Below are positions 1-64,000 of a stretch of 64,000 nucleotides of DNA, one piece after another (position 1 is the stretch's first letter; the number at the start of each line of letters is the position of its first letter). The DNA is from Anoxybacillus tengchongensis. Its GTDB lineage: Bacteria > Bacillota > Bacilli > Bacillales > Anoxybacillaceae. The stretch is from contig NZ_JACHES010000009.1 in NCBI RefSeq assembly GCF_014201585.1, positions 1 to 64,000 on the forward strand, written 5' to 3'. The position numbers and the translations under genes were made by a program. The notes beneath the pieces are model-generated. The model saw only the letters and a list, made by a program, of their open reading frames with translations. It did not search any database and was not told the DNA's origin.

Positions 1-127
1 AAAAGCGCTTACATGAAACAAGTCCATAAAACCATATATAACCAATAAAATCGGTCGAGAAAAAAATCTCCCACAAAGTCTTGACTCAAACAAAAAGTGC
101 AACTAGTGAACAACGATAGGCGAAATG

Positions 128-136
128 TGGTAAAAT
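128..136 (+). promoter_or_regulatory. Candidate extended -10 promoter for the yjbL operon
   Basis: TGG followed by TAAAAT forms an extended -10 element about 35 bases before the yjbL start. No good -35 lies 17 bases upstream; the TTGACT at 81-86 is too far away. It is the only promoter-like element seen before the yjbL-relQ-nadK-yjbO run, so assignment is by position. Confidence 0.35.
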
Positions 137-171
137 AAAGGCGGACATCATAGATGGACGGAGGACAGAAA

Positions 172-528
172 ATGAAAATATATGTGCATACAGCAGAAAA
201 AAAAGAACATGGATGGTACTTCACATGTGAGGCGTCGCTTCAAGGTTTACAGCCAAAACGACATATGCTTGTTGATTCTGATGCGTGTGCGTTTGTATAC
301 ATATTAGAAGCGAGTGATGCGTTCGTTTATGTCGTCATGCCTAAAGACGTATGGGGGGCGATGAAAGAAGCGCTTCGTACAAACGAGCCGATGTTTCTTG
401 TCGGAAGTGATGCAACGATCGAGCTAGAAGGCATTCATGAAGAAGTGACGTACTTAATTGAAAATATTGAAGGAAATGCAAATTACGGTGAAGAAATGGA
501 ACAGGCGGTAACGGCATTTTTTGCATAA
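172..528 (+). CDS. yjbL: UPF0738 family protein YjbL
   Basis: A 118-residue cytosolic protein of the UPF0738 family, whose function is not established. It is recognised from its overall sequence and its place directly before relQ, the order found in Bacillus subtilis. The start at 172 is chosen because GGAGG at 160-164 lies seven bases upstream; an in-frame ATG at 154 would put that site inside the gene. No signal peptide or membrane segment is visible. It is probably the first gene of an operon with relQ, nadK and yjbO, with gaps of about 12 bases or less between members. Confidence 0.8.
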   Translation: MKIYVHTAEKKEHGWYFTCEASLQGLQPKRHMLVDSDACAFVYILEASDAFVYVVMPKDVWGAMKEALRTNEPMFLVGSDATIELEGIHEEVTYLIENIEGNANYGEEMEQAVTAFFA

Positions 529-540
529 GTAGGTGGTTGA

Positions 541-1179
541 ATGGAGAGACATTGGGAGTTTTTTTTAGCACCGTACAAACAAGCGGTTGAAGAGTTGAAA
601 GTAAAGCTCAAGGGGATGCGTGCTCAATTTGAAATGCAAGGCATTCATTCACCGATTGAATTTGTGACAGGAAGAGTGAAGCCGATTGCGAGCATTTTAG
701 ATAAGGCACAAAAGAAAAATATTCCGCTCGATCAACTCGAACAACAAATGCAAGATATTGCAGGGTTGCGTATGATGTGTCAATTTGTCGACGACATTCA
801 AACGGTTGTCGAACTGTTGCGCAAGCGAAACGATTTTACAATTGTCGAAGAACGAGATTATATTACGCAAAAAAAAGAGAGCGGTTATCGTTCGTATCAT
901 GTCGTCATTCGTTACCCGGTACAAATGATTTATGGCGAAAAAAACATTTTAGTCGAAATTCAAATTCGAACGCTAGCGATGAACTTTTGGGCGACGATTG
1001 AACATTCGCTAAACTATAAGTATAGCGGCAAGTTTCCTGAAGATATTCGACAGCGATTGCAACGGGCAGCGGAAGCCGCATATTTATTGGATGAAGAAAT
1101 GTCGAAAATTCGTTTTGAAATTCAAGAGGCACAAGCGGCGTTTTCGCGTAAGCAAGAGGTAAAAGATAACGAGGGGTGA
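541..1179 (+). CDS. relQ: Small alarmone synthetase RelQ (YjbM), GTP pyrophosphokinase
   Basis: A 212-residue single-domain (p)ppGpp synthetase that transfers pyrophosphate from ATP to GDP or GTP. The RelA/SpoT synthetase fold is clear. [13 protein letters not shown] segment lies near residues 44-55, DIAGLR near 72-77 carries the catalytic Asp, YRSYH lies near 116-120, and VEIQIRT near 138-144 is followed by [12 protein letters not shown]. There is no hydrolase, TGS or ACT domain, which separates it from the long bifunctional Rel enzyme. Known family members are tetrameric and activated by pppGpp. The stop overlaps a GTG at 1176, and nadK most likely starts at 1185, so the two are tightly packed. 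Confidence 0.93.
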
Positions 1180-1184
1180 GGCGC

Positions 1185-1976
1185 GTGAAATTTGCGGTCA
1201 TATCAAAAGGGGATACGATATCAAACGAATGTATGTATAAAATTCGTACATATTTAATCGATTTTTCCTTAACGTATGATGAAGATGAACCGGATATTGT
1301 CATTTCGGTCGGAGGGGATGGGACGTTATTGTATGCGTTTCATCGTTATCGAAGTCGGTTGGAGCAAACAGCGTTTGTCGGAGTACATACGGGGCATTTA
1401 GGTTTTTATGCGGATTGGGTGCCTGATGAAATTGAAAAGCTCGTCATCGCCATTGCGAAAACGCCGTATCAAGTCGTCGAATACCCGCTCCTTGAGGTAA
1501 CGATTCGATATGTGAGTGGCGGGCGCGAGGCAAAATATTTAGCGCTCAATGAATGTACAGTAAAAAGCGTGGGCGGCACGCTTGTCATGGATGTTGAAAT
1601 TCGCGGAGAATTGTTTGAAACGTTTCGCGGGGATGGGTTATGCATTTCGACGCCATCGGGAAGCACAGCATACAATAAAGCGCTTGGCGGCGCGATTTTA
1701 CATCCGTCGCTGGAAGCGATTCAAGTGGCGGAAATGGCGTCCATTAACAACCGCATTTTCCGAACGATCGGCTCACCGCTTATTTTGCCAGCGCATCATA
1801 CGTGTATGTTAAAGCCGGTCAATGACGTCGATTTTCAAATTACGATTGACCATTTATCGCTATTGCATAAAGATGTGAAGTCGATTCAATGCCGCGTCGC
1901 CGATGAAAAAATTCGCTTTGCCCGTTTTCGTCCGTTCCCGTTTTGGAAGCGTGTACGCGAATCATTCATTCAATAG
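1185..1976 (+). CDS. nadK: NAD kinase
   Basis: A 263-residue ATP-NAD kinase that phosphorylates NAD to NADP in the cytosol. The diagnostic GGDGT motif lies at residues 43-47, with the catalytic Asp at 45. An LNE motif and a [15 protein letters not shown] segment form the NAD site. A GTG at 1176 is in frame, but the GTG at 1185 gives the family N-terminus ([10 protein letters not shown]) and sits after a GAGGGGTGAG ribosome site, so 1185 is preferred. The gene follows relQ immediately, as in B. subtilis, linking the alarmone and NADP genes in one transcript. Confidence 0.93.
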
Positions 1977-1988
1977 AAAGGGATTTGT

Positions 1989-2867
1989 ATGTTTCAACTT
2001 CGTTGGATCGTTACACAACAACAAGACGGCATGCTCGTTCGTGAATTTTTGAAACAACAACATATTTCAAAAACAGCGCTCACCGATATTAAATTTCAAG
2101 GGGGAAGAATAGAAGTGAACGATATGCCTGTAACGGTTCGTTACGTGCTAAAAGCAGGCGATGAAGTGCGCGTTTCGTTTCCTCCTGAACAAAAAAGTGT
2201 ACATATGGTCGCTCAGCCGATTCCGCTTTCGATTGTGTACGAGGACGATTATGTTATCGTCGTCGATAAGCCGCCGCATATGGCAACGATTCCGTCGCGT
2301 GAACATCCGCAAGGGACGCTTGCGAATGCGCTATTGTATCATTATGAACGACAACATTTGCAAGCGACGGTGCATGTCGTCACAAGGCTTGACCGCGACA
2401 CATCTGGGCTTGTGCTTGTCGCAAAACATCGCCATGTGCATCATATATTAAGCGAACAACAAAAACAAGGTCGGGTAAAGCGTCGATACGAAGCGCTTTG
2501 TCATGGATATGTGACCCCGCTTGTCGGGACGATTGATGCGCCGATTGGGCGAAAAGGAGAAAGCATTATTGAGCGGGAAGTGCGACCAGACGGTCAGCGC
2601 GCCGTGACACACTACGCCGTATTACAATATAAAAACGAGATGTCGCACGTGTCGATTCAATTAGAAACGGGGCGCACGCATCAAATTCGCGTCCATTTTT
2701 CTTATCTCGGTCATCCGCTCGTTGGCGATGATTTGTATGGCGGTTTTCGGGAGCAAATCGACCGCCAAGCGTTGCATAGTTGTGAGCTGACGTTTTTTCA
2801 TCCGTTTTTCGAAAAAACGATGACGTTTCATGCGCCGCTCCCTCATGACATGGCCCGTTTGCTTTAG
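1989..2867 (+). CDS. yjbO: RluA/RluD-family pseudouridine synthase YjbO
   Basis: A 292-residue RNA pseudouridine synthase. The first 70 residues form an S4-like RNA-binding region. The catalytic domain has RLDRDTSG at residues 133-140, where Asp135 is the expected nucleophile, and RTHQIRVHF further on. Most relatives have HRLD; here the residue before Arg is Thr, a mild variation. The RNA target cannot be told from sequence. The gene starts 12 bases after nadK behind AAAGGGAT and overlaps the convergent prpE by four bases at its 3' end. Confidence 0.87.
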
Positions 2868-3598
2868 GCAAACGGGCGAAATTTTTCTGCGACATATGGC
2901 ATCGTTGATGGAACAGAAACGGTCTCCATTTCTGGATAGCGAAGCGCCGTTAATTGTCCGCCGAATACGCAGCCGGTGTCGATGTTGACCGTGTTGTTTA
3001 GCCAGCGCGGTTCTTTAACGGGCGTATGCCCATATACGATGAGCGCATCTCCTCGGTAATGTTTTGCCCAATCGCGACGAACGGGGGAGCCGTCTGGATG
3101 TTTTTCTCCTGTAATATCGCCGTATAAGACGAACGTTTTTACTTTTTGATTCGATTTGCCAATATAGTCTTCCCGAATGCCCGCATGAGCGATGACGAGT
3201 TTGCGATCGTCTAATACGGCGTAAAGTGGTGCGTTTTCGTATAAGTTCATAAACTGTGTGCGAATGCGTGCTTTCGTTTTGTCATCAGCTCGTTCCCATT
3301 CAGCAACTGTCGTTTCAAGCCCATGTGTCACTTGCACATTTCGTCCAAGAAAAAAACGATACAATTTGTCGCAATGATTGCCCGGGACGTACACCGCCCC
3401 GTGCTGTTTAACGAGTGAAACGACTGTATCGATGACTCGTAACGACTGCGGACCGCGATCAGCTAAATCGCCGACGAAGGCGAGCTTTCGCCCATTCGGA
3501 TGAATCGGCACATCGTTTTCCCAGACGTAGCCAAGCTTTTTTGTTAATAACATGAATTCATGAAAACAACCGTGAATATCGCCAATCATATCGTACAT
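2864..3598 (-). CDS. prpE: Bis(5'-nucleosyl)-tetraphosphatase PrpE
   Basis: A 244-residue metallophosphoesterase of the PrpE (YjbP) type, known to cleave Ap4A-like dinucleotides asymmetrically. Metal-binding motifs are complete: GDIHG at residues 6-10, GDLADRGP at 43-50 and GNH at 73-75, with later His residues. The ribosome site is AAAGGAG before the ATG. It lies downstream of rodA on the same strand, but a terminator hairpin separates them, so it may have its own weak promoter or depend on read-through. In B. subtilis it also follows yjbO, but in the same orientation; here it is convergent. Confidence 0.9.
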
Positions 3599-3615
3599 TT
3601 TTTGCTCCTTTCTAC

Positions 3616-3641
3616 AAAAATAGCCGCATACAAGCGGCTAT
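3616..3641 (-). terminator. Rho-independent terminator after rodA
   Basis: A 7-bp stem, TAGCCGC at 3621-3627 with GCGGCTA at 3634-3640, is followed on the minus strand by a short T run at 3616-3620. It overlaps the rodA stop codon. Confidence 0.7.
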
Positions 3642-4804
3642 CATTGTTCTGCAGAAAACATAAATTTTTGTGTGCGCGAACGGACGTTTAAGACAAGCCC
3701 GATCGCAAGCATATATGTGGCAAGCGAGCTTCCGCCGTAGCTGACGAACGGAAGCGGAAGACCGGTAATCGGTAGTAACCCGATCGTCATGCCGACGTTT
3801 TGGAACACTTGGAACGTAATCATGCCGATAACACCTGCGCATAAATAACTGCCGAACGGATCGTGGCATTCTAATGCAATTTGAATCATGCGGTAAATTA
3901 ATAAGAAAAAGAGCGACACGACGACGCTTGCGCCAATAAAGCCGAATTGCTCCCCGATAATGCTAAAAATGAAGTCGGTATGCGATTCTGGTAAATATAC
4001 GTCTAAATTTTTATATCCTTTTCCATATAACTCTCCTGAGCCGATTGCAAGCAACGATTTCACAAGCTGAAATCCTTGTTCGCTCGCATATTCATATGGA
4101 TTTAGCCAGCCGTAAAAGCGGTTTAGCTGGTATTGCTTAATTTTTAACACATCTGGAAAATATAAAAACGCTACGATAAACGCTGTCGCTCCGAGTACAG
4201 CGAGACCGACGATGGCGGCGATAATGCGCAAACGAATGCCGGACACGAGAATGAGCGAACCAGCAATCGCCATAAACACCATCGACATCCCCATGTCTGG
4301 TTGACGCGCAAGTAAAAAAAGTGGCGGCACGAGCGATAATACGATTTTACCAAGCAATTTTAAATCGTCTTGTAACGTCGGATCATGGTACTTCTCGCGA
4401 TGGTTGACGATCATACGGCTAATGACGATAATCATAAAAATTTTCATCAGCTCGGACGGCTGAAAGTTTCCGCCCGGCAGGCTGTACCAACTCGTTGCCC
4501 CTTTAATCGTTACTGTACCCGGGACGTTTAATTCTAATCCAAGTAAAAGAATGATTCCGAAGCCATATAAATACCAAGCGATTTTAAATAGTCGATCGTA
4601 ATCGAAAAGCATCGTTACAGCAATGACGACGGCACCAATGACGTACCACATGAGCTGCTTTTGCGCAAAGTTAATATGTTGCAGTTTAGCAGGAAGCGTC
4701 TCGCGCGCACTTTCGATGGCGATGGCGCTCACGACTGCGATTAAAAATAAAATAAACAATAAATGATAATCTATTTTCGTTTGAGCCGTTTTTTCGTTTT
4801 CCAT
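3641..4804 (-). CDS. rodA: RodA/FtsW/SpoVE-family peptidoglycan polymerase
   Basis: A 387-residue polytopic membrane protein of the SEDS family, with about ten predicted membrane segments. SEDS proteins polymerise lipid II glycan chains with a partner class B penicillin-binding protein. Visible family motifs include FQPSELMK after TM4, PESHTDFIFS in the long loop, and PFVSYGGSS before the last helix. The absence of an FtsW-type extension and the closeness to RodA (YwcF) favour a rod-elongation role, but several SEDS paralogues exist in spore formers. It is divergent from mgtE and not in the B. subtilis position. Confidence 0.82.
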   Translation of the reverse strand: MENEKTAQTKIDYHLLFILFLIAVVSAIAIESARETLPAKLQHINFAQKQLMWYVIGAVVIAVTMLFDYDRLFKIAWYLYGFGIILLLGLELNVPGTVTIKGATSWYSLPGGNFQPSELMKIFMIIVISRMIVNHREKYHDPTLQDDLKLLGKIVLSLVPPLFLLARQPDMGMSMVFMAIAGSLILVSGIRLRIIAAIVGLAVLGATAFIVAFLYFPDVLKIKQYQLNRFYGWLNPYEYASEQGFQLVKSLLAIGSGELYGKGYKNLDVYLPESHTDFIFSIIGEQFGFIGASVVVSLFFLLIYRMIQIALECHDPFGSYLCAGVIGMITFQVFQNVGMTIGLLPITGLPLPFVSYGGSSLATYMLAIGLVLNVRSRTQKFMFSAEQ

Positions 4805-4917
4805 TGTTGTTCCCCCTGCATTTCATCGTGCATTATCATTTTACATTGTCGGTTGCAAGTTGGCAAAGATTCGCGCATAATAAAAAAAGCGATTTTTGTC
4901 GAGAGGAGGGAAACATC

Positions 4918-6240
4918 ATGTTACAAGCTTTATATGATGAAAAGATGGAGGAGTTTCGCCGACAGTTTTTAAAATTGCATCCGTATGATCGGGCGAAGTT
5001 TTACGTCGAACAAAGCCCAGAAGTAAGAAAGCGGATGTATGAATATTTATCACCAGCGGAAATGGCGGAAATTTTTGACCATCTCGACATTGAAGAAGAT
5101 GAATATAAAATTTATTTGTCGGAAATGGATCCGCTATTTGTCGCGCAAATGCTCGCGCACATGTATGCGGATAATGCCGCGGACGTATTAAATGAGCTCG
5201 ATAAAAAAGAAGTGGCGAATTATTTAACAATTATGGATGATGAAGCGGCGAAAGATATTCAAGGGTTGCTTCATTATAAAGAATATACGGCCGGAAGCAT
5301 TATGACAACGGAATATATCGCCATTCATGCCAACCAAACGGTGCGTTCGGCGATGCAAATTTTAAAAAAAGAAGCGGCGCAAGCGGAGACGATTTATTAT
5401 TTGTACGTCGTGAATGAACAGCGTCAGCTCGTCGGCGTATTGTCGCTTCGTGAACTATTGACATCGGATGATGATGAAATGATTGTCGACATTATGAACG
5501 ACCGTGTCGTGTCCGTATTTGTTGATGAAGATCAAGAAGATGTGGCCCGCAAAATGCAAAATTACAACTTTTTAGCCCTCCCTGTCGTCGATGCGAACAA
5601 TCATTTACTCGGTATTATTACCGTTGATGACATCGTTGACGTTATTTCGGAAGAAGCGACAGATGACTATTCGAAGCTTGCGGGGGTTCCTGATGTCGAC
5701 ATTCAGCACAATCCGTTGGAAGCGGCGAAAAAACGGTTGCCATGGCTTATTATTTTATTGTTTTTAGGCATGATGACCGCGAATTTAATTAGCCGCTTTG
5801 AAGATACACTACAAAAAGTAGCGATTTTAGCCGTGTTTATTCCGCTCATTGCCGGCATGTCAGGAAATACAGGTACGCAGTCGTTAGCGGTCGCTGTACG
5901 CCGTCTTGCGATGGGCGATTTAGAAAAAGAAGGAAAGTGGAGTATGATTGCGCGCGAGGCGTTGACAGGATTGCTTATTGGGCTATCGTGTGGCGTCGTC
6001 ATTACGATTGTCGTGTATGTATGGAAACAACAGTTTTTCTTAGGTGTGCTCGTCGGATTAGCGTTATTTGCAACGTTGACGGTTGCGACAGTTGCGGGGG
6101 CGCTCATTCCGCTTTTTATGCATAAACTGCGCATCGACCCTGCTGTTGCCTCTGGCCCGTTTATTACGACGATTAACGACTTAATTAGCATTCTCATTTA
6201 TTTCGGTTTAGCGACGATGTTTATGGACTATTTATTATAA
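4918..6240 (+). CDS. mgtE: Magnesium transporter MgtE
   Basis: A 440-residue Mg2+ channel/transporter. The order is an N-terminal cytosolic domain (about 1-125), two CBS domains (about 126-250), a plug helix, and five membrane helices from about 280 to the end. The pore signature (AGMSGNTGTQSLAV) is intact. The start at 4918 is chosen because AGGAGGG lies at 4904-4910; the open frame extends upstream without a ribosome site. Family members gate on cytosolic Mg2+. No M-box riboswitch fits into the roughly 110 bases before the gene. Confidence 0.93.
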   Translation: MLQALYDEKMEEFRRQFLKLHPYDRAKFYVEQSPEVRKRMYEYLSPAEMAEIFDHLDIEEDEYKIYLSEMDPLFVAQMLAHMYADNAADVLNELDKKEVANYLTIMDDEAAKDIQGLLHYKEYTAGSIMTTEYIAIHANQTVRSAMQILKKEAAQAETIYYLYVVNEQRQLVGVLSLRELLTSDDDEMIVDIMNDRVVSVFVDEDQEDVARKMQNYNFLALPVVDANNHLLGIITVDDIVDVISEEATDDYSKLAGVPDVDIQHNPLEAAKKRLPWLIILLFLGMMTANLISRFEDTLQKVAILAVFIPLIAGMSGNTGTQSLAVAVRRLAMGDLEKEGKWSMIAREALTGLLIGLSCGVVITIVVYVWKQQFFLGVLVGLALFATLTVATVAGALIPLFMHKLRIDPAVASGPFITTINDLISILIYFGLATMFMDYLL

Positions 6241-6269
6241 ATTCCCTATTTGAAAGTAGGGAATTTTTT
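6240..6269 (+). terminator. Terminator after mgtE
   Basis: AATTCCCTA and TAGGGAATT form a hairpin directly after the mgtE stop, followed by a T run. The loop holds TTGAAA, which also serves as the -35 of the next promoter. Confidence 0.75.
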
Positions 6270-6299
6270 GTTATAATCATATTAATACTAGGTTCTAAT
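6250..6299 (+). promoter_or_regulatory. SigA promoter and FapR-type operator of fabI
   Basis: TTGAAA (6250-6255) and TATAAT (6272-6277) are spaced by 16 bases. Just downstream, ATTAATACTAGGTTCTAAT at 6281-6299 closely matches the FapR operator known from B. subtilis, ATTAGTACC...CTAAT. It covers the expected transcription start, so binding would block initiation. Known FapR repression is lifted by malonyl-CoA. Confidence 0.75.
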
Positions 6300-6331
6300 A
6301 ACAAATCATAAAATTAAGGGGATGAACGAAT

Positions 6332-7108
6332 ATGCAATTATCATTACAAGGGAAAACGTACGTCGTGATGGGTGTGGCGAATAAACGAAGCATCGCTTGG
6401 GGCATTGCACGCGCGCTTCATGCGGCAGGGGCGCGGTTAATTTTTACATATGCAGGTGAGCGTTTTGAAAATGAGGTAAAAAAATTAGTTGCGACGTTAG
6501 AAGATGACAGAGCGCTTGTGTTACCTTGCGATGTGACGAAAGATGACGAAATTGAGGCATGCTTTGCGCAAATCAAAGAGCAAGTTGGCGTCATTCACGG
6601 TCTTGCCCATTGTATCGCATTTGCGAATAAAGAACATTTAGAAGGCGAGTACATGAACGTCGATCGCGAAGGATTTTTACTTGCGCACAATATTAGCGCG
6701 TATTCGTTAACAGCTGTGGCGAAAGCGGCGAAAGAGTTAATGACAGAAGGTGGAAGCATCGTCACATTAACGTATTTAGGCGGCGAGCGCGTCGTGCAAA
6801 ACTATAACGTCATGGGTGTGGCGAAAGCGTCGTTAGAAGCGAGCGTGAAATATTTAGCGAACGACTTAGGAAAATACGGCATTCGCGTCAACGCCATTTC
6901 CGCCGGTCCAATTCGCACGTTATCTGCGAAAGGCGTGGGCGACTTTAATTCGATTTTAAAAGAAATTGAAGAGCGCGCACCACTGCGTCGCACAACGACG
7001 CAAGAAGAAGTAGGCGATACGGCACTATTTTTATTTAGCGACTTATCGCGCGGTGTCACAGGCGAAATTATTCACGTCGACTCTGGCTACCACATTTTAG
7101 CGCGATAA
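6332..7108 (+). CDS. fabI: Enoyl-[acyl-carrier-protein] reductase (NADH) FabI
   Basis: A 258-residue short-chain dehydrogenase-fold enzyme that performs the last reduction in fatty acid elongation. The nucleotide-binding stretch GVANKRSIAWGIA lies near residues 14-26. The catalytic Tyr148, Tyr158 and Lys165 form the Y-x6-Y/K arrangement of FabI. The ribosome site is AAGGGGATG upstream of the ATG. The upstream promoter carries a FapR-type operator, consistent with control by fatty acid supply. It is followed by a strong terminator, so it is monocistronic. The neighbour cotO matches B. subtilis order. Confidence 0.95.
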   Translation: MQLSLQGKTYVVMGVANKRSIAWGIARALHAAGARLIFTYAGERFENEVKKLVATLEDDRALVLPCDVTKDDEIEACFAQIKEQVGVIHGLAHCIAFANKEHLEGEYMNVDREGFLLAHNISAYSLTAVAKAAKELMTEGGSIVTLTYLGGERVVQNYNVMGVAKASLEASVKYLANDLGKYGIRVNAISAGPIRTLSAKGVGDFNSILKEIEERAPLRRTTTQEEVGDTALFLFSDLSRGVTGEIIHVDSGYHILAR

Positions 7109-7111
7109 TTT

Positions 7112-7149
7112 AAAAGCTGTTTGGCATTTGCCAAACAGCTTTTAATTTT
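7112..7149 (+). terminator. Terminator after fabI
   Basis: A 14-bp perfect stem (7112-7125 with 7130-7143) with an ATTT loop is followed by a T-rich tract. Confidence 0.85.
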
Positions 7150-7244
7150 TTTACAATTATATGAAATTTATAGAATTATACACTGTTATTTATTATAATA
7201 CGATTAGTATTTATTAGAAATGGAGGAGAAGGCAGGAATGTTAA

Positions 7245-7814
7245 TTGAGAAAAATTTGGATTCTCACAGTATTACTCACTAACATTTTTGTATTTGGATT
7301 TTATGAATCTTTCTCACATGCTTCAGAACTGCCTGTCCAAAAAAACGCAACAGAAGATGCTAAAGAAATTACAGTTCAGTTTGATTTGAAGGATCAAGAA
7401 AAACACGAAATCATAGTTGTCGATGAATCTGGAAAAGAAATGACTATTACTATTGAACCGATTATGTTATCCGAAAGAGAGGATTATGGAAGAATAAATC
7501 GACCGTCATATCAGCATCTTTTTCCGTACGGGAAATCAACTTATCAAGTAAAAGCAGCGACTCCATATATGGGAATTAGTTATTTTATTGATGTAAATGT
7601 TCCTAACAATATTGAAGAATCTAGAATTATTAAAGCGTATTCTTATGATTACTGGATTATCGGTGGAACTCTCAATAATATTTCTTTAAGCTATACAGAA
7701 AAAACAGCTAAGTTTTCTGCTGATGTATCATGGTTGGGTGGACTTGGTGGTGCAAATGTTTATGTCAAGGCAACTTTGTCTGGGAACTTGCTTACTATAA
7801 GCACAAGAATGTGA
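7245..7814 (+). CDS. Putative secreted protein of unknown function
   Basis: A 189-residue protein with a signal peptide: a basic start (MRKIW), a hydrophobic core to about residue 20, and a likely cleavage near HAS. The mature part is rich in Thr, Ser and beta-prone residues and ends with a GLGGANVYVKATLSG stretch. It may belong to the DUF5626 group, but I am not certain. The start is a TTG; the nearby ATG at 7238 is out of frame, and AGGA at 7234-7237 fits the TTG. The segment is more AT-rich than its neighbours and is absent from the B. subtilis order, which suggests acquisition. Confidence 0.6.
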   Translation: MRKIWILTVLLTNIFVFGFYESFSHASELPVQKNATEDAKEITVQFDLKDQEKHEIIVVDESGKEMTITIEPIMLSEREDYGRINRPSYQHLFPYGKSTYQVKAATPYMGISYFIDVNVPNNIEESRIIKAYSYDYWIIGGTLNNISLSYTEKTAKFSADVSWLGGLGGANVYVKATLSGNLLTISTRM

Positions 7815-7854
7815 AATTTACTACTTAAAACGAATAGATTGAGGATGATTTCTA

Positions 7855-8010
7855 ATGGGTTACTTTTCTCTTGTAGTTATTATCATTATTGTATTTTCAT
7901 TATTTTTTATTTTGAAATGTTTGTACCATCTAAAGAAAAATAGCGATATACGCATTAAACAAAATGAACAGATTATTCACTTATTAACAGAACAGAGGAA
8001 GAAAGATTAA
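7855..8010 (+). CDS. Small single-pass membrane protein
   Basis: A 51-residue ORF with one hydrophobic helix in the first 20 residues (VVIIIIVFSLFFIL) and a charged C-terminal tail. GAGG at 7841-7844 gives a plausible ribosome site. It starts 40 bases after the secreted protein on the same strand and shares its AT-rich composition, so the two may form a unit. I do not recognise a family. Confidence 0.5.
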   Translation: MGYFSLVVIIIIVFSLFFILKCLYHLKKNSDIRIKQNEQIIHLLTEQRKKD

Positions 8011-8108
8011 TCACAGCTCGTTGTGCTTCTGTAGCGACAACTTGAATGGTTAATTTCATTTTTTCGACTGGCGGAATCAAGCTTTTAGCATGCCCGTTTC
8101 TTTTTGCG

Positions 8109-8117
8109 CATATAGTA
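8109..8117 (+). promoter_or_regulatory. SigK/SigE-like -10 element before cotO
   Basis: CATATAGTA matches the CATAnnnTA mother-cell -10 consensus, 25 bases before the cotO start. No AC appears at the expected -35 distance, so support is partial. Confidence 0.4.
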
Positions 8118-8141
8118 GTCGTAAAAAGGAGGGGTGTGGGA

Positions 8142-8498
8142 ATGAAAAAACGTGTGGAAAATGCACCGTTGTTGTATATCGTTCAGCCAAATTTAGGTCC
8201 GAAAACGTGTTATATGCAACAAACGTTTCGGACGAAAAGAGAAAAGCCGTCGTATCCGCCACCGTCATTTGCGAATTTTCGCGAGATGGATACGAGCGAG
8301 CGCATTGAATTTTTAGCGACGTTGCCAAACGAGCTTCGGCCAGTGACGTGTGAGTTGAAAACGAAAAACAAGACGTATGAAGGCGTTATTCAAACATACG
8401 ATAAGAAAAAAGTCGTCCTTACGTTAAGTGAGGAAGAAAAAACAATCACGATACCGATCGAACATATCGTATCGGTATCGCTTATTGGCAAATCGTAA
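8142..8498 (+). CDS. cotO: Spore coat protein CotO
   Basis: A 118-residue protein matching CotO (YjbX), a late coat morphogenetic protein. The N-terminal segment ENAPLLYIVQPNL resembles the family, as does the position after fabI. The C-terminal half (about residues 62-116) reads like a small beta-barrel, with alternating beta-prone stretches ending IPIEHIVSVSLIG. The start at 8142 is fixed by GGAGGGG at 8128-8134; the longer open frame lacks a ribosome site. The cotZ, cotY and cotX genes that follow in B. subtilis are missing here and are replaced by a ytc-like operon. Confidence 0.8.
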   Translation: MKKRVENAPLLYIVQPNLGPKTCYMQQTFRTKREKPSYPPPSFANFREMDTSERIEFLATLPNELRPVTCELKTKNKTYEGVIQTYDKKKVVLTLSEEEKTITIPIEHIVSVSLIGKS

Positions 8499-9618
8499 TA
8501 TATAAACGTTCAAGCTGCTCGGCTGTGTTTGCGAAGGAAAACGTCGTTTCTGCCCGTTTTCGTCCTTCGTAAGCAAGGGCGAGCGCTTTTTCTTTGTTGT
8601 GCAACAGTTCGTTTATGGCGCGGGCGAACGCTTTTGGCGACGCATAGTCGTCAATGACGAGCCCGTTTTTGTGATGTTCGATCACTTCGCTATTTCCGCC
8701 GCGGTTTGTCGTAATGATCGGTATGCCTGCGGCCATTGCTTCATAATGCACGCGGGCGAGCGGCTCGTGCCATTGCGAACTGCAAACGAACACATCGCCG
8801 ATTGTGAATACGTGTGGAATATGTTCAGACGGAATATAGTTCGTAAATTGAATGCGGTCTTTGTAAGGTTTGGCGAGCCGATGAAGAAAGCGAACGTATT
8901 CGTTCGGGCGGTTGTCGCTAAACCATTTCCCGCCGACGATGATGAGTTTTGCTTTTGGATGGTGGATTAATACGTGATTCATGCTTTCAATGAGTACATG
9001 TACCCCTTTTGTTTCACTTAATCGTCCGATAAATAAAATGACGTCATCGTCTTCGGCAATAAAGCGTTGTCGCATAGTGGTGCGCATTTGTTTTCCTTCG
9101 TCTGTCCATGGCGGCGTGTAGCGCGTCACATCAACGCCGGAGTAGACGACTTGAATTTTATCGTCTGGCACATCGTATCGTTTTGTGACGGTGCGTTTCA
9201 TATACGCGCTGACGGTTGTGATGAGATCCACTTCCGCAATGACTCGTTCGGCAACGTCACGTTTCATTTTCATCGGTGAAAACATATCGTTATGCAAACT
9301 TGTGACAAAGCGGCTGTTTGGTGCCGCTTGTTTGTAAAATAACACGTTTGCGGGACGGTTAAACACGTGAATGACGTCAAACGTGCGCTTTTTTAGTTCG
9401 TTTACGATATGTTGTTCGTACTGTTCTTTTGGTACACGTACGTATTCGATGCCATCACGTATTTCGTATATCGGAAGCGAAGGGTCGGTAATGGAAAAAA
9501 TGGTGAGCGAACGTTTTTCGGCAAAAAACGGGGCGATGCCATCAATCAAGAGTTGAATGGCGCCCCCTTTCACTGCAGGCGACGGCAATTTTTCTGTACA
9601 AATGAAGGCGATGCGCAT
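8482..9618 (-). CDS. ytcC: CotSA/YtcC-like glycosyltransferase, family 4
   Basis: A 378-residue GT4 (GT-B fold) glycosyltransferase very like B. subtilis CotSA and YtcC. The N-terminus MRIAFICTEKLPSPAVKGGA is typical. The C-terminal nucleotide-sugar domain has LFIGRLSETKGVHVL and CSSQWHEPLARVHYEAMAAG. It probably adds sugars to spore coat or crust components. The start at 9618 follows a GGGAGG ribosome site; the upstream extension overlaps ytcB and lacks one. It is the last gene of a four-gene minus-strand operon and overlaps the convergent cotO by 17 bases. Confidence 0.85.
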   Translation of the reverse strand: MRIAFICTEKLPSPAVKGGAIQLLIDGIAPFFAEKRSLTIFSITDPSLPIYEIRDGIEYVRVPKEQYEQHIVNELKKRTFDVIHVFNRPANVLFYKQAAPNSRFVTSLHNDMFSPMKMKRDVAERVIAEVDLITTVSAYMKRTVTKRYDVPDDKIQVVYSGVDVTRYTPPWTDEGKQMRTTMRQRFIAEDDDVILFIGRLSETKGVHVLIESMNHVLIHHPKAKLIIVGGKWFSDNRPNEYVRFLHRLAKPYKDRIQFTNYIPSEHIPHVFTIGDVFVCSSQWHEPLARVHYEAMAAGIPIITTNRGGNSEVIEHHKNGLVIDDYASPKAFARAINELLHNKEKALALAYEGRKRAETTFSFANTAEQLERLYITICQ

Positions 9619-9620
9619 AA

Positions 9621-10562
9621 CTACCTCCCGTAAAGCGAGCGAATATATTCGACTTCGCGGCGTAATCCTTCTTGCAATGATACGTTTGGAGCGTACGAAA
9701 GGATGCGTTCCGCTTTCGAAATGTCTGCCCACGTATGTTTCGGTTCACCGATCGCTTGATTCATATATTGTTTGTTTGCTCGTTTACCGATCATTTCTTC
9801 AAGGGTGGCGATGACGTCGTTAATAGATGCGCGCTCTTTTCCGCCAATATTGAACGTTTCGCCAATCGCTTTGTCGTTGCCAAGCACAGCGAGCGTGCCA
9901 TCAACGCAATCGGAAATGTACGTAAAGTCACGCGTTTGTGTGCCGTCGCCAAAAATGGTGATCGGCTCATCAAACAGCATTTGGCGAATAAAGCGGTGAA
10001 ACGCCATATCAGGTCGCTGGCGTGGACCGTACACGGTAAAGTAACGCAAAATCGTTATCGGTACGCCAAACTCCGAGCCGTATACGTGGCATAAATGTTC
10101 ACTAGCAAGCTTCGTTATGCCGTACGGTGAAAGCGGAGTCGGGGTCGTCTGTTCATGCACGCGTCCATGTTTTTCGCCATAAACGGATGACGTTGACGTA
10201 TAAATGAACTGTTTTGGGCGGTGTTGTTTACACGCTTCAAGCAATCGTTGTGTCGCTAATATGTTATGTGTCGTATATAAATCAAATGATGTTCCCCAGC
10301 TCGTGCGCACGCCCGGCATGCCAGCCAAATGATAAATGACGTCGACTCGTTTGACGATGTTGTCAAGCGGCAGCGACAAAAGATCGCCTTCGATCCATGT
10401 GAAACGGTCATGTTTTTTTAACGTGTCTATCGTTTTTTCTTTCCATTTTTTTGGCGTAGGCCCGATGAAACAATCGATGCCGATGACATGATGGTGCTGT
10501 AACAATGCCTCGCATACGTGCGAGCCGATAAAGCCAGCCGCTCCGGTAACAAGTATATTCAT
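9621..10562 (-). CDS. ytcB: NAD-dependent nucleotide-sugar epimerase/dehydratase (YtcB-like)
   Basis: A 313-residue extended short-chain dehydrogenase. TGAAGFIGSH at the N-terminus is the NAD-binding glycine motif, and the YGITK segment gives the catalytic Tyr-x3-Lys. Its placement after a UDP-glucose dehydrogenase suggests a UDP-glucuronate 4-epimerase or similar, making a sugar for coat glycosylation; the exact product is inference. It starts at 10562 with ATGA overlap onto the stop of ytcA, which implies translational coupling. The glycosyltransferase ytcC starts two bases after it. Confidence 0.85.
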   Translation of the reverse strand: MNILVTGAAGFIGSHVCEALLQHHHVIGIDCFIGPTPKKWKEKTIDTLKKHDRFTWIEGDLLSLPLDNIVKRVDVIYHLAGMPGVRTSWGTSFDLYTTHNILATQRLLEACKQHRPKQFIYTSTSSVYGEKHGRVHEQTTPTPLSPYGITKLASEHLCHVYGSEFGVPITILRYFTVYGPRQRPDMAFHRFIRQMLFDEPITIFGDGTQTRDFTYISDCVDGTLAVLGNDKAIGETFNIGGKERASINDVIATLEEMIGKRANKQYMNQAIGEPKHTWADISKAERILSYAPNVSLQEGLRREVEYIRSLYGR

Positions 10563-11830
10563 CCGCGTCCCACCCCGACATAGTTTAATCCTGCTTGTAT
10601 GACATCGTCCCGTTGCAAGCAATTTCGCCCGTCGATCACGACGTTTCCGTTCATCGTTTGTTTTACTTCTTCCCAGTTTAACTGTTTATACGCATCCCAA
10701 TCGGTCGCAACAATGAGCGCATCCGCTTTTTGAAGCGCTTCATGTATTGTTTTCGCTTGCTTTACATTGACGTCGTTTGGAACAACAGCTTTCGGATCAT
10801 GGGCGATGACATCGGCACCGAGGGCGTGCAATTTTTTTATAAACGACAAAGCAGGCGATTCACGAATATCGTCTGTGTTCGGTTTAAAGGCGATGCCAAG
10901 GACGGCAATCCGTTTGCCAGCAAGTGCTCCTAACGTTCGTTTCATTTTTTGAATGTACCAATGGATTTGCGTATCGTTAATCGTTTTCGTCGCTTCTAAC
11001 ATATACGGGCGCACCATTTGTTCATATGCCATTTGTATGAGCGCTGTCACATCTTTCGGAAAACAAGAGCCACCGTACCCAATACCCGCTTGTAAAAAAT
11101 GTCGCCCGATGCGTTCGTCAAGCCCGATGCCTTTGGCGACATCGACAACGTCGACGCCGTACGCTTCACAAAGACGTGCCATTTCGTTAATAAAGGAAAT
11201 TTTCGTTGCTAGAAAGGCGTTGGCAGCATATTTAATCATTTCCGCGCCGTTTAAACTAGTAACGACATATGGCGCATGAATGCCAGCATATAATGTTTGC
11301 ATAACGGAAAGGGAACGATCATCATCGTCACGTAAGCCGATGACGATACGGTCGGGATGTAACGAATCGTAAATGGCAGAGCCTTCGCGTAAAAATTCAG
11401 GGTTCGAGACGATGCGCACATGTTTTCCTTCATTTTTTAAGCGTTTATATATGCGTTCGTTCGTTCCGATCGGGACGGTACTTTTCATGACAAGTGTTTG
11501 ATGATCGCCTATATATGGAATAAGCGTATCCATGGCGCGATGGACGTACGAGACGTCTGGTTTTCCTTTTAAATCTGGCGGTGTGCCGACGCAAATAAAA
11601 ATGACGTCTGCTTCTTGTATATGTTGTTCGTTGTGATGAAAAAAAAGCCGACTTTTATAGTCGGTTAACAACTCAGCTAAACCCGGCTCGTAAATCGGAA
11701 CATTCCCGCGCTGTAAGGCGGCAATTTTTTGTTCATTTTCATCGATGCAATGAACGGTATGCCCAAGTTTAGCAAGAACAGCTGCTGTTGTTAATCCGAC
11801 ATAACCGGCACCAATTATACAAACGTTCAT
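10559..11830 (-). CDS. ytcA: UDP-glucose 6-dehydrogenase (YtcA-like)
   Basis: A 423-residue enzyme oxidising UDP-glucose to UDP-glucuronate with two NAD. The N-terminal Rossmann motif is GAGYVGLTTAAVLAKLGH. The catalytic Cys lies in GYGGSCFPKD, and the C-terminal UDP-binding domain has LGIAFKPNTDDIRESPA. The start at 11830 has an AGGAAG ribosome site; the longer frame would run into the upstream gene. With ytcB and ytcC it reproduces the B. subtilis ytcABC set, known as a late mother-cell operon, here moved beside cotO. Confidence 0.9.
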   Translation of the reverse strand: MNVCIIGAGYVGLTTAAVLAKLGHTVHCIDENEQKIAALQRGNVPIYEPGLAELLTDYKSRLFFHHNEQHIQEADVIFICVGTPPDLKGKPDVSYVHRAMDTLIPYIGDHQTLVMKSTVPIGTNERIYKRLKNEGKHVRIVSNPEFLREGSAIYDSLHPDRIVIGLRDDDDRSLSVMQTLYAGIHAPYVVTSLNGAEMIKYAANAFLATKISFINEMARLCEAYGVDVVDVAKGIGLDERIGRHFLQAGIGYGGSCFPKDVTALIQMAYEQMVRPYMLEATKTINDTQIHWYIQKMKRTLGALAGKRIAVLGIAFKPNTDDIRESPALSFIKKLHALGADVIAHDPKAVVPNDVNVKQAKTIHEALQKADALIVATDWDAYKQLNWEEVKQTMNGNVVIDGRNCLQRDDVIQAGLNYVGVGRG

Positions 11831-11843
11831 AAGTTCACTTCCT

Positions 11844-12173
11844 TTATTCGTCTTCGTCTTCTGTTTTTTTCGTTCCAACTGTTGTTGTTTGTTCAGTTGC
11901 CGCAACGAGCGCTTCGGTTGGAAACTCCACTGCGACGATGTCACGGCAGTTGATGATCATTGATTTTCCGCCGTGTTCATAAAATGGGTCGACGATGATG
12001 GTTAATGTTTTCGATGTTGTGTCTAGTTGAACGAATTGAGCGTTATAGTATGTTTCTTTGTTCGTATGCACGTGCAACTCTGTTCCTTCACTTAATGTCG
12101 TAAACGTAGCGCATATATGTTGTACGTGACGTTGGCGAGCTAAAAAATCTTTGCTGAAAAAAATGTTATACAC
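11844..12173 (-). CDS. Conserved hypothetical protein, first gene of the ytc-like operon
   Basis: A 109-residue protein with a GTG start preceded by AAGGATG. Residues 30-85 alternate beta-prone stretches with polar turns and end CRDIVAVEF, a layout like the C-terminal half of CotO. An acidic Thr-rich tail ends TEDEDE. It lies 13 bases before ytcA. A coat or coat-glycosylation role is inferred from context only; I do not recognise a named family. Confidence 0.6.
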   Translation of the reverse strand: MYNIFFSKDFLARQRHVQHICATFTTLSEGTELHVHTNKETYYNAQFVQLDTTSKTLTIIVDPFYEHGGKSMIINCRDIVAVEFPTEALVAATEQTTTVGTKKTEDEDE

Positions 12174-12298
12174 AGTTTCACATCCTTTTTTGTGAAATGA
12201 CTCATTGCATTATATGTGAAACAATAAAAAACGGAATAGGCGAACGTACTGCATGTTTTTTACATAAGCAACATAAAGTGAAGCGAGGAGGCGAGAGA

Positions 12299-12631
12299 AT
12301 GGATGCTTTTCACTTTTTTCTTTTATGTATCGCTTCATTTCGTTTGACGCGCTTACTCGTATATGACCGCATTACATCGTTTTTGCGTGCGCCGTTTCAT
12401 GATGAGTTCGAGCAAGATGGAGAGACGTATATTGTCGTGAAAGGAACGGGGCTAAAAAAGTGGATCGGGGAGTTGTTAAGCTGTCATTGGTGCACAGGCA
12501 TATGGTGTGCAACAGCACTGTATGTCGGAGCGATATATATGAAGCCGATCGTCATGCCGATTGTTTCCGTGTTAGCCATTGCAGGATGTGCGGCGTTTAT
12601 TGAAGTTATGATTCAAAAATGGAGCCAATAA
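12299..12631 (+). CDS. yjcA: DUF1360 family sporulation protein YjcA
   Basis: A 110-residue membrane protein of the DUF1360 family. It begins FHFFLLCIASFRLTRLLVYDRI and has the conserved SCHWCTGIWCA cysteine motif near residue 60, followed by two hydrophobic segments. B. subtilis YjcA is a sporulation protein encoded after the cot cluster, matching the position here. The start at 12299 follows GGAGG; the upstream open frame is without a ribosome site. Molecular function is unknown. Confidence 0.8.
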   Translation: MDAFHFFLLCIASFRLTRLLVYDRITSFLRAPFHDEFEQDGETYIVVKGTGLKKWIGELLSCHWCTGIWCATALYVGAIYMKPIVMPIVSVLAIAGCAAFIEVMIQKWSQ

Positions 12632-12652
12632 AAAAAGCGGGCGAATGCCTGC

Positions 12653-13330
12653 TTATTTATTCATAACGATATGATTCACAGATGATACCCCTTGTTTCAG
12701 TTGGCGGAAATAAACGAACCCTTCGACGACAACCGTTTGTATGACGCGCAATTCAAATGACGGAAAGCGCAGTTGTTCATTTGGTAAAAGCGTCGTTTCA
12801 TCGATCGGTTTTAGCCAATATTCCCCGTCTTTTATTTTTTGACGCCAATCTTCGACTGCAAACGTCCAGCCATCTTCCTCTTGCAGTTGGCGAAATGAAA
12901 ATTTTCCGCTGAATTGAGCGTGATCGGCAGGGCGGAGACGAAGGCAAATGATCGGGTCATGGAGCGGCGTATTGCCGATATTTTCAATGACGAAATCGCC
13001 AATAATCGTCACATGTTCTTCTTTTTCTTCTGGGATCATGACCGCATATGCAAAATAGGCGTTGGCGCGCACGATGTCTTCTTTTTTTATTTCTTTTTTT
13101 CGTTTTTTTTCTTCCTCAAGCGCCACCTCGTAAAAAAGAAGTTGTTGTTTCAGATGCTCAATCGTTCGTTCGTATTCGTCCATTCGTTCAAGCTGTTTTT
13201 GTACGTATTCGTTGCGCAGTTGCTCGCGTTTCAGTTCTGTTTCCATCAGTTGTAATAGTTGTTTATATTTTGCCACTTCCGAGCGATAATGAATAATTTT
13301 TTGTTGCAGTTGAATATGTTGGTTGTTCAT
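12653..13330 (-). CDS. Coiled-coil protein of unknown function
   Basis: A 225-residue protein. Residues 1 to about 95 are a charged heptad-rich coiled coil dominated by Glu, Lys, Gln and Leu. After a KKRKKEIKKED linker, a C-terminal domain of about 120 residues contains hydrophobic beta-prone segments (VTIIGDFVIENIGN and ICLRLRPADHAQFSGKF). The start at 13330 has an unusually strong GGGGGAGGAG directly upstream. It follows a tiny secreted peptide gene by ten bases and probably shares its transcript. Its location among coat genes suggests a sporulation role, which is unproven. Confidence 0.65.
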   Translation of the reverse strand: MNNQHIQLQQKIIHYRSEVAKYKQLLQLMETELKREQLRNEYVQKQLERMDEYERTIEHLKQQLLFYEVALEEEKKRKKEIKKEDIVRANAYFAYAVMIPEEKEEHVTIIGDFVIENIGNTPLHDPIICLRLRPADHAQFSGKFSFRQLQEEDGWTFAVEDWRQKIKDGEYWLKPIDETTLLPNEQLRFPSFELRVIQTVVVEGFVYFRQLKQGVSSVNHIVMNK

Positions 13331-13340
13331 CTCCTCCCCC

Positions 13341-13445
13341 CTATAAGCATTCTGGACATCCTTGCCAACCATTTGGAGTCATATGACTTGGTGGAACGAT
13401 AAACATCGAACAAATGAAAAATACGACCCATATTTTTTTCGTCAT
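13341..13445 (-). CDS. Tiny secreted or membrane peptide
   Basis: A 34-residue ORF with a GGAGGGG ribosome site. It has a basic hydrophobic signal-like start (MTKKIWVVFFICSMFIV), then PPSHMTPNGWQGCPECL with a CPEC motif at the end. Its stop abuts the ribosome site of the coiled-coil gene. A CATATGATA -10-like element lies upstream on the minus strand, without a matching -35. The CPEC pair could bind metal or form disulfides; function unknown. Confidence 0.5.
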   Translation of the reverse strand: MTKKIWVVFFICSMFIVPPSHMTPNGWQGCPECL

Positions 13446-13529
13446 TTCATGTCATCCCCTCCTTTTGTTGTTTCAATATTCATTTTATTTTATCATATGT
13501 CATATATACCAAAATAAAGGTGTGATTGA

Positions 13530-13790
13530 ATGAGAACATCGTTTTCTATTTTGACTACAATCGTATTTTTATTTTTTGTTCCATATGCAGCAAGTGAAAA
13601 AACAGGCGTGCCATATATGGAATGGACGTTTCTCGTCGGTGTGATGGCCACAAGTTTTCTTTTTTATATACATGGAAGTGGATATATGTGGAATAGGTCT
13701 TCAGAAGAAGTGAAAAATACGTGCTATCGTTCTTATTCCTTTTGGATGGCTTGCACATATACGGTAATCAGCTACATGTTGAACATATAA
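13530..13790 (+). CDS. Small membrane protein
   Basis: An 86-residue protein with three hydrophobic segments (about 5-20, 30-47 and 69-84) and a polar middle containing WNRSSEEVKNTCYRS. The ribosome site AAGGTG precedes the ATG. No family is recognised. It lies alone between two minus-strand genes and ends at a shared bidirectional terminator. Confidence 0.55.
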   Translation: MRTSFSILTTIVFLFFVPYAASEKTGVPYMEWTFLVGVMATSFLFYIHGSGYMWNRSSEEVKNTCYRSYSFWMACTYTVISYMLNI

Positions 13791-13792
13791 AA

Positions 13793-13819
13793 GAAGCAGG
13801 CTGTATGTGAGCCTGCTTC
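13793..13819 (-). terminator. Terminator between convergent genes
   Basis: GAAGCAGGCT (13793-13802) pairs perfectly with AGCCTGCTTC (13810-13819). The minus-strand side is followed by TTTTATAT, so it best serves the coat-like gene, and perhaps both. Confidence 0.75.
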
Positions 13820-13824
13820 ATTCA

Positions 13825-14544
13825 TTAATGTGCTGGGAATACTTCTGGGCATTGTGGTGGGAATTTGTCTGTTGGGCAAAGTGTTGCTTCTAAAATTTCT
13901 TCGCGCGGTTGGCAGTAGCGTGCTTCGACTTCAAGTTTCACGTCTGCTTCCATTTGCACTTCTAAGCATAATGTAATGGATACATCAAGCTGTGAGAAGT
14001 TGTCAGTGCAAATTAAACTTGCGTCACATTCGAAAAACGAAATGTGGCAATCGAGCATTGTGCCTTCTGGTGCGCATAAGATAAATGTTTGTGCCGTGGC
14101 AAATGGGATTGGAGAAGATTCGCAAACAACGTGACCGTTCGCATTGACAACTTGCACGACAACGTGACCTTTCACAAGCACTTTCACTTTTTGTAATGTC
14201 ACTGTATCGCCTGATGGAAGTGTGACGTGAACAGGTTGGCGTCCATTTGGTTGTAAAATTTCTTGGCAAATGAGTGCATTGTTGTCAACTGTTTGGTCGA
14301 TGCGGTTTCCTTCATCGTCTGTTAAGAAGCAGCGAATCGAGAAATCGCCAGCACTTAAGCCGTTTGATGCGAAAAAGTCGCAAACCGATTGCCCGTGGCG
14401 TGGACATTTGCTTTCAGGAAAAATATTTTCCAAATCCCCATTTGAAAAACTACGCAACGGCACATCGACTTGACGAGTAACCCAGTCATACACTTTGCGT
14501 GTTTTAATACACACTTTTTCTTTACGCTCTTTATGATGCGTCAT
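13825..14544 (-). CDS. Putative spore coat or exosporium protein, cysteine-containing
   Basis: A 239-residue protein without signal peptide. It starts with a basic stretch, then CIKTRKVYDWVTRQVDVPL, followed by beta-rich sequence with about ten cysteines and a Pro-rich end (PTDKFPPQCPEVFP). I recognise the general look of Bacillaceae coat or exosporium proteins with the VYDWV opening, but cannot name the family. A close SigK-type promoter lies upstream, supporting late mother-cell expression. AGGAGG precedes the start. Confidence 0.7.
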   Translation of the reverse strand: MTHHKERKEKVCIKTRKVYDWVTRQVDVPLRSFSNGDLENIFPESKCPRHGQSVCDFFASNGLSAGDFSIRCFLTDDEGNRIDQTVDNNALICQEILQPNGRQPVHVTLPSGDTVTLQKVKVLVKGHVVVQVVNANGHVVCESSPIPFATAQTFILCAPEGTMLDCHISFFECDASLICTDNFSQLDVSITLCLEVQMEADVKLEVEARYCQPREEILEATLCPTDKFPPQCPEVFPAH

Positions 14545-14595
14545 GCCTCGTTCCTCCTATTTCAGTTTTTCCCGTCGCATGTATCGGGACTACTG

Positions 14596-14623
14596 TATAG
14601 TATGAGAAAGGTAGGTAAGTGTG
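14596..14623 (-). promoter_or_regulatory. SigK-type promoter of the coat-like gene
   Basis: On the minus strand, CACA at 14623-14620 and CATACTATA at 14604-14596 match the SigK consensus (mACm, 16 bases, CATAnnnTA). It lies about 50 bases before the start of the gene at 14544. Confidence 0.65.
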
Positions 14624-14699
14624 CAGGGATATGTGCGGAATTTTTTTGTCATAAATGAGCGCCATGTTGAATTGTTATGTAGTAGAAAGGGGTGGGCAT

Positions 14700-14966
14700 A
14701 TGCAAAATGAGCTAGACGTGTTGCGGGCGGAAAATGTGTTGTTAAAAGAATTAGCAGCGTTAAGTGAGCAACGTTATCAAGAAATTAAACGGTTAAAAAA
14801 AGAAAACGAAGAGCTAAAAAAGCAGCTCGAACAAATAACAAAACAAGTATTTGCACAAGGAACAGATTCATGGTTTATGCACAATATTAAGCGACAACAA
14901 ACGTTGAAGCATAGCGGACAATTGCCGATGGCGACTCCATTTTCATTTGCGGAAAAAAAGAAATAG
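14700..14966 (+). CDS. Small coiled-coil protein
   Basis: An 88-residue protein. Residues 1-50 form a leucine-heptad coiled coil (LDVLRAENVLLKELAAL, then EIKRLKKENEELKKQLEQ), and the tail is polar (QGTDSWFMHNIKRQQTLKHSG). AAAGGGGTGGG provides the ribosome site for the ATG at 14700. It lies among sporulation genes, but its role is unknown. Confidence 0.6.
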   Translation: MQNELDVLRAENVLLKELAALSEQRYQEIKRLKKENEELKKQLEQITKQVFAQGTDSWFMHNIKRQQTLKHSGQLPMATPFSFAEKKK

Positions 14967-15037
14967 GGAAAACGCATAGTCGCTTGCTCCATTTTTTTCA
15001 TATGCTATTGTATCTTACACATGTGGAGGGGTTGCAA

Positions 15038-15160
15038 ATGGAAAAGAAAAAACCGATTGTCCTCGGTGGATCGCAAACAGCGAAAGTATATACGTCCTCA
15101 CCAGCACCTGTGAAAAAAACAGGTGGTTGCGGATGTGGGAAAAAGATGAAAAAACAATAG
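15038..15160 (+). CDS. Tiny basic protein with GCGCGKK tail
   Basis: A 40-residue ORF with a TGGAGGGG ribosome site. It begins MEKKKPIVLGGSQTAKVY and ends in a Cys-Gly-Cys-Gly motif followed by lysines. A CATATGCTA element (14999-15007) matches the mother-cell -10 consensus, but there is no -35 at the right distance. The paired cysteines suggest cross-linking or metal binding in the spore; this is inference. Confidence 0.5.
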   Translation: MEKKKPIVLGGSQTAKVYTSSPAPVKKTGGCGCGKKMKKQ

Positions 15161-15176
15161 CATAGGGGAGAGAAAC

Positions 15177-15368
15177 ATGGAGCGCTTTAAAAATTATGGG
15201 TTATGGCTCGCGATCGGTTCATTTATTCCACTTTTGCTTCAAACGTTTGGGGTCGATTTAGATTTAGGAAAATATGAGCAATTATGGAATGCGTTTTTAA
15301 GTATTTTAGTGATGGCTGGGATTTTGAATAACCCATCGCTCGGTAAAGGATATCGCGATAAATGTTAG
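15177..15368 (+). CDS. Phage-holin-like small membrane protein
   Basis: A 63-residue protein resembling the phi-LC3 holin family: KNYGLWLAIGSFIPLLLQTFGVD, a short linker, a second hydrophobic helix, and the typical ending GILNNPSLGKGYRDK. Such small holin-like proteins occur outside prophages in spore formers, and no phage genes surround it. The ribosome site is GGGGAGAG. A terminator follows. Confidence 0.65.
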   Translation: MERFKNYGLWLAIGSFIPLLLQTFGVDLDLGKYEQLWNAFLSILVMAGILNNPSLGKGYRDKC

Positions 15369-15393
15369 CTCCTTTCAGGGGCTATTTTTTTTT
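15366..15393 (+). terminator. Terminator after the holin-like gene
   Basis: TAGCTCC and GGGGCTA form a hairpin around a TTTCA loop, followed by nine T bases. It isolates the spoVA-type operon from the upstream genes. Confidence 0.75.
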
Positions 15394-15422
15394 GTATAAC
15401 TTTTTCGCATAGGTGCATGCTA
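15394..15422 (+). promoter_or_regulatory. SigG-type forespore promoter of the spoVA2mob-like operon
   Basis: GTATA (15394-15398), a 17-base spacer and CATGCTA (15416-15422) fit the SigG consensus (gHATR, N17-18, CATWMTA) with one mismatch. It lies about 30 bases before the first DUF1657 gene. Confidence 0.65.
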
Positions 15423-15452
15423 TGGTGTGAAAAAACAAAGGAGGTTGTCATT

Positions 15453-15656
15453 ATGACTGTCGCCAGTTCTGTGAAACAAACGTTAGCGGGATTAAAATCG
15501 GCGCAAGCAAGCTTTGAAACGTTTGCGTTGCAAACAGAAAATGAAAAAGCGAAGCAATTGTATCAACAAGCAGCACAACAAACGCAAGCTATCGTTGATT
15601 TATTATCGCCACGCCTGCAAGAAATTGAACAAGAAGAGCCACAATATAAACAATAA
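15453..15656 (+). CDS. DUF1657 protein, first gene of the spoVA2mob-like operon
   Basis: A 67-residue helical protein of the DUF1657 family. It begins TVASSVKQTLAGLKSAQASFETFALQTEN and ends EEPQYKQ, both close to the second copy at 18038. The start at 15453 follows GGAGG; the upstream in-frame extension lacks a ribosome site. DUF1657 genes flank SpoVA-type operons that raise spore heat resistance when present on the spoVA2mob element. Its own function is not known. Confidence 0.85.
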   Translation: MTVASSVKQTLAGLKSAQASFETFALQTENEKAKQLYQQAAQQTQAIVDLLSPRLQEIEQEEPQYKQ

Positions 15657-15714
15657 GTGAATCGGGTGTCCCATGCGGACGCCCTTTCGTTACATGAATA
15701 GAAAGGTGAACGCC

Positions 15715-16170
15715 ATGAAAAAATGGTTTGTACTCATTTCCGTTTTTTTACTCATGAGTTGTGCGCATGAACAAAAAGAACAACAACAATCGCTTCAACA
15801 AGAAAACATCACAAACGTCAGCCATGATGGAAGCGCGAAACGAAGCGACCAACAACATGCCGAAAAAGCAGTACAGATGTTAAAGGCACGCGAAGATGTG
15901 AAAGATGCGGTTGCCGTTCAAGCAAACGGTCGATTGTTAGTTGCGTATCAAGTGAAACATTTGCATCGCTTTCGCATGAAACAAATTGAAAAAGAGGTAG
16001 GCAAAGCGCTGAATGAACAATTTCGCGAAAAAGTGATCGCATCGCACGATTTAAAAATTTTTTGGAAAACGAAAGCGTTAAAACAAAAAATCGAAACGAA
16101 AAACATAAGTGAACAAGCGATCGAAAAAGAAGTGACGGTCATTCAAAAATTAAGTGAAGAACAAACGTAG
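15715..16170 (+). CDS. YhcN/YlaJ-family sporulation lipoprotein
   Basis: A 151-residue lipoprotein: MKKWFVLISVFLLMSC gives a lipobox (LMSC) with Cys16 as the modified residue. A Gln-rich stretch follows, then the YhcN/YlaJ domain (ADH-like segment KAVQMLKAREDVKDAVAVQANGRLLVAYQ). The family is found in the spore inner membrane. The start at 15715 follows AAAGGTGAA. It is the second gene of the SpoVA-type operon. Confidence 0.82.
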   Translation: MKKWFVLISVFLLMSCAHEQKEQQQSLQQENITNVSHDGSAKRSDQQHAEKAVQMLKAREDVKDAVAVQANGRLLVAYQVKHLHRFRMKQIEKEVGKALNEQFREKVIASHDLKIFWKTKALKQKIETKNISEQAIEKEVTVIQKLSEEQT

Positions 16171-16182
16171 TGAGGTGAGAGG

Positions 16183-16665
16183 ATGGCAAACGAAAAACGA
16201 AAAAATTTAACACCCGTTCAACAAGAGTATCATCAGTTTGAACAAGCGCGGGAAACGAAGCGCCCGGTGTTGAAAAACTGTGTGCGTGCCTTTTTTGTTG
16301 GTGGATTCATTTGCGCGATTGGTCAAGCCATTTCCTATTTTTATATGTACTTTTTCGACTTTACGGAAAAAACAGTCGGCAATCCAACGGTGGCTACCAT
16401 GGTGTTTCTTGCAATGTTGTTAACTGGTTTTGGTGTGTACGACCGATTGGCACAATTTGCTGGGGCAGGGAGCGCGGTGCCTGTCACCGGGTTTGGCAAC
16501 GCCGTCATTTCGGCTGCGATTGAACACCGAACGGAAGGGTTTGTGCTTGGCGTTGGTGGAAATATGTTTAAACTAGCAGGTTCGGTTATTTTATTCGGTA
16601 CGTTTTCTGCCTTTGTCGTGGCGCTCATTAAAACGATTGCGATCAAATGGGGTGGACTCGGATGA
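16183..16665 (+). CDS. spoVAC: Stage V sporulation protein AC
   Basis: A 160-residue membrane protein of the SpoVAC/SpoVAEb family with four or five hydrophobic segments. Conserved stretches include FVGGFICAIGQ, LLTGFGVYDRLAQFAGAGSAVPVTGFGNAV and a C-terminal helix. SpoVA proteins form the channel that moves dipicolinic acid during sporulation and germination. Its stop overlaps the start of spoVAD, indicating coupling. This is the copy belonging to the second, spoVA2mob-type operon rather than the canonical spoVAA-F operon. Confidence 0.92.
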   Translation: MANEKRKNLTPVQQEYHQFEQARETKRPVLKNCVRAFFVGGFICAIGQAISYFYMYFFDFTEKTVGNPTVATMVFLAMLLTGFGVYDRLAQFAGAGSAVPVTGFGNAVISAAIEHRTEGFVLGVGGNMFKLAGSVILFGTFSAFVVALIKTIAIKWGGLG

Positions 16666-17678
16666 TGAAAGGACATCGTACGTGGGTATTTGAAAACCGT
16701 CCAGTCATCGTCGCCACTGCGACAGTCGGCGGACCGTTTGAGGCGAACGGAAACATTGCTGATGATTTTGACTTATTGCATGAAGACCTTTGGCTCGGGG
16801 AAGATTCGTACGAAAAAGCGCATAAAGTGCTATTTGAAGAAGCGTTTTTTCAGGCGATGAAAAAAGCGCGCATTGAAAAAGAACACGTGCAATTTATTAT
16901 TGCTGGCGATTTAATTAATCAAATGACGCCGTCAAGTTTTGCGGCGCGCACGCTTAGCACTCCGTATCTCGGCGTATTTGGCGCTTGTTCGACGTCGATG
17001 GAAGCACTTGCGTTAAGTGCATTTATCGTCAACTATGGTGGGGCGAAGTACATATTAACAGGTGCTGCGAGCCATAACGCTGCGGTTGAAAAGCAGTTTC
17101 GCTACCCGACCGAATACGGAGGGCAAAAGCCGCCAACCGCGCAATGGACGGTGACCGGAGCAGGCGTGGCGCTCGTCGGGAGTGAAGGGGACGGCCCGCG
17201 CATTACAGCTGCAACGATCGGTCGCGTCGTTGATATGGGGTTGACCGATCCGTTTAATATGGGCGGAGCGATGGCGCCAGCGGCAGTCGATACGATTGAA
17301 GCCCATTTACGCGATATGCAAATGGATGCGTCGTATTACGATGTAATTGTGACAGGCGATTTAGGAAAAATCGGACGCACCGTCTCGCTTGATTTACTAC
17401 GAAAAAACGGGATGGAGCTAGAAGAGGAGAGGTATCAAGATTGCGGATTAATTATTTACCGCGAGGGGCAGCCGGTGTTGTCGGGAGGAAGCGGGGCAGG
17501 ATGTTCGGCGACCGTTGTATACGGACATTTGTTGAATCGGATGAAGCGTGGGGAAATCAAACGCATGCTCGTCGTCGCGACAGGGGCGCTTTTATCGCCG
17601 CTGACGTTTCAACAAGGCGAAACGATTCCGTGCATCGCGCATGCGGTAGCGATTGAGTATGGAGGCGATCATTTATGA
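16662..17678 (+). CDS. spoVAD: Stage V sporulation protein AD
   Basis: A 338-residue thiolase-fold protein that binds dipicolinic acid. Typical segments are VGGPFEANG, the [12 protein letters not shown] segment containing the pseudo-active Cys, and [16 protein letters not shown]. The start at 16662 or 16665 follows GGGGTGG; 16662 gives an ATGA overlap with the spoVAC stop. It overlaps spoVAEb by four bases. It acts on the outer face of the spore inner membrane with SpoVAC and SpoVAEb. Confidence 0.92.
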
Positions 17679-18031
17679 TGGCGATGTTTTTTTGGGCGTT
17701 TGTCGTTGGAGGGCTTATTTGTGTCATCGGACAAGTGATGTTTGATGTATTTAAACTTACACCTGCGCATACGTTAAGCGCGCTCGTCGTTGCTGGTGCG
17801 ATTTTAGACGGGTTTGGGTTGTACGAACCGCTTATCGATTTTGCCGGTGCTGGTGCAACGATTCCGATTACAAGTTTCGGCAACGCACTCGTGCATGGGG
17901 CGATGCAAGAAGCAGAAAAACACGGCATCGTCGGGGTGTTAACGGGCATGTTTGAAGTGACAAGCGCCGGCATTTCGGCAGCAATTGTGTTCGGTTTTAT
18001 CGGAGCATTATTATTCAAACCGAAAGGATAG
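17675..18031 (+). CDS. spoVAEb: Stage V sporulation protein AE(b)
   Basis: A 118-residue membrane protein homologous to SpoVAC. It has [39 protein letters not shown] and a terminal hydrophobic helix. It starts four bases inside the spoVAD gene. With SpoVAC and SpoVAD it makes the minimal SpoVA channel set of the spoVA2mob type. Confidence 0.9.
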
Positions 18032-18037
18032 AGGAAC

Positions 18038-18244
18038 ATGACGATCGGTTCACAAGTAAAACAAAGTTTAGCGAACATGAAAGCGATTCATGCGACGTTA
18101 CAGCAATTAGCGCTTACTTCGACAAACGATGAGGCGCAACGTGCGTTTCATGAAGCGATGCTTGAAACGGAACAAATGATTGCGGCGCTCAAAGGGCGCA
18201 TTTCGACGCTTGAGCGCGAAGAGCCGCAATATAAGGGGATGTAG
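18038..18244 (+). CDS. DUF1657 protein, second copy in the operon
   Basis: A 68-residue DUF1657 protein (TIGSQVKQSLANMKAIHATLQQLALTS, ending EREEPQYKGM). It is clearly paralogous to the gene at 15453. It is seven bases after spoVAEb and two bases before the YetF-like gene, so it is part of the same transcript. Confidence 0.85.
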   Translation: MTIGSQVKQSLANMKAIHATLQQLALTSTNDEAQRAFHEAMLETEQMIAALKGRISTLEREEPQYKGM

Positions 18245-18246
18245 GT

Positions 18247-19104
18247 ATGCCAGCATGGTTAGAAGTTGCGATTCGCTCGATTTGTATTTTAATTGGACTG
18301 TTTGTTATTACAAAATTATTAGGGAAAAAACAGTTGTCGAAGCTATCATTTTTTGAATATATCGTCGGCATTACGATCGGGGATATTGCCGGCTCGATGT
18401 CGATGGATTTAGATATTCGGTTAACGGAAGGGATAACGAGCATTTTAATTTGGTCGCTTTTCCCTGTCGCCATTTCAATCATTTCGTTGCGAAGTAAAAA
18501 ATTTCGCGATTTCGTTGAAGGCAATTCCACCGTTTTTATTAAAAACGGAAAAATTTTAGAAGACAATTTGAAAAAAGAAAAATATACTATAGATGAATTG
18601 CTTGAACAGTTGCGGAAAAAAGATGTCTTTCGCGTCGCGGATGTCGAATTTGCGACGCTCGAAGCAAACGGCGACTTAAGCATTTTATTAAAACGTGCCA
18701 AACAGCCGCTGACGATTGGGGACATTCAACCTTACGTCCCTGAAGAAAAAGAACCGCAAACGGTCATTATGGACGGCGAAATTTTAGACGAACCGCTTGC
18801 CACAGCCCGTTTAAACCGCGGCTGGTTAAAACAGCAACTCGATCAAATGGGCGTTGCTGTCGAAAACGTCTTTTTAGCGCAAGTCGATTCGTACGGCCAA
18901 CTGACCGTCGATTTATACGACGATCGCATTCAAGTACCAGAGCCGCAACAAAAGCAACTATTGCTCGCATCGATGAAAAAAGCAGAAGCGGACTTCGAAC
19001 TATTCGCCTTGCAAACAAATGACAAAGAGGCAAAACAAATGTACGAACAACAAGCGAAACAAATGCAGCAACTTATTCAAAACTTACAGCCATTTCTTCT
19101 GTGA
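18247..19104 (+). CDS. YetF-like DUF421 membrane protein fused to DUF1657
   Basis: A 285-residue protein. Residues 1-80 hold about three membrane helices, followed by the cytosolic DUF421 domain, with SFFEYIVGITIGDIAGSMS and the motif RVADVEFATLEANGDLSILLK. Residues about 235-285 (LASMKKAEADFELFALQTNDKEAKQMYEQQAKQ, given here in two parts of one helix) match the DUF1657 pattern. This makes a natural fusion with the small proteins of the same operon. It closes the spoVA2mob-like operon; a role in spore membrane heat resistance is inferred from that element. Confidence 0.85.
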   Translation: MPAWLEVAIRSICILIGLFVITKLLGKKQLSKLSFFEYIVGITIGDIAGSMSMDLDIRLTEGITSILIWSLFPVAISIISLRSKKFRDFVEGNSTVFIKNGKILEDNLKKEKYTIDELLEQLRKKDVFRVADVEFATLEANGDLSILLKRAKQPLTIGDIQPYVPEEKEPQTVIMDGEILDEPLATARLNRGWLKQQLDQMGVAVENVFLAQVDSYGQLTVDLYDDRIQVPEPQQKQLLLASMKKAEADFELFALQTNDKEAKQMYEQQAKQMQQLIQNLQPFLL

Positions 19105-19212
19105 AAGATGAATACAACAACATGAAACATAAAAAGACGATCCCAGACTGTTATTCACGGTTGTTTGTTATATTAGACGGTGTGAAGCGTACAGGAAAAG
19201 TCGAGATGCCAT

Positions 19213-19241
19213 AAAAAGAGGCTGACATCCTTTGTCAGCCT
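19213..19241 (-). terminator. Terminator of the thioredoxin-like gene
   Basis: AGGCTGACA (19219-19227) pairs with TGTCAGCCT (19233-19241), and five T bases follow on the minus strand. The stop codon lies inside the stem. Confidence 0.8.
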
Positions 19242-19555
19242 TTTATCGTTTGCAGAAACTCCTCCACTTGTTCGCGTGTTTTGGCGTTGGCGCTATGTAA
19301 GTGGGCGATTTTTTCACCGTTTTGGAACACAAGCAAACTCGGAATGCCCATGACGTTGTATGTTTCTGCGATGTCTGGCACGTCATCGCGATTGATGTCA
19401 TACCATGTAAATTGTGGATAAGCGGCGATCACTTCGCCGATAAATTGATCCATGCGCACGCAATCGGGACACCATGTTGTAAAAAATTTCACGACAACGG
19501 GTGTGCTTGCTGCGATCGCTTGTTCAAATTGTTGTGCGTCTTGTAGTCGTTTCAT
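19235..19555 (-). CDS. Thioredoxin-like protein (YtpP type)
   Basis: A 106-residue thioredoxin-fold protein with the active site WCPDC near residues 28-32 and the cis-Pro segment GIPSLLVFQNGE. There is no signal peptide, so it acts in the cytosol. WCPDC rather than WCGPC places it with YtpP-like proteins, some of which handle bacillithiol- or CoA-modified proteins. AGGACGTG precedes the ATG. Confidence 0.85.
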   Translation of the reverse strand: MKRLQDAQQFEQAIAASTPVVVKFFTTWCPDCVRMDQFIGEVIAAYPQFTWYDINRDDVPDIAETYNVMGIPSLLVFQNGEKIAHLHSANAKTREQVEEFLQTIKG

Positions 19556-19643
19556 GTTGACACGTCCTTTCTTTTTATTTCGCCTTTTATTTTAGCACAT
19601 ATTGACGTTTGTTACGTATGAAAAAGCAAAGGGGGGGGAGATG

Positions 19644-19877
19644 ATGAATCGGTTGGAAAAAGAACTGCAATCGTATACGCGCAACAAACACGCAAAGCAC
19701 GATGCGCTCATGAACGCGTTTGACACGTGGGGAAAAGAAGTAGAAGCGACGTTAAAAAATCTCGAAAACATAAACGGTAAGCTATTTCAACAATTTGAAG
19801 CAAACATGAGCGATGCTGAAGCGTTTTTTGCGAAAAAAGAAAAGCAGTTCGCGCGGATGTTTCAGCATTTTTTATAA
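19644..19877 (+). CDS. Small helical protein of unknown function
   Basis: A 77-residue charged, probably coiled-coil protein (MNRLEKELQSYTRNKHAKHDALMN, with LKNLENINGKLFQQFEANM). A GGGGGGGAG ribosome site lies directly upstream. ATGs at 19641 and 19644 are both possible, and 19644 has the better spacing. Gene neighbours are sporulation genes; no family is recognised. Confidence 0.6.
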   Translation: MNRLEKELQSYTRNKHAKHDALMNAFDTWGKEVEATLKNLENINGKLFQQFEANMSDAEAFFAKKEKQFARMFQHFL

Positions 19878-19885
19878 GTGCCCAT

Positions 19886-19912
19886 ACCAAATTCATTTCG
19901 ATGCATATGATG
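19886..19912 (+). promoter_or_regulatory. SigK-like promoter of yjcZ
   Basis: AC at 19886-19887 and CATATGATG at 19904-19912 are separated by 16 bases. The -10 differs from CATAnnnTA only at the last base. It lies 31 bases before the yjcZ start. Confidence 0.5.
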
Positions 19913-19943
19913 TAAGCGACAACGTTCAAGGAGGTGGAGTCTC

Positions 19944-20072
19944 ATGGGCTTCGGATATTGCGGATATGGTTACGGTGGCTACGGCTACGGCGGCGGATAC
20001 GGTTCAACATTCGTGTTGATCGTCGTATTGTTCATCTTATTAATTATCGTTGGTGCAGCGTTCGTTCACTAA
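19944..20072 (+). CDS. yjcZ: YjcZ family sporulation protein
   Basis: A 42-residue protein: a Gly/Tyr-rich head ([20 protein letters not shown]) followed by one membrane helix ([19 protein letters not shown]) and a terminal His. This is the classic YjcZ/SscA layout of tiny spore assembly proteins. AGGAGGTGGAG is a very strong ribosome site. A SigK-like promoter precedes it and a strong terminator follows. Confidence 0.85.
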
Positions 20073-20079
20073 GAAGAGG

Positions 20080-20115
20080 CGTTCCAAAGGGCATACCTTT
20101 GGAACGTTTTTTTTT
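20080..20115 (+). terminator. Terminator after yjcZ
   Basis: CGTTCCAAAGG (20080-20090) and CCTTTGGAACG (20096-20106) form an 11-bp stem followed by nine T bases. Confidence 0.85.
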
Positions 20116-20130
20116 GTTTTTCATATGCTG
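20104..20130 (+). promoter_or_regulatory. SigK-like promoter of spoVIF
   Basis: AC at 20104-20105, 16 bases, then CATATGCTG at 20122-20130. The -10 has one mismatch to CATAnnnTA. The -35 overlaps the yjcZ terminator stem. Confidence 0.4.
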
Positions 20131-20159
20131 AAAAAGAAAAGCGAAGGAGGCGGAGAAAG

Positions 20160-20414
20160 ATGGATCAACATTTTTTTAAAAACATCGAAAAGAAAACGGG
20201 CGTCAATATGCAAGATATTTTTGCTCTTGCGAATTCTTTACAACATGCGAACTTTAAAGACGAAAAAACGGTGCGTGGCATCGTTAAACGCGTCGCTCAA
20301 ATTGCGAATCGCAACGTGCCGAAAGAGTTAGAAGATAAAATTGTGCAGTCGATCGTCAATAACGGAAAACAAATTGATTTCAATACGATTGCGAATATGA
20401 TGAATAAAAAATAA
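20160..20414 (+). CDS. spoVIF: Stage VI sporulation protein F
   Basis: An 84-residue soluble protein matching SpoVIF (YjcC), needed for proper coat assembly and GerE activity in B. subtilis. The family pattern is visible in MDQHFFKNIEKKTGVNMQDI, FALANSLQHANFKDEKTVR and the ending ANMMNKK. GAAGGAGGCGGAG is the ribosome site. Its place just before yjcD is the same as in B. subtilis. Confidence 0.9.
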   Translation: MDQHFFKNIEKKTGVNMQDIFALANSLQHANFKDEKTVRGIVKRVAQIANRNVPKELEDKIVQSIVNNGKQIDFNTIANMMNKK

Positions 20415-20416
20415 TG

Positions 20417-20453
20417 AAAAAGCGAAAAGTCTTAGACGAGGCTTTTCGCTTTT
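20417..20453. terminator. Bidirectional terminator between spoVIF and yjcD
   Basis: AAAAGCGAAAAG and CTTTTCGCTTTT form a 12-bp stem with A and T runs on the two sides. It can serve both convergent genes and contains the yjcD stop codon. Confidence 0.7.
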
Positions 20454-22555
20454 GTTTCAAGGAGAGGGAGCAAGCGCGAGGCGTTTGCTTTTTTTAATCG
20501 GCGCATGGACGGAACGGAAATAAAAAGCCGTTCTTTTGCGCGAGTGATTGCGACGTAAAGAAGGCGGCGTTCCTCTTCAAGCGGGTCGACATCACCGTTT
20601 CGGTACGCCTCAAGCGCATAGTCGTGCGGCAATAGTCCGTCGACTGCCCCAATAATATAGACGATCGGAAACTCTAACCCTTTGGAACGGTGAATGGTCA
20701 TGAGTTGAATGCCGTCATCGCACGTTGTGTTGGCGTACGCTTTGACGCGCTCAACGTGAGAAAGAAACGCCTGGATCGTTTTGAATTTTCGGGCAACGAC
20801 TTTGACATCGCGCACATCATCGGATCCTTTTTCCATCGCATTTCCTTCGTTGCCGCGCTTTTTTAAAAAGTCACCAAAGCCCATGTCTTTTTCAATGAAG
20901 TCAATGGCGTCGATTGGTTTCATGTTTTTCACTTTCGCAAAAAGCGGAACGATCGTGCGTAATTTTTGTTGTTGAAACGGTTGAATGCCGTCGAGTTTAG
21001 CGAGCGCTTCAACGAGCGAACAATCTTGTAAAATCGAGATCGCTTTTAAGTCGTTTATGACCGTCTGCTTCAAAAACAATACGGCTGCGACATCCGCAAG
21101 TGCTTGTTCATCGTTTGGATCGATCGCAAGTTGAAAAAAGCTTAATATATAGCGTACGATGCGCCGGTTGTAAAACGAGTCGCCGTCTGTTGTGACAGGA
21201 AAGCGAAGTTGCGAAAGCCGTTCAAACATCGCGCGCGCGGATGCGTTCGTTCGGCATAAAATGGCGATATCGCTCGGTTTGACGCCTTGTTTCAATCGCT
21301 CTTCAATGTCGCAGGCAATCATCGTTGCTTCTTCTTCTTCATCGTACGGAAAGAAAAACGTCGGACAATGCATGCTGTCGGTTTGAGCGTTCATTTGTTT
21401 TGGAATGCGCGTGCGACTTTTCGAAATGATGCGGTTGGCGAGCGAGACGATCGGATGCGATGAGCGATAATTTTCCGTCAGCTTGACGATTTTCGTATTC
21501 GGAAAATCTTTTTGAAATTGGTCAATGAATGATGGATCGGAGCCGCGAAACGCATAAATGGCTTGGTCGTCATCGCCAACGGCGCAAATGTGATGCGTAT
21601 GGGATGCAAGCAGTTTCATCGTTTCGTATTGTACATGATTAATGTCTTGAAATTCGTCGATAAGAAAATAGTGAAACCGTTCGTGATATTGTCGTAATCG
21701 TTTTTCATCCGTCCGCAACATGTCATAGCACGCATATAACATATCATCAAAATCAAATACATCGAGTTGCCGTTTTCGCTCTTCATATTGCACATACAAT
21801 TGCACAACACGCTCGTCCCATTCATTTTCGATCACGATGTCATGAAGGGGGGTGAGCGTATTTTTCCAATATGAAATGCGTTGCATCGCTTCATCGTACG
21901 GAAAATCGCGTTCATCAATGCCGATGTCGCGCCCGATTTCTTTCATCATCTTCTCTTTTTGCCAGTCGCGAATGAGCCGCTCATGACGCCAACGGAACGG
22001 ATCGGCATGTTGTAACATGCGATAAAATAAGCTATGAAACGTGCCGATTGTCGGTAGTCCCGCAAGGTTGTACGACTGAAGTCTTTCGGCTAACTCTTTC
22101 GCCGCTTTTGTCGTAAAGGTGACGATCATGATGTTTGTCGCTTTAATATGATGAGTGGTGATCATGGCTGCGGCGCGCGCCGTTAACGTGCGCGTTTTCC
22201 CGCTTCCAGCACCTGCTAGAACGAGAAGCGGTCCATCGACGTGGCGCACCGCTTCGTATTGGTCGGCATCGAGCGAAACGTCGCATACGATCGTTTGTTT
22301 TTTTTCTTTCGTTTGAAATGGCTCAGTTGGTCGGATCGAGATGATGTGCGCTTGTTTTCGTTCTTCTTTTATGCAAGGGTGAGAAACATGATAAAAGTGC
22401 GGGGCATGTTCAATCGCTAAATGAAAGCGAACGATTCCACCGCACATCGGGCACGTCCATTTATTCCGTAAACTTTGTTCGTAAACGAGCTCATATTTTT
22501 CTCGTGGTAACGTATGAATGTCAAATAATTTGCCGTTATATCGTGCTTTGTTCAT
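20432..22555 (-). CDS. yjcD: UvrD/Rep-family DNA helicase YjcD
   Basis: A 707-residue superfamily 1A helicase. Walker A AGAGSGKT lies at residues 114-121; Walker B appears as FLIDEFQDIN, and HRSKGLEFPIVYI and VAITRAKERLF are late motifs. An unusual N-terminal extension of about 80 residues carries a CPMCGG pair and several His residues (HLAIEHAPHFYHVSH), likely a zinc-binding module of the YjcD type. It is distinct from PcrA. AAAGGAG precedes the ATG. A DNA repair or recombination role is inferred from the family. Confidence 0.9.
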   Translation of the reverse strand: MNKARYNGKLFDIHTLPREKYELVYEQSLRNKWTCPMCGGIVRFHLAIEHAPHFYHVSHPCIKEERKQAHIISIRPTEPFQTKEKKQTIVCDVSLDADQYEAVRHVDGPLLVLAGAGSGKTRTLTARAAAMITTHHIKATNIMIVTFTTKAAKELAERLQSYNLAGLPTIGTFHSLFYRMLQHADPFRWRHERLIRDWQKEKMMKEIGRDIGIDERDFPYDEAMQRISYWKNTLTPLHDIVIENEWDERVVQLYVQYEERKRQLDVFDFDDMLYACYDMLRTDEKRLRQYHERFHYFLIDEFQDINHVQYETMKLLASHTHHICAVGDDDQAIYAFRGSDPSFIDQFQKDFPNTKIVKLTENYRSSHPIVSLANRIISKSRTRIPKQMNAQTDSMHCPTFFFPYDEEEEATMIACDIEERLKQGVKPSDIAILCRTNASARAMFERLSQLRFPVTTDGDSFYNRRIVRYILSFFQLAIDPNDEQALADVAAVLFLKQTVINDLKAISILQDCSLVEALAKLDGIQPFQQQKLRTIVPLFAKVKNMKPIDAIDFIEKDMGFGDFLKKRGNEGNAMEKGSDDVRDVKVVARKFKTIQAFLSHVERVKAYANTTCDDGIQLMTIHRSKGLEFPIVYIIGAVDGLLPHDYALEAYRNGDVDPLEEERRLLYVAITRAKERLFISVPSMRRLKKANASRLLPLLETKAKSLV

Positions 22556-22581
22556 CGGTCAAACTCCTTTGTTTCACGTCA

Positions 22582-22608
22582 ACGTCTATGTTAACAGATC
22601 ATACAATA
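22582..22608 (+). promoter_or_regulatory. SigK-type promoter of a tiny basic peptide gene
   Basis: AC at 22582-22583, exactly 16 bases, then CATACAATA at 22600-22608, a full match to the SigK consensus. It lies about 55 bases before the ATG at 22664. Confidence 0.65.
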
Positions 22609-22663
22609 AGAGAAAAGGAGTTTTTCATTGGCGAGCGAATATATAAACAAAGGAGGCGAGCAT

Positions 22664-22801
22664 ATGCACATTCCACCGATTCGGCCAAACCCGCTTCACG
22701 TTCCGCGTATAACGAGCTCACAACGAGCAACAAACGAGAAAAAACAACAAACGCCACAAAAGAAAAAACGACCTCAAGATCGTTCGTTGAAAAAACGTTA
22801 A
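22664..22801 (+). CDS. Tiny Pro-rich basic peptide, probably late sporulation
   Basis: A 45-residue ORF with the strong ribosome site AAAGGAGGCGAG. The first half is Pro-rich (MHIPPIRPNPLHVPRI) and the second half Lys/Gln/Arg-rich, ending RSLKKR. A good SigK promoter lies upstream, so expression in the late mother cell is likely. Its 3' end overlaps the convergent DUF421 gene by four bases. No family recognised. Confidence 0.6.
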   Translation: MHIPPIRPNPLHVPRITSSQRATNEKKQQTPQKKKRPQDRSLKKR

Positions 22802-23475
22802 TATGCTTGTACATGCATTCCTTTTCCATCTTGCCATTCAGCGTATAAAATGTCTGTATAGTTTTCAAAGCCAGCGTGGCGAATATGTTTTTTTAACCAT
22901 TGTTCGTCCCAACCGTTTTCGCGTAAATTGTCCCAAACGACTTCCCCATCGATAATGACCGTCACAGGCAATACGGCTTCAGATGCAGAAAAGTTGTGAT
23001 CTTGGCGCGTCGGTTGTTCGTATGGGGATTTTTTCATGACGCTCACCGTTCCGTCTGTTTCTAAAATGGCATATTCGACTTCGCGAACGGAAAAGACGTT
23101 GCGAGCGCGGAGTAAATGTTGTAGTTGGTTTAAATCGAGCTTCGTTTGTTTTAACGCTTCATATAAAATTTTCCCTTTTGAAATGACGATGACCGGTTTT
23201 CCTTCCAACAATTCGCGCAGTTCTTTTTTCTTTTGCGTAATCATTTCTGTTGCGTAAATTAACAGTCCCCAAAGTGCAATCGCAAATAACACTTTAGACA
23301 GCCCAACGTCGGCATCATATAGCCCATTGCCGACAAGCTCTCCGAGAACGAGGGCAGAAATAAAATCAAACGGTGTAATTTGCGTAATTTGTGTTCGGCC
23401 GAGTATTTTCGCCATAATAAATAAAGCGATATAACCGATAACTAATTCGATCGCAATTTGTCCGAATTCGCTCAT
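22798..23475 (-). CDS. DUF421 (YetF-family) membrane protein
   Basis: A 225-residue protein with three N-terminal membrane helices (starting IAIELVIGYIALFIMAKILGR, trimmed here) and the cytosolic DUF421 domain, with TPFDFISALVLGELVGNGL and FSVREVEYAILETDGTVSV. It is paralogous to the protein at 18247 but lacks the DUF1657 tail. The family is linked to spore or envelope functions, but its biochemistry is unknown. It stands between yjcD and yjcF. Confidence 0.82.
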   Translation of the reverse strand: MSEFGQIAIELVIGYIALFIMAKILGRTQITQITPFDFISALVLGELVGNGLYDADVGLSKVLFAIALWGLLIYATEMITQKKKELRELLEGKPVIVISKGKILYEALKQTKLDLNQLQHLLRARNVFSVREVEYAILETDGTVSVMKKSPYEQPTRQDHNFSASEAVLPVTVIIDGEVVWDNLRENGWDEQWLKKHIRHAGFENYTDILYAEWQDGKGMHVQAY

Positions 23476-23530
23476 AACGATATCCTTTCCTTTGTCGCTT
23501 ATTTTGTTAGTATGCCAAGCGAAAAAGAAA

Positions 23531-23555
23531 ACATGCGACCGTTATGATCGCATGT
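23531..23555 (-). terminator. Terminator after yjcF
   Basis: ACATGCGA (23531-23538) pairs with TCGCATGT (23548-23555), followed by a T-rich run on the minus strand. It contains the yjcF stop codon. Confidence 0.65.
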
Positions 23556-23973
23556 CGATTGTTTTGATCATCGTCACATGTGGAATGCCTGCGTCAAGAA
23601 AGACGTCGGATACCGTTTCATAGCCGAGCTGTTTGTAAAACGGTTCAGCATGTGTTTGAGCGTTTAGTTTTACTTTTGAGACGTGCTGTTTGGCGTATTG
23701 TTCAATCGCTTCCATGATGCGCTTGCCGATGCCACGTCCGCGATAAGCTGGAAGGACGCAAATGCGTTCGACTTTACCGATGCCGTCGATCGTTCGGAAG
23801 CGCCCTGCCGCAATCGGTTTGTCGTTATCGTATATGACGAAATGAACGGACTGTTGTTCGAATACGTCAATTTCTTCTTCTTCTGATACGCCTTGTTCGT
23901 CAATAAAGACAGCGCGACGGACGGAAAGGGCATCGTGCCAAAGCGCTTCATCTTGCCCGAATTTTACGTCCAT
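23542..23973 (-). CDS. yjcF: GNAT-family N-acetyltransferase YjcF
   Basis: A 143-residue acetyltransferase. The acetyl-CoA motif VERICVLPAYRGRGIGKRIM is clear, as is the late PFYKQLGYE segment. The start at 23973 is chosen from GGAAAGGAA upstream; the open frame continues into yjcG without a ribosome site. It is four bases after yjcG and forms the yjcH-yjcG-yjcF series on one strand. The substrate is unknown. Confidence 0.87.
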   Translation of the reverse strand: MDVKFGQDEALWHDALSVRRAVFIDEQGVSEEEEIDVFEQQSVHFVIYDNDKPIAAGRFRTIDGIGKVERICVLPAYRGRGIGKRIMEAIEQYAKQHVSKVKLNAQTHAEPFYKQLGYETVSDVFLDAGIPHVTMIKTIDMRS

Positions 23974-23977
23974 ATGA

Positions 23978-24490
23978 TTATTCCTTTCCGAGATGAAATG
24001 TTTCATATGCGGACCATGATCCGTTTTCAAGCTGATATAACAGATGGAAGCGATCGACTTGTTCTTCAAAATGGACAGATTGCATCTTGAACCGTCCGAA
24101 TACGTCCGAATATTCGTCGTTTGACAAATCACGTGCGATCGTAATGTGCGGTACGAACGCATAGTCTGTTTGTTCGACGAACGGTGGACGATGTAATTTT
24201 TCATGTAGTGTCACGAGTGGCTCTGTTTTTTCTACTTTTAAATAAATGACGTTGTTGACTGGATAAAACGAGCTAAATTTCGTGACACGCAACAAAAACG
24301 GTTCCGTTTCGCGCGCGACGTTGCGCAGTTGTTGGACGAGTTCCTCCAGCTTGTCTTCTTCCACATCAAACGCATATTTTAACGTGATGTGCGGTGGGAT
24401 TAAAGCGTAATGAGAGTCATACCGTTTGCGATACGCATTTGCAAAATCTTGAATTTTTTTTGATGGAAAAATCGCGATACCACACTTCAT
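23978..24490 (-). CDS. yjcG: 2H phosphoesterase family protein YjcG
   Basis: A 170-residue member of the 2'-5' RNA ligase/2H phosphoesterase superfamily. Two His-x-Thr motifs are intact: PPHITLKY near residue 38 and VPHITIAR near residue 119. Such enzymes act on 2',3'-cyclic or related phosphodiesters, but the YjcG substrate is not established. The start at 24490 follows AGGAGG. Confidence 0.88.
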
Positions 24491-24548
24491 GCGATTTCCT
24501 CCTTTCACATTATATCTATATATTATAACAAATTTTCGGAAAATAAGG

Positions 24549-25241
24549 TTACATTTCAATAACTTTTTTTAGTCCAATTGGTAAATCTGGCTGCCAGTAT
24601 GTCCATGAATGATCGCCGTCAAACTCGTGATAATGATAGCGAACTTGTTTTGCTTGAAGGACGTGAGATAGCGCGCGATTTGGTTCAATAAAGTTACGGA
24701 CAGCTCCGTCTGTCGTTTTCACTTCTGTCTCATGTATGCCGATGGAATGATACAGCGCAAGCAAATGCCAATCCGTAAATGATTGGACATGCGCCATGAC
24801 ATCGTCGTTAACGTATGGCGACTGCATGACGACTTTTCCGAACGTATGCGGATATGTCATCGCGGTAAGTAGCGAAACGGTTCCGGCGAGCGAATCGCCG
24901 ACGAGTATGCGGCTTGAGCCTATGTGATATGTCGAAAACTTTTCGTCGACAAGCGGCACAAGCTCGTTTGCTAGAAAGCGCATGTACGCCTCTCGTTTTT
25001 TTCCGTTCGGGTGGTATTTTTCATAGCGATCGAATACATCGCGATACGGCACGCCGATGACGACAGCGCGCACGCCAAGCTCGTCGATGACGCGTCCGAT
25101 TTTTCCAAACATAAAATAATCTTGTCCGTCTTGTGCAATGATGACGAGATGTTTATAAAGCGGTGTGACAGGTTTTGAACAATACACACGCAACGATAGT
25201 TCCTCGTCTAAATGTTGGCTGTGAAGTTTTAACTCTTGCAT
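24549..25241 (-). CDS. yjcH: Putative esterase YjcH (esterase D family)
   Basis: A 230-residue alpha/beta hydrolase. The nucleophile Ser117 lies in GDSLAG and a likely catalytic His in [10 protein letters not shown]. The N-terminal [12 protein letters not shown] segment fits the esterase D/enterochelin esterase group. There is no signal peptide. Conserved linkage with yjcG and yjcF as in B. subtilis suggests a shared but unknown pathway. Confidence 0.85.
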
Positions 25242-25357
25242 GTTCTCCCATCCTTATATATGTCTTTTTCGAGGCGAAGGACTGTCGGTCTGATACCCTC
25301 CGCTTTCGACGTTGTTCTTTCTTATCGTACCACATTTCTGCATTTTTTGTCGTTGCG

Positions 25358-25366
25358 TGATATAAT
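25358..25366 (+). promoter_or_regulatory. Extended -10 promoter of the pgpA-like gene
   Basis: TGA followed by TATAAT at 25361-25366 is an extended -10, about 25 bases before the ATG at 25392. The -35 region is weak. Confidence 0.45.
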
Positions 25367-25391
25367 GAGAGAACGAGAGGGGGAATAGCAC

Positions 25392-25907
25392 ATGAAGCGT
25401 ATATCAAGCAAAGAAGTATATGAAAGAACGTTGCAGCTATTGACGGAACGTGGTGTGACGATTCCAGCGATCGCTGAGATTGTATATGAAATGCAAAGTC
25501 CGTACAATCCAGACTTAACGATGGCAGAATGTATAGAAAGTGTCGAAAAAGTGCTTCAAAAGCGCGAAGTGCAACATGCGATTTTAGTTGGCATTGAACT
25601 AGATAAACTAGCAGAGCAAAACATGCTTTCCGAACCGCTTCAAACGATTGTTGAAACAGACGAAGGACTGTTTGGCGTTGATGAAACGTTAGCGTTAGGG
25701 GCAGTGCTCGGATATGGAAGCATTGCGGTGACAACGTTCGGTCATCTCGATAAAAATAAAGTCGGAATTATTAAACAGCTCGATACAAAGCGGGGCAAAG
25801 GTGTGCATACGTTTTTAGACGATTTAGTCGCAAGCGTTGCCGCAAGCGCCTCCGGTCGTCTTGCCCATAACTTGCGCGACGAGGAAGAAGCTGCGTTGAA
25901 TGCGTAA
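25392..25907 (+). CDS. Phosphatidylglycerophosphatase A-like protein (YutG type)
   Basis: A 171-residue protein of the PgpA family (formerly DUF64), like B. subtilis YutG. Recognisable stretches are VTIPAIAEIVYEMQSPY, GVDETLALGAVLGYGSIAVT and HTFLDDLVASVAAS. PgpA enzymes dephosphorylate phosphatidylglycerophosphate in phospholipid synthesis; the Bacillus type lacks obvious membrane helices. AGAGGGGG provides the ribosome site and a strong terminator follows. Confidence 0.82.
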   Translation: MKRISSKEVYERTLQLLTERGVTIPAIAEIVYEMQSPYNPDLTMAECIESVEKVLQKREVQHAILVGIELDKLAEQNMLSEPLQTIVETDEGLFGVDETLALGAVLGYGSIAVTTFGHLDKNKVGIIKQLDTKRGKGVHTFLDDLVASVAASASGRLAHNLRDEEEAALNA

Positions 25908-25915
25908 AAAGGAGA

Positions 25916-25946
25916 CCGTAAATCCGTATGGGTTTACGGCTTTTTT
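25916..25946 (+). terminator. Terminator after the pgpA-like gene
   Basis: CCGTAAATCC (25916-25925) and GGGTTTACGG (25930-25939) form a hairpin with six following T bases. It overlaps the end of the convergent TumE-like gene. Confidence 0.8.
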
Positions 25947-26458
25947 GTTGTATAGTTTTGAAAAGAAGGAAGGGCTTTGTCGAATAACAAAATAAATTCA
26001 ATAATACTTCGTAATGTTTGGTGTTCAAAGTTTGCTAGTCGATACATGTTATGTAACGTCTCGGATGCAGGAAGATGAATATGGTATGGCTCAGTCGTCG
26101 TTTGATACCGCTCATCTGCATTGTGAGGCTCCGAATGCCATTTTAAAATGGTTTTCCCATCTGAAGTGACCCAATCGTAGTAATAGTAGTCGATCCAACC
26201 GTCAGAAGTTTTGTATTCGATAACGTATAATTTCGTGTCATTGCGAAAGATGATCGTTTTTCGAGCGCAATTTTTGGTGGAAGGGCGCCCGTCAGCGCCG
26301 CCTTCTCGGATTTCTAAAATGATGTCGGCAAAGTCTCGCTCGAGAAAAGAAAAAACGTTGGCTGGTTGGCGTGGATTAGGGTATGATCGCTTTGTTTTCC
26401 CTTTTCCTCGCCTTTGTTTGTTCGCAATAGAGGTTCTTTTCCGTTCTTTACTCATCAA
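25934..26458 (-). CDS. TumE-like (DUF6516) putative toxin
   Basis: A 174-residue protein with a basic N-terminus (KERKRTSIANKQRRGKGKTKR). The central domain has KLYVIEYKTSDGWIDYYYYDW followed by LKWHSEPHNADERYQTTTEP and YHIHLP. This arrangement resembles the DUF6516/TumE toxin family. The start overlaps the upstream helix-turn-helix gene by 11 bases, a common toxin-antitoxin layout. The target is unknown, and the family call rests on pattern alone. It could instead be a non-toxic relative. Confidence 0.5.
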   Translation of the reverse strand: MMSKERKRTSIANKQRRGKGKTKRSYPNPRQPANVFSFLERDFADIILEIREGGADGRPSTKNCARKTIIFRNDTKLYVIEYKTSDGWIDYYYYDWVTSDGKTILKWHSEPHNADERYQTTTEPYHIHLPASETLHNMYRLANFEHQTLRSIIEFILLFDKALPSFQNYTTKKP

Positions 26459-27089
26459 ACAAACCGACCTTTTTTAAGGCATATGTCCACTCTGAAGCAT
26501 CTCGTTGTTCTTCAGGCGTTAAAACATCTTTTTTAGCCAACGTTTCAAAGTAAGTGCCGTTATATTTTTTATTGAAAAATTGAATGGTTTCTAGCAGTTC
26601 ATTTTCTACTTGTGGAAGATGTTGTTTTTGTTCTTTTTCATAAAGGTAGGCAATTTCTTTAATCGTCATAACTTCGTTCGATGAGGTAATATAGAGTGCT
26701 GTTTCAGGTATTTTGGCATGCGCGTTTTTCCCCGCCTTATGCGCGCCTTTAATTTTTCCTTCTTTAATCCAATTGTTCACAGTGGCGACGGTGACCCCCA
26801 TAAACTTCGCTACTTCGCTCGTTTTATATACTTTTGTTAAATGATGATTTTCCCCTACATCGATGACTAATTCACAAAGCTGTTCAAAACAAGAAGCAAG
26901 TTCGTCTACGTTTTGCGGTTGATGAAGGCGTGACATAAGCTGTTCAGTTTTGTGAGGTTCCACTCGTTCTAAGACGTTTGTTAAATACTTCAAAAAAGAA
27001 GCAAGTTCCTCTACTTTTTCGTCCTGTAGTTGTGCTTTCATTCGTTCTACCCAACATTTTGCTTTTTCGCGATCCATAACGGTTGTCAC
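26448..27089 (-). CDS. Helix-turn-helix protein, putative antitoxin partner
   Basis: A 213-residue protein starting at a GTG placed ten bases after GGAGG; an upstream GTG is too close and the ATG at residue 5 too far. Residues about 88-130 are an excisionase/MerR-like helix-turn-helix (KTSEVAKFMGVTVATVNNWI), and the rest is helical. It is followed directly by the TumE-like gene with overlap, so it may repress the pair and neutralise the toxin. Evidence is contextual. Confidence 0.55.
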   Translation of the reverse strand: MTTVMDREKAKCWVERMKAQLQDEKVEELASFLKYLTNVLERVEPHKTEQLMSRLHQPQNVDELASCFEQLCELVIDVGENHHLTKVYKTSEVAKFMGVTVATVNNWIKEGKIKGAHKAGKNAHAKIPETALYITSSNEVMTIKEIAYLYEKEQKQHLPQVENELLETIQFFNKKYNGTYFETLAKKDVLTPEEQRDASEWTYALKKVGLFDE

Positions 27090-27216
27090 ATGAACCACCT
27101 CCTTGTCTTTATTGTAGAAGGATGGGATAAAAAGTTCAAATGAAATGAAAATAAAGTTAAAATAAAATTAAAATGATGATATATATTATATCCTAATAAA
27201 TGGTTTGTGAACATAA

Positions 27217-27250
27217 AAAACCCTCCACTTTTTCAAGGAGTGAAGGGTTA
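27217..27250 (-). terminator. Terminator after mscL
   Basis: AACCCT and AGGGTT arms with extra pairing around an A-rich loop are followed on the minus strand by six T bases. Confidence 0.65.
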
Positions 27251-27643
27251 CAACATGTCTTTTTGTTGTTTCAATAGATCGCGAATTTCTATCAGCAATT
27301 GTTCTTCTTTCGTGAGCGTTTGTGCGGTTTCTTTTGCTTCTTCTTGTTTTTTGACGCGTTCGTATAAGTTGTTCAAAAGTTTGACGAATAAAAAAATGGA
27401 AAAGGCGATGATGAAAAAATCTACGACAGTTTGAATAAACGCGCCATATTTTACTTCGGCTTCGCCAACTTTCCATGATAAATTGCTAAAGTTAATGCCC
27501 CCTAAAAGCAAACCGATAAGCGGCATAATGATGTCGTTGACGAGAGAAGAGACAATTTTCCCGAACGCTCCGCCGATAATGACCCCGACAGCCAAATCGA
27601 TGACGTTGCCACGTACCGCAAATTTTTTAAACTCGTGCCACAT
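27248..27643 (-). CDS. mscL: Large-conductance mechanosensitive channel
   Basis: A 131-residue channel that releases solutes under hypo-osmotic shock. The N-terminal [20 protein letters not shown] signature is complete, followed by two membrane helices and a charged C-terminal helical bundle ([16 protein letters not shown]). The start at 27643 follows GGAGG; the longer frame lacks a ribosome site. It stands alone with its own terminator. Confidence 0.95.
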
Positions 27644-27760
27644 AACAAACCTCCGTATGCGATGTTTATGTTTTAGTATAACAAAGTCTCCCGATAAGCA
27701 AAAGTCAATCGGTTGACGGATCGTTCTGTTTACACATAGGCGCATTTTTTATGGTTCATG

Positions 27761-27769
27761 CATAACATA
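27761..27769 (+). promoter_or_regulatory. SigK/SigE-like -10 element before the cupin gene
   Basis: CATAACATA fits CATAnnnTA 30 bases before the ATG; no matching -35 is seen at 16-17 bases, so support is weak. Confidence 0.3.
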
Positions 27770-27798
27770 GCGATGACGATAAAGAAAGAGGTGGGAAC

Positions 27799-28278
27799 AT
27801 GTATTATTACTATCCGACTTATGTGTATGTGCCGATGTATCCGTATCCGATGTATCCGCTTCCGCGAGAAAACACGAAAGATTACGGACCGAACCCGTTT
27901 GTTGTCCAAATGGAAGACGCGACGAAACGAAACGACATGTTTCGTACGACGTTATGGACAGGACCGCATTTACAAGTGACGTTAATGAGCCTTCGTGTCG
28001 GGGAAGATATTGGTATAGAAATTCATCGCGGTGTCGATCAATTTTTACGTATTGAACAAGGCGAAGGCATCGTACGGATGGGGAAGAGGAAAAATGAATG
28101 GACGTTTGAACGACGAGTCAGCGATGGCTTTGCCATTTTTGTGCCTGCCGGAACGTGGCATAATGTAATCAACACCGGAAATATTCCGCTCAAGCTATAT
28201 TCTATTTATGCGCCGCCACAACATCCTGCTGGAACCGTCCATCCAACAAAAGCCGATGCGCTTGCGGCTGAACGATGA
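27799..28278 (+). CDS. Cupin-domain protein
   Basis: A 159-residue protein. A Tyr/Pro-rich start (MYYYYPTYVYVPMYPYP) precedes a single cupin domain with motif 1 (GIEIHRGVDQFLRIEQGEG) and motif 2 (FVPAGTWHNVIN). Key metal ligands would be His, Glu and His of these motifs. The Tyr/Pro-rich head is reminiscent of spore proteins. The product resembles small cupins common in Bacillaceae; the substrate, if any, is unknown. The ribosome site is AGGTGGG. Confidence 0.75.
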   Translation: MYYYYPTYVYVPMYPYPMYPLPRENTKDYGPNPFVVQMEDATKRNDMFRTTLWTGPHLQVTLMSLRVGEDIGIEIHRGVDQFLRIEQGEGIVRMGKRKNEWTFERRVSDGFAIFVPAGTWHNVINTGNIPLKLYSIYAPPQHPAGTVHPTKADALAAER

Positions 28279-28306
28279 AAGACTTGGGGGAAGCCCTCAA
28301 GTCTTT
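28278..28306 (+). terminator. Terminator after the cupin gene
   Basis: AAAGACTTG (28278-28286) pairs with CAAGTCTTT (28298-28306). The T run is cut short where an rpn-like fragment begins, suggesting that fragment was joined here. Confidence 0.65.
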
Positions 28307-28566
28307 TAGATGAAGAAGAACGAAAACTGCGAAGCGAGGTGAATGAAATGGAGACAAAGGAAAAAGAACAAGTGTTGGAACTCATGATTTCGTATGAACA
28401 AAAGGCGTTAGAAAAGGGAAGAGAAGAAGGAGTGAAGTAAGGAATAAAACAAGGCATGAAGCATCTTATACAAACGATGGCGCGAAAAGGAATGAGCGTC
28501 AAAGATATTGCGAACGTCACAGACCTTACGGAAGAAAAAGTGCGTGAGTTGTTAGAAAAGGAATGA
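28307..28566 (+). pseudogene. C-terminal fragment of an rpn-family nuclease gene
   Basis: The fragment reads DEEERKLRSEVNEMETKEK, then a Lys/Glu-rich helix, then GMSVKDIANVTDLTEE and LLEKE. It is nearly identical to the end of the intact gene at 43528. About two thirds of the gene is missing at the 5' side, and an in-frame TAA at 28438 breaks the rest. Unlike the other three copies, no CRISPR leader follows. It probably arose by recombination between dispersed rpn copies. Confidence 0.8.
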
Positions 28567-28623
28567 GTCTCCCTCGATGTACAGCAAAAAAAGCGCTTGT
28601 CATTTTCAGACGATAAAAAACAG

Positions 28624-28652
28624 TTGCAATTTTTCGGAAAATACGATACATT
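28624..28652 (+). promoter_or_regulatory. SigA-type promoter of the metI-metC operon
   Basis: TTGCAA (28624-28629), 17 bases, TACATT (28647-28652). It lies about 35 bases before the SAM riboswitch. Confidence 0.5.
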
Positions 28653-28686
28653 AATTAAAAATCAGAAAATTCAATATCGTTTTACG

Positions 28687-28847
28687 TTCTTATCAAGAGA
28701 AGGGGAGGGACTGGCCCGATGAACCTTCAGCAACCAGCCGAAAACGGTCAGGTGCTAAATCCAGCGAATTGGTGTTCAATTCGGAAGATAAGAAGAAGTC
28801 GTTGTCTATGGACAAAAAGCCTTCTTCTTAGAAGGCTTTTTATTTTT
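28687..28847 (+). promoter_or_regulatory. SAM-I (S-box) riboswitch with terminator
   Basis: P1 is formed by TTCTTATC (28687-28694) and GATAAGAA (28787-28794). Between them lie the S-box hallmarks: AGGGACTGGCCCGATGAA, CTTCAGCAACC and the GGTGCTAAATCC segment. The terminator stem AAAAGCCTTC (28815-28824)/GAAGGCTTTT (28831-28840) is followed by a T tract. TAAGAAGAAG (28789-28798) can pair with CTTCTTCTTA (28821-28830) as an antiterminator that excludes both P1 and the terminator. High SAM should therefore stop transcription of metI and metC. Confidence 0.95.
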
Positions 28848-28866
28848 TCGGAAAGGGAGAGAGGGC

Positions 28867-29970
28867 ATGAGTCATATCGAAACGGTATTAGCGCAAATCG
28901 GCAATCGAAGCGAAACGACGACAGGAACGGTCAACCCGCCTGTGTATTTTTCAACAGCATATCGTCATGAAGGGATCGGACAATCGACAGGGTACGATTA
29001 CATTCGCACAGGAAACCCGACGAGACGTATTGTCGAAGAAGCGATCGCCGAGCTAGAAGAAGGGGATCAAGGCTTCGCATGTAGCTCGGGGATGGCTGCC
29101 ATTCAAACGATATTTGCGTTGTTTGAAAGCGGCGATCATTTTCTCGTTTCCGCGGATTTATATGGTGGAACGTATCGACTATTTGAAAAAGGGTGGAAGA
29201 AATACGGGCTGTCGTTTACATACGTCGATTTTCGCGATCTCGATGCGGTGAAGGCACATGTGACGGACAAAACGAAAGGGATTTTTTTAGAGACGCCGAC
29301 AAATCCGCTCATGCAAGAAGCGGACATTGAAGCGGTGGCAGCGTTTGCGAAACAACATCATCTCCTTCTCATTGTCGATAATACATTTTACACACCTATG
29401 TTACAAAAGCCATTAACAAAAGGAGCAGACATCGTCATTCATAGCGCGACGAAATATTTAGGCGGGCATAACGATGTGCTTGCTGGGCTCATTGTCGCAA
29501 AAGGAAAAGCGTTGTGCGAGCAATTGGCGATGTATCATAACGCGATCGGTGCGGTGTTGTCGCCGTTTGATTCATGGTTGTTAATTCGCGGCATGAAAAC
29601 GCTCGCGCTTCGCATGCGCCAACATGAACAAAACGCAAAAGCGATTTATGAATTTTTAGCGCAACATGAAGACGTGACCGATGTGCTTTATCCGGGAAAA
29701 GGAGGCATGTTGTCGTTTCGCGTGGGCGACGAACGGTGGGTGAATACCTTTTTACGAAGCTTAAAGCTTATTACGTTTGCGGAAAGTTTAGGCGGTGTCG
29801 AAAGTTTTATTACGTATCCAGCGACGCAAACGCATATGGATATTCCAGAGGACGTTCGTATCGCCAACGGGGTATGTAATCGACTGTTGCGTTTTTCGGT
29901 CGGTATCGAACATGTTGACGATTTAATTGCTGATTTAACACAAGCGTTTCAACGCATGAAAGAGGTGTAG
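28867..29970 (+). CDS. metI: Cystathionine gamma-synthase / O-acetylhomoserine thiolyase
   Basis: A 367-residue PLP enzyme of the Cys/Met metabolism family. The PLP lysine lies near residue 196 in HSATKYLGGHNDV. The N-terminal TTTGTVNPPVYFSTAYRH and the IRTGNPTRR segment are typical of MetI. It joins an activated homoserine with cysteine (or sulfide) in methionine synthesis. AGGGAGAGAGG precedes the ATG. Control is by the upstream S-box. metC follows after three bases. Confidence 0.93.
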   Translation: MSHIETVLAQIGNRSETTTGTVNPPVYFSTAYRHEGIGQSTGYDYIRTGNPTRRIVEEAIAELEEGDQGFACSSGMAAIQTIFALFESGDHFLVSADLYGGTYRLFEKGWKKYGLSFTYVDFRDLDAVKAHVTDKTKGIFLETPTNPLMQEADIEAVAAFAKQHHLLLIVDNTFYTPMLQKPLTKGADIVIHSATKYLGGHNDVLAGLIVAKGKALCEQLAMYHNAIGAVLSPFDSWLLIRGMKTLALRMRQHEQNAKAIYEFLAQHEDVTDVLYPGKGGMLSFRVGDERWVNTFLRSLKLITFAESLGGVESFITYPATQTHMDIPEDVRIANGVCNRLLRFSVGIEHVDDLIADLTQAFQRMKEV

Positions 29971-29973
29971 AGG

Positions 29974-31113
29974 ATGGATGTGCAAACGCAACTCGTTCAT
30001 AATAAATGGCAAATTGATGCGCAAACGGGCGCGGTGAGCGTCCCGATTCATCATGCGTCAACGTTTCATCAGTTTGATTTTGATACGTTCGGAAAGTACG
30101 ATTATAGCCGTTCGGGCAATCCGACGCGCGAGGCGTTAGAAGAAACGATTGCAGAACTAGAGGGGGGCGTCAGTGGCTTTGCGTTCGCCTCCGGCATGGC
30201 GGCGATTTCTACGGCATTTTTATTGTTGTCGAAAGGTGATCATGTGCTCGTTACTGATGACGTATATGGCGGAACGTATCGCATCATCACCGATGTATTA
30301 AGCCGATTTGGCATTGAACATACGTTTGTCGATATGACCGATTTAGATGCAGTAGCGCGCCACATTCGTCCGAATACGAAAGTCATTTATATGGAAACGC
30401 CATCGAACCCGCTATTGAAAATTACAGATATTCGTGGGGTTGTGAAGCTCGCCAAAGCACATGGCTGTTTGACGTTTTTAGATAATACGTTTGCGACGCC
30501 TATTTTGCAGCGGCCGCTTGATCTCGGTGTCGACGTCGTTTTGCATAGCGCAACGAAATTTTTAGCGGGGCATAGCGATGTTGTGGCCGGGTTAGCGGTC
30601 GTGAAAGACGAGCGTCTTGCGAAAGAGTTGCGGAAACTGCAGTATTCGTTTGGTGCGGTGCTTGGTGTGCAAGATGCGTGGCTCGTGTTGCGCGGATTAA
30701 AAACGCTTCACGTTCGGTTAGAACATTCGTCTCGTTCAGCCATACAACTCGCGCAGTTTTTACATCGTCATCCGAAAGTGGCACACGTGTATTATCCGGG
30801 GCTTTCGCATCATGACGGGCACGTCATTCATCGTGAACAAGCGCGAGGGTTTGGTGCGGTGTTGTCGTTTGAATTGGAAGATGAACAAGCGGTGCGGACG
30901 TTTGTCAAACATGCGCACGTTCCGGTATTTGCGGTCAGTTTAGGAGCAGTTGAGTCGATTTTATCGTATCCGGCAAAAATGTCGCACGCAGCGATGCCGA
31001 AAGCGGAGCGCCACCGTCGCGGTATTACGGACGGCTTGTTGCGCATGAGTGTTGGACTTGAAGCCATTGATGATTTAATTGCCGACTTTGAACAGGCGTT
31101 ATCATATGTATAG
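29974..31113 (+). CDS. metC: Cystathionine beta-lyase
   Basis: A 379-residue PLP enzyme that splits cystathionine to homocysteine, pyruvate and ammonia. The PLP lysine lies near residue 195 in HSATKFLAGHSDVVAG. YSRSGNPTREALE and the LGAVESILSYPAKMSH segment are typical. It is translationally close to metI in the S-box-controlled operon, as in B. subtilis (yjcI-yjcJ). Confidence 0.93.
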   Translation: MDVQTQLVHNKWQIDAQTGAVSVPIHHASTFHQFDFDTFGKYDYSRSGNPTREALEETIAELEGGVSGFAFASGMAAISTAFLLLSKGDHVLVTDDVYGGTYRIITDVLSRFGIEHTFVDMTDLDAVARHIRPNTKVIYMETPSNPLLKITDIRGVVKLAKAHGCLTFLDNTFATPILQRPLDLGVDVVLHSATKFLAGHSDVVAGLAVVKDERLAKELRKLQYSFGAVLGVQDAWLVLRGLKTLHVRLEHSSRSAIQLAQFLHRHPKVAHVYYPGLSHHDGHVIHREQARGFGAVLSFELEDEQAVRTFVKHAHVPVFAVSLGAVESILSYPAKMSHAAMPKAERHRRGITDGLLRMSVGLEAIDDLIADFEQALSYV

Positions 31114-31132
31114 GCTAGGTCAGTACCTAGCC
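31113..31132 (+). terminator. Weak terminator-like hairpin after metC
   Basis: GGCTAGGT (31113-31120) and ACCTAGCC (31125-31132) form an 8-bp stem, but the following bases are not T-rich on either strand. Confidence 0.4.
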
Positions 31133-31669
31133 TTAGCTAATTTGGTCGAGGGCATGTCGTTGTAGTTGTTGCTCGACCATGCGATCGAGTTGTTGGATTT
31201 TTTTTAAGGCCAGTTCATCATCGATTTGGCGATAATGATGTTTGCCACCCGGTTCTTCATCTGCCTCATCAGCAAGTTTGACGATCGTCTGGAGCGGTTT
31301 TCGTTTTAATTCTCCTTCTGGAAGATACGAGTCGGTATGAAGCAAAATGGCGAGGGCGATTTCTTTAGCATGTTGAGGATGTTCTCCGAGTCGAATAAGC
31401 AGTTTATGCGCTCGCTCTGCCCCTTTGATCGCATGAATATCGTTTTGTTTGTATGTTTCATAGTCCCATGTTCCGTTTGAATACCATTCGTAATGACCGA
31501 TATCGTGAAGCAATGCCGCTTTTGTCGCCAAGTCGACGTTGACACCGTACTGTAAGGCAAGGCGATACGCATGATATGCGGTCGCAATGGCGTGCGCGAC
31601 GCCTGAGCGTTTTAAATATTTTTGGGTGATGGGGTGAAGGAAGATGTCAGTTAATGTGACACGTCTCAT
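31133..31669 (-). CDS. HD-domain phosphohydrolase
   Basis: A 178-residue HD-superfamily protein. His and Asp ligands are seen in HDIGHYEW (residues 55-62) with an earlier His in HAYRLA and later HTDSYLPEG and KLADEADE. Such proteins hydrolyse nucleotides or phosphodiesters; the substrate is not evident. It converges on metC and has its own upstream region. Confidence 0.8.
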   Translation of the reverse strand: MRRVTLTDIFLHPITQKYLKRSGVAHAIATAYHAYRLALQYGVNVDLATKAALLHDIGHYEWYSNGTWDYETYKQNDIHAIKGAERAHKLLIRLGEHPQHAKEIALAILLHTDSYLPEGELKRKPLQTIVKLADEADEEPGGKHHYRQIDDELALKKIQQLDRMVEQQLQRHALDQIS

Positions 31670-31788
31670 AGCTCACCATCCCTTTCGAATGTTTTTCTAA
31701 TTATCATATCATGTATACTTCTAACATGGCAATACATATTTTTCTGTTTTTCCTTCATACTAAGTGAAAAAAGGTTTGGAGGACGCAT

Positions 31789-32421
31789 ATGTTTTTATCA
31801 TTATTATTATCAATGATGACAGCGTTTTCGTTCAATGGGCATGCTTGCACGAAAAAATTGGATGAAGCAAACGTGCAATTGTGTGGAAAAGAAGATGGAG
31901 ATTGGGTGCGCCATTTTATGTTGCACGTCGGCAAAGAGACGTATGCGTTTCCAGAATGGGAACACGTGAACGACCCAAAAGCCATTCCGCAATTATATTC
32001 CATTGACGTGACGGACGATGGAAAAGAAGATGTCGTTGTTTTTCTCGTGAAAGCGCGCGGAAACGGCACGTATAAAAACGAAGTGCACGTATTCACCCAT
32101 AGCCAAAGCGGCATGGAAGAAGTCATCGTCGAAGATCCGCGCACCATTGTATTAAAAAGTGTGAAAATGAAAGAGACAGACGAAGGAACAGAGCTTGTCA
32201 TCGATCATGTTCACGCCCTCATTCCGTACAATCGTCAAGGCGAAAGAGGAATAAAAGTGACATTCGATCGCTTTGTAAAGTATGCGATCGACAAACAAAA
32301 GCTGAAGGCCGTTTTATTGCTAGAAAGAAAAAAAGGCGAATACATCGGCAGCTTAATCGTCACATATGAATATAAAGACGGCCTTTTTCAAGGTACTCAC
32401 ATTGACTTTATCCGCCATTAG
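31789..32421 (+). CDS. Putative exported protein of unknown function
   Basis: A 210-residue protein with a short hydrophobic start (MFLSLLLSMMTAFSFNGHAC) and two early Cys residues. SIDVTDDGKEDVVVFLVKARG resembles an FG-GAP/VCBS-type calcium-binding turn (DVTDDGKED), common in Bacillus secreted proteins. TTTGGAGGACG is the ribosome site. A hairpin terminator follows. Confidence 0.6.
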   Translation: MFLSLLLSMMTAFSFNGHACTKKLDEANVQLCGKEDGDWVRHFMLHVGKETYAFPEWEHVNDPKAIPQLYSIDVTDDGKEDVVVFLVKARGNGTYKNEVHVFTHSQSGMEEVIVEDPRTIVLKSVKMKETDEGTELVIDHVHALIPYNRQGERGIKVTFDRFVKYAIDKQKLKAVLLLERKKGEYIGSLIVTYEYKDGLFQGTHIDFIRH

Positions 32422-32450
32422 CCATTGCGTATGCGATGGCTAAAAATTTT
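32418..32450 (+). terminator. Terminator before tRNA-Val
   Basis: TTAGCCATTGC (32418-32428) pairs with GCGATGGCTAA (32433-32443) with one G-T pair, followed by an A/T-rich tract. Confidence 0.65.
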
Positions 32451-32463
32451 TTAAAAAAAGTAT

Positions 32464-32492
32464 TTGACAATGTGGATGAAGGTGATTATAAT
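32464..32492 (+). promoter_or_regulatory. Strong SigA promoter of tRNA-Val
   Basis: TTGACA (32464-32469) and TATAAT (32487-32492) with a 17-base spacer, an exact consensus promoter 31 bases before the tRNA. Confidence 0.9.
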
Positions 32493-32523
32493 AAAAAATG
32501 TGTTCGATAGGACAACGACATAC

Positions 32524-32596
32524 GATTCCGTAGCTCAGCTGGGAGAGCGCCACCTTGACAGGGTGGAGGTCGCTGGTTCGAGCCCAGTCGGAATCA
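32524..32596 (+). tRNA. tRNA-Val (anticodon GAC)
   Basis: A 73-base cloverleaf. The acceptor stem GATTCCG pairs with CGGAATC, with A as discriminator. The D arm is GCTC/GAGC and the anticodon stem CCACC/GGTGG, with the loop TTGACAG giving GAC at 32557-32559. The T loop contains GGTTCGAGCC. CCA is not encoded. It is transcribed alone between its own promoter and terminator, and a broken rpn gene with CRISPR array follows. Confidence 0.95.
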
Positions 32597-32600
32597 TCGC

Positions 32601-32635
32601 AAACCCCGAGTTCTTTTAGAGAGCTCGGGGTTTTT
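32601..32635 (+). terminator. Terminator after tRNA-Val
   Basis: AAACCCCGAG (32601-32610) pairs with CTCGGGGTTT (32624-32633), followed by T bases. Confidence 0.9.
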
Positions 32636-32686
32636 CGTTGTATTCAGCATCTTCTCCCGACTGGCGCAAATGTTTTCGTATGCAGG

Positions 32687-33173
32687 AAACAGTTGATTCA
32701 GACGTTTTTTGAGGAGTTTATCGTTCTCTTTTTCCCGACGATACAACCCGATCGCCGCTGCACTGCTTAGTAAAATGGGTTATACTGAAAGTGAACGGGT
32801 AGAATGGAAAAAGCAATTTTTACGCATGCTTGTGCGGATGGAATTAGACGAAGCGAAACAACGGTTGTTGTTTGGCTTTTTTGAAACATATGTAAAACGA
32901 TCAGATGAAGAAGAACGAAGACTGCGAAGCGAGGTGAATGAAATGGAGACGAAAGAAAAAGAACAAGTGTTGGAACTCATGATTTCGTATGAACAAAAGG
33001 CGTTGGAAAAAGGAAGGGAAGAAGGAATGAAACAAGGGATCAAACAAGGGATGATACAAGGTATGAAGCATCTCGTACAGACGATGAAAAGAAAAGGAAT
33101 GAGCGTCAAAGATATCGCGAACGTCACAGACCTTGAGGAAGAAGAAATACAGAAGTTGTTAGAGAAGGAATAA
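32687..33173 (+). pseudogene. rpn-family nuclease gene with internal deletion
   Basis: The 5' part encodes LIQTFFEEFIVLFFPT and lacks the first codons. It then jumps to the segment encoding NPIAAALLSKMGYTESE. Compared with the intact copy at 43528, about 374 bases corresponding to 43611-43984 are missing, which shifts the frame and removes the catalytic D...ExQ core. The C-terminal coiled region is intact, with an expanded Lys/Gly repeat (EGMKQGIKQGMIQGMKH). It ends just before the leader of CRISPR array 1. Confidence 0.85.
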
Positions 33174-33365
33174 GTAATTTGTGTATTATTTCACAACTGT
33201 CGTCGACCTCCAATCTTGCAAAAACCCCGGGGGATCGACGACAGTTTGCTTTTTGCAAGTTTTTTAGACGTATCAACGCATGGAGACTATTGACTGAATT
33301 TTCGGATGTATGTATAATGTTGTTATATAGCTTTTCCACACATTGATTTATCAACACTTTTTGGG
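33174..33365 (+). promoter_or_regulatory. CRISPR leader 1 with two mutually exclusive hairpins
   Basis: An AT-rich leader between the rpn stop and the first repeat, nearly identical to 59253-59444. An 11-bp inverted repeat (ACTGTCGTCGA at 33196-33206 with TCGACGACAGT at 33235-33245) encloses the 5' arm of a second hairpin (CTTGCAAAAA at 33215-33224). That arm pairs outside with TTTTTGCAAG at 33250-33259 and is followed by six T bases. The two stems cannot form fully together. The second is a normal terminator for rpn; the arrangement looks like an attenuator. The final part, TTTTTGGGG, abuts the first repeat. Confidence 0.8.
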
Positions 33366-33908
33366 GTTTGTATCGTACCTATAAGGAATTGAAACTTCAT
33401 GCAGAGATTATGAAGGCGATCGGCAATGTCAAGTTTGTATCGTACCTATAAGGAATTGAAACCGGGCAATTTCGTTTGATACCACTTGTACGCATAGAGT
33501 TTGTATCGTACCTATAAGGAATTGAAACACTCTTCAGAGTGACTGCTTTTAAAGTTTTGTTTAAGTTTGTATCGTACCTATAAGGAATTGAAACATTGAA
33601 ATTCAATCATATGAACTCGCTCTTATTTCTTGTTTGTATCGTACCTATAAGGAATTGAAACTGGTACAAGGGGTATAAACCGAATGAGGAAATGAAGTTT
33701 GTATCGTACCTATAAGGAATTGAAACGTTGCTCATCTGTCGCCAAGTGCCATCTCATCGCACAGTTTGTATCGTACCTATAAGGAATTGAAACTCGTCTG
33801 CAAGTTCCAAAAGCAAAATGCGTAATTCCGTTTGTATCGTACCTATAAGGAATTGAAACTCATCTCGGAAATTGTGTTCCGCGATGACGAGCAAGTTTGT
33901 ATCGTACC
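33366..33908 (+). CRISPR. CRISPR array 1: eight intact repeats plus a truncated ninth
   Basis: The 30-base repeat begins GTTTGTATCGTACC, continues TATAAGG and ends AATTGAAAC. Intact repeats start at 33366, 33433, 33499, 33565, 33632, 33697, 33764 and 33830. Eight spacers are 35-37 bases. The last repeat begins at 33895 and stops matching after 14 bases, marking the distal end. With the leader on the left, transcription is on the plus strand. The ATTGAAAC end is usual for type I and III systems. No cas gene is in the window. Confidence 0.97.
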
Positions 33909-34088
33909 GATGAGTGATATTCGGCGCTGGGTATGTCGGTTTTTAGATGTTCAAGAGGAGAAAATGAAGAAAAAGTTCACGAAAGATGTGAGCTTTTTCT
34001 TTTTTATTCTTCATGGTAGTTGGAAAATGTATAGAAAAATCAAACATATTTGATACAATAAAAAAATAACGATCGTATAGGAGGGAAG
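33909..34088 (+). other. Region after CRISPR array 1
   Basis: No complete gene is seen. An open stretch beginning ATGAGTGATATTCGGCG right at the broken repeat encodes MSDIRRWVCRFLDVQEE, then basic sequence; it is not recognised and may be a remnant. AAAAAGTTCAC (33970-33980) and GTGAGCTTTTT (33988-33998) form a terminator-like hairpin that could end the array transcript. Confidence 0.5.
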
Positions 34089-34165
34089 ATGATGTACATC
34101 TATTTATTTGAAAACGATCAGCCCGTCGTTTGTTTCTAAGACGGAGCAGGGGTTCGTTCCGTCTT
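34089..34165 (+). promoter_or_regulatory. Possible leader peptide and hairpin before the DMT transporter gene
   Basis: A 16-codon ORF (34089-34139) behind AGGAGGG encodes MMYIYLFENDQPVVCF. Its stop lies inside a hairpin formed by AAGACGGA (34138-34145) and TCCGTCTT (34158-34165), 33 bases before the transporter gene. The layout resembles translation-coupled attenuation, but no strong T run follows the stem. Confidence 0.4.
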
Positions 34166-34197
34166 GTAGAGAATGAGAAAAAGACGGGGGAAAGAAG

Positions 34198-35082
34198 ATG
34201 AGACAAACATTTTTCGGTTCGTTGTATTTATCGCTTGCGGCGAGCATTTGGGGTGGCATGTATGTTGTGAGTAAATATGTGCTCGATTATGTTCCGCCAT
34301 TGACGCTTGTATGGCTTCGTTATGCGATTGCTTTTTTTGTGTTATGGGCAATTTTACGAGTGCAACGCATTCCGGCGCCAAAAGAAAAAGAAGATTGGAA
34401 GCATATCATATCCATTGGAATCGTTGGGTATGTCGTTTCCATTTCGTTGCAGTTTCTCGGCACGAAATGGTCGGATGCGCATACGGCTTCGCTTATTACT
34501 TCGGCAACGCCTGCGTTTATCGTTATTTTTGCTCGTTGGATGTTAAATGAAGCGATGACGTTACGAAAACTAAGTGCGCTTTTGCTTGCGACGGCAGGAG
34601 TTGTCGTTGTCGTTGGATTTGGTCGGGAAGAGACGACGTCCTTTTTCGGAAATGTATTACTTGTCGGAGCGGCAGTCACGTGGGCGCTTTTATCGGTGCT
34701 CGTTAAAATCGCATCGGCTCGCTTGTCCGTGTTAGTCATTACGACTTATGCGATTTTTGTTGCTTTCATTGGCACAACGCCATGGATGGTATGGGAATGG
34801 TGGCAAGCGACGGCTATCACATATTCGTTTCCTGTTTTGCTTGGGATCATTTATCTTGGTGTGGTGTCAACCGCAGGGGCGTTTTTTCTTTGGAATAAAG
34901 GGATGGAAATGATGGATGCTAGCGTCGGTTCGCTCTTTTTCTTTTTTCAGCCGCTCGTTGGCTCGCTGTTCGGCTGGCTGTTTTTACATGAGCAATTACA
35001 TGTTTCATTTTGGATTGGTGGAGCATTCATTATCGTTGGAGTTATTGTTGCGGTGTTTGAGAGGAAGCCATCGGATGTATAA
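34198..35082 (+). CDS. DMT-superfamily (EamA) transporter
   Basis: A 294-residue membrane protein with ten helices in two EamA repeats. The first is seen in SLYLSLAASIWGGMYVVSKY and SDAHTASLITSATPAFIVIF, and the second in the VSTAGAFFLWNKGMEMMDAS region. Such proteins export amino acids or other metabolites. GGGGGAAAGAAG is a moderate ribosome site. A possible leader peptide lies upstream. The substrate is unknown. Confidence 0.85.
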   Translation: MRQTFFGSLYLSLAASIWGGMYVVSKYVLDYVPPLTLVWLRYAIAFFVLWAILRVQRIPAPKEKEDWKHIISIGIVGYVVSISLQFLGTKWSDAHTASLITSATPAFIVIFARWMLNEAMTLRKLSALLLATAGVVVVVGFGREETTSFFGNVLLVGAAVTWALLSVLVKIASARLSVLVITTYAIFVAFIGTTPWMVWEWWQATAITYSFPVLLGIIYLGVVSTAGAFFLWNKGMEMMDASVGSLFFFFQPLVGSLFGWLFLHEQLHVSFWIGGAFIIVGVIVAVFERKPSDV

Positions 35083-35088
35083 CAATGA

Positions 35089-35114
35089 GCCCTTGTGCAT
35101 GCGCAAGGGCTTTT
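35089..35114 (+). terminator. Terminator between the DMT transporter and azlD
   Basis: GCCCTTGTGC (35089-35098) pairs perfectly with GCGCAAGGGC (35101-35110), followed by four T bases. Confidence 0.7.
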
Positions 35115-35415
35115 ACAACATTGTATACACCGTTAAAACAAGCACACATACGAAAACGACGATCATGACGTTAGCGCCGAGCCATGAAGCCAGTACGGCA
35201 CTTACAAAGCCGAGGATGCCAAACCACGGATCATCTTGGATAAGAAAAATGCCTGGAATGATTAAAGCGCCGAGCGTGGCGTATGGGACGTTGCGCAATA
35301 CACCGCGCCAAAAAGGCGGTAAGTTGATACGGTGAAAAACAGTCAACGGCAGCATGCGCGGAATGTATGTGACGATGCCCATGCCGAGAATGATAAACAT
35401 GATGTCACTGCGCAT
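35113..35415 (-). CDS. azlD: AzlD-family branched-chain amino acid exporter subunit
   Basis: A 100-residue membrane protein with four hydrophobic segments. MGIVTYIPRMLPLTVF and VPYATLGALIIPGIF are typical of AzlD. The start at 35415 follows GAGAGGGGA inside the end of azlC. AzlD works with AzlC in export of branched-chain amino acids and analogues such as 4-azaleucine. Confidence 0.85.
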   Translation of the reverse strand: MRSDIMFIILGMGIVTYIPRMLPLTVFHRINLPPFWRGVLRNVPYATLGALIIPGIFLIQDDPWFGILGFVSAVLASWLGANVMIVVFVCVLVLTVYTML

Positions 35416-36094
35416 ACGTTGTCCCCTCTCTTCTTTCCATCGCCCATTGAACGAATATCGCTGACAAAATCGTTGCGATAACGATCGCCCATCCTTTTGG
35501 AACGTGAAGCCATAATAAAAGTGTACAGTTGATGAGCCCGGCACTCACAGCCAGCCAAAGCGCTTTTCGTTCGGTTTTGATGGCAGGAACTAACAGCCCG
35601 ACAAACATCGCATAAAGGGCAACAGATAAACTTAGTTGTACGTTTTCTGGCAAATACGCGCCGACGATATGTCCGATGGCAGAGTTGACGACCCAGCTGC
35701 TGTAGGAAATGAAAATAAGTCCGAACATATACGAAGCACAAACCGATCCTTCTTTCATCGCAGCGACAGAAAACGTTTCGTCTGTTATGCCGAATGCGTA
35801 TAACGCTTTTTTCCAAAGTGCATCGTGTTCCGCCTTTTCATTCAAGGATGCCGACATTAAAAAATGGCGAATGTTTAAAATAAATGTCGTGAAAATGATT
35901 TCAAATGCGCCTGTGCCAAGAGAAAGTAAATTGAGCGAAATGTATTGCGCCGCCCCCGCAAATACGATCATGCTCATGAGCGTCGTTTCGATGATGGAAA
36001 GACCTGTGGATTTTGCTAACAAACCGAACGTAAGCGCAACAGGTGCGTATCCAATCGCAATCGCGATTCCTGCTTTAACACCATGACGAAACAT
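35405..36094 (-). CDS. azlC: AzlC-family branched-chain amino acid exporter subunit
   Basis: A 229-residue membrane protein. IAIGYAPVALTFGLLAKSTG, IVFAGAAQYISLNL and ILNIRHFLMSASL are characteristic AzlC segments. It overlaps azlD by 11 bases, so the two are coupled. GGGGGGAT precedes the ATG. No Lrp-type regulator gene accompanies the pair, unlike the B. subtilis azlB operon. Confidence 0.9.
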   Translation of the reverse strand: MFRHGVKAGIAIAIGYAPVALTFGLLAKSTGLSIIETTLMSMIVFAGAAQYISLNLLSLGTGAFEIIFTTFILNIRHFLMSASLNEKAEHDALWKKALYAFGITDETFSVAAMKEGSVCASYMFGLIFISYSSWVVNSAIGHIVGAYLPENVQLSLSVALYAMFVGLLVPAIKTERKALWLAVSAGLINCTLLLWLHVPKGWAIVIATILSAIFVQWAMERREGTTYAQ

Positions 36095-36157
36095 GTGTAT
36101 CCCCCCTTCTTTTGTATTTTCATAAAATTTTTTCTATTTCGCAAGTGAAAAGATGAA

Positions 36158-36184
36158 ACTTCTTGTATTTTCTATCGTATAGTA
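36158..36184 (+). promoter_or_regulatory. SigK-like promoter of the small basic protein and kinase pair
   Basis: AC at 36158-36159, 16 bases, then CGTATAGTA at 36176-36184, which has one mismatch to CATAnnnTA. It is placed 30 bases before the ATG at 36214. Confidence 0.45.
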
Positions 36185-36213
36185 AGTCAATGGACATGAA
36201 AGGAATGATTCCC

Positions 36214-36387
36214 ATGCTTAAAAAGTTACTAGACCTTCTTTTGAATAAAAACATGCATAAGCGTCGTTACAGCAGCAGCGATCGTTATACGTACCGTCCG
36301 CATCGCCATCCATCACAGTACGGCTATAAGCATTATAAGAAAAAACATCATAGCCGTAGCGTATTCTCAAGCTTTTTTAGCAGCTAA
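36214..36387 (+). CDS. Small basic His/Lys/Tyr/Ser-rich protein, probable spore component
   Basis: A 57-residue protein. After LKKLLDLLLNKNMHKRRY comes SSSDRYTYRPHRHP, then SQYGYKHYKKKHHSRS and a Ser/Phe tail. The composition is like coat proteins. The start at 36214 follows AAAGGAA. Its TAA overlaps the ATG of the next gene (TAATG), so it is translationally coupled to a protein kinase and offers many Ser/Tyr acceptor residues. That it is a substrate is inference. Confidence 0.6.
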   Translation: MLKKLLDLLLNKNMHKRRYSSSDRYTYRPHRHPSQYGYKHYKKKHHSRSVFSSFFSS

Positions 36388-37148
36388 TGATTCATTTGTT
36401 TCAAAAGCCGTATCGGGAAGGCACAGTCGTGAATGGACGGTATGTGATTGAGATGCAGCTTGGAGAAGGAAGTTACGGTGTGGCGTATGTAGCGCGCGAT
36501 GAACAGACGACCGAACGTGTCGTGTTAAAGCAAATGAAACGCACGAAACGAAAAAAGCGGCGTGCATCGTTTGAACGAGAAGCGCTCATTTTAAAGCAGC
36601 TCGATCATCCGCAAATTCCGAAATTGTACGATTCGTTTGAAACAAACAACGTTCCGCATCTTGTTATGGAATATATAGAAGGGGATACGATCGAGACGCT
36701 CATTTTTGATAAAAAACAAACGTACGGGGAAAAAGAAGCGTTTTCGTTGCTTTCGGATGTGTTGCCTGTCATTCAATACATTCACGCAAAGCAAATCGTT
36801 CATCGCGATTTGCGCATTCCGAATATCGTCTTTCGCGATGGGATTGTATATGTGCTTGATTTTGGGCTTGCGCGTTTTTTACATGAACAAGATGAATCGT
36901 TTTTGACGGTCGAACAACGACTTAGACGAACGATTGATGTGAAAAGCGACATATACGCTCTCGGCCATTTTTTATTGTTTTTATTGTATTCTTCCTATGA
37001 ACCGATGGAGGAAGAAGAAAAAAGCTGGGAAGACGAATTGTTGCTCACTGAGGACGCGCGTGGCGTGTTGCGGCGTATGTTGCAACTTGATGTGCCGTAT
37101 GCATCCGTTGAACAGCTAGCGCGCGATGTCGCATATGTCGTTCAGTAG
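36387..37148 (+). CDS. Hanks-type Ser/Thr protein kinase
   Basis: A 253-residue cytosolic kinase without membrane or PASTA region. The Gly loop GEGSYG is at residues 26-31, Lys48 in VVLKQ, HRDLRIPN at 139-146 (catalytic Asp141, Asn146) and DFG at 158-160. All catalytic residues are present, although the usual HRDLKPEN Lys is replaced by Arg. The C-lobe is short. It resembles YrzF/YbdM-type sporulation kinases. Coupling to the preceding small protein suggests a kinase-substrate pair. Confidence 0.82.
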   Translation: MIHLFQKPYREGTVVNGRYVIEMQLGEGSYGVAYVARDEQTTERVVLKQMKRTKRKKRRASFEREALILKQLDHPQIPKLYDSFETNNVPHLVMEYIEGDTIETLIFDKKQTYGEKEAFSLLSDVLPVIQYIHAKQIVHRDLRIPNIVFRDGIVYVLDFGLARFLHEQDESFLTVEQRLRRTIDVKSDIYALGHFLLFLLYSSYEPMEEEEKSWEDELLLTEDARGVLRRMLQLDVPYASVEQLARDVAYVVQ

Positions 37149-37172
37149 GCGTTTTATGACGCCTATTTTTTA
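37146..37172. terminator. Terminator between the kinase and ansR
   Basis: TAGGCG (37146-37151) and CGCCTA (37160-37165) form a stem followed by T bases on the plus strand; it overlaps the end of ansR. Confidence 0.6.
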
Positions 37173-37495
37173 TGTTTCTCAAGTTCACGTTTGGTACGAA
37201 TGAATGCAATCAGTTGAATGATTTCGTCTTCCGTTACTGGTTCGCCGTCTATTGTCATATGAAACGTGAGATGAGTTAGCTCAATGGTTGGTTGTTCTTT
37301 ATCTGTTACCCCAAGCAAATAATCCGTTGTTGTGCCAAACAAGACGGCGAGTTCTTTCACTGCTTCGAGTGACGGCTGGCGGTAGCCCGATTCATAGCCG
37401 GCGTACGTACTTTTCGCAATATTGAGCTGATCGGCAATATATTGCAACGACCATTGCTTCTTTTTTCTCAGCTCCGACAATCGCTTTGAAATCAT
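37163..37495 (-). CDS. ansR: XRE-family regulator AnsR
   Basis: A 110-residue regulator. Residues 4-60 are a Cro/CI-type helix-turn-helix (RLSELRKKKQWSLQYIADQ, then IAKSTYAGYESGYRQPS), and the rest is an effector or dimer region. It is divergent from ansA-ansB, the arrangement known for B. subtilis AnsR, which represses ansAB until asparagine is present. The start at 37495 follows AAAGGAGAG. Inverted GTTCGCGA elements in the intergenic region are likely operators. Confidence 0.85.
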   Translation of the reverse strand: MISKRLSELRKKKQWSLQYIADQLNIAKSTYAGYESGYRQPSLEAVKELAVLFGTTTDYLLGVTDKEQPTIELTHLTFHMTIDGEPVTEDEIIQLIAFIRTKRELEKHKK

Positions 37496-37528
37496 CGTGT
37501 TTCTCTCCTTTATCGTTCTTCTCACGTT

Positions 37529-37607
37529 GTTCGCGAAACGAATAAAAGTGCTTGTTATTTTCTTTTTTTCTGCATATAATTGAAATAAAGGTACGCGAAT
37601 CGCGAAC
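37529..37607. promoter_or_regulatory. Candidate AnsR operators
   Basis: GTTCGCGAAACG at 37529-37540 and CGCGAATCGCGAAC at 37594-37607 present the same GTTCGCGA core in opposite orientation. One lies close to the ansR start, the other just upstream of the ansAB promoter. Binding by AnsR is inferred. Confidence 0.55.
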
Positions 37608-37621
37608 AATTTTATTTATAG

Positions 37622-37650
37622 TTTACACTACATGACACAAAGAATACAAT
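37622..37650 (+). promoter_or_regulatory. SigA-type promoter of ansAB
   Basis: TTTACA (37622-37627), 17 bases, TACAAT (37645-37650). It lies 36 bases before the ansA start and next to the operator at 37594-37607. Confidence 0.65.
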
Positions 37651-37686
37651 AGATGACTTAAAATCGCCATATTTGAGGTGACGATG

Positions 37687-38697
37687 ATGAAAAATATTTT
37701 GTTGCTTGCGACCGGCGGCACGATTGCTTCAGTGCCGAGCGAAGAAGGATTGACGCCGAAGCTGACGGCAGAAGAATTGACGAGCTATATTACGATTGAA
37801 AATCAGCCGTACCGGTTACATAGTCAAATTTTAATGAACATCGACAGCACGAATATGCAACCGGAACATTGGTGCGATATCGCAAAGGCGATTTATGCAC
37901 ATTATGACAGCTATGACGGATTTGTCGTCACACACGGAACGGATACGATGGCTTATACGGCAGCTGCGTTGTCATATATGATTCAAAACAGCAAGAAACC
38001 GATTGTATTGACCGGTTCACAAGTGCCGATTGGTTTTCCGAAGACGGATGCGAAAAAAAATATACGCGATGCGCTTCGTTTTGCGTGTGAAGACGTCGGC
38101 GGCGTGTTCGTCGTCTTCGATGGGCGCGTCATTTTAGGAACGCGAGCGGTCAAAATGCGGACGAAAAGCTATGATGCGTTTGAAAGCATTAACCATCCGT
38201 ACGTTGCTTACATTCATCGGGAAACGATCGATTACCAATATGAACTCCAACAACCGAATGGGCATGTGCAGTTTGATTCTTCGCTTTGCCCGGATGTGTT
38301 TTTATTGAAGCTTCATCCAGGGACAAAGCCAGAAATATTCGATTACATTCGCCATTTATATCGTGGCGTCATTATTGAAAGTTTCGGTAGCGGCGGCGTG
38401 CCGTTTCAGGGACGCAATTTATTGCCGAAAATAAAGGAACTGATCGACGATGGCATGGCGGTCGTCATTACGACGCAATGTTTAGAAGAAGGAGAAGATT
38501 TAACATTATATGAAGTCGGACGAAAAGTCGCGCAAAATACAGTCATTTTATCAGGAGATATGAATACGGAAGCGATCGTACCGAAGCTCATGTGGGCGTT
38601 AGGAAAAACGACGAACGTCCTTGAAGTGAAAAAAATGATGGAAACGCCAATCGCCAATGACATGACAGAAAAACATGAAGAAGGTTGGGATGCGTAA
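37687..38697 (+). CDS. ansA: L-asparaginase AnsA, type I
   Basis: A 336-residue cytosolic asparaginase that converts asparagine to aspartate and ammonia. The first catalytic Thr lies in TGGTIAS near residues 9-15, and the second motif is THGTDTM near 85-91; [19 protein letters not shown] completes the site. GAGGTGACG sets the start at 37687, with an alternative ATG at 37684. It is followed at once by ansB. Confidence 0.92.
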
Positions 38698-40110
38698 ATG
38701 ATGCAAACGAAAGCAGTACGACTTGAACGAGATTTGCTTGGCGAAAAAGAAATTCCATACGATGCGTATTACGGCATTCAAACGATGCGTGCGGCGGAAA
38801 ATTTTCCGATTACCGGCTACCGTTTGCATCGGGAGCTTATTCAAGCGATGGCGGTCGTAAAAAAAGCAGCAGCGCTTGCGAATATGGAAACAGGACAGCT
38901 CGATATGCGCATCGGTGAAGCGATTGTGAAAGCGGCGGAAGAAATTATCGCGGGACAATGGCACGATCAATTTATCGTCGATCCGATTCAAGGTGGCGCA
39001 GGCACGTCGATTAATATGAATACGAACGAAGTGATCGCGAATCGCGCACTTGAATGGCTAGGAGAGCGGAAAGGGAATTATCATATCATTAGTCCGAATA
39101 CGCATGTAAACATGTCGCAATCGACAAACGATGCGTTTCCGACAGCGATTCATATCGCCGTATTAAATATGGTGAACAAATTGCTTGAGACGATGGAACA
39201 TATGCACGATGTGTTTGCCGAAAAAGCGAAACAGTTTGATCATGTCATTAAAATGGGGCGGACGCATTTACAAGATGCTGTTCCGATTCGTCTCGGTCAA
39301 GAATTTGAAGCATATCGCCGCGTTGTAAAACGCGATATCGAACGCATTGCCAAATCGCGCCAACATTTATATGAAGTGAATATCGGCGCAACGGCGGTAG
39401 GCACGGGATTAAATGCCGATCCGATATATATTGAGCGCGTCATTTTTCATCTCGTTCAGTTGACGAACTTGCCGCTTGTACGGGCGGAACATCTTGTTGA
39501 TGCGACGCAAAATACCGATGCATATACGGAAGTGTCGGCCGCTTTAAAAATATGCATGATCAATATGTCAAAAATCGCAAACGACCTTCGTCTCATGGCT
39601 TCTGGTCCGCGCGCAGGGCTTGGGGAAATTAAATTGCCTGCTCGTCAACCCGGCTCGTCCATTATGCCGGGAAAAGTAAATCCGGTCATGGCGGAAGTCG
39701 TCAATCAAGTGGCGTTTCAAGTGATTGGCAACGACCAAACGATTTGTTTAGCCTCAGAAGCAGGACAGCTTGAGTTAAATGTGATGGAGCCTGTGCTCGT
39801 ATTTAATTTGCTTCAGTCGCTTCATATGATGGACAACGTGTTTCGCGTGTTTACAGATTATTGTTTAGCCGGCATTGAGGCGAATGAAGAACGAATGAAG
39901 CAACATGTTGAAAACAGCATCGGCGTCATCACAGCCGTCAATCCGTACATCGGCTACGAAGCGGCATCGCGCGTCGCAAAAGAAGCGCTTCGTACGGGAA
40001 AATCGGTGCGTGAATTATGCATCGAGTATGATTTGTTGAATGAAAAGCAATTACATGATATTTTAGACCCGTATGCCATGACAAGTCCGGGCATTGCTGG
40101 TAAACATTGA
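38698..40110 (+). CDS. ansB: Aspartate ammonia-lyase (aspartase)
   Basis: A 470-residue enzyme of the fumarase/aspartase superfamily that deaminates aspartate to fumarate. The signature GSSIMPGKVNPV is intact, with SQSTNDAFPTAIH and GRTHLQDAVPIRLGQE earlier. It starts directly after the ansA stop. With the following malic enzyme the operon can carry asparagine carbon to fumarate and, through malate, to pyruvate. Confidence 0.94.
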   Translation: MMQTKAVRLERDLLGEKEIPYDAYYGIQTMRAAENFPITGYRLHRELIQAMAVVKKAAALANMETGQLDMRIGEAIVKAAEEIIAGQWHDQFIVDPIQGGAGTSINMNTNEVIANRALEWLGERKGNYHIISPNTHVNMSQSTNDAFPTAIHIAVLNMVNKLLETMEHMHDVFAEKAKQFDHVIKMGRTHLQDAVPIRLGQEFEAYRRVVKRDIERIAKSRQHLYEVNIGATAVGTGLNADPIYIERVIFHLVQLTNLPLVRAEHLVDATQNTDAYTEVSAALKICMINMSKIANDLRLMASGPRAGLGEIKLPARQPGSSIMPGKVNPVMAEVVNQVAFQVIGNDQTICLASEAGQLELNVMEPVLVFNLLQSLHMMDNVFRVFTDYCLAGIEANEERMKQHVENSIGVITAVNPYIGYEAASRVAKEALRTGKSVRELCIEYDLLNEKQLHDILDPYAMTSPGIAGKH

Positions 40111-40129
40111 TGAAAAGGAAGGTTACAAC

Positions 40130-41545
40130 ATGTCAAGCGGAGCAAACATGCACATTACGATTCGACTACAATTTGCCAAACATGTCGTCTCTTTTAGCGA
40201 CATTGCTACAGCGATTGGACAAGCAGGAGGAGATATTGTCGGCATCGACGTCATTTCTTCAAGCAAAACACATACGGTGCGCGACATTACGGTGAGCGTC
40301 CTTGACTCGAAACATGCGGACGTTGTCGTCGATACGTTGCGAAAAACAACAGGTGTGAAAGTCATTCACGTATCTGACCGCACGTTTTTAATGCATATCG
40401 GTGGAAAAATTGAAGTGAAATCAAAAGTTCCGATTAAAACGCGTGACGATTTAGCGCGCGTGTATACGCCGGGAGTGGCGCGCGTATGTACAGCGATTGC
40501 GGAAGATCCAACGAAGGCGTATTCGTTAACGATTAAACGAAATACAGTGGCGGTTATTTCAGACGGAACAGCTGTATTAGGACTTGGCGATATTGGACCG
40601 TATGCGGCGATGCCTGTCATGGAAGGAAAGGCAATGTTGTTTAAACAACTCGCTGGCGTCGATGCGTTTCCGATTTGTTTAGATACGAAGGATACAGATG
40701 AAATTGTACAAATCGTCAAAGCGATTGCCCCAGCGTTTGGTGGTATTAACTTAGAAGACATTGCTGCGCCGCGTTGTTTTGAAATTGAAGAGCGATTGAA
40801 ACAAGAGCTCGACATTCCTGTTTTCCACGACGACCAGCACGGCACAGCTGTCGTTTTACTCGCGGGGCTATTAAATGCATTAAAAATTGTAGATAAAAAG
40901 ATTGAAGAGATTAAAGTTGTATTAACAGGCATCGGCGCAGCAGGCATTGCTTGCACGAAAATGTTGCTTGCGGCTGGCGTAAAAAACATTATCGGCGTCG
41001 ATCGCCAAGGGGCGATTCATCGCGGGGTGCAATACGACAATCCGTATTGGAATGAATATGCGCAACTGACAAACCCAGAAAATATAAGCGGTTCGCTTTC
41101 GGATGTCATCGTCGGCGCGGACGTATTTATCGGCGTATCTGCTCCAGGCATTTTAAAAGTAGAAGATGTAAAAAACATGGCGAAAGATCCAATCGTTTTT
41201 GCGATGGCAAACCCGGTTCCAGAAATTGATCCAGAGCTTGCGGAACCGTACGTTCGTGTCATGGCGACAGGACGTTCAGACTATCCGAACCAAATTAATA
41301 ACGTTCTTTGTTTCCCAGGCATTTTCCGCGGAGCGTTGGACTGCCGCGCCATCGAAATTAACGAAGAAATGAAACTCGCTGCCGCCCAAGCGATCGCCTC
41401 TGTCGTCACCGACGAAGAATTAAGCGAAACGTACATCATCCCAAGCGTCTTTAACAACAAAGTCGCTGAACGCGTGCGCGAAGCCGTCATGAAAGCCGCA
41501 TACAAAACAGGCGTCGCCCGTAAAGACGATATGATGTTTCGATAA
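40130..41545 (+). CDS. Malic enzyme with N-terminal ACT domain
   Basis: A 471-residue malate oxidoreductase (decarboxylating). Residues about 6-80 form an ACT-like domain (RLQFAKHVVSFSDIATAIGQ). The malic domain follows, with RVYTPGVARVCTAIAEDP, the metal-binding DIPVFHDDQHGTAVVLLAGL and the NAD(P) motif TGIGAAGIACTKMLLAAGV. GGAAGG precedes the ATG at 40130. In B. subtilis ansAB is followed by malate/malic-enzyme genes mleN-mleA; here only the enzyme is present. Confidence 0.88.
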   Translation: MSSGANMHITIRLQFAKHVVSFSDIATAIGQAGGDIVGIDVISSSKTHTVRDITVSVLDSKHADVVVDTLRKTTGVKVIHVSDRTFLMHIGGKIEVKSKVPIKTRDDLARVYTPGVARVCTAIAEDPTKAYSLTIKRNTVAVISDGTAVLGLGDIGPYAAMPVMEGKAMLFKQLAGVDAFPICLDTKDTDEIVQIVKAIAPAFGGINLEDIAAPRCFEIEERLKQELDIPVFHDDQHGTAVVLLAGLLNALKIVDKKIEEIKVVLTGIGAAGIACTKMLLAAGVKNIIGVDRQGAIHRGVQYDNPYWNEYAQLTNPENISGSLSDVIVGADVFIGVSAPGILKVEDVKNMAKDPIVFAMANPVPEIDPELAEPYVRVMATGRSDYPNQINNVLCFPGIFRGALDCRAIEINEEMKLAAAQAIASVVTDEELSETYIIPSVFNNKVAERVREAVMKAAYKTGVARKDDMMFR

Positions 41546-41574
41546 AAACATGGCGCAATGACGCCATGTTTTTT
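41544..41574 (+). terminator. Terminator after the malic enzyme gene
   Basis: AAAAACATGGCG and CGCCATGTTTTTT form a stem with a CAATGA loop and a T tail. Confidence 0.85.
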
Positions 41575-41654
41575 GTTAACCTTTTCCGCCCATGTCACTC
41601 CTTTCTTATTTACCTCCTCAGCCTTCATCGGTTATTTTTTTAAATAGAGCCTCG

Positions 41655-41683
41655 TTGCTTCTTGATTGTGTTTAGAATAGAAT
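41655..41683 (+). promoter_or_regulatory. Candidate SigA promoter of the sensor kinase gene
   Basis: TTGCTT (41655-41660), 17 bases, TAGAAT (41678-41683), 39 bases before the ATG. Confidence 0.4.
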
Positions 41684-41722
41684 GAGAGAGTTAGAACATG
41701 ACATGATAGGTGAATATATTTT

Positions 41723-43426
41723 ATGAAACGATTATATGCACTGTATGCAACGTTCGTCGCTGTAATTGGGTGTGCCTTATTTTTGTATATATGGCCGTTT
41801 GAACATATAGTACAACAATGGGGATTGTTGCTTTTACTTTCTGGTTCGACGATTTTGTTAAGTATTTACATTGTCCATCTTCCCCCGAAAGGGAATGCCT
41901 TTTCACTAGACTCAACAATTTATTTAGCTACCATCTTCGTATATGGATTAGAAACATCATTAATGGTGTTGTTATTAAGTATGATTCCAACATATCTTTT
42001 TCACGAAAAGAAGATGGCTTGGTGGAAACATGTATGTAATTTTGCGATGTATACATGCATGATTGTTGGGGCTTATTATTCTTTTGTCATGCTTGGAGGA
42101 GAAAGTGGTTCTTTTTCGATTCACTTTCTCGATGCGTACTTATTTTCTTTAATTGTTTATTCCACCATAAACATGTTATTAATCATAGGGTTTTTTTCAC
42201 TTTCCTCTTCTTCTAGCGTTAGACATATTTTGATGGAGATGTTAAATGAGTGGCTTTTTACTTATGGTGTTACACTACTAACGTCCTTAGTGTTAGTCAG
42301 TCTTCTTTTATTAAATGAATATTTTGGGATTTTACTGTTTACAGCTATTGGTTTGTTATTATCTTTAGCTTTTAGACAATATGGACGTTTATATGAAAAA
42401 GCGGCGAATGACAAAACGTATATTGAACAGTTGCTGAATTCGTTGCCAATCGGAATTGTGACAATTGATGAATCGACATCGAATAATTTTATTAACGATT
42501 CCGCTGCGATGTTGCTCGATTTAGATAAAAAAGAAATGAAACAAATGATCGAGCAGGAAAGGGAAAGTGAAAAAAACGCTCTATTTTGGAATCTTTTCAT
42601 TCACCGTGATCCATTTCAGCAAGTAAAGGTACCGTATGAAAAAGATGAGAAGAAAAAAATATTTTTAGCGTCTCAATCGAATTTGCTTAATTTATATGGT
42701 GAGAAGGTGGGGCGTACTATTTTCTTTTTAGACATCACCGAAATGGAAGAGCTAACGAAGCGAATACATCAATCGGAAAAATTGGCGTTAGTTGGGGAGA
42801 TGGCGGCGAAAGCGGCGCATGAAATTCGCAATCCGCTTACGGTCATTCATGGCTTTTTAGCGTTTATGGATGAAAATTTAGCGGAAAACGAGCGCGAACA
42901 ATATCACATTCCACTTTTATTAAAAGAAATTGACCGCATTAACGCGATTGTCGAAGATATGCTTCTCATTGCAAAGCCGAGCGCACCGATGTTAAAAGAG
43001 ACGTACATGGAAACGATCGTTCAAGATCTTCTTTCTTTGCTGCAGCACACATGTGAAACAAAAAAAATCGCTGTTCACGTTCGTCTGGATCGGGTTCCGT
43101 TATGGATCGATCCGAAACAAATGATGCAAGTGTTATACAATCTACTGCACAACAGCATCGAAGCTATTGAAGAAAACGGCACGATTTGCATGTATTCCGA
43201 TGTGAATGAGACGTACAATATGTATATTTACGACTCCGGCCGCGGAATTCCCAAAGAGATGCAAAAGACGATTTTTGAACCGTTTATGACGACGAAATCA
43301 TCGGGCACAGGCTTAGGATTAACGATTGTGAAGCGAATTATCGAAAACCATGGCGGAACGATTGCGCTTCATGATAGTTCGGAGAAAGGAACGACGTTTG
43401 TTATCAGCTTGCCGATTGGGCGATAA
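41723..43426 (+). CDS. Orphan sensor histidine kinase, sporulation-kinase-like
   Basis: A 567-residue membrane sensor. The first 220 residues hold seven or so hydrophobic helices. A PAS-like region follows (LLNSLPIGIVTIDESTSNNF, trimmed), then HisKA with AAHEIRNPLTVIHGF (His366) and HATPase_c with NLLHNSIEAIEENG, DSGRGIP and TGLGLTIVKRI. No response regulator gene is adjacent, as for phosphorelay kinases such as KinB that feed Spo0F. The input is unknown. A weak ribosome site precedes the ATG. Confidence 0.85.
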   Translation: MKRLYALYATFVAVIGCALFLYIWPFEHIVQQWGLLLLLSGSTILLSIYIVHLPPKGNAFSLDSTIYLATIFVYGLETSLMVLLLSMIPTYLFHEKKMAWWKHVCNFAMYTCMIVGAYYSFVMLGGESGSFSIHFLDAYLFSLIVYSTINMLLIIGFFSLSSSSSVRHILMEMLNEWLFTYGVTLLTSLVLVSLLLLNEYFGILLFTAIGLLLSLAFRQYGRLYEKAANDKTYIEQLLNSLPIGIVTIDESTSNNFINDSAAMLLDLDKKEMKQMIEQERESEKNALFWNLFIHRDPFQQVKVPYEKDEKKKIFLASQSNLLNLYGEKVGRTIFFLDITEMEELTKRIHQSEKLALVGEMAAKAAHEIRNPLTVIHGFLAFMDENLAENEREQYHIPLLLKEIDRINAIVEDMLLIAKPSAPMLKETYMETIVQDLLSLLQHTCETKKIAVHVRLDRVPLWIDPKQMMQVLYNLLHNSIEAIEENGTICMYSDVNETYNMYIYDSGRGIPKEMQKTIFEPFMTTKSSGTGLGLTIVKRIIENHGGTIALHDSSEKGTTFVISLPIGR

Positions 43427-43432
43427 AAAAGC

Positions 43433-43457
43433 CAGCGTGCTAGACGTTGGCTTTTTT
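43433..43457 (+). repeat. 25-bp direct repeat, copy 1, also the sensor kinase terminator
   Basis: A 25-base sequence with core CAGCGTGCTAGACGTTGGC ending in six T bases. It forms a terminator hairpin (GCCAGCGT with ACGTTGGC) and recurs exactly at 44604-44628, bracketing the rpn gene and decayed CRISPR. Confidence 0.85.
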
Positions 43458-43527
43458 ATATAGCTATGCAGGGAAATGGCTGATGTTGTCGAATAAAAAC
43501 GTCAAAAAAAGTATGCGAGGTGAATGT

Positions 43528-44379
43528 ATGTCCATTGATCACGATCGTCTGTTTAAAGAGTTAATTCAAACGTTTTTTGAGGAGTTTATCGTTCTCTTTT
43601 TCCCAACGATGCATGAGCATATCGACTTTCAACACGTATCGTTTTTGTCGGAGGAGCTGTTTACCGATGTAACGGCAGGGGAGAAGTATCGCGTTGATTT
43701 GTTGGTCGAAACGAAATTGAAAGGGGAGGATAGCCTAATTATTGTCCATATCGAAAACCAAAGCTACGTCCAACCATCGTTTCCTGAACGAATGTTTATT
43801 TATTTTAGCCGTTTGTTTGAAAAACACCGTAAACATATCGTACCGATTGCCGTCTTTAGCTACGATACGATCCGCGATGAACCATCGACATTTACCCTCC
43901 AATTTCCGTTTGGTCATGTGCTTGATTTTCATTTTTTCACTGTGGAACTTCGTAAACAAAACTCGCGAAACTACATTCGTCAAGACAACCCGATCGCCGC
44001 TACACTACTAAGTAAAATGGGGTATACTGAAAGTGAACGGGTAGAGTTGAAAAAACAATTTTTACGCATGCTTGTCCGAATGGAATTAGACGAAGCGAAA
44101 CAACGGTTGTTGTTTGGCTTTTTTGAAACATATGTAAAACTATCAGATGAAGAAGAACGAAGACTGCGAAGCGAGGTGAATGAAATGGAGACGAAAGAAA
44201 AAGAACAAGTGTTGGAACTTATTATTTCGTATGAACAAAAGGCGTTGGAAAAAGGAAGGGAAGAAGGGATGAAACGTCTTGTACAAACGATGGCGAGAAA
44301 AGGAATGAGTGCAAAAGACATTGCGAACGTCACAGACCTTGCGGAAGAAGAAGTGAAACAGCTATTGGAAAAAGAATAA
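43528..44379 (+). CDS. Rpn-family recombination-promoting nuclease, intact copy
   Basis: A 283-residue PD-(D/E)XK-fold protein of the Rpn/PDDEXK transposase-like family. The likely active site is Asp57 in RVDLLVE with Glu76 and Gln78 in HIENQSY, the E-x-Q form of the motif. Residues about 175-283 are a charged coiled region with EKGREEG and a C-terminal GMSAKDIANVTDLAEEEV helix pair. The start at 43528 follows GCGAGGTG. It is the only complete copy of four in the window and lies directly upstream of a decayed CRISPR leader. Family members have DNA-cleaving activity and promote recombination. Confidence 0.85.
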   Translation: MSIDHDRLFKELIQTFFEEFIVLFFPTMHEHIDFQHVSFLSEELFTDVTAGEKYRVDLLVETKLKGEDSLIIVHIENQSYVQPSFPERMFIYFSRLFEKHRKHIVPIAVFSYDTIRDEPSTFTLQFPFGHVLDFHFFTVELRKQNSRNYIRQDNPIAATLLSKMGYTESERVELKKQFLRMLVRMELDEAKQRLLFGFFETYVKLSDEEERRLRSEVNEMETKEKEQVLELIISYEQKALEKGREEGMKRLVQTMARKGMSAKDIANVTDLAEEEVKQLLEKE

Positions 44380-44522
44380 GTTGTTTGCTCATTATCGTCG
44401 ATCTCCCGTTTTATGAACACTCCGGGAGATTGACGACAATTATCAAGGAAATGAACCGAATTTTCGGATGTGTGATGATGGTGTATAGCTTTTCCGCGTG
44501 TTGATGCATTGGCACTTTTTAT
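44380..44522 (+). promoter_or_regulatory. Decayed CRISPR leader 3
   Basis: This segment aligns with leaders 1 and 2. It keeps the inverted repeat in altered form (ATTATCGTCGATCTCCCG pairing with CGGGAGATTGACGACAAT, with paired base changes), the GAATTTTCGGATGT block, the ATAGCTTTTCC block and a final CACTTTTT. The second, terminator-type hairpin has been lost. Confidence 0.75.
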
Positions 44523-44599
44523 GGTTGTATTGTGCAAAGGATGGAATGTATCGTTCGCTCGGACTTATTCGATTTGTATCATGCCTATGAGGAATAAAC
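44523..44599 (+). CRISPR. CRISPR remnant with two degenerate repeats
   Basis: The second repeat at 44571-44599 reads ATTTGTATCATGCC, then TATGAGGAATAAAC, close to the array 2 consensus but missing two bases near the end. The first (about 44523-44550) is more degraded (GGTTGTATTGTGC). One short spacer-like stretch lies between. Position directly after a leader supports a collapsed array. Confidence 0.7.
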
Positions 44600-44603
44600 A
44601 CGT

Positions 44604-44628
44604 CAGCGTGCTAGACGTTGGCTTTTTT
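44604..44628 (+). repeat. 25-bp direct repeat, copy 2
   Basis: This is identical to 43433-43457, just after the last degenerate CRISPR repeat. The 1.1-kb segment between the copies holds rpn, leader and array remnant. Confidence 0.85.
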
Positions 44629-44651
44629 CGTATAGGTTTGATAGGTACTAT

Positions 44652-44733
44652 TTTACTTTTTCTTCAAAATTCGTTATAATAAAAAGTAGAGGACATCTTT
44701 CTTTCCGATTGTGGTAAAGTGAGATGTTTTTTT
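44652..44733 (+). promoter_or_regulatory. Promoter and leader hairpin of the dgcN-racemase pair
   Basis: TTTACT (44652-44657), 17 bases, TATAAT (44675-44680). About 12 bases into the transcript ACATCT (44693-44698) can pair with AGATGT (44722-44727), followed by seven T bases, which would make a terminator in the leader. This suggests attenuation, with no recognised ligand or anticodon-like element. Confidence 0.5.
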
Positions 44734-44774
44734 CATGGAGACATTGATTTCACAAAGAAATGGAGGGATTTCTG

Positions 44775-45857
44775 ATGAAGAAATACGCCATTGTGTATTG
44801 TGAACATCAATTTGGTTCCATGGATGGAAAAACAGCAAATGGACTTGTGCGCGATTCGGGGTTGTATGAGATCGTTGCGGTCATTGATTCGACAAAAGCT
44901 GGTCAAGATGCCGGCGAGGTGCTTGATCAAAAGAAAAACGGCATTCCGATTTGTAAAAGTCTTCAAGATGCAATGACCTCCGCAAAAGAAAAACCAAACT
45001 ACTTCATCTTAGGAATTGCTCCAGCGAACGCTTTTCTCAAAAAAGAAGAACGCCAAGTGATTATCGAAGCGATGGAAGCAGGCATGCACATCATTAATCC
45101 ACTTCAAGAGTTTTTAACAGAAGATGAAGAAATGATGACGATGGCGAAACGCTACGGGGTAACGATTCGCGACGTTCGCAAACCGCGTCCGAAAAAAGAA
45201 TGGACGTTGTTTACGGGACGCATTTTGCAAGTGAAAGCGCCAATTGTGGCGGTGCTTGGGACAGATGGCGCATGCGGGAAACGAACGACGGCGATGATCG
45301 TCGCAAAAGAAATGCAAAAGCGCGGTTATAAAACGGCATTCGTTGCGACAGGACAAACAGGGTTAATTCAAGGTGCGTCGTACGGCTTTGCGATGGACGC
45401 GTTTCCGCTTCAATATATGATCGGCGAACTTGAGCGGGAAATCGTGCGCGCATATGAAACAGAGCGACCGGACATTATTATCGTAGAAGGACAAGGAGCG
45501 CTTAGTCACCCAGCTTACGTGAGCTCGGCTGGCATTTTAAAAGGGGCGCGGCCGCAAGCCGTTATTTTACAACATCCGCCGAAGCGAAAAGTGCTTGGTG
45601 ACTTCCCGTTTGTTGAGATGCCGACAGTGGAAAGCGAAATTGCGTTAATTGAACATTTCGGAAAGACGAAAGTCGTTGCGATTACGTTAAATCATGAAGG
45701 GATGACAGATGAAGAACTAAAACAAACAATTGACGAATACGAACGAAAATTCCATATGCCTGTGACCGATGTATTAAAATATGGAGCGGATAAAGTTGTT
45801 GATCGTCTCATCAATTATTTCCCGTCTTTACGAAAACATGAGGTGGCAGTATCATGA
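44775..45857 (+). CDS. dgcN: DUF1611 family protein, DgcN-type D-amino acid N-acetyltransferase
   Basis: A 360-residue protein of the DUF1611 family. The N-terminal part is Rossmann-like and the C-terminal part a P-loop-type domain with LGTDGACGKRTTAMIVAKEM and EGQGALSHPAYVS. DgcN has been described as a D-glutamate/D-aspartate N-acetyltransferase. GGAGGG precedes the ATG at 44775. Its stop overlaps the next start by four bases, and that partner has an alanine racemase fold, which fits D-amino acid metabolism. Confidence 0.8.
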   Translation: MKKYAIVYCEHQFGSMDGKTANGLVRDSGLYEIVAVIDSTKAGQDAGEVLDQKKNGIPICKSLQDAMTSAKEKPNYFILGIAPANAFLKKEERQVIIEAMEAGMHIINPLQEFLTEDEEMMTMAKRYGVTIRDVRKPRPKKEWTLFTGRILQVKAPIVAVLGTDGACGKRTTAMIVAKEMQKRGYKTAFVATGQTGLIQGASYGFAMDAFPLQYMIGELEREIVRAYETERPDIIIVEGQGALSHPAYVSSAGILKGARPQAVILQHPPKRKVLGDFPFVEMPTVESEIALIEHFGKTKVVAITLNHEGMTDEELKQTIDEYERKFHMPVTDVLKYGADKVVDRLINYFPSLRKHEVAVS

Positions 45858-46954
45858 CGCCGAGAGTTGAAATTGACTTGTGGAAAATTCGTCATAATGC
45901 TGCAACGTTAAACAAATGGTGCGAAGAAAAAGGGATTCAAATGACAGCTGTCGTCAAAGGGGTGGGCGGAGATGTACACATTGCGCGCGCCCTCGTCGAT
46001 AGCGGCATTACAAGTTTAGCAGATACGAAAGTGGAGAGAATCGCAAAATTAAAATCAGCGCATATTCCAGCCACATATATGCTTATTCGCACGCCTGCGC
46101 TAAGCGAAGTGAGCCAAGTCGTTCAACACGTCGATGTCAGCGTCCAATCGGAAATCGACGTCGTGCGTGCCATCTCTGCGGAAGCGGTGAAGCAAAACAA
46201 AACGCATGCGATCATCGTCATGGTTGAAATGGGCGACTTGCGCGAAGGCGTCATGCCGACAGATGTGCCGGCATTTATTGAACAAATTTTGCCGTTGCCA
46301 AACATTCAAGTCGTCGGCATTGGAGCGAATTTTGCCTGCTTCGGTGGCATCATCCCGACCGATCAAAAAATGCGTGAACTTTCATCGCTCGCCAAATATA
46401 TTCAAAAAGAATATTCATTATTGTTACGATACGTATCCGGTGGAAACTCCGCAAACTATTATTGGCTAAACCAAACGACAGACGTCGGATGTATTAACCA
46501 TTTGCGATTAGGCGAAGCCATTTTTTTAGGACGCGAGACGATTCGTGGCGCTGCGATCCCTAACTTATATCAAGATGCGTTTTGTTTAGTAGCCGAAGTC
46601 ATTGAAGTGAAAACGAAACCGTCTGTTCCATACGGTGTGCAAAGCCGCAACGCATTTGGCGAAACGCCGACGTTTCAAGAACGGGGCATGATGAAACGCG
46701 CCATTGTCGGCATCGGTCGCCAAGATGTACACGTCAACGGACTAACACCGCTTGCCCCCGTTGACATCATCGGATCAAGCAGCGACCATATTATTGTTGA
46801 TGCGACACGCACCGACATTCAAGTCGGTGATCACCTTCGTTTTGCGGTGGACTACGGTGCAATGATTTCGCTTATGACGTCTCCATACGTTCAAAAAACG
46901 TATGTACAAACGGATGAAAAAAACAGCCGTTTCCCGACAAAAACATCGGCGTAA
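45854..46954 (+). CDS. Alanine-racemase-fold PLP enzyme (amino acid racemase)
   Basis: A 366-residue fold-type III PLP protein. Lys of TAVVKGVGGD near residue 35 is the expected PLP lysine. The IKG-type N-terminal VEIDLWKIRHNAATL and the HLRLGEAIFLG segment match ornithine/lysine racemase-type and YhfX-like proteins rather than canonical Alr. It is coupled to dgcN by ATGA overlap. The pair may interconvert and acetylate a D-amino acid; the direction and substrate are not known. Confidence 0.8.
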   Translation: MTPRVEIDLWKIRHNAATLNKWCEEKGIQMTAVVKGVGGDVHIARALVDSGITSLADTKVERIAKLKSAHIPATYMLIRTPALSEVSQVVQHVDVSVQSEIDVVRAISAEAVKQNKTHAIIVMVEMGDLREGVMPTDVPAFIEQILPLPNIQVVGIGANFACFGGIIPTDQKMRELSSLAKYIQKEYSLLLRYVSGGNSANYYWLNQTTDVGCINHLRLGEAIFLGRETIRGAAIPNLYQDAFCLVAEVIEVKTKPSVPYGVQSRNAFGETPTFQERGMMKRAIVGIGRQDVHVNGLTPLAPVDIIGSSSDHIIVDATRTDIQVGDHLRFAVDYGAMISLMTSPYVQKTYVQTDEKNSRFPTKTSA

Positions 46955-46959
46955 GCAAG

Positions 46960-46983
46960 CCAGCGCATGAGGCGCTGGTTTTT
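46960..46983 (+). terminator. Terminator after the racemase gene
   Basis: CCAGCGC (46960-46966) pairs with GCGCTGG (46972-46978), followed by T bases. Confidence 0.8.
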
Positions 46984-47232
46984 ACATAGCCTTTGCGCAC
47001 GACGTTTCCGCGTCCGAATGCCTCCTTTGGGTGGCAACACTTCTCATGAAAACAAATAACAAAACAGCGCCGGATTTAAGTTTGTAAGACAAACTCGAAG
47101 ACGCTGCCTAAAGCGACAATCGATACCCGTGTGCTCGATGTCAGAACTGTTGGCGATTTGAGACAAAGCGAAACGAATAAGTTGATGACATCTTAGAACG
47201 AAACGAAAGTGGAAACAGGACATGTTTACCTT
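46984..47232. other. Intergenic stretch without recognised gene
   Basis: About 250 bases with no credible ORF, RNA or repeat. It marks the change from the GC-richer backbone to the AT-richer dynamin island. Confidence 0.5.
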
Positions 47233-47595
47233 TCAACTATCCCAGTCAAACATACAAGTTGTGCAAATATCATTTCTCACGACTCCGCCACATATTTGGC
47301 ATGTGTATGAATATGATGGAATTGAATCGAAATCAAATTGTTCTATTGAAACAGGTTTTTTAAATTCCTTAAACGGATCTTTCTTATGTTGAACTTGATT
47401 TGAATTGGACATATCGTTTGTTATGTCATCTATAGATAAAATGAAATAACCTTTAAATTTTTCCCCGACCTTTATGTCCTCGTTTACAATCTTCCATGCT
47501 TTGTGGTTAGGTTGAACGTCCAAATACCATCGATATATTTTTTGATCAGGTCCTTTGCACAAAACAACATATTTTTTAAAAGGTTGTATTAACAT
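47233..47595 (-). CDS. Small protein with C-terminal zinc ribbon
   Basis: A 120-residue protein. The N-terminal part is beta-rich (KKYVVLCKGPDQKIYRWYLD, then KVGEKFKGYFILSIDD). The C-terminus carries CQICGG...CTTC, a four-Cys zinc ribbon. The start at 47595 follows GGGAGGGGGAG, much better than the longer frame. It is AT-rich like the dynamin genes and may belong to that island. No family recognised. Confidence 0.6.
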   Translation of the reverse strand: MLIQPFKKYVVLCKGPDQKIYRWYLDVQPNHKAWKIVNEDIKVGEKFKGYFILSIDDITNDMSNSNQVQHKKDPFKEFKKPVSIEQFDFDSIPSYSYTCQICGGVVRNDICTTCMFDWDS

Positions 47596-47787
47596 GTTTG
47601 CTCCCCCTCCCATTTGTTTCAACACATAGTGTGAAAAATCCCTTTGGTGAAATATATGTTTACCTATCTTCAATATCGACAGCGGACAACATCAATATCG
47701 TCATGATTGTTCCACTTCTTTTTGGTATTTCTTTCATTTTACTATAAATTTTGATAAAGAGAATACATGAAATTCGGGATAATTGTT
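47596..47787. other. Intergenic stretch upstream of the zinc-ribbon gene
   Basis: AT-rich and without a supported gene. Plausible -10-like hexamers exist on the minus strand, but none has a convincing -35. Confidence 0.4.
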
Positions 47788-48078
47788 CTAAAGAAATTGT
47801 TCTTCATCTTCACGAATGTAAAAGCAGGCGGTTTCATGCGAAAAGATTGGATAGTTGGGGATAGCAATCATAATGGTAGAGGAAAGGATGTCGTATCGTT
47901 TTCCTTTTGATAGCGAAGGGAAAAACAACCGCATTGCCGTATTTTGTTTCTTTGGTGAGCTCGGTGTTTTCAAAATCAACATCGACGATGCGATCGTCCT
48001 CTTTTCAGTGTAAAAGTACGTTTAAAACATCATCGTAATTGATTTTCTGTTTAGATGATCGAACAGCCGTTTAAACAT
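47788..48078 (-). pseudogene. Remnant of a second PD-(D/E)XK transposase-like gene
   Basis: Minus-strand pieces resemble the N-terminus and middle of the PD-(D/E)XK nuclease transposase family. FKRLFDHLNRKSIT lies near 48078 and DDVLNVLLH in another frame. Then LSKGKRYDILSSTIMIAIPN leads to FYIREDEEQFL, corresponding to the usual KG..Y..L...I.I.I and hLREDEE features. Frames change at least once and the catalytic region is missing. It differs from the rpn copies elsewhere in the window. Confidence 0.5.
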
Positions 48079-48254
48079 AAAAATCCATTTTTAAATCAAG
48101 AGATGGCGTACACTCCATTCTTTCGAGGTAAATACAATTTCGTTACAATAGAGAAATATGGGGGGGCTCAGGTCTAAGATTACATTTTTTTAGATGTAGA
48201 AAAATATTTTATCGACAAACGACGATACACTTCAAGAAATAACATAAAAAACAT

Positions 48255-48313
48255 CCATGAGCAAGTTTTGCTCGCCACCTAGCATGGAAATAACCGCCCA
48301 TGGATTGGTTATT
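48255..48313. repeat. Two adjacent perfect hairpins upstream of the dynamin island genes
   Basis: CCATGAGCAA and TTGCTC...CATGG (48255-48287) nest an outer 5-bp and an inner 6-bp stem. AATAACC (48289-48295) then pairs with GGTTATT (48307-48313). The rest of 48079-48385 has no supported gene. The hairpins could be an RNA element, a protein site or the end of a small mobile element. Confidence 0.4.
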
Positions 48314-48385
48314 TTCACAGAAAAAAGAGGGATTGGGTAAAAAATGTGAAATTTAATAATCAACAACACGTATGGAGGGATGCTG

Positions 48386-48763
48386 ATGGATAGAATATCG
48401 TTTGCTGAACAAATGTGGGAAGAACTATTGTCTATGCTTTATGAAGGAAAAGTTGTGTCAACATTTAAAGGAAAAGCTACTTTTACAGTTGTGTCATTTT
48501 CTGATAATGGAATCGAAGTACGGATCGCATCAAAAACAAATGAGAAAAAATCTTTAAGTAGAAAAGTTATGATGAATGCCATTTATAAGTTGATCGATCA
48601 TATCGATGGTGTGCGTCAAAAAATGGTCGATCCCGAATCACGTTTAAAGCTTGGTTTACTTTCCCTTCTTCCATCAACTGAAAAAGTAAGAAAAGTAGAA
48701 GCAAAAAGAAGTGTGCTATATTTGATCCTGACATCAGAGACACGAAAAAAATTGACAGAATAG
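48386..48763 (+). CDS. Hypothetical protein of the dynamin island
   Basis: A 125-residue soluble protein. It starts at the second of two close ATGs because GGAGGG at 48374-48379 abuts the first. It has DRISFAEQMWEELLSMLYEG, a beta-rich centre (KATFTVVSFSDNGIEVRIAS) and a charged helical end. No family recognised. It is the first plus-strand gene of the island, 68 bases before the Gly-rich gene. Confidence 0.6.
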   Translation: MDRISFAEQMWEELLSMLYEGKVVSTFKGKATFTVVSFSDNGIEVRIASKTNEKKSLSRKVMMNAIYKLIDHIDGVRQKMVDPESRLKLGLLSLLPSTEKVRKVEAKRSVLYLILTSETRKKLTE

Positions 48764-48831
48764 AGGGATATTTGTCATTATAAGAGATATGTTGAAAAAA
48801 CTAGTTTGTTGAAGAAATGGAGGGGAATTGC

Positions 48832-49665
48832 TTGGGTTTTTTTCGGGGGTTAGGAAGATTCGCTGGCAAGGCAACGGGTACGGTAATCGGTGGAGCTGTA
48901 AATGTTGTTGGTGAGTTAACGGGAAGTGAGTGGGTAAAAGAAGTTGGAAATGGTGTGAAAAAAGCTTCAGAGTTTACTGGCGACACATTCGGACAAGTAT
49001 TAGATGGAGTATGGGACACAGCCGCAGGTATTGCAAATAAAGATGAGAAAAAGATTGAAAAGGGACTTGAACATATTGGTGAATCGGTTTCACGTACAGT
49101 AAAAGGGGTATATTATACTGCTAAACATACATATGAAAATGGAAAAGAAGTTTATGAGGGAATACGTGATAATGATGAGAACAAATTGAAAAATGGTTTA
49201 GCTGAAATTGCAAAAACAGCTGCGGTGGGAATGTTGGCGGTTGGAGTTGTTGATATCATAGATGGTGCTGATTATGCCGGTTCGATAGAAGGGGATATTA
49301 AATCTATGGATATGGACGATGATACATTGCATCAAACAGTTAATCATGTCGGGACGGCAGAAAATAATGTGGGGAATTTAGGTAAAATAGATTTTGTTGG
49401 TAAAGAAGATTGGATAGAAAGCAATGGTGATTGGATGAGTAAAGAGGATGAAAACGAGACTTACTTAGAAGAAGTAGAGGAGGAAAGTACTGGAATACAT
49501 CATATTCGTCCCCATTGGGTTGACGGATATTGGAGAGAAGGTCAATGGATTGAAGGGTATTGGCGTGATGGAGATGGAAATACAGGCGTGAACTTAACTG
49601 AAGAACAAGGCGGAGGCTATATAAGAACGAATCCAGACGGGAATCCAGGGAACAATTTAACATAG
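48832..49665 (+). CDS. Gly-rich protein with YWRDGDG C-terminal module
   Basis: A 277-residue protein with a TTG start; GGAGGGG at 48819-48825 lies six bases before it, whereas the open-frame ATG at 48817 overlaps that site. Residues 1-60 are Gly-rich and amphipathic (GRFAGKATGTVIGGAVNVVG). A helical middle has EKGLEHIGESVSRTVKG, and a hydrophobic stretch follows (VGMLAVGVVDIIDG). The last 50 residues (HIRPHWVDGYWREG, then GYWRDGDGNT and QGGGYIRTNPDG) are shared with the minus-strand protein at 51197. It may insert into or associate with membranes. Confidence 0.65.
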   Translation: MGFFRGLGRFAGKATGTVIGGAVNVVGELTGSEWVKEVGNGVKKASEFTGDTFGQVLDGVWDTAAGIANKDEKKIEKGLEHIGESVSRTVKGVYYTAKHTYENGKEVYEGIRDNDENKLKNGLAEIAKTAAVGMLAVGVVDIIDGADYAGSIEGDIKSMDMDDDTLHQTVNHVGTAENNVGNLGKIDFVGKEDWIESNGDWMSKEDENETYLEEVEEESTGIHHIRPHWVDGYWREGQWIEGYWRDGDGNTGVNLTEEQGGGYIRTNPDGNPGNNLT

Positions 49666-49864
49666 GCTGATGTTAGTCTAGATTATAGACACGAAGAATA
49701 GAGGAATGTATAGCAAACCTATCAAATCCATAGGGAGTGTCTATAATGATGAGGCTAGCTAGTTCAGACGTTCCTGACATGTTGCGCCAACATATTAGAT
49801 GGTCAGCCTAGATCAAGCCGAAAAGGCCATTCGTGAATTGGCCCAGTTTTAAGGAGGGGTGACG
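49666..49864 (+). other. Intergenic stretch with inverted repeat and ORF relics
   Basis: TTATAGACAC (49683-49692) and GTGTCTATAA (49737-49746) are a perfect 10-bp inverted repeat. Short open pieces after it (SSDVPDMLRQHIRW, then LDQAEKAIRELAQF in another frame) look like a frameshifted small gene, not recognised. Confidence 0.4.
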
Positions 49865-50794
49865 ATGGCGATAGAGGAAGTTACGATGCCACAGTTTGGC
49901 GGAAGTGTAACGGAAGGAACGATTAGGCAATGGATCGTATCTGTCGGTGACCGCATCAATAAATACGATCCACTTGTTGAAGTAATAATGTCAGATGAAT
50001 GTTTTAATGGGACCATTATATCTTTATATGATGGTGTTATTAAAGAAATTATTGCAAAAGAAGGAGAAACATTACCTATTGGTGCTGTCATTTGTACGAT
50101 TGAAGTCGAAGGAGAAGGACAAGTAGAGGAAAAGCAAACGAACGTGAAACAGGAATTATTGTCAACGAAGGAACAAATAAATAGCCAGTCGCTGAAAAAT
50201 CACATAGGTGAGGGTGAATGTTATTCTACTCCAGCTCTTGAGCCAGACAAAGAACAGGAGGAGAATATTTTGAGTGAAGAGGATATATCTTTATCCTTTG
50301 TTTTAAAAGTATTATTGGGAAACAAACGATTTATTGATAAAGTGTTATCTTATCAGGTCGAGGAAAACGAGCTTAAAGAAGAAGTGAAAAGATGGAAAGA
50401 AGACATTCATCGGTTGCGCTTAATACTGTACGAACAAGATAAACATATGTATGAGTTAAAATTGAAGTTTTGCATGCTAAAATCATATCAACTTATCGAA
50501 AAATCACGGCAAAGGGCTAAACTCAGAGGTACTATCATATTTCAACATGCATTTAAAACATATATAGAGTTGCTTGTTCAAAAAACTAAATTTAACTATA
50601 ATTTTCTTGTAAATGAAAAAATTTTCTTTAATATCTTTCGAAAAATGATTAATGGTATGAATATTTCAATAGAAGAAAGAGTATTTTTAAAAGAATATAT
50701 AATGTTAAAACATAAAGATGAAATTGAATCTTTGGTTGAGATTAATATCGATCGGTTAGTTGAAAGTGTGGGGACGTTAGATGTTGATAATTAG
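49865..50794 (+). CDS. Lipoyl-domain-like protein with helical C-terminus
   Basis: A 309-residue protein starting behind AAGGAGGGG. Residues 1-80 have the biotinyl/lipoyl fold of 2-oxoacid dehydrogenase E2 proteins (TMPQFGGSVTEGTIRQWIVS, VGDRINKYDPLVEV, AKEGETLPIGAVICTIE). The modification site normally reads TDK; here it is SDE, so there is no lysine to lipoylate. After an acidic linker, residues about 150-300 are helical with coiled-coil character. No acyltransferase domain is present. It overlaps the next gene by 14 bases. It is probably an adaptor, not an enzyme subunit. Confidence 0.7.
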   Translation: MAIEEVTMPQFGGSVTEGTIRQWIVSVGDRINKYDPLVEVIMSDECFNGTIISLYDGVIKEIIAKEGETLPIGAVICTIEVEGEGQVEEKQTNVKQELLSTKEQINSQSLKNHIGEGECYSTPALEPDKEQEENILSEEDISLSFVLKVLLGNKRFIDKVLSYQVEENELKEEVKRWKEDIHRLRLILYEQDKHMYELKLKFCMLKSYQLIEKSRQRAKLRGTIIFQHAFKTYIELLVQKTKFNYNFLVNEKIFFNIFRKMINGMNISIEERVFLKEYIMLKHKDEIESLVEINIDRLVESVGTLDVDN

Positions 50795-51134
50795 AGGGAC
50801 ATTATTGTATCTCTTGCACTTTCTCATGTATCTTGTTGTTAATGTAATTGTTATGGCTATTATTTTCTTAGTTGTGAAGTTTATCGTTACATTTGTGTTT
50901 TCTGATAACACATTTATAGAGGGAATTGCTTTTATACTAATGATATTTATCGGCGGGCTTTTGTTTCTTTCTTCATGTATTTTGGCTTATGAGGATTTTA
51001 AAGAAAACTTCATATCTGTTGTTTGGAATCATGCGTATGAAGAATTTCAAGGCTTTGATGAAATGTTAAAACTTACACTTAAAAACATGTGGAAGTCGGA
51101 TCGTATTGTTCATAGTGATAGCGAAGGGGTATAA
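50781..51134 (+). CDS. Small membrane protein of the dynamin island
   Basis: A 117-residue protein with two or three hydrophobic helices (about 8-40 and 45-68), starting LLYLLHFLMYLVVNVIVMAI, and a soluble C-terminal tail (ENFISVVWNHAYEEFQGFDE). It overlaps the end of the lipoyl-like gene, so they are coupled. It may anchor that protein or the GTPases at the membrane; this is inference. Confidence 0.6.
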   Translation: MLIIRGTLLYLLHFLMYLVVNVIVMAIIFLVVKFIVTFVFSDNTFIEGIAFILMIFIGGLLFLSSCILAYEDFKENFISVVWNHAYEEFQGFDEMLKLTLKNMWKSDRIVHSDSEGV

Positions 51135-51168
51135 TTTTTAGGGATTTTTAATAATTTAATAAAATAGG

Positions 51169-51194
51169 AAAACCAGGGAAGCCCCCTGGTTTTT
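51169..51194. terminator. Bidirectional terminator in the centre of the island
   Basis: AAAACCAGGG (51169-51178) and CCCTGGTTTT (51184-51193... ending in T bases) form a stem that can end both convergent transcripts. Confidence 0.85.
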
Positions 51195-51196
51195 GC

Positions 51197-51610
51197 TTAT
51201 AGATTGCTTTTTAGATTATTTAGTGTTGTGTGATCAGGATTTGAACGCAAGTATCCGCCACCTTGTTCCGTCATACGATTAATACTTGTATCACCATCAC
51301 CATCACGCCAATAACCTTGTACAACTGTTCCATCTTTACGCACATAGCTGTCTACATAATGTGGTTTGACAAAATGAAGGTTATCGACATTTAGGTGAAA
51401 AGGTTTAAATTTGAATTTATAAACGTATTTTAACGGATCATGATGATCAAATATGTGATTAAAATGGTCAAATGATGAAAAAGTATTTAAATCGATGGAT
51501 GGTGTTACGTGTCCGTCTGGAAGAGGGAATTGAAAATCTCTTCCGTAGTCTTGATCAAATAAATCAGAGACGTTAGATTGATCAAAGTCTTTGAAAAAAG
51601 AATCACTCAT
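51197..51610 (-). CDS. Small acidic/His-rich protein with YWRDGDG C-terminal module
   Basis: A 137-residue protein. The first half is Asp/Phe/His-rich (FFKDFDQSNVSDLFDQDYGR, then DHFNHIFDHHDPLKYVYKF). The last 55 residues repeat the module of the protein at 48832: VKPHYVDSYVRKDG, GYWRDGDGDT and QGGGYLRSNPD. It follows the smallest dynamin-like gene by 14 bases and closes that operon. The shared module ties the two convergent gene sets to one system. Function unknown. Confidence 0.65.
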   Translation of the reverse strand: MSDSFFKDFDQSNVSDLFDQDYGRDFQFPLPDGHVTPSIDLNTFSSFDHFNHIFDHHDPLKYVYKFKFKPFHLNVDNLHFVKPHYVDSYVRKDGTVVQGYWRDGDGDTSINRMTEQGGGYLRSNPDHTTLNNLKSNL

Positions 51611-51624
51611 TATGATATCCTCCT

Positions 51625-53409
51625 TTACTTTTGTAACAAATGGTATGGATAATCTTGTATTTCTTGTTTTAGCTGTTCAAGAGCATCTTGTTGTGCAAGT
51701 GCAGAAGAAGTTGCTTCTTGTTTGTTTGTAATTTGTTCTTGTATGATTTTTTCAGTATATTGGAGTAGACGATAAAACTCTTCTAATGTAAAATCTTTGA
51801 TGTCTTTAATCGCTTGACTTATAAACCCACTCATATGTTGATCAAAATCATCAAATAAGCTAGTGATGCTTTGATCAATATGGAAAAGGAGCTCCGGTTT
51901 AATCTGCTCGAGTTGTTTATCAGCTATTTTGCGATATATCAATGGGAAACCAGCTGCCCCAATAATTGGGACAACAAAGGACGCTCCCATTAATAGTGCG
52001 ATTGTACTAGCTCCACCAACGAGAAGCCCAGCTTTGACAGAAGCGTTTTCTGTATGGACAGCCGTTAATGATAGGTTAGCCTCATAGTTAATTTTTTTTA
52101 AGAGTGGTACATTAATCTGTACAGTTTGTTTAAATGCTTCCGTTAGACCTTTAGAAAGCTCCATTTCCAACTTATGAAGCAAAGTGTATATATAGTCGCT
52201 ATATTGATCGATCCAGTTGGTAAAATGAGAATGAAGGACGGAAGGTAAATGGGATTCCACAAATGTTTTTATGTCGGAACCGTGAAAATAGGTAATCTTA
52301 TGTTTTATGTCTGCTTTTACTTTTTCCTCAAATGCTGCAACTGATTTTTTCACTAAATACTGAATTTCCTCTTCACGTTCATACAAATATTGTTTAATTT
52401 GCATCTCCCAATTCTCTCTTTGTCCAAACCAAGACTCAATCTTCTGTACCTCGTTTTTTAATACATCTAAAGATTGCTGAGCAGCTTGTTGGATGAGATC
52501 AATTTCTGCGCATATTAAATCAAGAATGTGTTTTAATCGGTTAGTGAAATGAGATAGCTTCTCTTCACTTCGTGAACCGTGTTCAATCGTTCTTTTTATT
52601 TGTTGCTCAAGATCAATCATTCCCGAATAATGTAATAATTCTTCGTTTCCATATAGTTTTCCTTCCAATGCTTCTTGAGCTGAAATTGGAAAAACAAGTG
52701 GATTTTCTTGTCCAGTAATGTTTTCAATTCTTCTCTTGATTAGATCAACAACGTCTTCAATCTCTTCTTCATCGATTCGATCCATGAAGTTGGCAACATA
52801 AAGAATTCGATCTTTTACATGCTTTAGAGCATTCTTTTCTAAAAATTCCTGCTCAGATTTTTTTAATGGAGCTGTCATATCGAGCATAAAGATTATAACA
52901 TCAGCTCTTGGAATAAATCGATGAGTAATCTCAGAACGGTGTTGATTTAGGTCATTTAATCCGGGAGTGTCAACTAAGACCACTCGTTTTTCTAGAAAGG
53001 GAGAAGGAAGAAAGATTTTTAAGTATTTAATTTCATTATCACCATCGCCATGATAGGAAGCAGTATAATTTTGTAATACATCATGTGATAAATGTTTAAT
53101 CTCTACTTCCCCGTCCCGCTTAACTACATGTATTTCCGGTGTGTTACTAAAAAAAGCAGCATGAATGAGCGCTGTAGTAGGGGTGACATCGACAGGCATA
53201 ACATTTTCCGATAATAATGTGTTCACAAAAGTGGATTTGCCATGTTTAAACTCCCCGACTACGACAATTGTGTAATAATCTTGACGTATATCGTCTATAA
53301 GGTCACTCAACGCTTCTAATTGTTGACTTGACGGCATTTCTTTTTTTATTTTTTCTAAAAGAGAAGAGGCGTGTTGCAGTAGCTCAGCTTTTTTTTGTTC
53401 ATAATTCAT
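51625..53409 (-). CDS. Dynamin-like GTPase A (594 residues)
   Basis: A bacterial dynamin-like protein. G1 GEFKHGKST is at residues 52-60, G2 Thr lies in DVTPTTA near 75-80, G3 DTPGLN at 147-152 and the G4-like NFMD at 207-210. Long helical stalk regions follow, with a hydrophobic paddle-like stretch near residues 455-490 (LLVGGASTIALLMGASFVVP). It overlaps the end of GTPase B by four bases. Bacterial relatives often act as adjacent pairs on membranes. Confidence 0.88.
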   Translation of the reverse strand: MNYEQKKAELLQHASSLLEKIKKEMPSSQQLEALSDLIDDIRQDYYTIVVVGEFKHGKSTFVNTLLSENVMPVDVTPTTALIHAAFFSNTPEIHVVKRDGEVEIKHLSHDVLQNYTASYHGDGDNEIKYLKIFLPSPFLEKRVVLVDTPGLNDLNQHRSEITHRFIPRADVIIFMLDMTAPLKKSEQEFLEKNALKHVKDRILYVANFMDRIDEEEIEDVVDLIKRRIENITGQENPLVFPISAQEALEGKLYGNEELLHYSGMIDLEQQIKRTIEHGSRSEEKLSHFTNRLKHILDLICAEIDLIQQAAQQSLDVLKNEVQKIESWFGQRENWEMQIKQYLYEREEEIQYLVKKSVAAFEEKVKADIKHKITYFHGSDIKTFVESHLPSVLHSHFTNWIDQYSDYIYTLLHKLEMELSKGLTEAFKQTVQINVPLLKKINYEANLSLTAVHTENASVKAGLLVGGASTIALLMGASFVVPIIGAAGFPLIYRKIADKQLEQIKPELLFHIDQSITSLFDDFDQHMSGFISQAIKDIKDFTLEEFYRLLQYTEKIIQEQITNKQEATSSALAQQDALEQLKQEIQDYPYHLLQK

Positions 53410-55334
53410 ACATACTCCTCCGTCTTTTGAGAGTCCTCTAATTCATTATAAAGGGATTGTAACGAGTTTTTAATCATGTTTAATTTCGTTTCCCATCTTT
53501 CTATTTTTTCTAACCGAGTTTGTATTTCTGTCTCTTCCATTTTTGTGCTATCTATCATTTGTCTTATTTGGGATTGGAATCTAGAAATTTGGTCCTGTAA
53601 AACTTGTTTATATTTGTTTTCTACTTCTGTTAATAAGTATTGTAACTCCTCCTCTAGTGCTTTAATTTTTTCAATTTTTTTCTGTTCAAATTGGAATGTC
53701 AAATCGCGACGCATTCTTTGTTTTTCGTCTTCTCCAGATAGCCAATTAAATAGTGCCCCTATACCACCAATAATAATACCTGCAATAACTGCACTCACCC
53801 CGAGTACGAGTTTCACAGCAAGATTGTAATTTCGAGAATGTCCTATTATATCTAAAACCTCCTTCACTAAATCGAAGCCTGTATCATATGTGAAGATATC
53901 TATTTCTCTCATAGTGTCATTGTTTTCTTCTTTTTTCCATAATTGTTCTACCTCCAGATTAATTTGTCCCAATTGTTTATTTACTTCCTCACTAGATCTT
54001 TCCATACTCTTTTGGACTGCTTGTTTGATTTGCTCGAATTTTTGAAGATGTATTTCGCGTTCTTGTACACCTAAAAAGTCTTCTACTTTTCTTCCTAACT
54101 CACTAGCAGATAAATAACTATGGTCATCGAATAATTGTAATGCATCCGTATAAATAGTTTGTAATGCTTTTTCATACCATTGTTTGATTTCATATTTCTC
54201 TTTTTTGAGATAAAAAGAAAGATTTTTTTGGGCTCTTTGGCTTATCTGTTTTAAATGTTCAACTTGTTTCATAATAGAATCGATTTTAGTATGTAAGTCT
54301 TCTTTTTTTGTCTTGAGTACGCTGCGTTCAAAGGAAAGTTGTTTATTTATAACTTCATTGATGCTTTTGATAGATCGTTGAATAGGTTTTTTTAGCTTTA
54401 CTGCCCCGCGTTCATATTCAAGGAAATGAGCGAGGGATGTTTCAAATTCGATAAAACCTGTATGTTCGTAGTCCCAAACAGCGATTGGTCCTCTTCGAGT
54501 TGTCAGTACTTCTCCATTGGCTTTCCTTTTCGCGTTTAGTGCTTCTTTTGCTGCGACCATGAAAATTTTCGGTTCTTTTAAAATCGGTTTTAAATTTGTT
54601 GTAGCGTAGTCCATAACTTTTTTCATGTCTTCTTCTGTCTTTAATAAATCTTTGAAATTAATGACGATAAATATTTTATGAATGTCATTTTCTAAAAGTC
54701 TGTTCTTTAAAAAACTTAGTTCTGATTCAGAAAGTATTTTGGTAGCAGATAATAAAAGAATAGCTGCATCTGACTTCGGAATAATATTATTTGTAATTTG
54801 TTCCCTCATTGGATCTAAGTCGTTCGTTCCAGGGGTGTCGATAATTTCTATTCCATTTTTGCATACTTCAATGGGATAGCCAATTTTGGCATAACTAATA
54901 TTTCGTAGAAAGTCTAACTGTTTTTTGTATTCAGATTCTGACCGTGGATCACCTATAATCGGATCTTTTGGAGCGACGATTTGTGAAAATTCATGCTCTG
55001 TTATAGATAATGTTGGTTTGGTTTTATCGTGAAAATATATATGAATACAAGGTTCAACGCTATAAGAGATAATATTCAAAATAGCCGTTGTCGGTTTAAC
55101 GGATGAAGGTAGCAACTTCTTCCCGAGAAGGGCATTGATAAAAGTAGATTTTCCACGTGAAAATTCACCGACAACAACGATCTGAAATTTGTCGTTCTTT
55201 ACTTCTATTTTTAGTTCTTCGATTTTCTTTTTCTCGCTACTCTTCATATCTTCTAAAGTAAAAAGATATTCGTCTAATAACAAAAGAACTTGATTTTTCT
55301 TTTCTTTAAAAAAATTTAATGTGAGATGATTCAT
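53406..55334 (-). CDS. Dynamin-like GTPase B (642 residues)
   Basis: G1 GEFSRGKST is at residues 56-64, G2 in VKPTTA, G3 DTPGTND at 166-172 and a G4-like NFKD in IFIVINFKDLL. Long coiled-coil stalk segments follow. Near residues 515-545 there is a hydrophobic hairpin (LAVKLVLGVSAVIAGIIIGG), probably a membrane-inserting paddle. It is only about 35% of the way toward GTPase A in sequence by eye, with similarity concentrated in the GTPase domain. It sits between C and A in the operon. Confidence 0.87.
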   Translation of the reverse strand: MNHLTLNFFKEKKNQVLLLLDEYLFTLEDMKSSEKKKIEELKIEVKNDKFQIVVVGEFSRGKSTFINALLGKKLLPSSVKPTTAILNIISYSVEPCIHIYFHDKTKPTLSITEHEFSQIVAPKDPIIGDPRSESEYKKQLDFLRNISYAKIGYPIEVCKNGIEIIDTPGTNDLDPMREQITNNIIPKSDAAILLLSATKILSESELSFLKNRLLENDIHKIFIVINFKDLLKTEEDMKKVMDYATTNLKPILKEPKIFMVAAKEALNAKRKANGEVLTTRRGPIAVWDYEHTGFIEFETSLAHFLEYERGAVKLKKPIQRSIKSINEVINKQLSFERSVLKTKKEDLHTKIDSIMKQVEHLKQISQRAQKNLSFYLKKEKYEIKQWYEKALQTIYTDALQLFDDHSYLSASELGRKVEDFLGVQEREIHLQKFEQIKQAVQKSMERSSEEVNKQLGQINLEVEQLWKKEENNDTMREIDIFTYDTGFDLVKEVLDIIGHSRNYNLAVKLVLGVSAVIAGIIIGGIGALFNWLSGEDEKQRMRRDLTFQFEQKKIEKIKALEEELQYLLTEVENKYKQVLQDQISRFQSQIRQMIDSTKMEETEIQTRLEKIERWETKLNMIKNSLQSLYNELEDSQKTEEYV

Positions 55335-55413
55335 AGTTGCACTCCTTTTCGATTGTGACAGGGGACGTAAAAAGATGACAGCCCCCTTGTCTTGTTTATT
55401 ATATTTTGAAACT

Positions 55414-58338
55414 TTATAGTGGTGTTTCTTCTAAAATGTTTAAGAAGATCATATCCTTTATTAATATGTTCCCTTCCGAAGTAATTACGACACGGTATTG
55501 ACTTTCAACTCTTTTACGCTCTGCTGTTCCATCCCGATAATAGTAACTGTCTTCATAATACACATTGACGAGATAATGCTGTTCATCTTCTGGTGTAATC
55601 GATGTCACTTGAAACAAATGATTTTCCATCATCATTTGTTTTTCTAAAACAAAGTCTAAAAACTGTTTTATCTTTTCGTACTCACTACCCTCTGGTGCAT
55701 AATATGGTGCAACAACGGAGAAGCCCCCTCCGTTAAATGCTTCAGTAAATGATGTATAAAAATCACTCATAAAAGCTTCCAATTGATCATCAGATACGTA
55801 TTCAATGGTCTCAGTTTCTCTCGGTGTTATTCCTATCAAATTATAGGAAAAGCGAGAAATCAAAGGTGATCCATTATCTGGTAGTAAAGATATTGTATAC
55901 GTGCCCTTGATCTGTTTTATTTCTTCTGCTGTTTCAAATATTTCAAGAGTTGTCACTTCAATTTGATCATCGGAGAGGAGTTGATAATCGGTAACAGTTA
56001 GCTTGTTATAGTATTCTCCTTTATGAGCTTTATAATATTCTTCGAAATCGTTCCATCCAGCTTCTGAGAACCATTCATTCCATCGAAAAAGTGTTGGATT
56101 ATTTATGTTTGTACTCAGCTTCTCGTATAATCTCGTCATATAGTCTTCAATAGTTGATTGTCCCCAGTCGTATGCGTTTTGTATGTGTTCATTCTCTACA
56201 AATTCTTCCTCCTCTATGACATCTTCCTCTATGACATCTTCCTCTATGACATCTTCCTCTATGACATCTTCCTCATTCATATCTACTGTTTCTTCATCCA
56301 TTTGAGCGAAAGTTTGTAATTTATTCAAGACAATGTCCATTGTATTCAGCAGCGGTTTTCTTATAGATTCTTTTGAAAGTGCCATGAGAAACACACAAAT
56401 TAATACAGCCATGGTGAAATGAATGTGTAAAGTTGTTACTCGAGCCATCTCTTTAGTTGTTGGATAGTCGATTGTGTTCGGGATTTGGTCGTATAAATTA
56501 TCTGTCCAAAGGTTTAAAGTTATTTGTTTTTCGATACGTTCAGTATTGAGTGAGAATAAGTTTGAATTTTTCCAACTAATAAAATCACCATAGCCATATA
56601 TAAAAGGCTCAAATGCTGTATCAGCATATATTGTTTGAATGTTGTTAAATAAGTACCGGCAATGATGATAAGATTGTACATTTGTTTGTTGTTCTTGTGC
56701 ACTTATATCTGTGAAGAAAGGTGAAAGTGCTTTAGTAAACGAATGTATCCATTGAATATCTTCGTGAACTTTTTTACATTCTTTTTTGAGAAACGGTTTG
56801 TATGTTTTGTACATTTTGTTTTTTTCTGTGTGCCAGTTGCGTTTCAAAGAAGAGATTTGTTTTTTTAGAAAAATGATTCTATAGTTAATATCTTCTAATA
56901 TAAAATTTTGAAGTGTTTTGATATGGGATATGATATCCTGACGTTCTAAATTAATGTTAGCACATTCTATACGCAAATCTTTGATTGCTGAGTTAAAACG
57001 AATTTGCTGATCGTTAAACGCTTTAAGTTTCCTTTTTCTAAAAAATTTATATGTTTTTTCTATATCATTCAATATTCTCTTTAAATTTTGCTCCTCTATT
57101 TTTGTTTTTTCAACTCGGTGCATAAATTCATTATATTTTTCTATATAAGTTTGATAAAGTGAAGACAATATGATTTTCCAATGTTCAATTGTTGAAGATA
57201 AATCTGTTTGATTACTAAACATCCATTTAGAATGGAACTTCTCTATGCTTTTTGTGTAAGATTTGATCCATTCATCAATTTCATTTAATTCGTTGAGTTC
57301 TTCTGGAATGAGTTCGTTCCATTGTATAATCTGTTGTTGTATTGCCATGACTTCGTCTTCGATTTGTTGTTTTAATTGTAACATTGCAGGATAATCTTTT
57401 TTCACAAATGAGGGTATTAATTGTGATAACTCTGTTGATAAATACATTGCCTTACGTTTGATAAATAGCTCGTCTATTTGTTGAAGAACGTCTTTTAATC
57501 GGATAAATGTTCGTTCCTCTTTTAAAGCCAATGATTGTGATTGAATTTTGTTTAACAAAGAGTCAACTTTTTCCCAATTACTCCACTCGTACTTCACGCG
57601 GTCTTGAAATATTTTTGCTTCTAAAGCTTCTTTTGCAGAAATGCCGATAAGGTGGTCAACAATTCCTTGTAAACGACGTTTGTTGAACTCCAGAACTTCT
57701 TCCAGAGGCTCCTGTTCTTCATCGTGTAAGTCGATTCGATTCACAAGTGTTGCACAAGGGATTTTGTATTGTTGTAGTTTCTTTATCATCTCGACTTCTG
57801 ATGCTGTTGCTGTATGTAAATAGTCGAATAGCCAAATAACAAAATCTGCTTTTTTAATAAATGTTTCCGTTGCTTCCGTATGATGCGAGTAGTTAGAATT
57901 TAGACCGGGAGTATCAACAATTGTAATTTTTTTTAACAAAGAATTTGGAAGTTTAAGTTCGATGAATGAAAGCTTTTTCCTAAGATTTTCTCCTTCTTTT
58001 ATTTCCGTTGTTAACTGTTTCAATTTTTCTTCTGAATAGTTCTCTTTTTGCCCATTTGTAAAATGTGCAATTAGTTCTTTCTTTTCTCCGTATACTAACT
58101 TTGTAACTACTGCTGTGGCAGGGATGACATCTGAAGCTAAAACTTCTTCCCCAAGTAATGCATTAATAAAAGTTGATTTCCCGGCTTTAAATTCTCCGGC
58201 AACTGCAACTATGCATGGGTATTTCAATGTTTCCTGAATATCTATTAATTCATTAACAAATGATTGTTGTTCAGGGTGTTTTTTCGACAAAGCTATCCAT
58301 GTATTTAACATTTGGTCTAAGTACTCTAGCTTACTCAT
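55414..58338 (-). CDS. Dynamin-like GTPase C with membrane helix and TcaA-like C-terminal domain
   Basis: A 974-residue protein starting at 58338 behind AAAGGTGA; the open frame extends 23 codons further without a ribosome site. G1 GEFKAGKST is at residues 48-56, G3 DTPGLN at 142-147 and G4-like NRID. A long coiled stalk runs to about 620. One membrane helix (AVLICVFLMAL) lies near 640-656. Four EEDVI repeats lie near 688-710. The last 260 residues resemble the NTF2-like C-terminal region of TcaA/YvbJ proteins (FYTSFTEAFNGGGFSVVAPY, then YEDSYYYRDG and QYRVVITSEGNILI). The GTPase should be inside and this domain outside the membrane. Confidence 0.85.
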   Translation of the reverse strand: MSKLEYLDQMLNTWIALSKKHPEQQSFVNELIDIQETLKYPCIVAVAGEFKAGKSTFINALLGEEVLASDVIPATAVVTKLVYGEKKELIAHFTNGQKENYSEEKLKQLTTEIKEGENLRKKLSFIELKLPNSLLKKITIVDTPGLNSNYSHHTEATETFIKKADFVIWLFDYLHTATASEVEMIKKLQQYKIPCATLVNRIDLHDEEQEPLEEVLEFNKRRLQGIVDHLIGISAKEALEAKIFQDRVKYEWSNWEKVDSLLNKIQSQSLALKEERTFIRLKDVLQQIDELFIKRKAMYLSTELSQLIPSFVKKDYPAMLQLKQQIEDEVMAIQQQIIQWNELIPEELNELNEIDEWIKSYTKSIEKFHSKWMFSNQTDLSSTIEHWKIILSSLYQTYIEKYNEFMHRVEKTKIEEQNLKRILNDIEKTYKFFRKRKLKAFNDQQIRFNSAIKDLRIECANINLERQDIISHIKTLQNFILEDINYRIIFLKKQISSLKRNWHTEKNKMYKTYKPFLKKECKKVHEDIQWIHSFTKALSPFFTDISAQEQQTNVQSYHHCRYLFNNIQTIYADTAFEPFIYGYGDFISWKNSNLFSLNTERIEKQITLNLWTDNLYDQIPNTIDYPTTKEMARVTTLHIHFTMAVLICVFLMALSKESIRKPLLNTMDIVLNKLQTFAQMDEETVDMNEEDVIEEDVIEEDVIEEDVIEEEEFVENEHIQNAYDWGQSTIEDYMTRLYEKLSTNINNPTLFRWNEWFSEAGWNDFEEYYKAHKGEYYNKLTVTDYQLLSDDQIEVTTLEIFETAEEIKQIKGTYTISLLPDNGSPLISRFSYNLIGITPRETETIEYVSDDQLEAFMSDFYTSFTEAFNGGGFSVVAPYYAPEGSEYEKIKQFLDFVLEKQMMMENHLFQVTSITPEDEQHYLVNVYYEDSYYYRDGTAERKRVESQYRVVITSEGNILIKDMIFLNILEETPL
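56211..56270 (-). repeat. Four 15-bp tandem repeats inside GTPase C
   Basis: Exact 15-base units (CCTCTATGACATCTT on the plus strand) at 56211, 56226, 56241 and 56256 encode EEDVI four times. The acidic linker lies just outside the membrane helix and could vary in length by slippage. Confidence 0.9.
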
Positions 58339-58706
58339 TATGTTCACCTTTAGAAGAAAATGTTTGTATGCTGTTGTTTCTAGTTTGAATTTGATCAAAC
58401 GATCCATTTAAATAAACATCGAGCATCGATAGAAGCTTCTTGTGATTAGTAGCAAAAAAACTATTTGAGAGAAGCTTTTATGATAAAATTCCTGTATTTA
58501 CAATTATCTTATATTTTCCTTCAAACATCAATATTGAGATAGAGTGGATAGTGTACTGTTTGTCTGGAAAATATACGTGCATCTCGTTTTAGGTCTATCT
58601 CATTTATAGTTTGACTTATAACTATATTTTCCATGATGAAAAGTTGTGGTTCTTAAATAAAGCCTCAAGACGATCTCATTCGACAATTTACGATTGAGAA
58701 AAACGC
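58339..58706. other. Intergenic stretch upstream of GTPase C
   Basis: AT-rich and without a supported gene. It must contain the promoter of the minus-strand dynamin operon, but I see no convincing -35/-10 pair. The right end meets an rpn remnant abruptly near 58707. Confidence 0.4.
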
Positions 58707-59252
58707 GGCTTGTTTGAAAAATACCGTAAACACATCGTACCGATTGCCGTCTTTAGCTACGATACGATCCGCGACGAACCATCGACATTTATCCTCCAAT
58801 TTCCGTTTGGTCATGTGCTTAATTTTCACTTTTTCACTGTGGAACTTCGTAAACAAAACTGGCGCAACTACATTCGCCAAGACAACCCGATCGCCGCTGC
58901 ACTGCTTAGTAAAATGGGTTATACTGAAAGTGAACGGGTAGAACTGAAAAAGCAATTTTTACGCATGCTTGTCCGAATGGAATTAGACGAAGCGAAACAA
59001 CGGTTGTTGTTTGGCTTTTTTGAAACATATGTAAAACTATCAGATGAAGAAGAACGAAGACTGCGAAGCGAGGTGAATGAAATGGAGACGAAAGAAAAAG
59101 AACAAGTGTTGGAACTCATGATTTCGTATGAACGACAAGGCATGAAGCATCTTATACAAACGATGGCGAAAAAAGGGATGAGTGTAGAAGATATTGCACG
59201 CATGACAGACCTTGCGAAAGAAGAAGTACGGGAGCTGTTAGAAAAGGAATAA
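58707..59252 (+). pseudogene. 5'-truncated rpn-family nuclease gene
   Basis: The reading frame starts in the middle of the family sequence (LFEKYRKHIVPIAVFSYDT) and continues to the normal end LLEKE. About 110 N-terminal residues, including the D...ExQ catalytic core seen in the copy at 43528, are missing. The C-terminal helix is shortened (SYERQGMKHL). A short ATG-started product is possible but would not be an active nuclease. It directly precedes leader 2. Confidence 0.85.
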
Positions 59253-59444
59253 GTAATTTGTGTATTATTTCACAACTGTCGTCGACCTCCAATCTTGCAA
59301 AAACTCCGGGGGATCGACGACAAGTTGCTTTTTGCAAGTTTTTTAGACGGATCAAGGCATAAAGATTATTGACTGAATTTTCGGATGTATGTATAATGAT
59401 GTTGTATACCTTTTCCATACATTGATTTATCAATACTTTTTGGG
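59253..59444 (+). promoter_or_regulatory. CRISPR leader 2 with two mutually exclusive hairpins
   Basis: Almost the same as 33174-33365, including the TGTCGTCGA/TCGACGACA inverted repeat, the CTTGCAAAAA/TTTTTGCAAG terminator stem with T run, the GAATTTTCGGATGT block and the TTTTTGGGG before the first repeat. Confidence 0.85.
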
Positions 59445-60556
59445 GTTTGTATCGTACCTATGAGGAATTGAAACACGTGGAACAATGGGACAAAGGCATG
59501 GGAGCGTGCTGAGTTTGTATCGTACCTATGAGGAATTGAAACACGACGAAAGATGGTTTCGTCTTCGTCTGCTGGATTGTGTTTGTATCGTACCTATGAG
59601 GAATTGAAACAATATTTTCCACATTCTCAGTATGTGTATCCTACTAAGTTTGTATCGTACCTATGAGGAATTGAAACCGATGTTATACCTGTTCTTTTGA
59701 GTGCTTCAGAAGCTGTGTTTGTATCGTACCTATGAGGAATTGAAACAAATTTCCAGTTTTCAGCTTCTTGAACGCGGGTTGTATGGTTTGTATCGTACCT
59801 ATGAGGAATTGAAACGTCGATGTAAACATGCCATTGCGGAAACAATTCAACGTTTGTATCGTACCTATGAGGAATTGAAACAAACAATGCCCTAATTCAC
59901 GGTCTGTCATGTCTGTATAGTTTGTATCGTACCTATGAGGAATTGAAACCTCGTGAAAATCGTTGATATATCAACAGTTGGACACCGTGGTTTGTATCGT
60001 ACCTATGAGGAATTGAAACATCACCAACATTTGATTTCTCTTTTTCATGCTAATGTTTGTATCGTACCTATGAGGAATTGAAACTCGATGTGCCGAAAAG
60101 AGAACTAGGTGCGGAGGTAGTGTTTGTATCGTACCTATGAGGAATTGAAACGATTCATGAGAGCCACCTCCTGCAACTAGTGTTTTTAGTTTGTATCGTA
60201 CCTATGAGGAATTGAAACTAAAAACTTAATAACTAATCTGTTTTTAACCAGACACTGTTTGTATCGTACCTATGAGGAATTGAAACCTACTTGCGTATAT
60301 CGTGTAATGCGGTCCAGCCGATTTGAGTTTGTATCGTACCTATGAGGAATTGAAACGATTCATGAGAGCCACCTCCTGCAACTAGTGTTTTTAGTTTGTA
60401 TCGTACCTATGAGGAATTGAAACCGGATCTGCCCAGACATCGTATTCGTGCCAACGCCCATTTGTATCGTACCTATGAGGAATTGAAACGGGTCGCTCCA
60501 GACCTCATACTCATGCCAACGTCCATAGTTTGTATCTACCTATAAGGAATAAAAAA
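59445..60556 (+). CRISPR. CRISPR array 2: sixteen repeats plus a degenerate terminal repeat
   Basis: The 30-base repeat begins GTTTGTATCGTACC, continues TATGAGG and ends AATTGAAAC, one base different from array 1. Repeats start at 59445, 59513, 59581, 59648, 59717, 59786, 59852, 59920, 59990, 60055, 60122, 60189, 60257, 60327, 60394 and 60460 (first base A). The degenerate one is at 60528. Sixteen spacers are 35-40 bases. The spacers at 60152-60188 and 60357-60393 are identical. The last two (60424-60459 and 60490-60527) are related to each other. Confidence 0.97.
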
Positions 60557-60557
60557 A

Positions 60558-60585
60558 AGTCAGCGTGTTCGGCGCTGACTTTTTT
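60558..60585. terminator. Terminator between CRISPR array 2 and azoR
   Basis: AGTCAGCG (60558-60565) and CGCTGACT (60573-60580) with T bases on one side and A bases on the other. It can end both the array transcript and azoR. GTCAGCGTG also occurs after the decayed array at 44602. Confidence 0.75.
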
Positions 60586-60600
60586 ATCGTATGAAAACAA

Positions 60601-61236
60601 CTAAAACCGTTTTGCGATTTCTTTGGCGCGTTCGATGGCTTGTTGTTTAATGGCTTCTGCTTCGTTTGGGAAAGCGTTCATGCCTTCAACGGCAATCGTT
60701 TCGACATCTGTGATGCCGATGAAAGAGAGGACAGCGCGTAAATAACGGTCGCCAAATTCGAGTTCTTTTGCTGGGCCTTCGGAGTAAATGCCGCCGCGTG
60801 CTTGAATGTGAATTGCTTTTTTCCCTTGTAATAACCCGACAGAGCCTTCTTCTGTATATTTGAACGTTTTTCCTGCAAGACAAAGGGTGTCCATGTATGC
60901 TTTCAGTTTTGGTGGGAAGCTAAAGTTCCACATCGGTGTGACGAATACATATTTGTCAGCTTCTATAAATTGCTCGCACAACTCGTTTATGCGTGCAATT
61001 TTTGTTTGTTCGTCTTTGCTTAGTTGATCAAATGCTTGTCCTTGTTGCAGTTTGCCCCAGCCGCTAAATACATCGGCATCAATGTACGGAATGTCCATAT
61101 CATATACGTGCAATTCAACGATTTCATCTTCTGGATGATGTTGTTTGTAGGCGTTTAAAAACGCGCGGCCGACGGATAAACTAAATGATTGTTCTTCTTG
61201 TTTTGGATTGGCTGTAATGTAAAGTACTTTTGCCAT
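60601..61236 (-). CDS. azoR: FMN-dependent NADH:quinone/azo reductase
   Basis: A 211-residue flavodoxin-fold enzyme. The N-terminal [20 protein letters not shown] binds FMN phosphate, and [19 protein letters not shown] and [14 protein letters not shown] are typical AzoR segments. It reduces quinones and azo compounds in the cytosol. AGGAGGAAAAAC gives the ribosome site for 61236. It ends at the terminator shared with array 2. Confidence 0.92.
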
Positions 61237-61405
61237 TGTTTTTCCTCCTCGCATAGCTAGTTCAAAAATTACGAAACAACTGTAACTATAATATAGTATA
61301 TTACTTACTTTTGTAAAGTTAAAAACTTTTTTAAATAGATGACAGACAATGAAAAAAAGAGTAAAATACGCATATAGGTATAAAAAAGAAAAGGATGGAT
61401 GAGAA

Positions 61406-61975
61406 ATGGCAGGACATCGGTTTCATCATTCGAAAGCGGAAAAGTTGTTGAATCCAAAAAGACGGGAGTTGATTGCGCCAGAAAAAGTGATCTCCATATT
61501 GCATATAAGCGAACATGATGTCGTGGCGGATTTAGGAGCAGGAAATGGCTATTTTACTGTGCCGATCGCCAAAGCGGCAAAAATGGTATATGCGGTTGAT
61601 GTGCAACAAGAAATGCTCGATTTACTGAAGCAACATGCGGAACGAGAAAAAGTAGAAAATATGGCATACATTGTTGGCGATGTGACAGCAACAACGCTTC
61701 CTCCACAATCGGTTGATAAAGGATTGATGGCGTTTGTTCTTCATGAAATTGATGATCGCGAGGCGGCGTTTGCAGAAATCGCTCGCATCATAAAGCCAGA
61801 CGGTACGTTTATATTGATCGAATGGGAAGCGGTTGAAAGTGAAATGGGTCCACCGATTCATGAGCGCATTCCATCTCATCAACTGCTTAATGAAATGAAA
61901 GCAACGTTTGCGCACGTTGAGCTCGTTCATTTCCATCCAAGCGTATATGGAATTGTCGTGAAACATGGTCAATAA
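61406..61975 (+). CDS. Class I SAM-dependent methyltransferase
   Basis: A 189-residue methyltransferase of the UbiE/Methyltransf_11 type. Motif I is [17 protein letters not shown] near residues 38-54; an acidic residue (YAVDVQQEM) binds the ribose, and FVLHEIDD and [13 protein letters not shown] follow. An N-terminal [20 protein letters not shown] is common in a Firmicute subgroup. The substrate is unknown. The ribosome site is AAGGATGGATGAG, moderate. Confidence 0.8.
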
Positions 61976-62032
61976 TGGCCATGTTTATTTTTACGAGAGG
62001 TGAATGAGATGCGTGTGTATATAAAAACGACA

Positions 62033-62059
62033 AACTAGGGAACGCATCCCTAGTTTTTC
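62033..62059. terminator. Terminator after the methyltransferase region
   Basis: AACTAGGGA (62033-62041) pairs with TCCCTAGTT (62047-62055), with T bases after it. It can end transcripts from either side. Confidence 0.75.
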
Positions 62060-62079
62060 TCATACATATCCTCGTTTTA

Positions 62080-62200
62080 TTTCACCATTTGTTCGCGCAA
62101 TGTGCTGCGTACTTACGCTGTTTTTTCAGCTAATTGAGGGACATCGAGTGCTTGTAAAATGGCTTGCATAGTCGCTGTTACCGTTTGATTATCGGTTACT
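62080..62200 (-). pseudogene. Short C-terminal gene relic
   Basis: On the minus strand the segment reads NQTVTATMQAILQALDVPQL, AEKTA, a stop, then VRSTLREQMVK and a stop. It looks like the tail of a gene interrupted by a nonsense codon. No start or upstream part is seen, and the family is not recognised. Confidence 0.35.
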
Positions 62201-62357
62201 CAACATCGTCAGTCACATTCTTATAAGCTTTTTTTGTAGAAATACCCATCCTCTTCCCCATATGAGCAATAAGGGAAGACCGATGAAACGGTCATCAACT
62301 TTTCTCCATACTTCACATAAAGTAATAAAAGAGCACACGAGGAAGGGGGGAGGAGCG

Positions 62358-63419
62358 GTGAACATTTTAGTCATTTGGCGGTTGTTGACTGTAGGCGGTG
62401 TGAATGCCGGATGGCGTAATCGAGCGATATATTTTAAACAACATGGCATTCAGACAGACTTTTTATATACGAAAGATCTCGGTGGCATGCATATGATGGA
62501 AGATGTCGCAAATGTTTATATCGTGAAAAAGAAAAAAGACATATATGACATATTACGAAAATCATATGACGCGATCATCGTTGTCGATACAAATCAAGCG
62601 TATGATTGGTTAAGCGATGTCGGGTATAATGGACCAATTATTGTGGAAGCGCGCACGCCGGAATTGTTAAAGTTGAAACGAAACTTGCAAGGAGTGGAAA
62701 AGATTACTCCGCGTCAATTTATCGTTCCGTCTGTTTATCAAAAACGTCTTCTCTCGATATTGAGCGATGAACGCGCACCGATTACGGTCATTTATAACGG
62801 TTTAGATGCATCTTTTTTTCGCCCGTTTCCATGCGATGATGTACCGAACAAAAAAATTATTGCATACGTCGGACGGTTAGATGGACGGAAAAATTGGCGC
62901 GCATTTTTACGTATCGCCTCGCTATTGAAAAAAGAGCGCGATGATATCGAATGTTGGGTCATTGGTGGACAACATAGTGTAGATAAAGAAACGTTTGAAG
63001 CAGAATGGAAGGAAAAGCAACTGACGTCATTTGTAAAATGGTTTCCAGTTGTTCCGTATCAACACATGCCTGAGATGTATGCGAAAATTCGGCAATCGGG
63101 TGGATGTTTATTAGCGACAACGAAAGTCGAATCGTTTGGCAATACATTTATTGAGGCGATGGCGTGCGGTGTGCCTGTCGTTGCGCCACGTGTATCGGCG
63201 ATGCCAGAAATTATCGTCCATGGAAAAACAGGATATTTATTTCGCGAGCACCATACGCGTGGGGCGGTTCGCGCGATTGTTGAAATTATTGACGACAACC
63301 AACAATATACGTATATGAGTGAGGCAGGACGGGCGCATGTGCTCAACCGATTTACAATTGAACGTTGCGCTGAAACGTATGTCGATTTATTACATCATAT
63401 TGTGAGGGATCAAATATGA
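62358..63419 (+). CDS. Glycosyltransferase family 4 protein
   Basis: A 353-residue GT-B glycosyltransferase with a GTG start at 62358 behind GGGGGGAGGAG. NILVIWRLLTVGGVNAGWRNR opens the acceptor domain. The donor domain has IAYVGRLDGRKNWRAFLRIA and VESFGNTFIEAMACGVPVVA. It is distantly like spore-coat CotSA-type enzymes. Its stop overlaps the start of the HipA-like kinase gene by four bases, so the two act together, perhaps on spore-coat or cell-wall glycan; this is inference. Confidence 0.85.
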   Translation: MNILVIWRLLTVGGVNAGWRNRAIYFKQHGIQTDFLYTKDLGGMHMMEDVANVYIVKKKKDIYDILRKSYDAIIVVDTNQAYDWLSDVGYNGPIIVEARTPELLKLKRNLQGVEKITPRQFIVPSVYQKRLLSILSDERAPITVIYNGLDASFFRPFPCDDVPNKKIIAYVGRLDGRKNWRAFLRIASLLKKERDDIECWVIGGQHSVDKETFEAEWKEKQLTSFVKWFPVVPYQHMPEMYAKIRQSGGCLLATTKVESFGNTFIEAMACGVPVVAPRVSAMPEIIVHGKTGYLFREHHTRGAVRAIVEIIDDNQQYTYMSEAGRAHVLNRFTIERCAETYVDLLHHIVRDQI

Positions 63420-64000
63420 AGTATGAACGAACGTTTGCGGCTCATAAACATAATTCTCATCTCGTCACATTTGATGATGGGAAGCGATATGTCGTCAAAT
63501 GTTACGATACAACAAAACCGAAAGCGCTCATGAACGAATGGCTCGCTTATCAAATCGCAAAATATATGCACCTTCCTGTTCCACATGCTCGTCTCGTTTC
63601 TTTACCACCTACGCTTTTACCTATTCCAGACAAAACGACAGTCATCAAAACGAAAACGCAATTTGCGAGCGCGTATATTGAAGGGAAAAACGCTCATGAA
63701 ATCGCGATACAAAACATGAAAAATACTTCACAATTGGCAAGTGTCATCGTTTTTGATTATTGGTTGTACAATCGCGATCGGACGCGAAAAAATGTCATTA
63801 TTGAACAAAACGGAGCGGATCAAACGTTATGGATTATCGACCATGCGGATATATGTGGCTCATTTGCGTGGACTGTTGAACAGCTGAAACAATTGCCGCA
63901 AACGCTCATAGACAGCAAAATGCATCGCATAATGGCGTCGTTTACAACTATACAACAATTTGAACAGGCGATTGCGGTCATTCAAACGATGCCGACACTT
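63416..64000 (+). CDS. HipA-like kinase-fold protein, cut by the window end
   Basis: At least 195 residues without a stop before the window ends. The N-terminus (TFAAHKHNSHLVTFDDGKRY then VVKCYDTTKPKALMNEWLAY) resembles a HipA-type kinase with VVK as the ATP-binding lysine. VFDYWLYNRDRTRKNVII is the catalytic loop-like segment (Asp and Asn) and WIIDHADICG the metal-binding DxD-like part. It is coupled to the glycosyltransferase gene. A role in toxin-antitoxin is not suggested by the context. Confidence 0.75.
   Translation, partial: MKYERTFAAHKHNSHLVTFDDGKRYVVKCYDTTKPKALMNEWLAYQIAKYMHLPVPHARLVSLPPTLLPIPDKTTVIKTKTQFASAYIEGKNAHEIAIQNMKNTSQLASVIVFDYWLYNRDRTRKNVIIEQNGADQTLWIIDHADICGSFAWTVEQLKQLPQTLIDSKMHRIMASFTTIQQFEQAIAVIQTMPTL

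What the first reader, a model, noticed from the sequence alone, without database searches (positions are those of the whole stretch)
47233..58338. AT-rich island with three dynamin-like GTPases and partner genes
Three tandem dynamin-like genes and a small tagged protein on the minus strand converge on four plus-strand genes around one bidirectional terminator. The plus-strand genes encode an unknown protein, a Gly-rich membrane-active-looking protein, a lipoyl-fold protein without lysine, and a small membrane protein. The composition differs from the backbone and the island sits between two rpn/CRISPR loci. Known bacterial dynamins act in pairs on membranes, and some (DynA) affect phage tolerance. 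I do not know this gene combination as a described system; a membrane-protection or antiphage role is inference.
Basis: partly seen in the sequence, partly recalled or inferred. Interest (0 to 1): 0.82.

Follow-up and report, generated by a model that had tools for sequence, protein, structure and literature searches.

The report
Three-dynamin operon with swappable envelope domain
This is a bacterial gene set of three membrane-shaping dynamin-like GTPases plus, usually, one small partner protein, one of the GTPases often carrying a membrane anchor and an interchangeable tail that probably faces the cell wall; it travels as a unit and looks like an uncharacterised membrane-protection or antiphage system.

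Summary
The unit is four minus-strand genes: D3 (dynamin, membrane helix, extra C-terminal domain), D2 and D1 (dynamins) and TAG (small protein). D1 occurs in 22 of 397 sampled genomes of the order; all 22 have D2 and a third dynamin at the locus. A separate D2 search hit 21 of 368 genomes, all D1 carriers. TAG-like ORFs lie at 20 of 22 loci, three weak, but at few loci outside Bacillales. D1 and D2 are constant; the third dynamin is modular: TcaA/NTF2-like (here), SH3b, nuclease, beta-helix, Sel1, a bare membrane tail, or a soluble replacement. One complete copy is on a plasmid; the closest sibling has an empty site. Defence genes near relatives are somewhat enriched. The four plus-strand genes are not partners: U127 and GLY sit with an ADP-ribosylglycohydrolase in relatives, and LIP carries a copy of the host's lipoyl domain without its lysine. 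Best reading (inferred): an envelope-anchored dynamin positions a D1/D2 coat that stabilises the membrane under attack.

The parts
55414..58407 (-). D3: third dynamin-like GTPase, 997 aa from the longest ORF (974 aa from the better-fitting ATG at 58338). GTPase, long helical stalk, one membrane helix, acidic linker, C-terminal NTF2-like (TcaA_5th) region
56377..56460 (-). Predicted membrane helix of D3 (model residues 650-677; best 19-residue hydropathy 2.12 at residue 659)
56192..56281 (-). 15-bp tandem repeat coding an acidic VIEED-type linker in D3, in a low-confidence stretch of the model
55420..56160 (-). D3 C-terminal region: two alpha/beta units in the model (residues 750-862 and 873-996); best TcaA_5th Pfam stretch at 873-986
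53406..55334 (-). D2: dynamin-like GTPase, 642 aa; its stop overlaps the D1 start by 4 bases
51625..53409 (-). D1: dynamin-like GTPase, 594 aa, with a hydrophobic paddle-like segment near residues 455-495
51197..51610 (-). TAG: small protein without a membrane helix, 137 aa. Conserved DPLK motif and C-terminal (P)HYVxGYxRxDGTxVxGYxRDGDG...GGGYxRSNPDG module
51169..51193 (-). Terminator-like hairpin (11 pairs) between the two converging gene groups
   Evidence: consensus match only

Best explanation
A horizontally moving operon encodes a three-part dynamin machine. Shown: D1, D2 and a third dynamin stay together across many Bacillales and some Selenomonadaceae, with TAG in most Bacillales copies; D1 and D2 are constant; the third dynamin has a very variable anchor or C-terminal domain. 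Inferred mechanism: D1 and D2 are cytosolic and pair through their GTPase domains, as in other paired bacterial dynamins, inserting paddle loops into the membrane. D3 is a membrane-spanning dynamin (N-terminus in, C-terminus out) whose outer domain contacts the cell wall (TcaA/NTF2-like here, SH3b or others elsewhere). D3 thereby places or triggers the D1/D2 coat where the envelope is damaged, for example by phage entry, holin action or membrane-active antimicrobials. The coat then stabilises or reseals the membrane and delays lysis, as reported for DynA. TAG is probably a small regulator or adaptor.
For: D1 in 22 of 397 genomes of the order, own genome included; all 22 have D2 and a third dynamin at the locus (D2 interrupted in L099, D1 cut by a contig end in L109). 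Separate D2 profile: 21 of 368 genomes, all D1 carriers. Mantel r 0.91, 0.90 and 0.89 for D1-D2 (21 loci), D1-D3 (16) and D2-D3 (16), none of 5000 permutations as high; matching subclades in a 113-row tree. TAG-like ORF at E<=1e-3 in 20 of 22 loci (window). Third-dynamin forms in the 22 genomes: TcaA/NTF2 8, SH3_3 4, C-terminal membrane tail only 3, short without helix 1, soluble with the P-loop at residue 369-387 in 6; plus SNase (second copy in L100), and beta-helix (L159) and Sel1 (L176) outside the sample. Of 10 helix-bearing D3s (hydropathy 1.8 or more) with a long tail, 7 have more K/R before the helix than after, 2 are equal and 1 (the window's) is the reverse, which leans to C-out. Closest solved relatives are the BDLP1, Cj-DLP1/2, IniA and mitofusin branch. 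Mobility: complete copy on Lysinibacillus plasmid pFN9B, 5-6 kb from AbiEii and DUF6088 genes; empty site in the sibling. Defence context: 136 flank proteins of 18 loci matched 20 PADLOC models under 10 names, including a Bunzi pair (BnzA 2e-130, BnzB 1e-78 in L101), against one model (mad3, also in the flanks) for 141 control proteins. DynA clusters at the membrane and delays phage lysis (PMC8844932, abstract).
Against: No functional datum exists for any member. The defence enrichment is modest: I scanned 20 of the 136 flank proteins one by one and located 3 hits, of which the RT-protease hit in L107 covers only the protease part of that model; the RtcR-type hits are not specific to defence. 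Charge around the window's own D3 helix does not favour C-out (2 K/R before, 3 after). SH3-type D3s of the sample have weak helices (hydropathy 0.95-1.40), and 6 of 22 third dynamins are soluble, so wall contact cannot be the common trigger. TAG was not found in seven non-Bacillales loci (L164, L167, L169, L172, L173, L176, L188) and only at E 1e-2 in L168, so it is not universal. Almost no copies were seen in phage or viral collections.
Confidence: 0.45

Rival explanations
1. A general envelope-stress or membrane-maintenance system (antimicrobial peptides, heat, cell-wall antibiotics), an accessory extra to DynA, with no dedicated antiphage role.
For: TcaA itself acts on wall teichoic acid retention and glycopeptide sensitivity (PMC10328498, passages); SH3b domains are wall-associated (general knowledge); the window genome also has a DynA-sized dynamin of 1225 aa (L289).
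Against: Patchy presence (22 of 397), plasmid carriage and an empty site in the sibling fit an accessory conflict system better than upkeep; some defence genes nearby.
Confidence: 0.3
2. An abortive-infection system: on phage sensing the dynamins fragment or permeabilise the cell's own membrane and kill the infected cell.
For: Same genomic evidence as the best explanation; a nuclease (SNase) C-terminal domain occurs in one D3 paralogue (L100).
Against: No known toxic domain in the window's D1, D2, TAG or D3 or in the other D3 forms scanned, SNase apart. The experimentally studied dynamin DynA delays lysis instead.
Confidence: 0.12
3. A member of the Eleos (Leo) dynamin defence family.
For: D1 and D2 match PADLOC LeoA (PDLC03839) and LeoBC (PDLC03841) models (D1 86 and 84 bits, D2 86 and 62), mostly somewhat above either half of the host's DynA-type protein (49-77 bits).
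Against: The models do not discriminate: whole DynA reaches 106-112 bits (two dynamin halves added), its halves 49-77, and D1/D2 orthologues from six other loci 41-81 where they match these two models. D1 scores 47.5 against the 325-bit cut-off of NCBIfam LeoA/HP0731. The solved LeoA structure is a weak hit of the D1 profile (28.6 bits) against BDLP1 (152 bits). No third dynamin or tag protein is known to me in Eleos (recalled).
Confidence: 0.07
4. One reading: all eight or nine genes of the island form one system.
For: They share one low-GC island absent from the sibling; GLY and TAG share the tag module (55% identity).
Against: U127, LIP, MEM and ZR are not near the dynamins in the 22 relative loci; GLY's N-terminal domain is independent of D1 across genomes; U127 and GLY flank a gene for an ADP-ribosylglycohydrolase in L258, L261 and L265 with no dynamins beside them; LIP's C-terminal part has no match in 298 other genomes.
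Confidence: 0.04

Closest known systems
Bacillus DynA (two fused dynamins; antiphage by delayed lysis; PMC8844932)
   Same: Bacterial dynamin superfamily, Bacillales, two cooperating dynamins; the second half of this genome's DynA-sized protein falls weakly next to D2 in the tree (82/73)
   Different: DynA is a single long polypeptide present almost throughout the family: 38 of the 39 other family genomes with a D3 hit have it in a 1210-1313-aa frame (the name DynA is by size and recall). Here D1 and D2 are separate, with a third modular dynamin and TAG; accessory and mobile
Campylobacter jejuni Cj-DLP1/Cj-DLP2 pair (5OWV; PMC6104087)
   Same: Side-by-side hetero-pair of dynamins; among the best profile and fold matches
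   Different: No third dynamin, membrane-spanning ectodomain or tag protein described in the passages read
Leo/Eleos dynamins (LeoA, LeoBC; PMC4159319)
   Same: Multi-gene dynamin locus; LeoC has a predicted membrane helix (passages)
   Different: Only superfamily-level similarity
Nostoc BDLP1 (2J68)
   Same: Best solved-structure match of the D1 profile (E 1.6e-43); its entry 2J69 is the top fold hit of D3 by E-value (3.5e-14), though TM-scores are low (0.22/0.30)
   Different: No operon of this composition known to me (recalled)
TcaA (Staphylococcus aureus; wall teichoic acid retention; PMC10328498)
   Same: The C-terminal NTF2-like TcaA_5th domain of D3
   Different: TcaA is not a dynamin (recalled); here the domain is fused to a GTPase through a membrane helix

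Membership tests
Dynamin superfamily (bacterial dynamin-like proteins) | Dynamin_N GTPase domain with P-loop, G3 and G4 motifs | tested here: met
   Pfam E 2.4e-24 to 7e-31 for D1, D2, D3; motifs
Dynamin superfamily (bacterial dynamin-like proteins) | Helical stalk and membrane-binding segment | tested here: met
   D3 model: helices between 279 and 614 and at 650-677; hydrophobic segments in D1 and D2
Dynamin superfamily (bacterial dynamin-like proteins) | GTP hydrolysis and membrane remodelling | not testable with these tools
   Needs biochemistry
Eleos / Leo | LeoA and LeoBC proteins at family level | tested here: not met
   D1 47.5 bits against a 325-bit cut-off on NF041922. PADLOC has no cut-off here: D1/D2 and their orthologues score in about the same range as the halves of a DynA-type dynamin
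DynA (NF052648) | Single fused double dynamin reaching the curated cut-off (1600 bits) | tested here: not met
   75.7, 79.1 and 68.4 bits; separate genes
TcaA | TcaA_5th NTF2-like C-terminal domain | tested here: met
   67.7 bits against a 23.6-bit cut-off; domain shared, whole protein not claimed to be TcaA
Antiphage defence system | Location among defence genes | tested here: inconclusive
   20 PADLOC models (10 names) in 136 flank proteins against 1 model in 141 control proteins; 3 hits located among 20 proteins scanned singly
Antiphage defence system | Protection against phage | not testable with these tools

The most novel reading that the evidence does not exclude
A transmembrane, outside-in dynamin immune machine: D3's exchangeable outer domain reads wall or envelope damage and, through the membrane, nucleates a cytosolic D1/D2 coat gated by TAG; recognition evolves by swapping the outer domain while the remodelling core stays constant.
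Probability: 0.22. Interest if true: 0.87.

Novelty: new variant of a known kind. Interest (0 to 1): 0.62.

Why it matters
Bacterial dynamins are usually described as pairs (PMC6104087, passages), and how they are told where to act is open. Here nature supplies a constant D1/D2 core with a third dynamin whose anchor and outer domain are swapped between species. That makes the targeting question directly testable by domain exchange in a harmless laboratory host. If it protects against phage, it would be a second, mobile way by which dynamins shield membranes besides DynA.

Tried and rejected
Eleos/Leo membership: disfavoured by the NCBIfam cut-off and the solved-structure comparison. I first took the higher PADLOC score of whole DynA as decisive; DynA has two dynamin halves, and each half alone scores 49-77 bits, so that control only shows that the PADLOC models do not discriminate; I raised this rival from 0.06 to 0.07. 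Plus-strand genes as partners: rejected. Phage or prophage origin: a D1 profile gave 2 weak loci in IMG/VR (of 27 stretches that matched one of two patterns) and D1 gave 1 partial record among 50,697 phage records; rejected. Myxococcota hits of the genome scan: D1/D2-like dynamins without the D2-D1-third arrangement, treated as superfamily only. Sequence search of D3's C-terminal part (288 aa) against solved structures: no hit at E<=1. TAG structure: low confidence overall (mean pLDDT 65.9), a small beta element only. The sibling site as a defence hotspot: in the seven siblings with the left flank the gap there ranges from about 45 bp to 7.8 kb; I read the ORFs in four of them, which by eye hold gluconate genes, an AI-2E-like gene, rpn-like genes and in one case a methyltransferase pair, so not clearly a defence hotspot. 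Literature: nine searches listed no paper on this operon; only open-licence PMC papers are held, so this is weak evidence of absence. MEM and ZR were compared only with the 22 relative loci, not with whole genomes.
Full report
What is in the window. The minus strand carries D3 (55414-58407), D2 (53406-55334), D1 (51625-53409) and TAG (51197-51610) in one direction: a 79-bp gap between D3 and D2, a 4-base overlap between D2 and D1, and 14 bp between D1 and TAG. All three large proteins are dynamins by Pfam with intact GTPase motifs. D3 also has a C-terminal TcaA_5th domain. The four plus-strand genes U127 (48380-48763), GLY (48817-49665), LIP (49859-50794) and MEM (50781-51134) converge on TAG across a terminator-like hairpin. 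ZR (47233-47673) lies beyond them on the minus strand.

The unit. A two-row D1 profile searched in 397 genomes of the order hit 22 at E<=1e-30, the window's own included. I read the region around each of the 21 others. All 22 have D2 next to D1 and a third dynamin at the locus; in L099 D2 is interrupted and in L109 the contig ends inside D1. A separate D2 profile on 368 genomes hit 21, every one a D1 carrier. TAG-like ORFs at E<=1e-3 lie in 20 of the 22 loci (the window, 19 of the other 21); the misses are L109 (contig end) and L117. Three hits are weak (1e-4 to 2e-4: L110, L111, L114), and the TAG model was built from 15 proteins, 14 of them from these loci, so the count leans towards finding them. 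Outside Bacillales TAG was not found at L164, L167, L169, L172, L173, L176 and L188, nor at the Bacillales loci L160 and L174, and L168 gave only E 1e-2. Protein distances correlate at r = 0.91 (D1-D2, 21 loci), 0.90 (D1-D3, 16) and 0.89 (D2-D3, 16), with none of 5000 permutations as high; shared ancestry of the genomes raises such values too. A 113-row tree of GTPase domains gives matching subclades for D1, D2 and D3, although only D3b is a single supported group and several placements are weak. A scan of one genome for each of 84,980 species kept its best 80 of 516 relatives; 26 of the 80 hold all three dynamins (27 with L185, whose third is weak): Bacillales, Selenomonadaceae, a Peptococcaceae and an Armatimonadetes bin; some are the same genomes as in the sample. 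A phylum-wide sample of 398 gave one further strong D1 (E 1e-158) and 18 weaker hits (1e-61 to 1e-83) whose loci I did not read.

The third dynamin is modular. In the 22 genomes the protein in the third position ends in a TcaA/NTF2 domain in 8 (seven by Pfam, L100 by a model built from the other seven, E 4e-47), SH3_3 in 4, a bare C-terminal membrane helix in 3, is short without a helix in 1, and is a soluble protein with the P-loop only at residue 369-387 in 6. L100 has a second copy with an SNase domain. Outside the sample there are beta-helix/NosD (L159) and Sel1 (L176) versions, more TcaA (L153, L154, L157) and more SH3_3 (L163, L165, L033). The D3 model (mean pLDDT 79.7, pTM 0.51) shows the GTPase, a long stalk, a helix at 650-677, a low-confidence acidic linker and two alpha/beta units. 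Of 10 D3s with a clear helix and a long tail, 7 have more K/R before the helix, 2 are equal (L033 and the second copy in L100) and the window's own is the reverse, 2 against 3; this leans to C-terminus out.

The plus-strand genes are something else. U127, LIP, MEM and ZR have no homologue in the 22 relative loci (21 sampled plus plasmid locus L033), and GLY matches only through the tag. By my count of the rows, 54 other genomes of 396 match GLY: 10 only through the tag and 44 through its N-terminal domain. Of these 44, 3 have D1 (G172, G177, G376), as chance predicts; the nearest pair, in G172, is about 16 kb apart. U127 occurs in 12 of 41 family genomes including the window's own; in L258, L261 and L265 it lies with GLY on either side of a gene of 306-323 aa that is an ADP-ribosylglycohydrolase (Pfam E 3e-65 for the L258 copy; the others by likeness). 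Both GLY relatives without the tag that I scanned (L122, L126) carry a colicin-type DNase domain instead, so GLY looks like a polymorphic-toxin trunk. LIP's first ~125 residues are 70% identical (DNA 82% over 362 bp) to this genome's own E2 lipoyl domain, with the lysine replaced; the rest (residues 131-311) matched nothing in 298 other genomes.

Mobility and context. The sibling G006 has about 290 bp where the window has 46969-60597. A complete D3-D2-D1-TAG set lies on Lysinibacillus capsici plasmid pFN9B, with AbiEii and DUF6088 genes 5-6 kb upstream. Flank scan: 136 proteins from 18 loci (L103, L109, L114, L033 and the window left out) matched 20 PADLOC models under 10 names at 1e-15, one protein per model except mad3 with two; 141 control proteins from the same 18 genomes matched only mad3. 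I scanned 20 of the 136 singly and located BnzA and BnzB in L101 and an RT-protease hit in L107 that covers only the protease part. The number of distinct flank proteins is therefore not exact. With 7 or 9 assumed against 0, p is 0.006 or 0.001; 9 against 2 gives 0.03.

What it is and is not. PADLOC LeoA/LeoBC hits do not show Eleos membership: on the two main models D1 and D2 score 62-86 bits, their orthologues from six other loci 41-81 where they match, and each half of the host's DynA-type protein 49-77; the curated NCBIfam LeoA cut-off is missed by far. The closest solved relatives are BDLP1, Cj-DLP1/2, IniA and mitofusin; the D3 fold search agrees by E-value, with low TM-scores, probably because the model is long and flexible. 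Paired bacterial dynamins form hetero-oligomers (PMC6104087, passages), and DynA clusters at membranes and delays lysis after phage infection (PMC8844932, abstract and outline). From these I infer the mechanism given as best explanation. Co-inheritance and modularity are shown, and mobility is supported by the plasmid copy and the empty site; topology, wall contact, phage role and TAG's function are inferred.

Noticed in passing
window 49859-50794: LIP carries a copy of the host's own E2 lipoyl domain (82% DNA identity over 362 bp) with the lipoyl lysine lost, fused to an orphan C-terminal part: a possible decoy or captured domain.
   Followed up: partly
window 48380-49665; L258, L261, L265: U127 and GLY belong to a cassette that in these relatives includes an ADP-ribosylglycohydrolase gene; GLY relatives L122 and L126 end in a colicin-type DNase/WHH domain instead of the YWRDGDG tag.
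   Followed up: partly
window 59445-60489: CRISPR array of 16 repeats (Rfam CRISPR-DR2, minus strand); the repeat-spacer units at 60122 and 60327 are identical. Spacers were not matched to phages.
   Followed up: no
window 43447-44379 and 58705-59268: Two rpn/YhgA-like copies flank the region about 14.9 kb apart (94% over 300 nt); the second is truncated.
   Followed up: partly
L066 (sibling G006, contig 22): A different dynamin locus: a 716-aa dynamin, a 597-aa protein with P-loop and DTPG motifs, a small coiled-coil-like protein and a HerA-like ATPase, with transposase-like pieces by eye.
   Followed up: no
L034 (Paenibacillus sp. 37 plasmid pART37): Another three-dynamin cluster with coiled-coil-like proteins, placed outside the D1/D2/D3 groups with long branches; LeoA and LeoB are the best PADLOC matches of the two proteins scanned.
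   Followed up: partly
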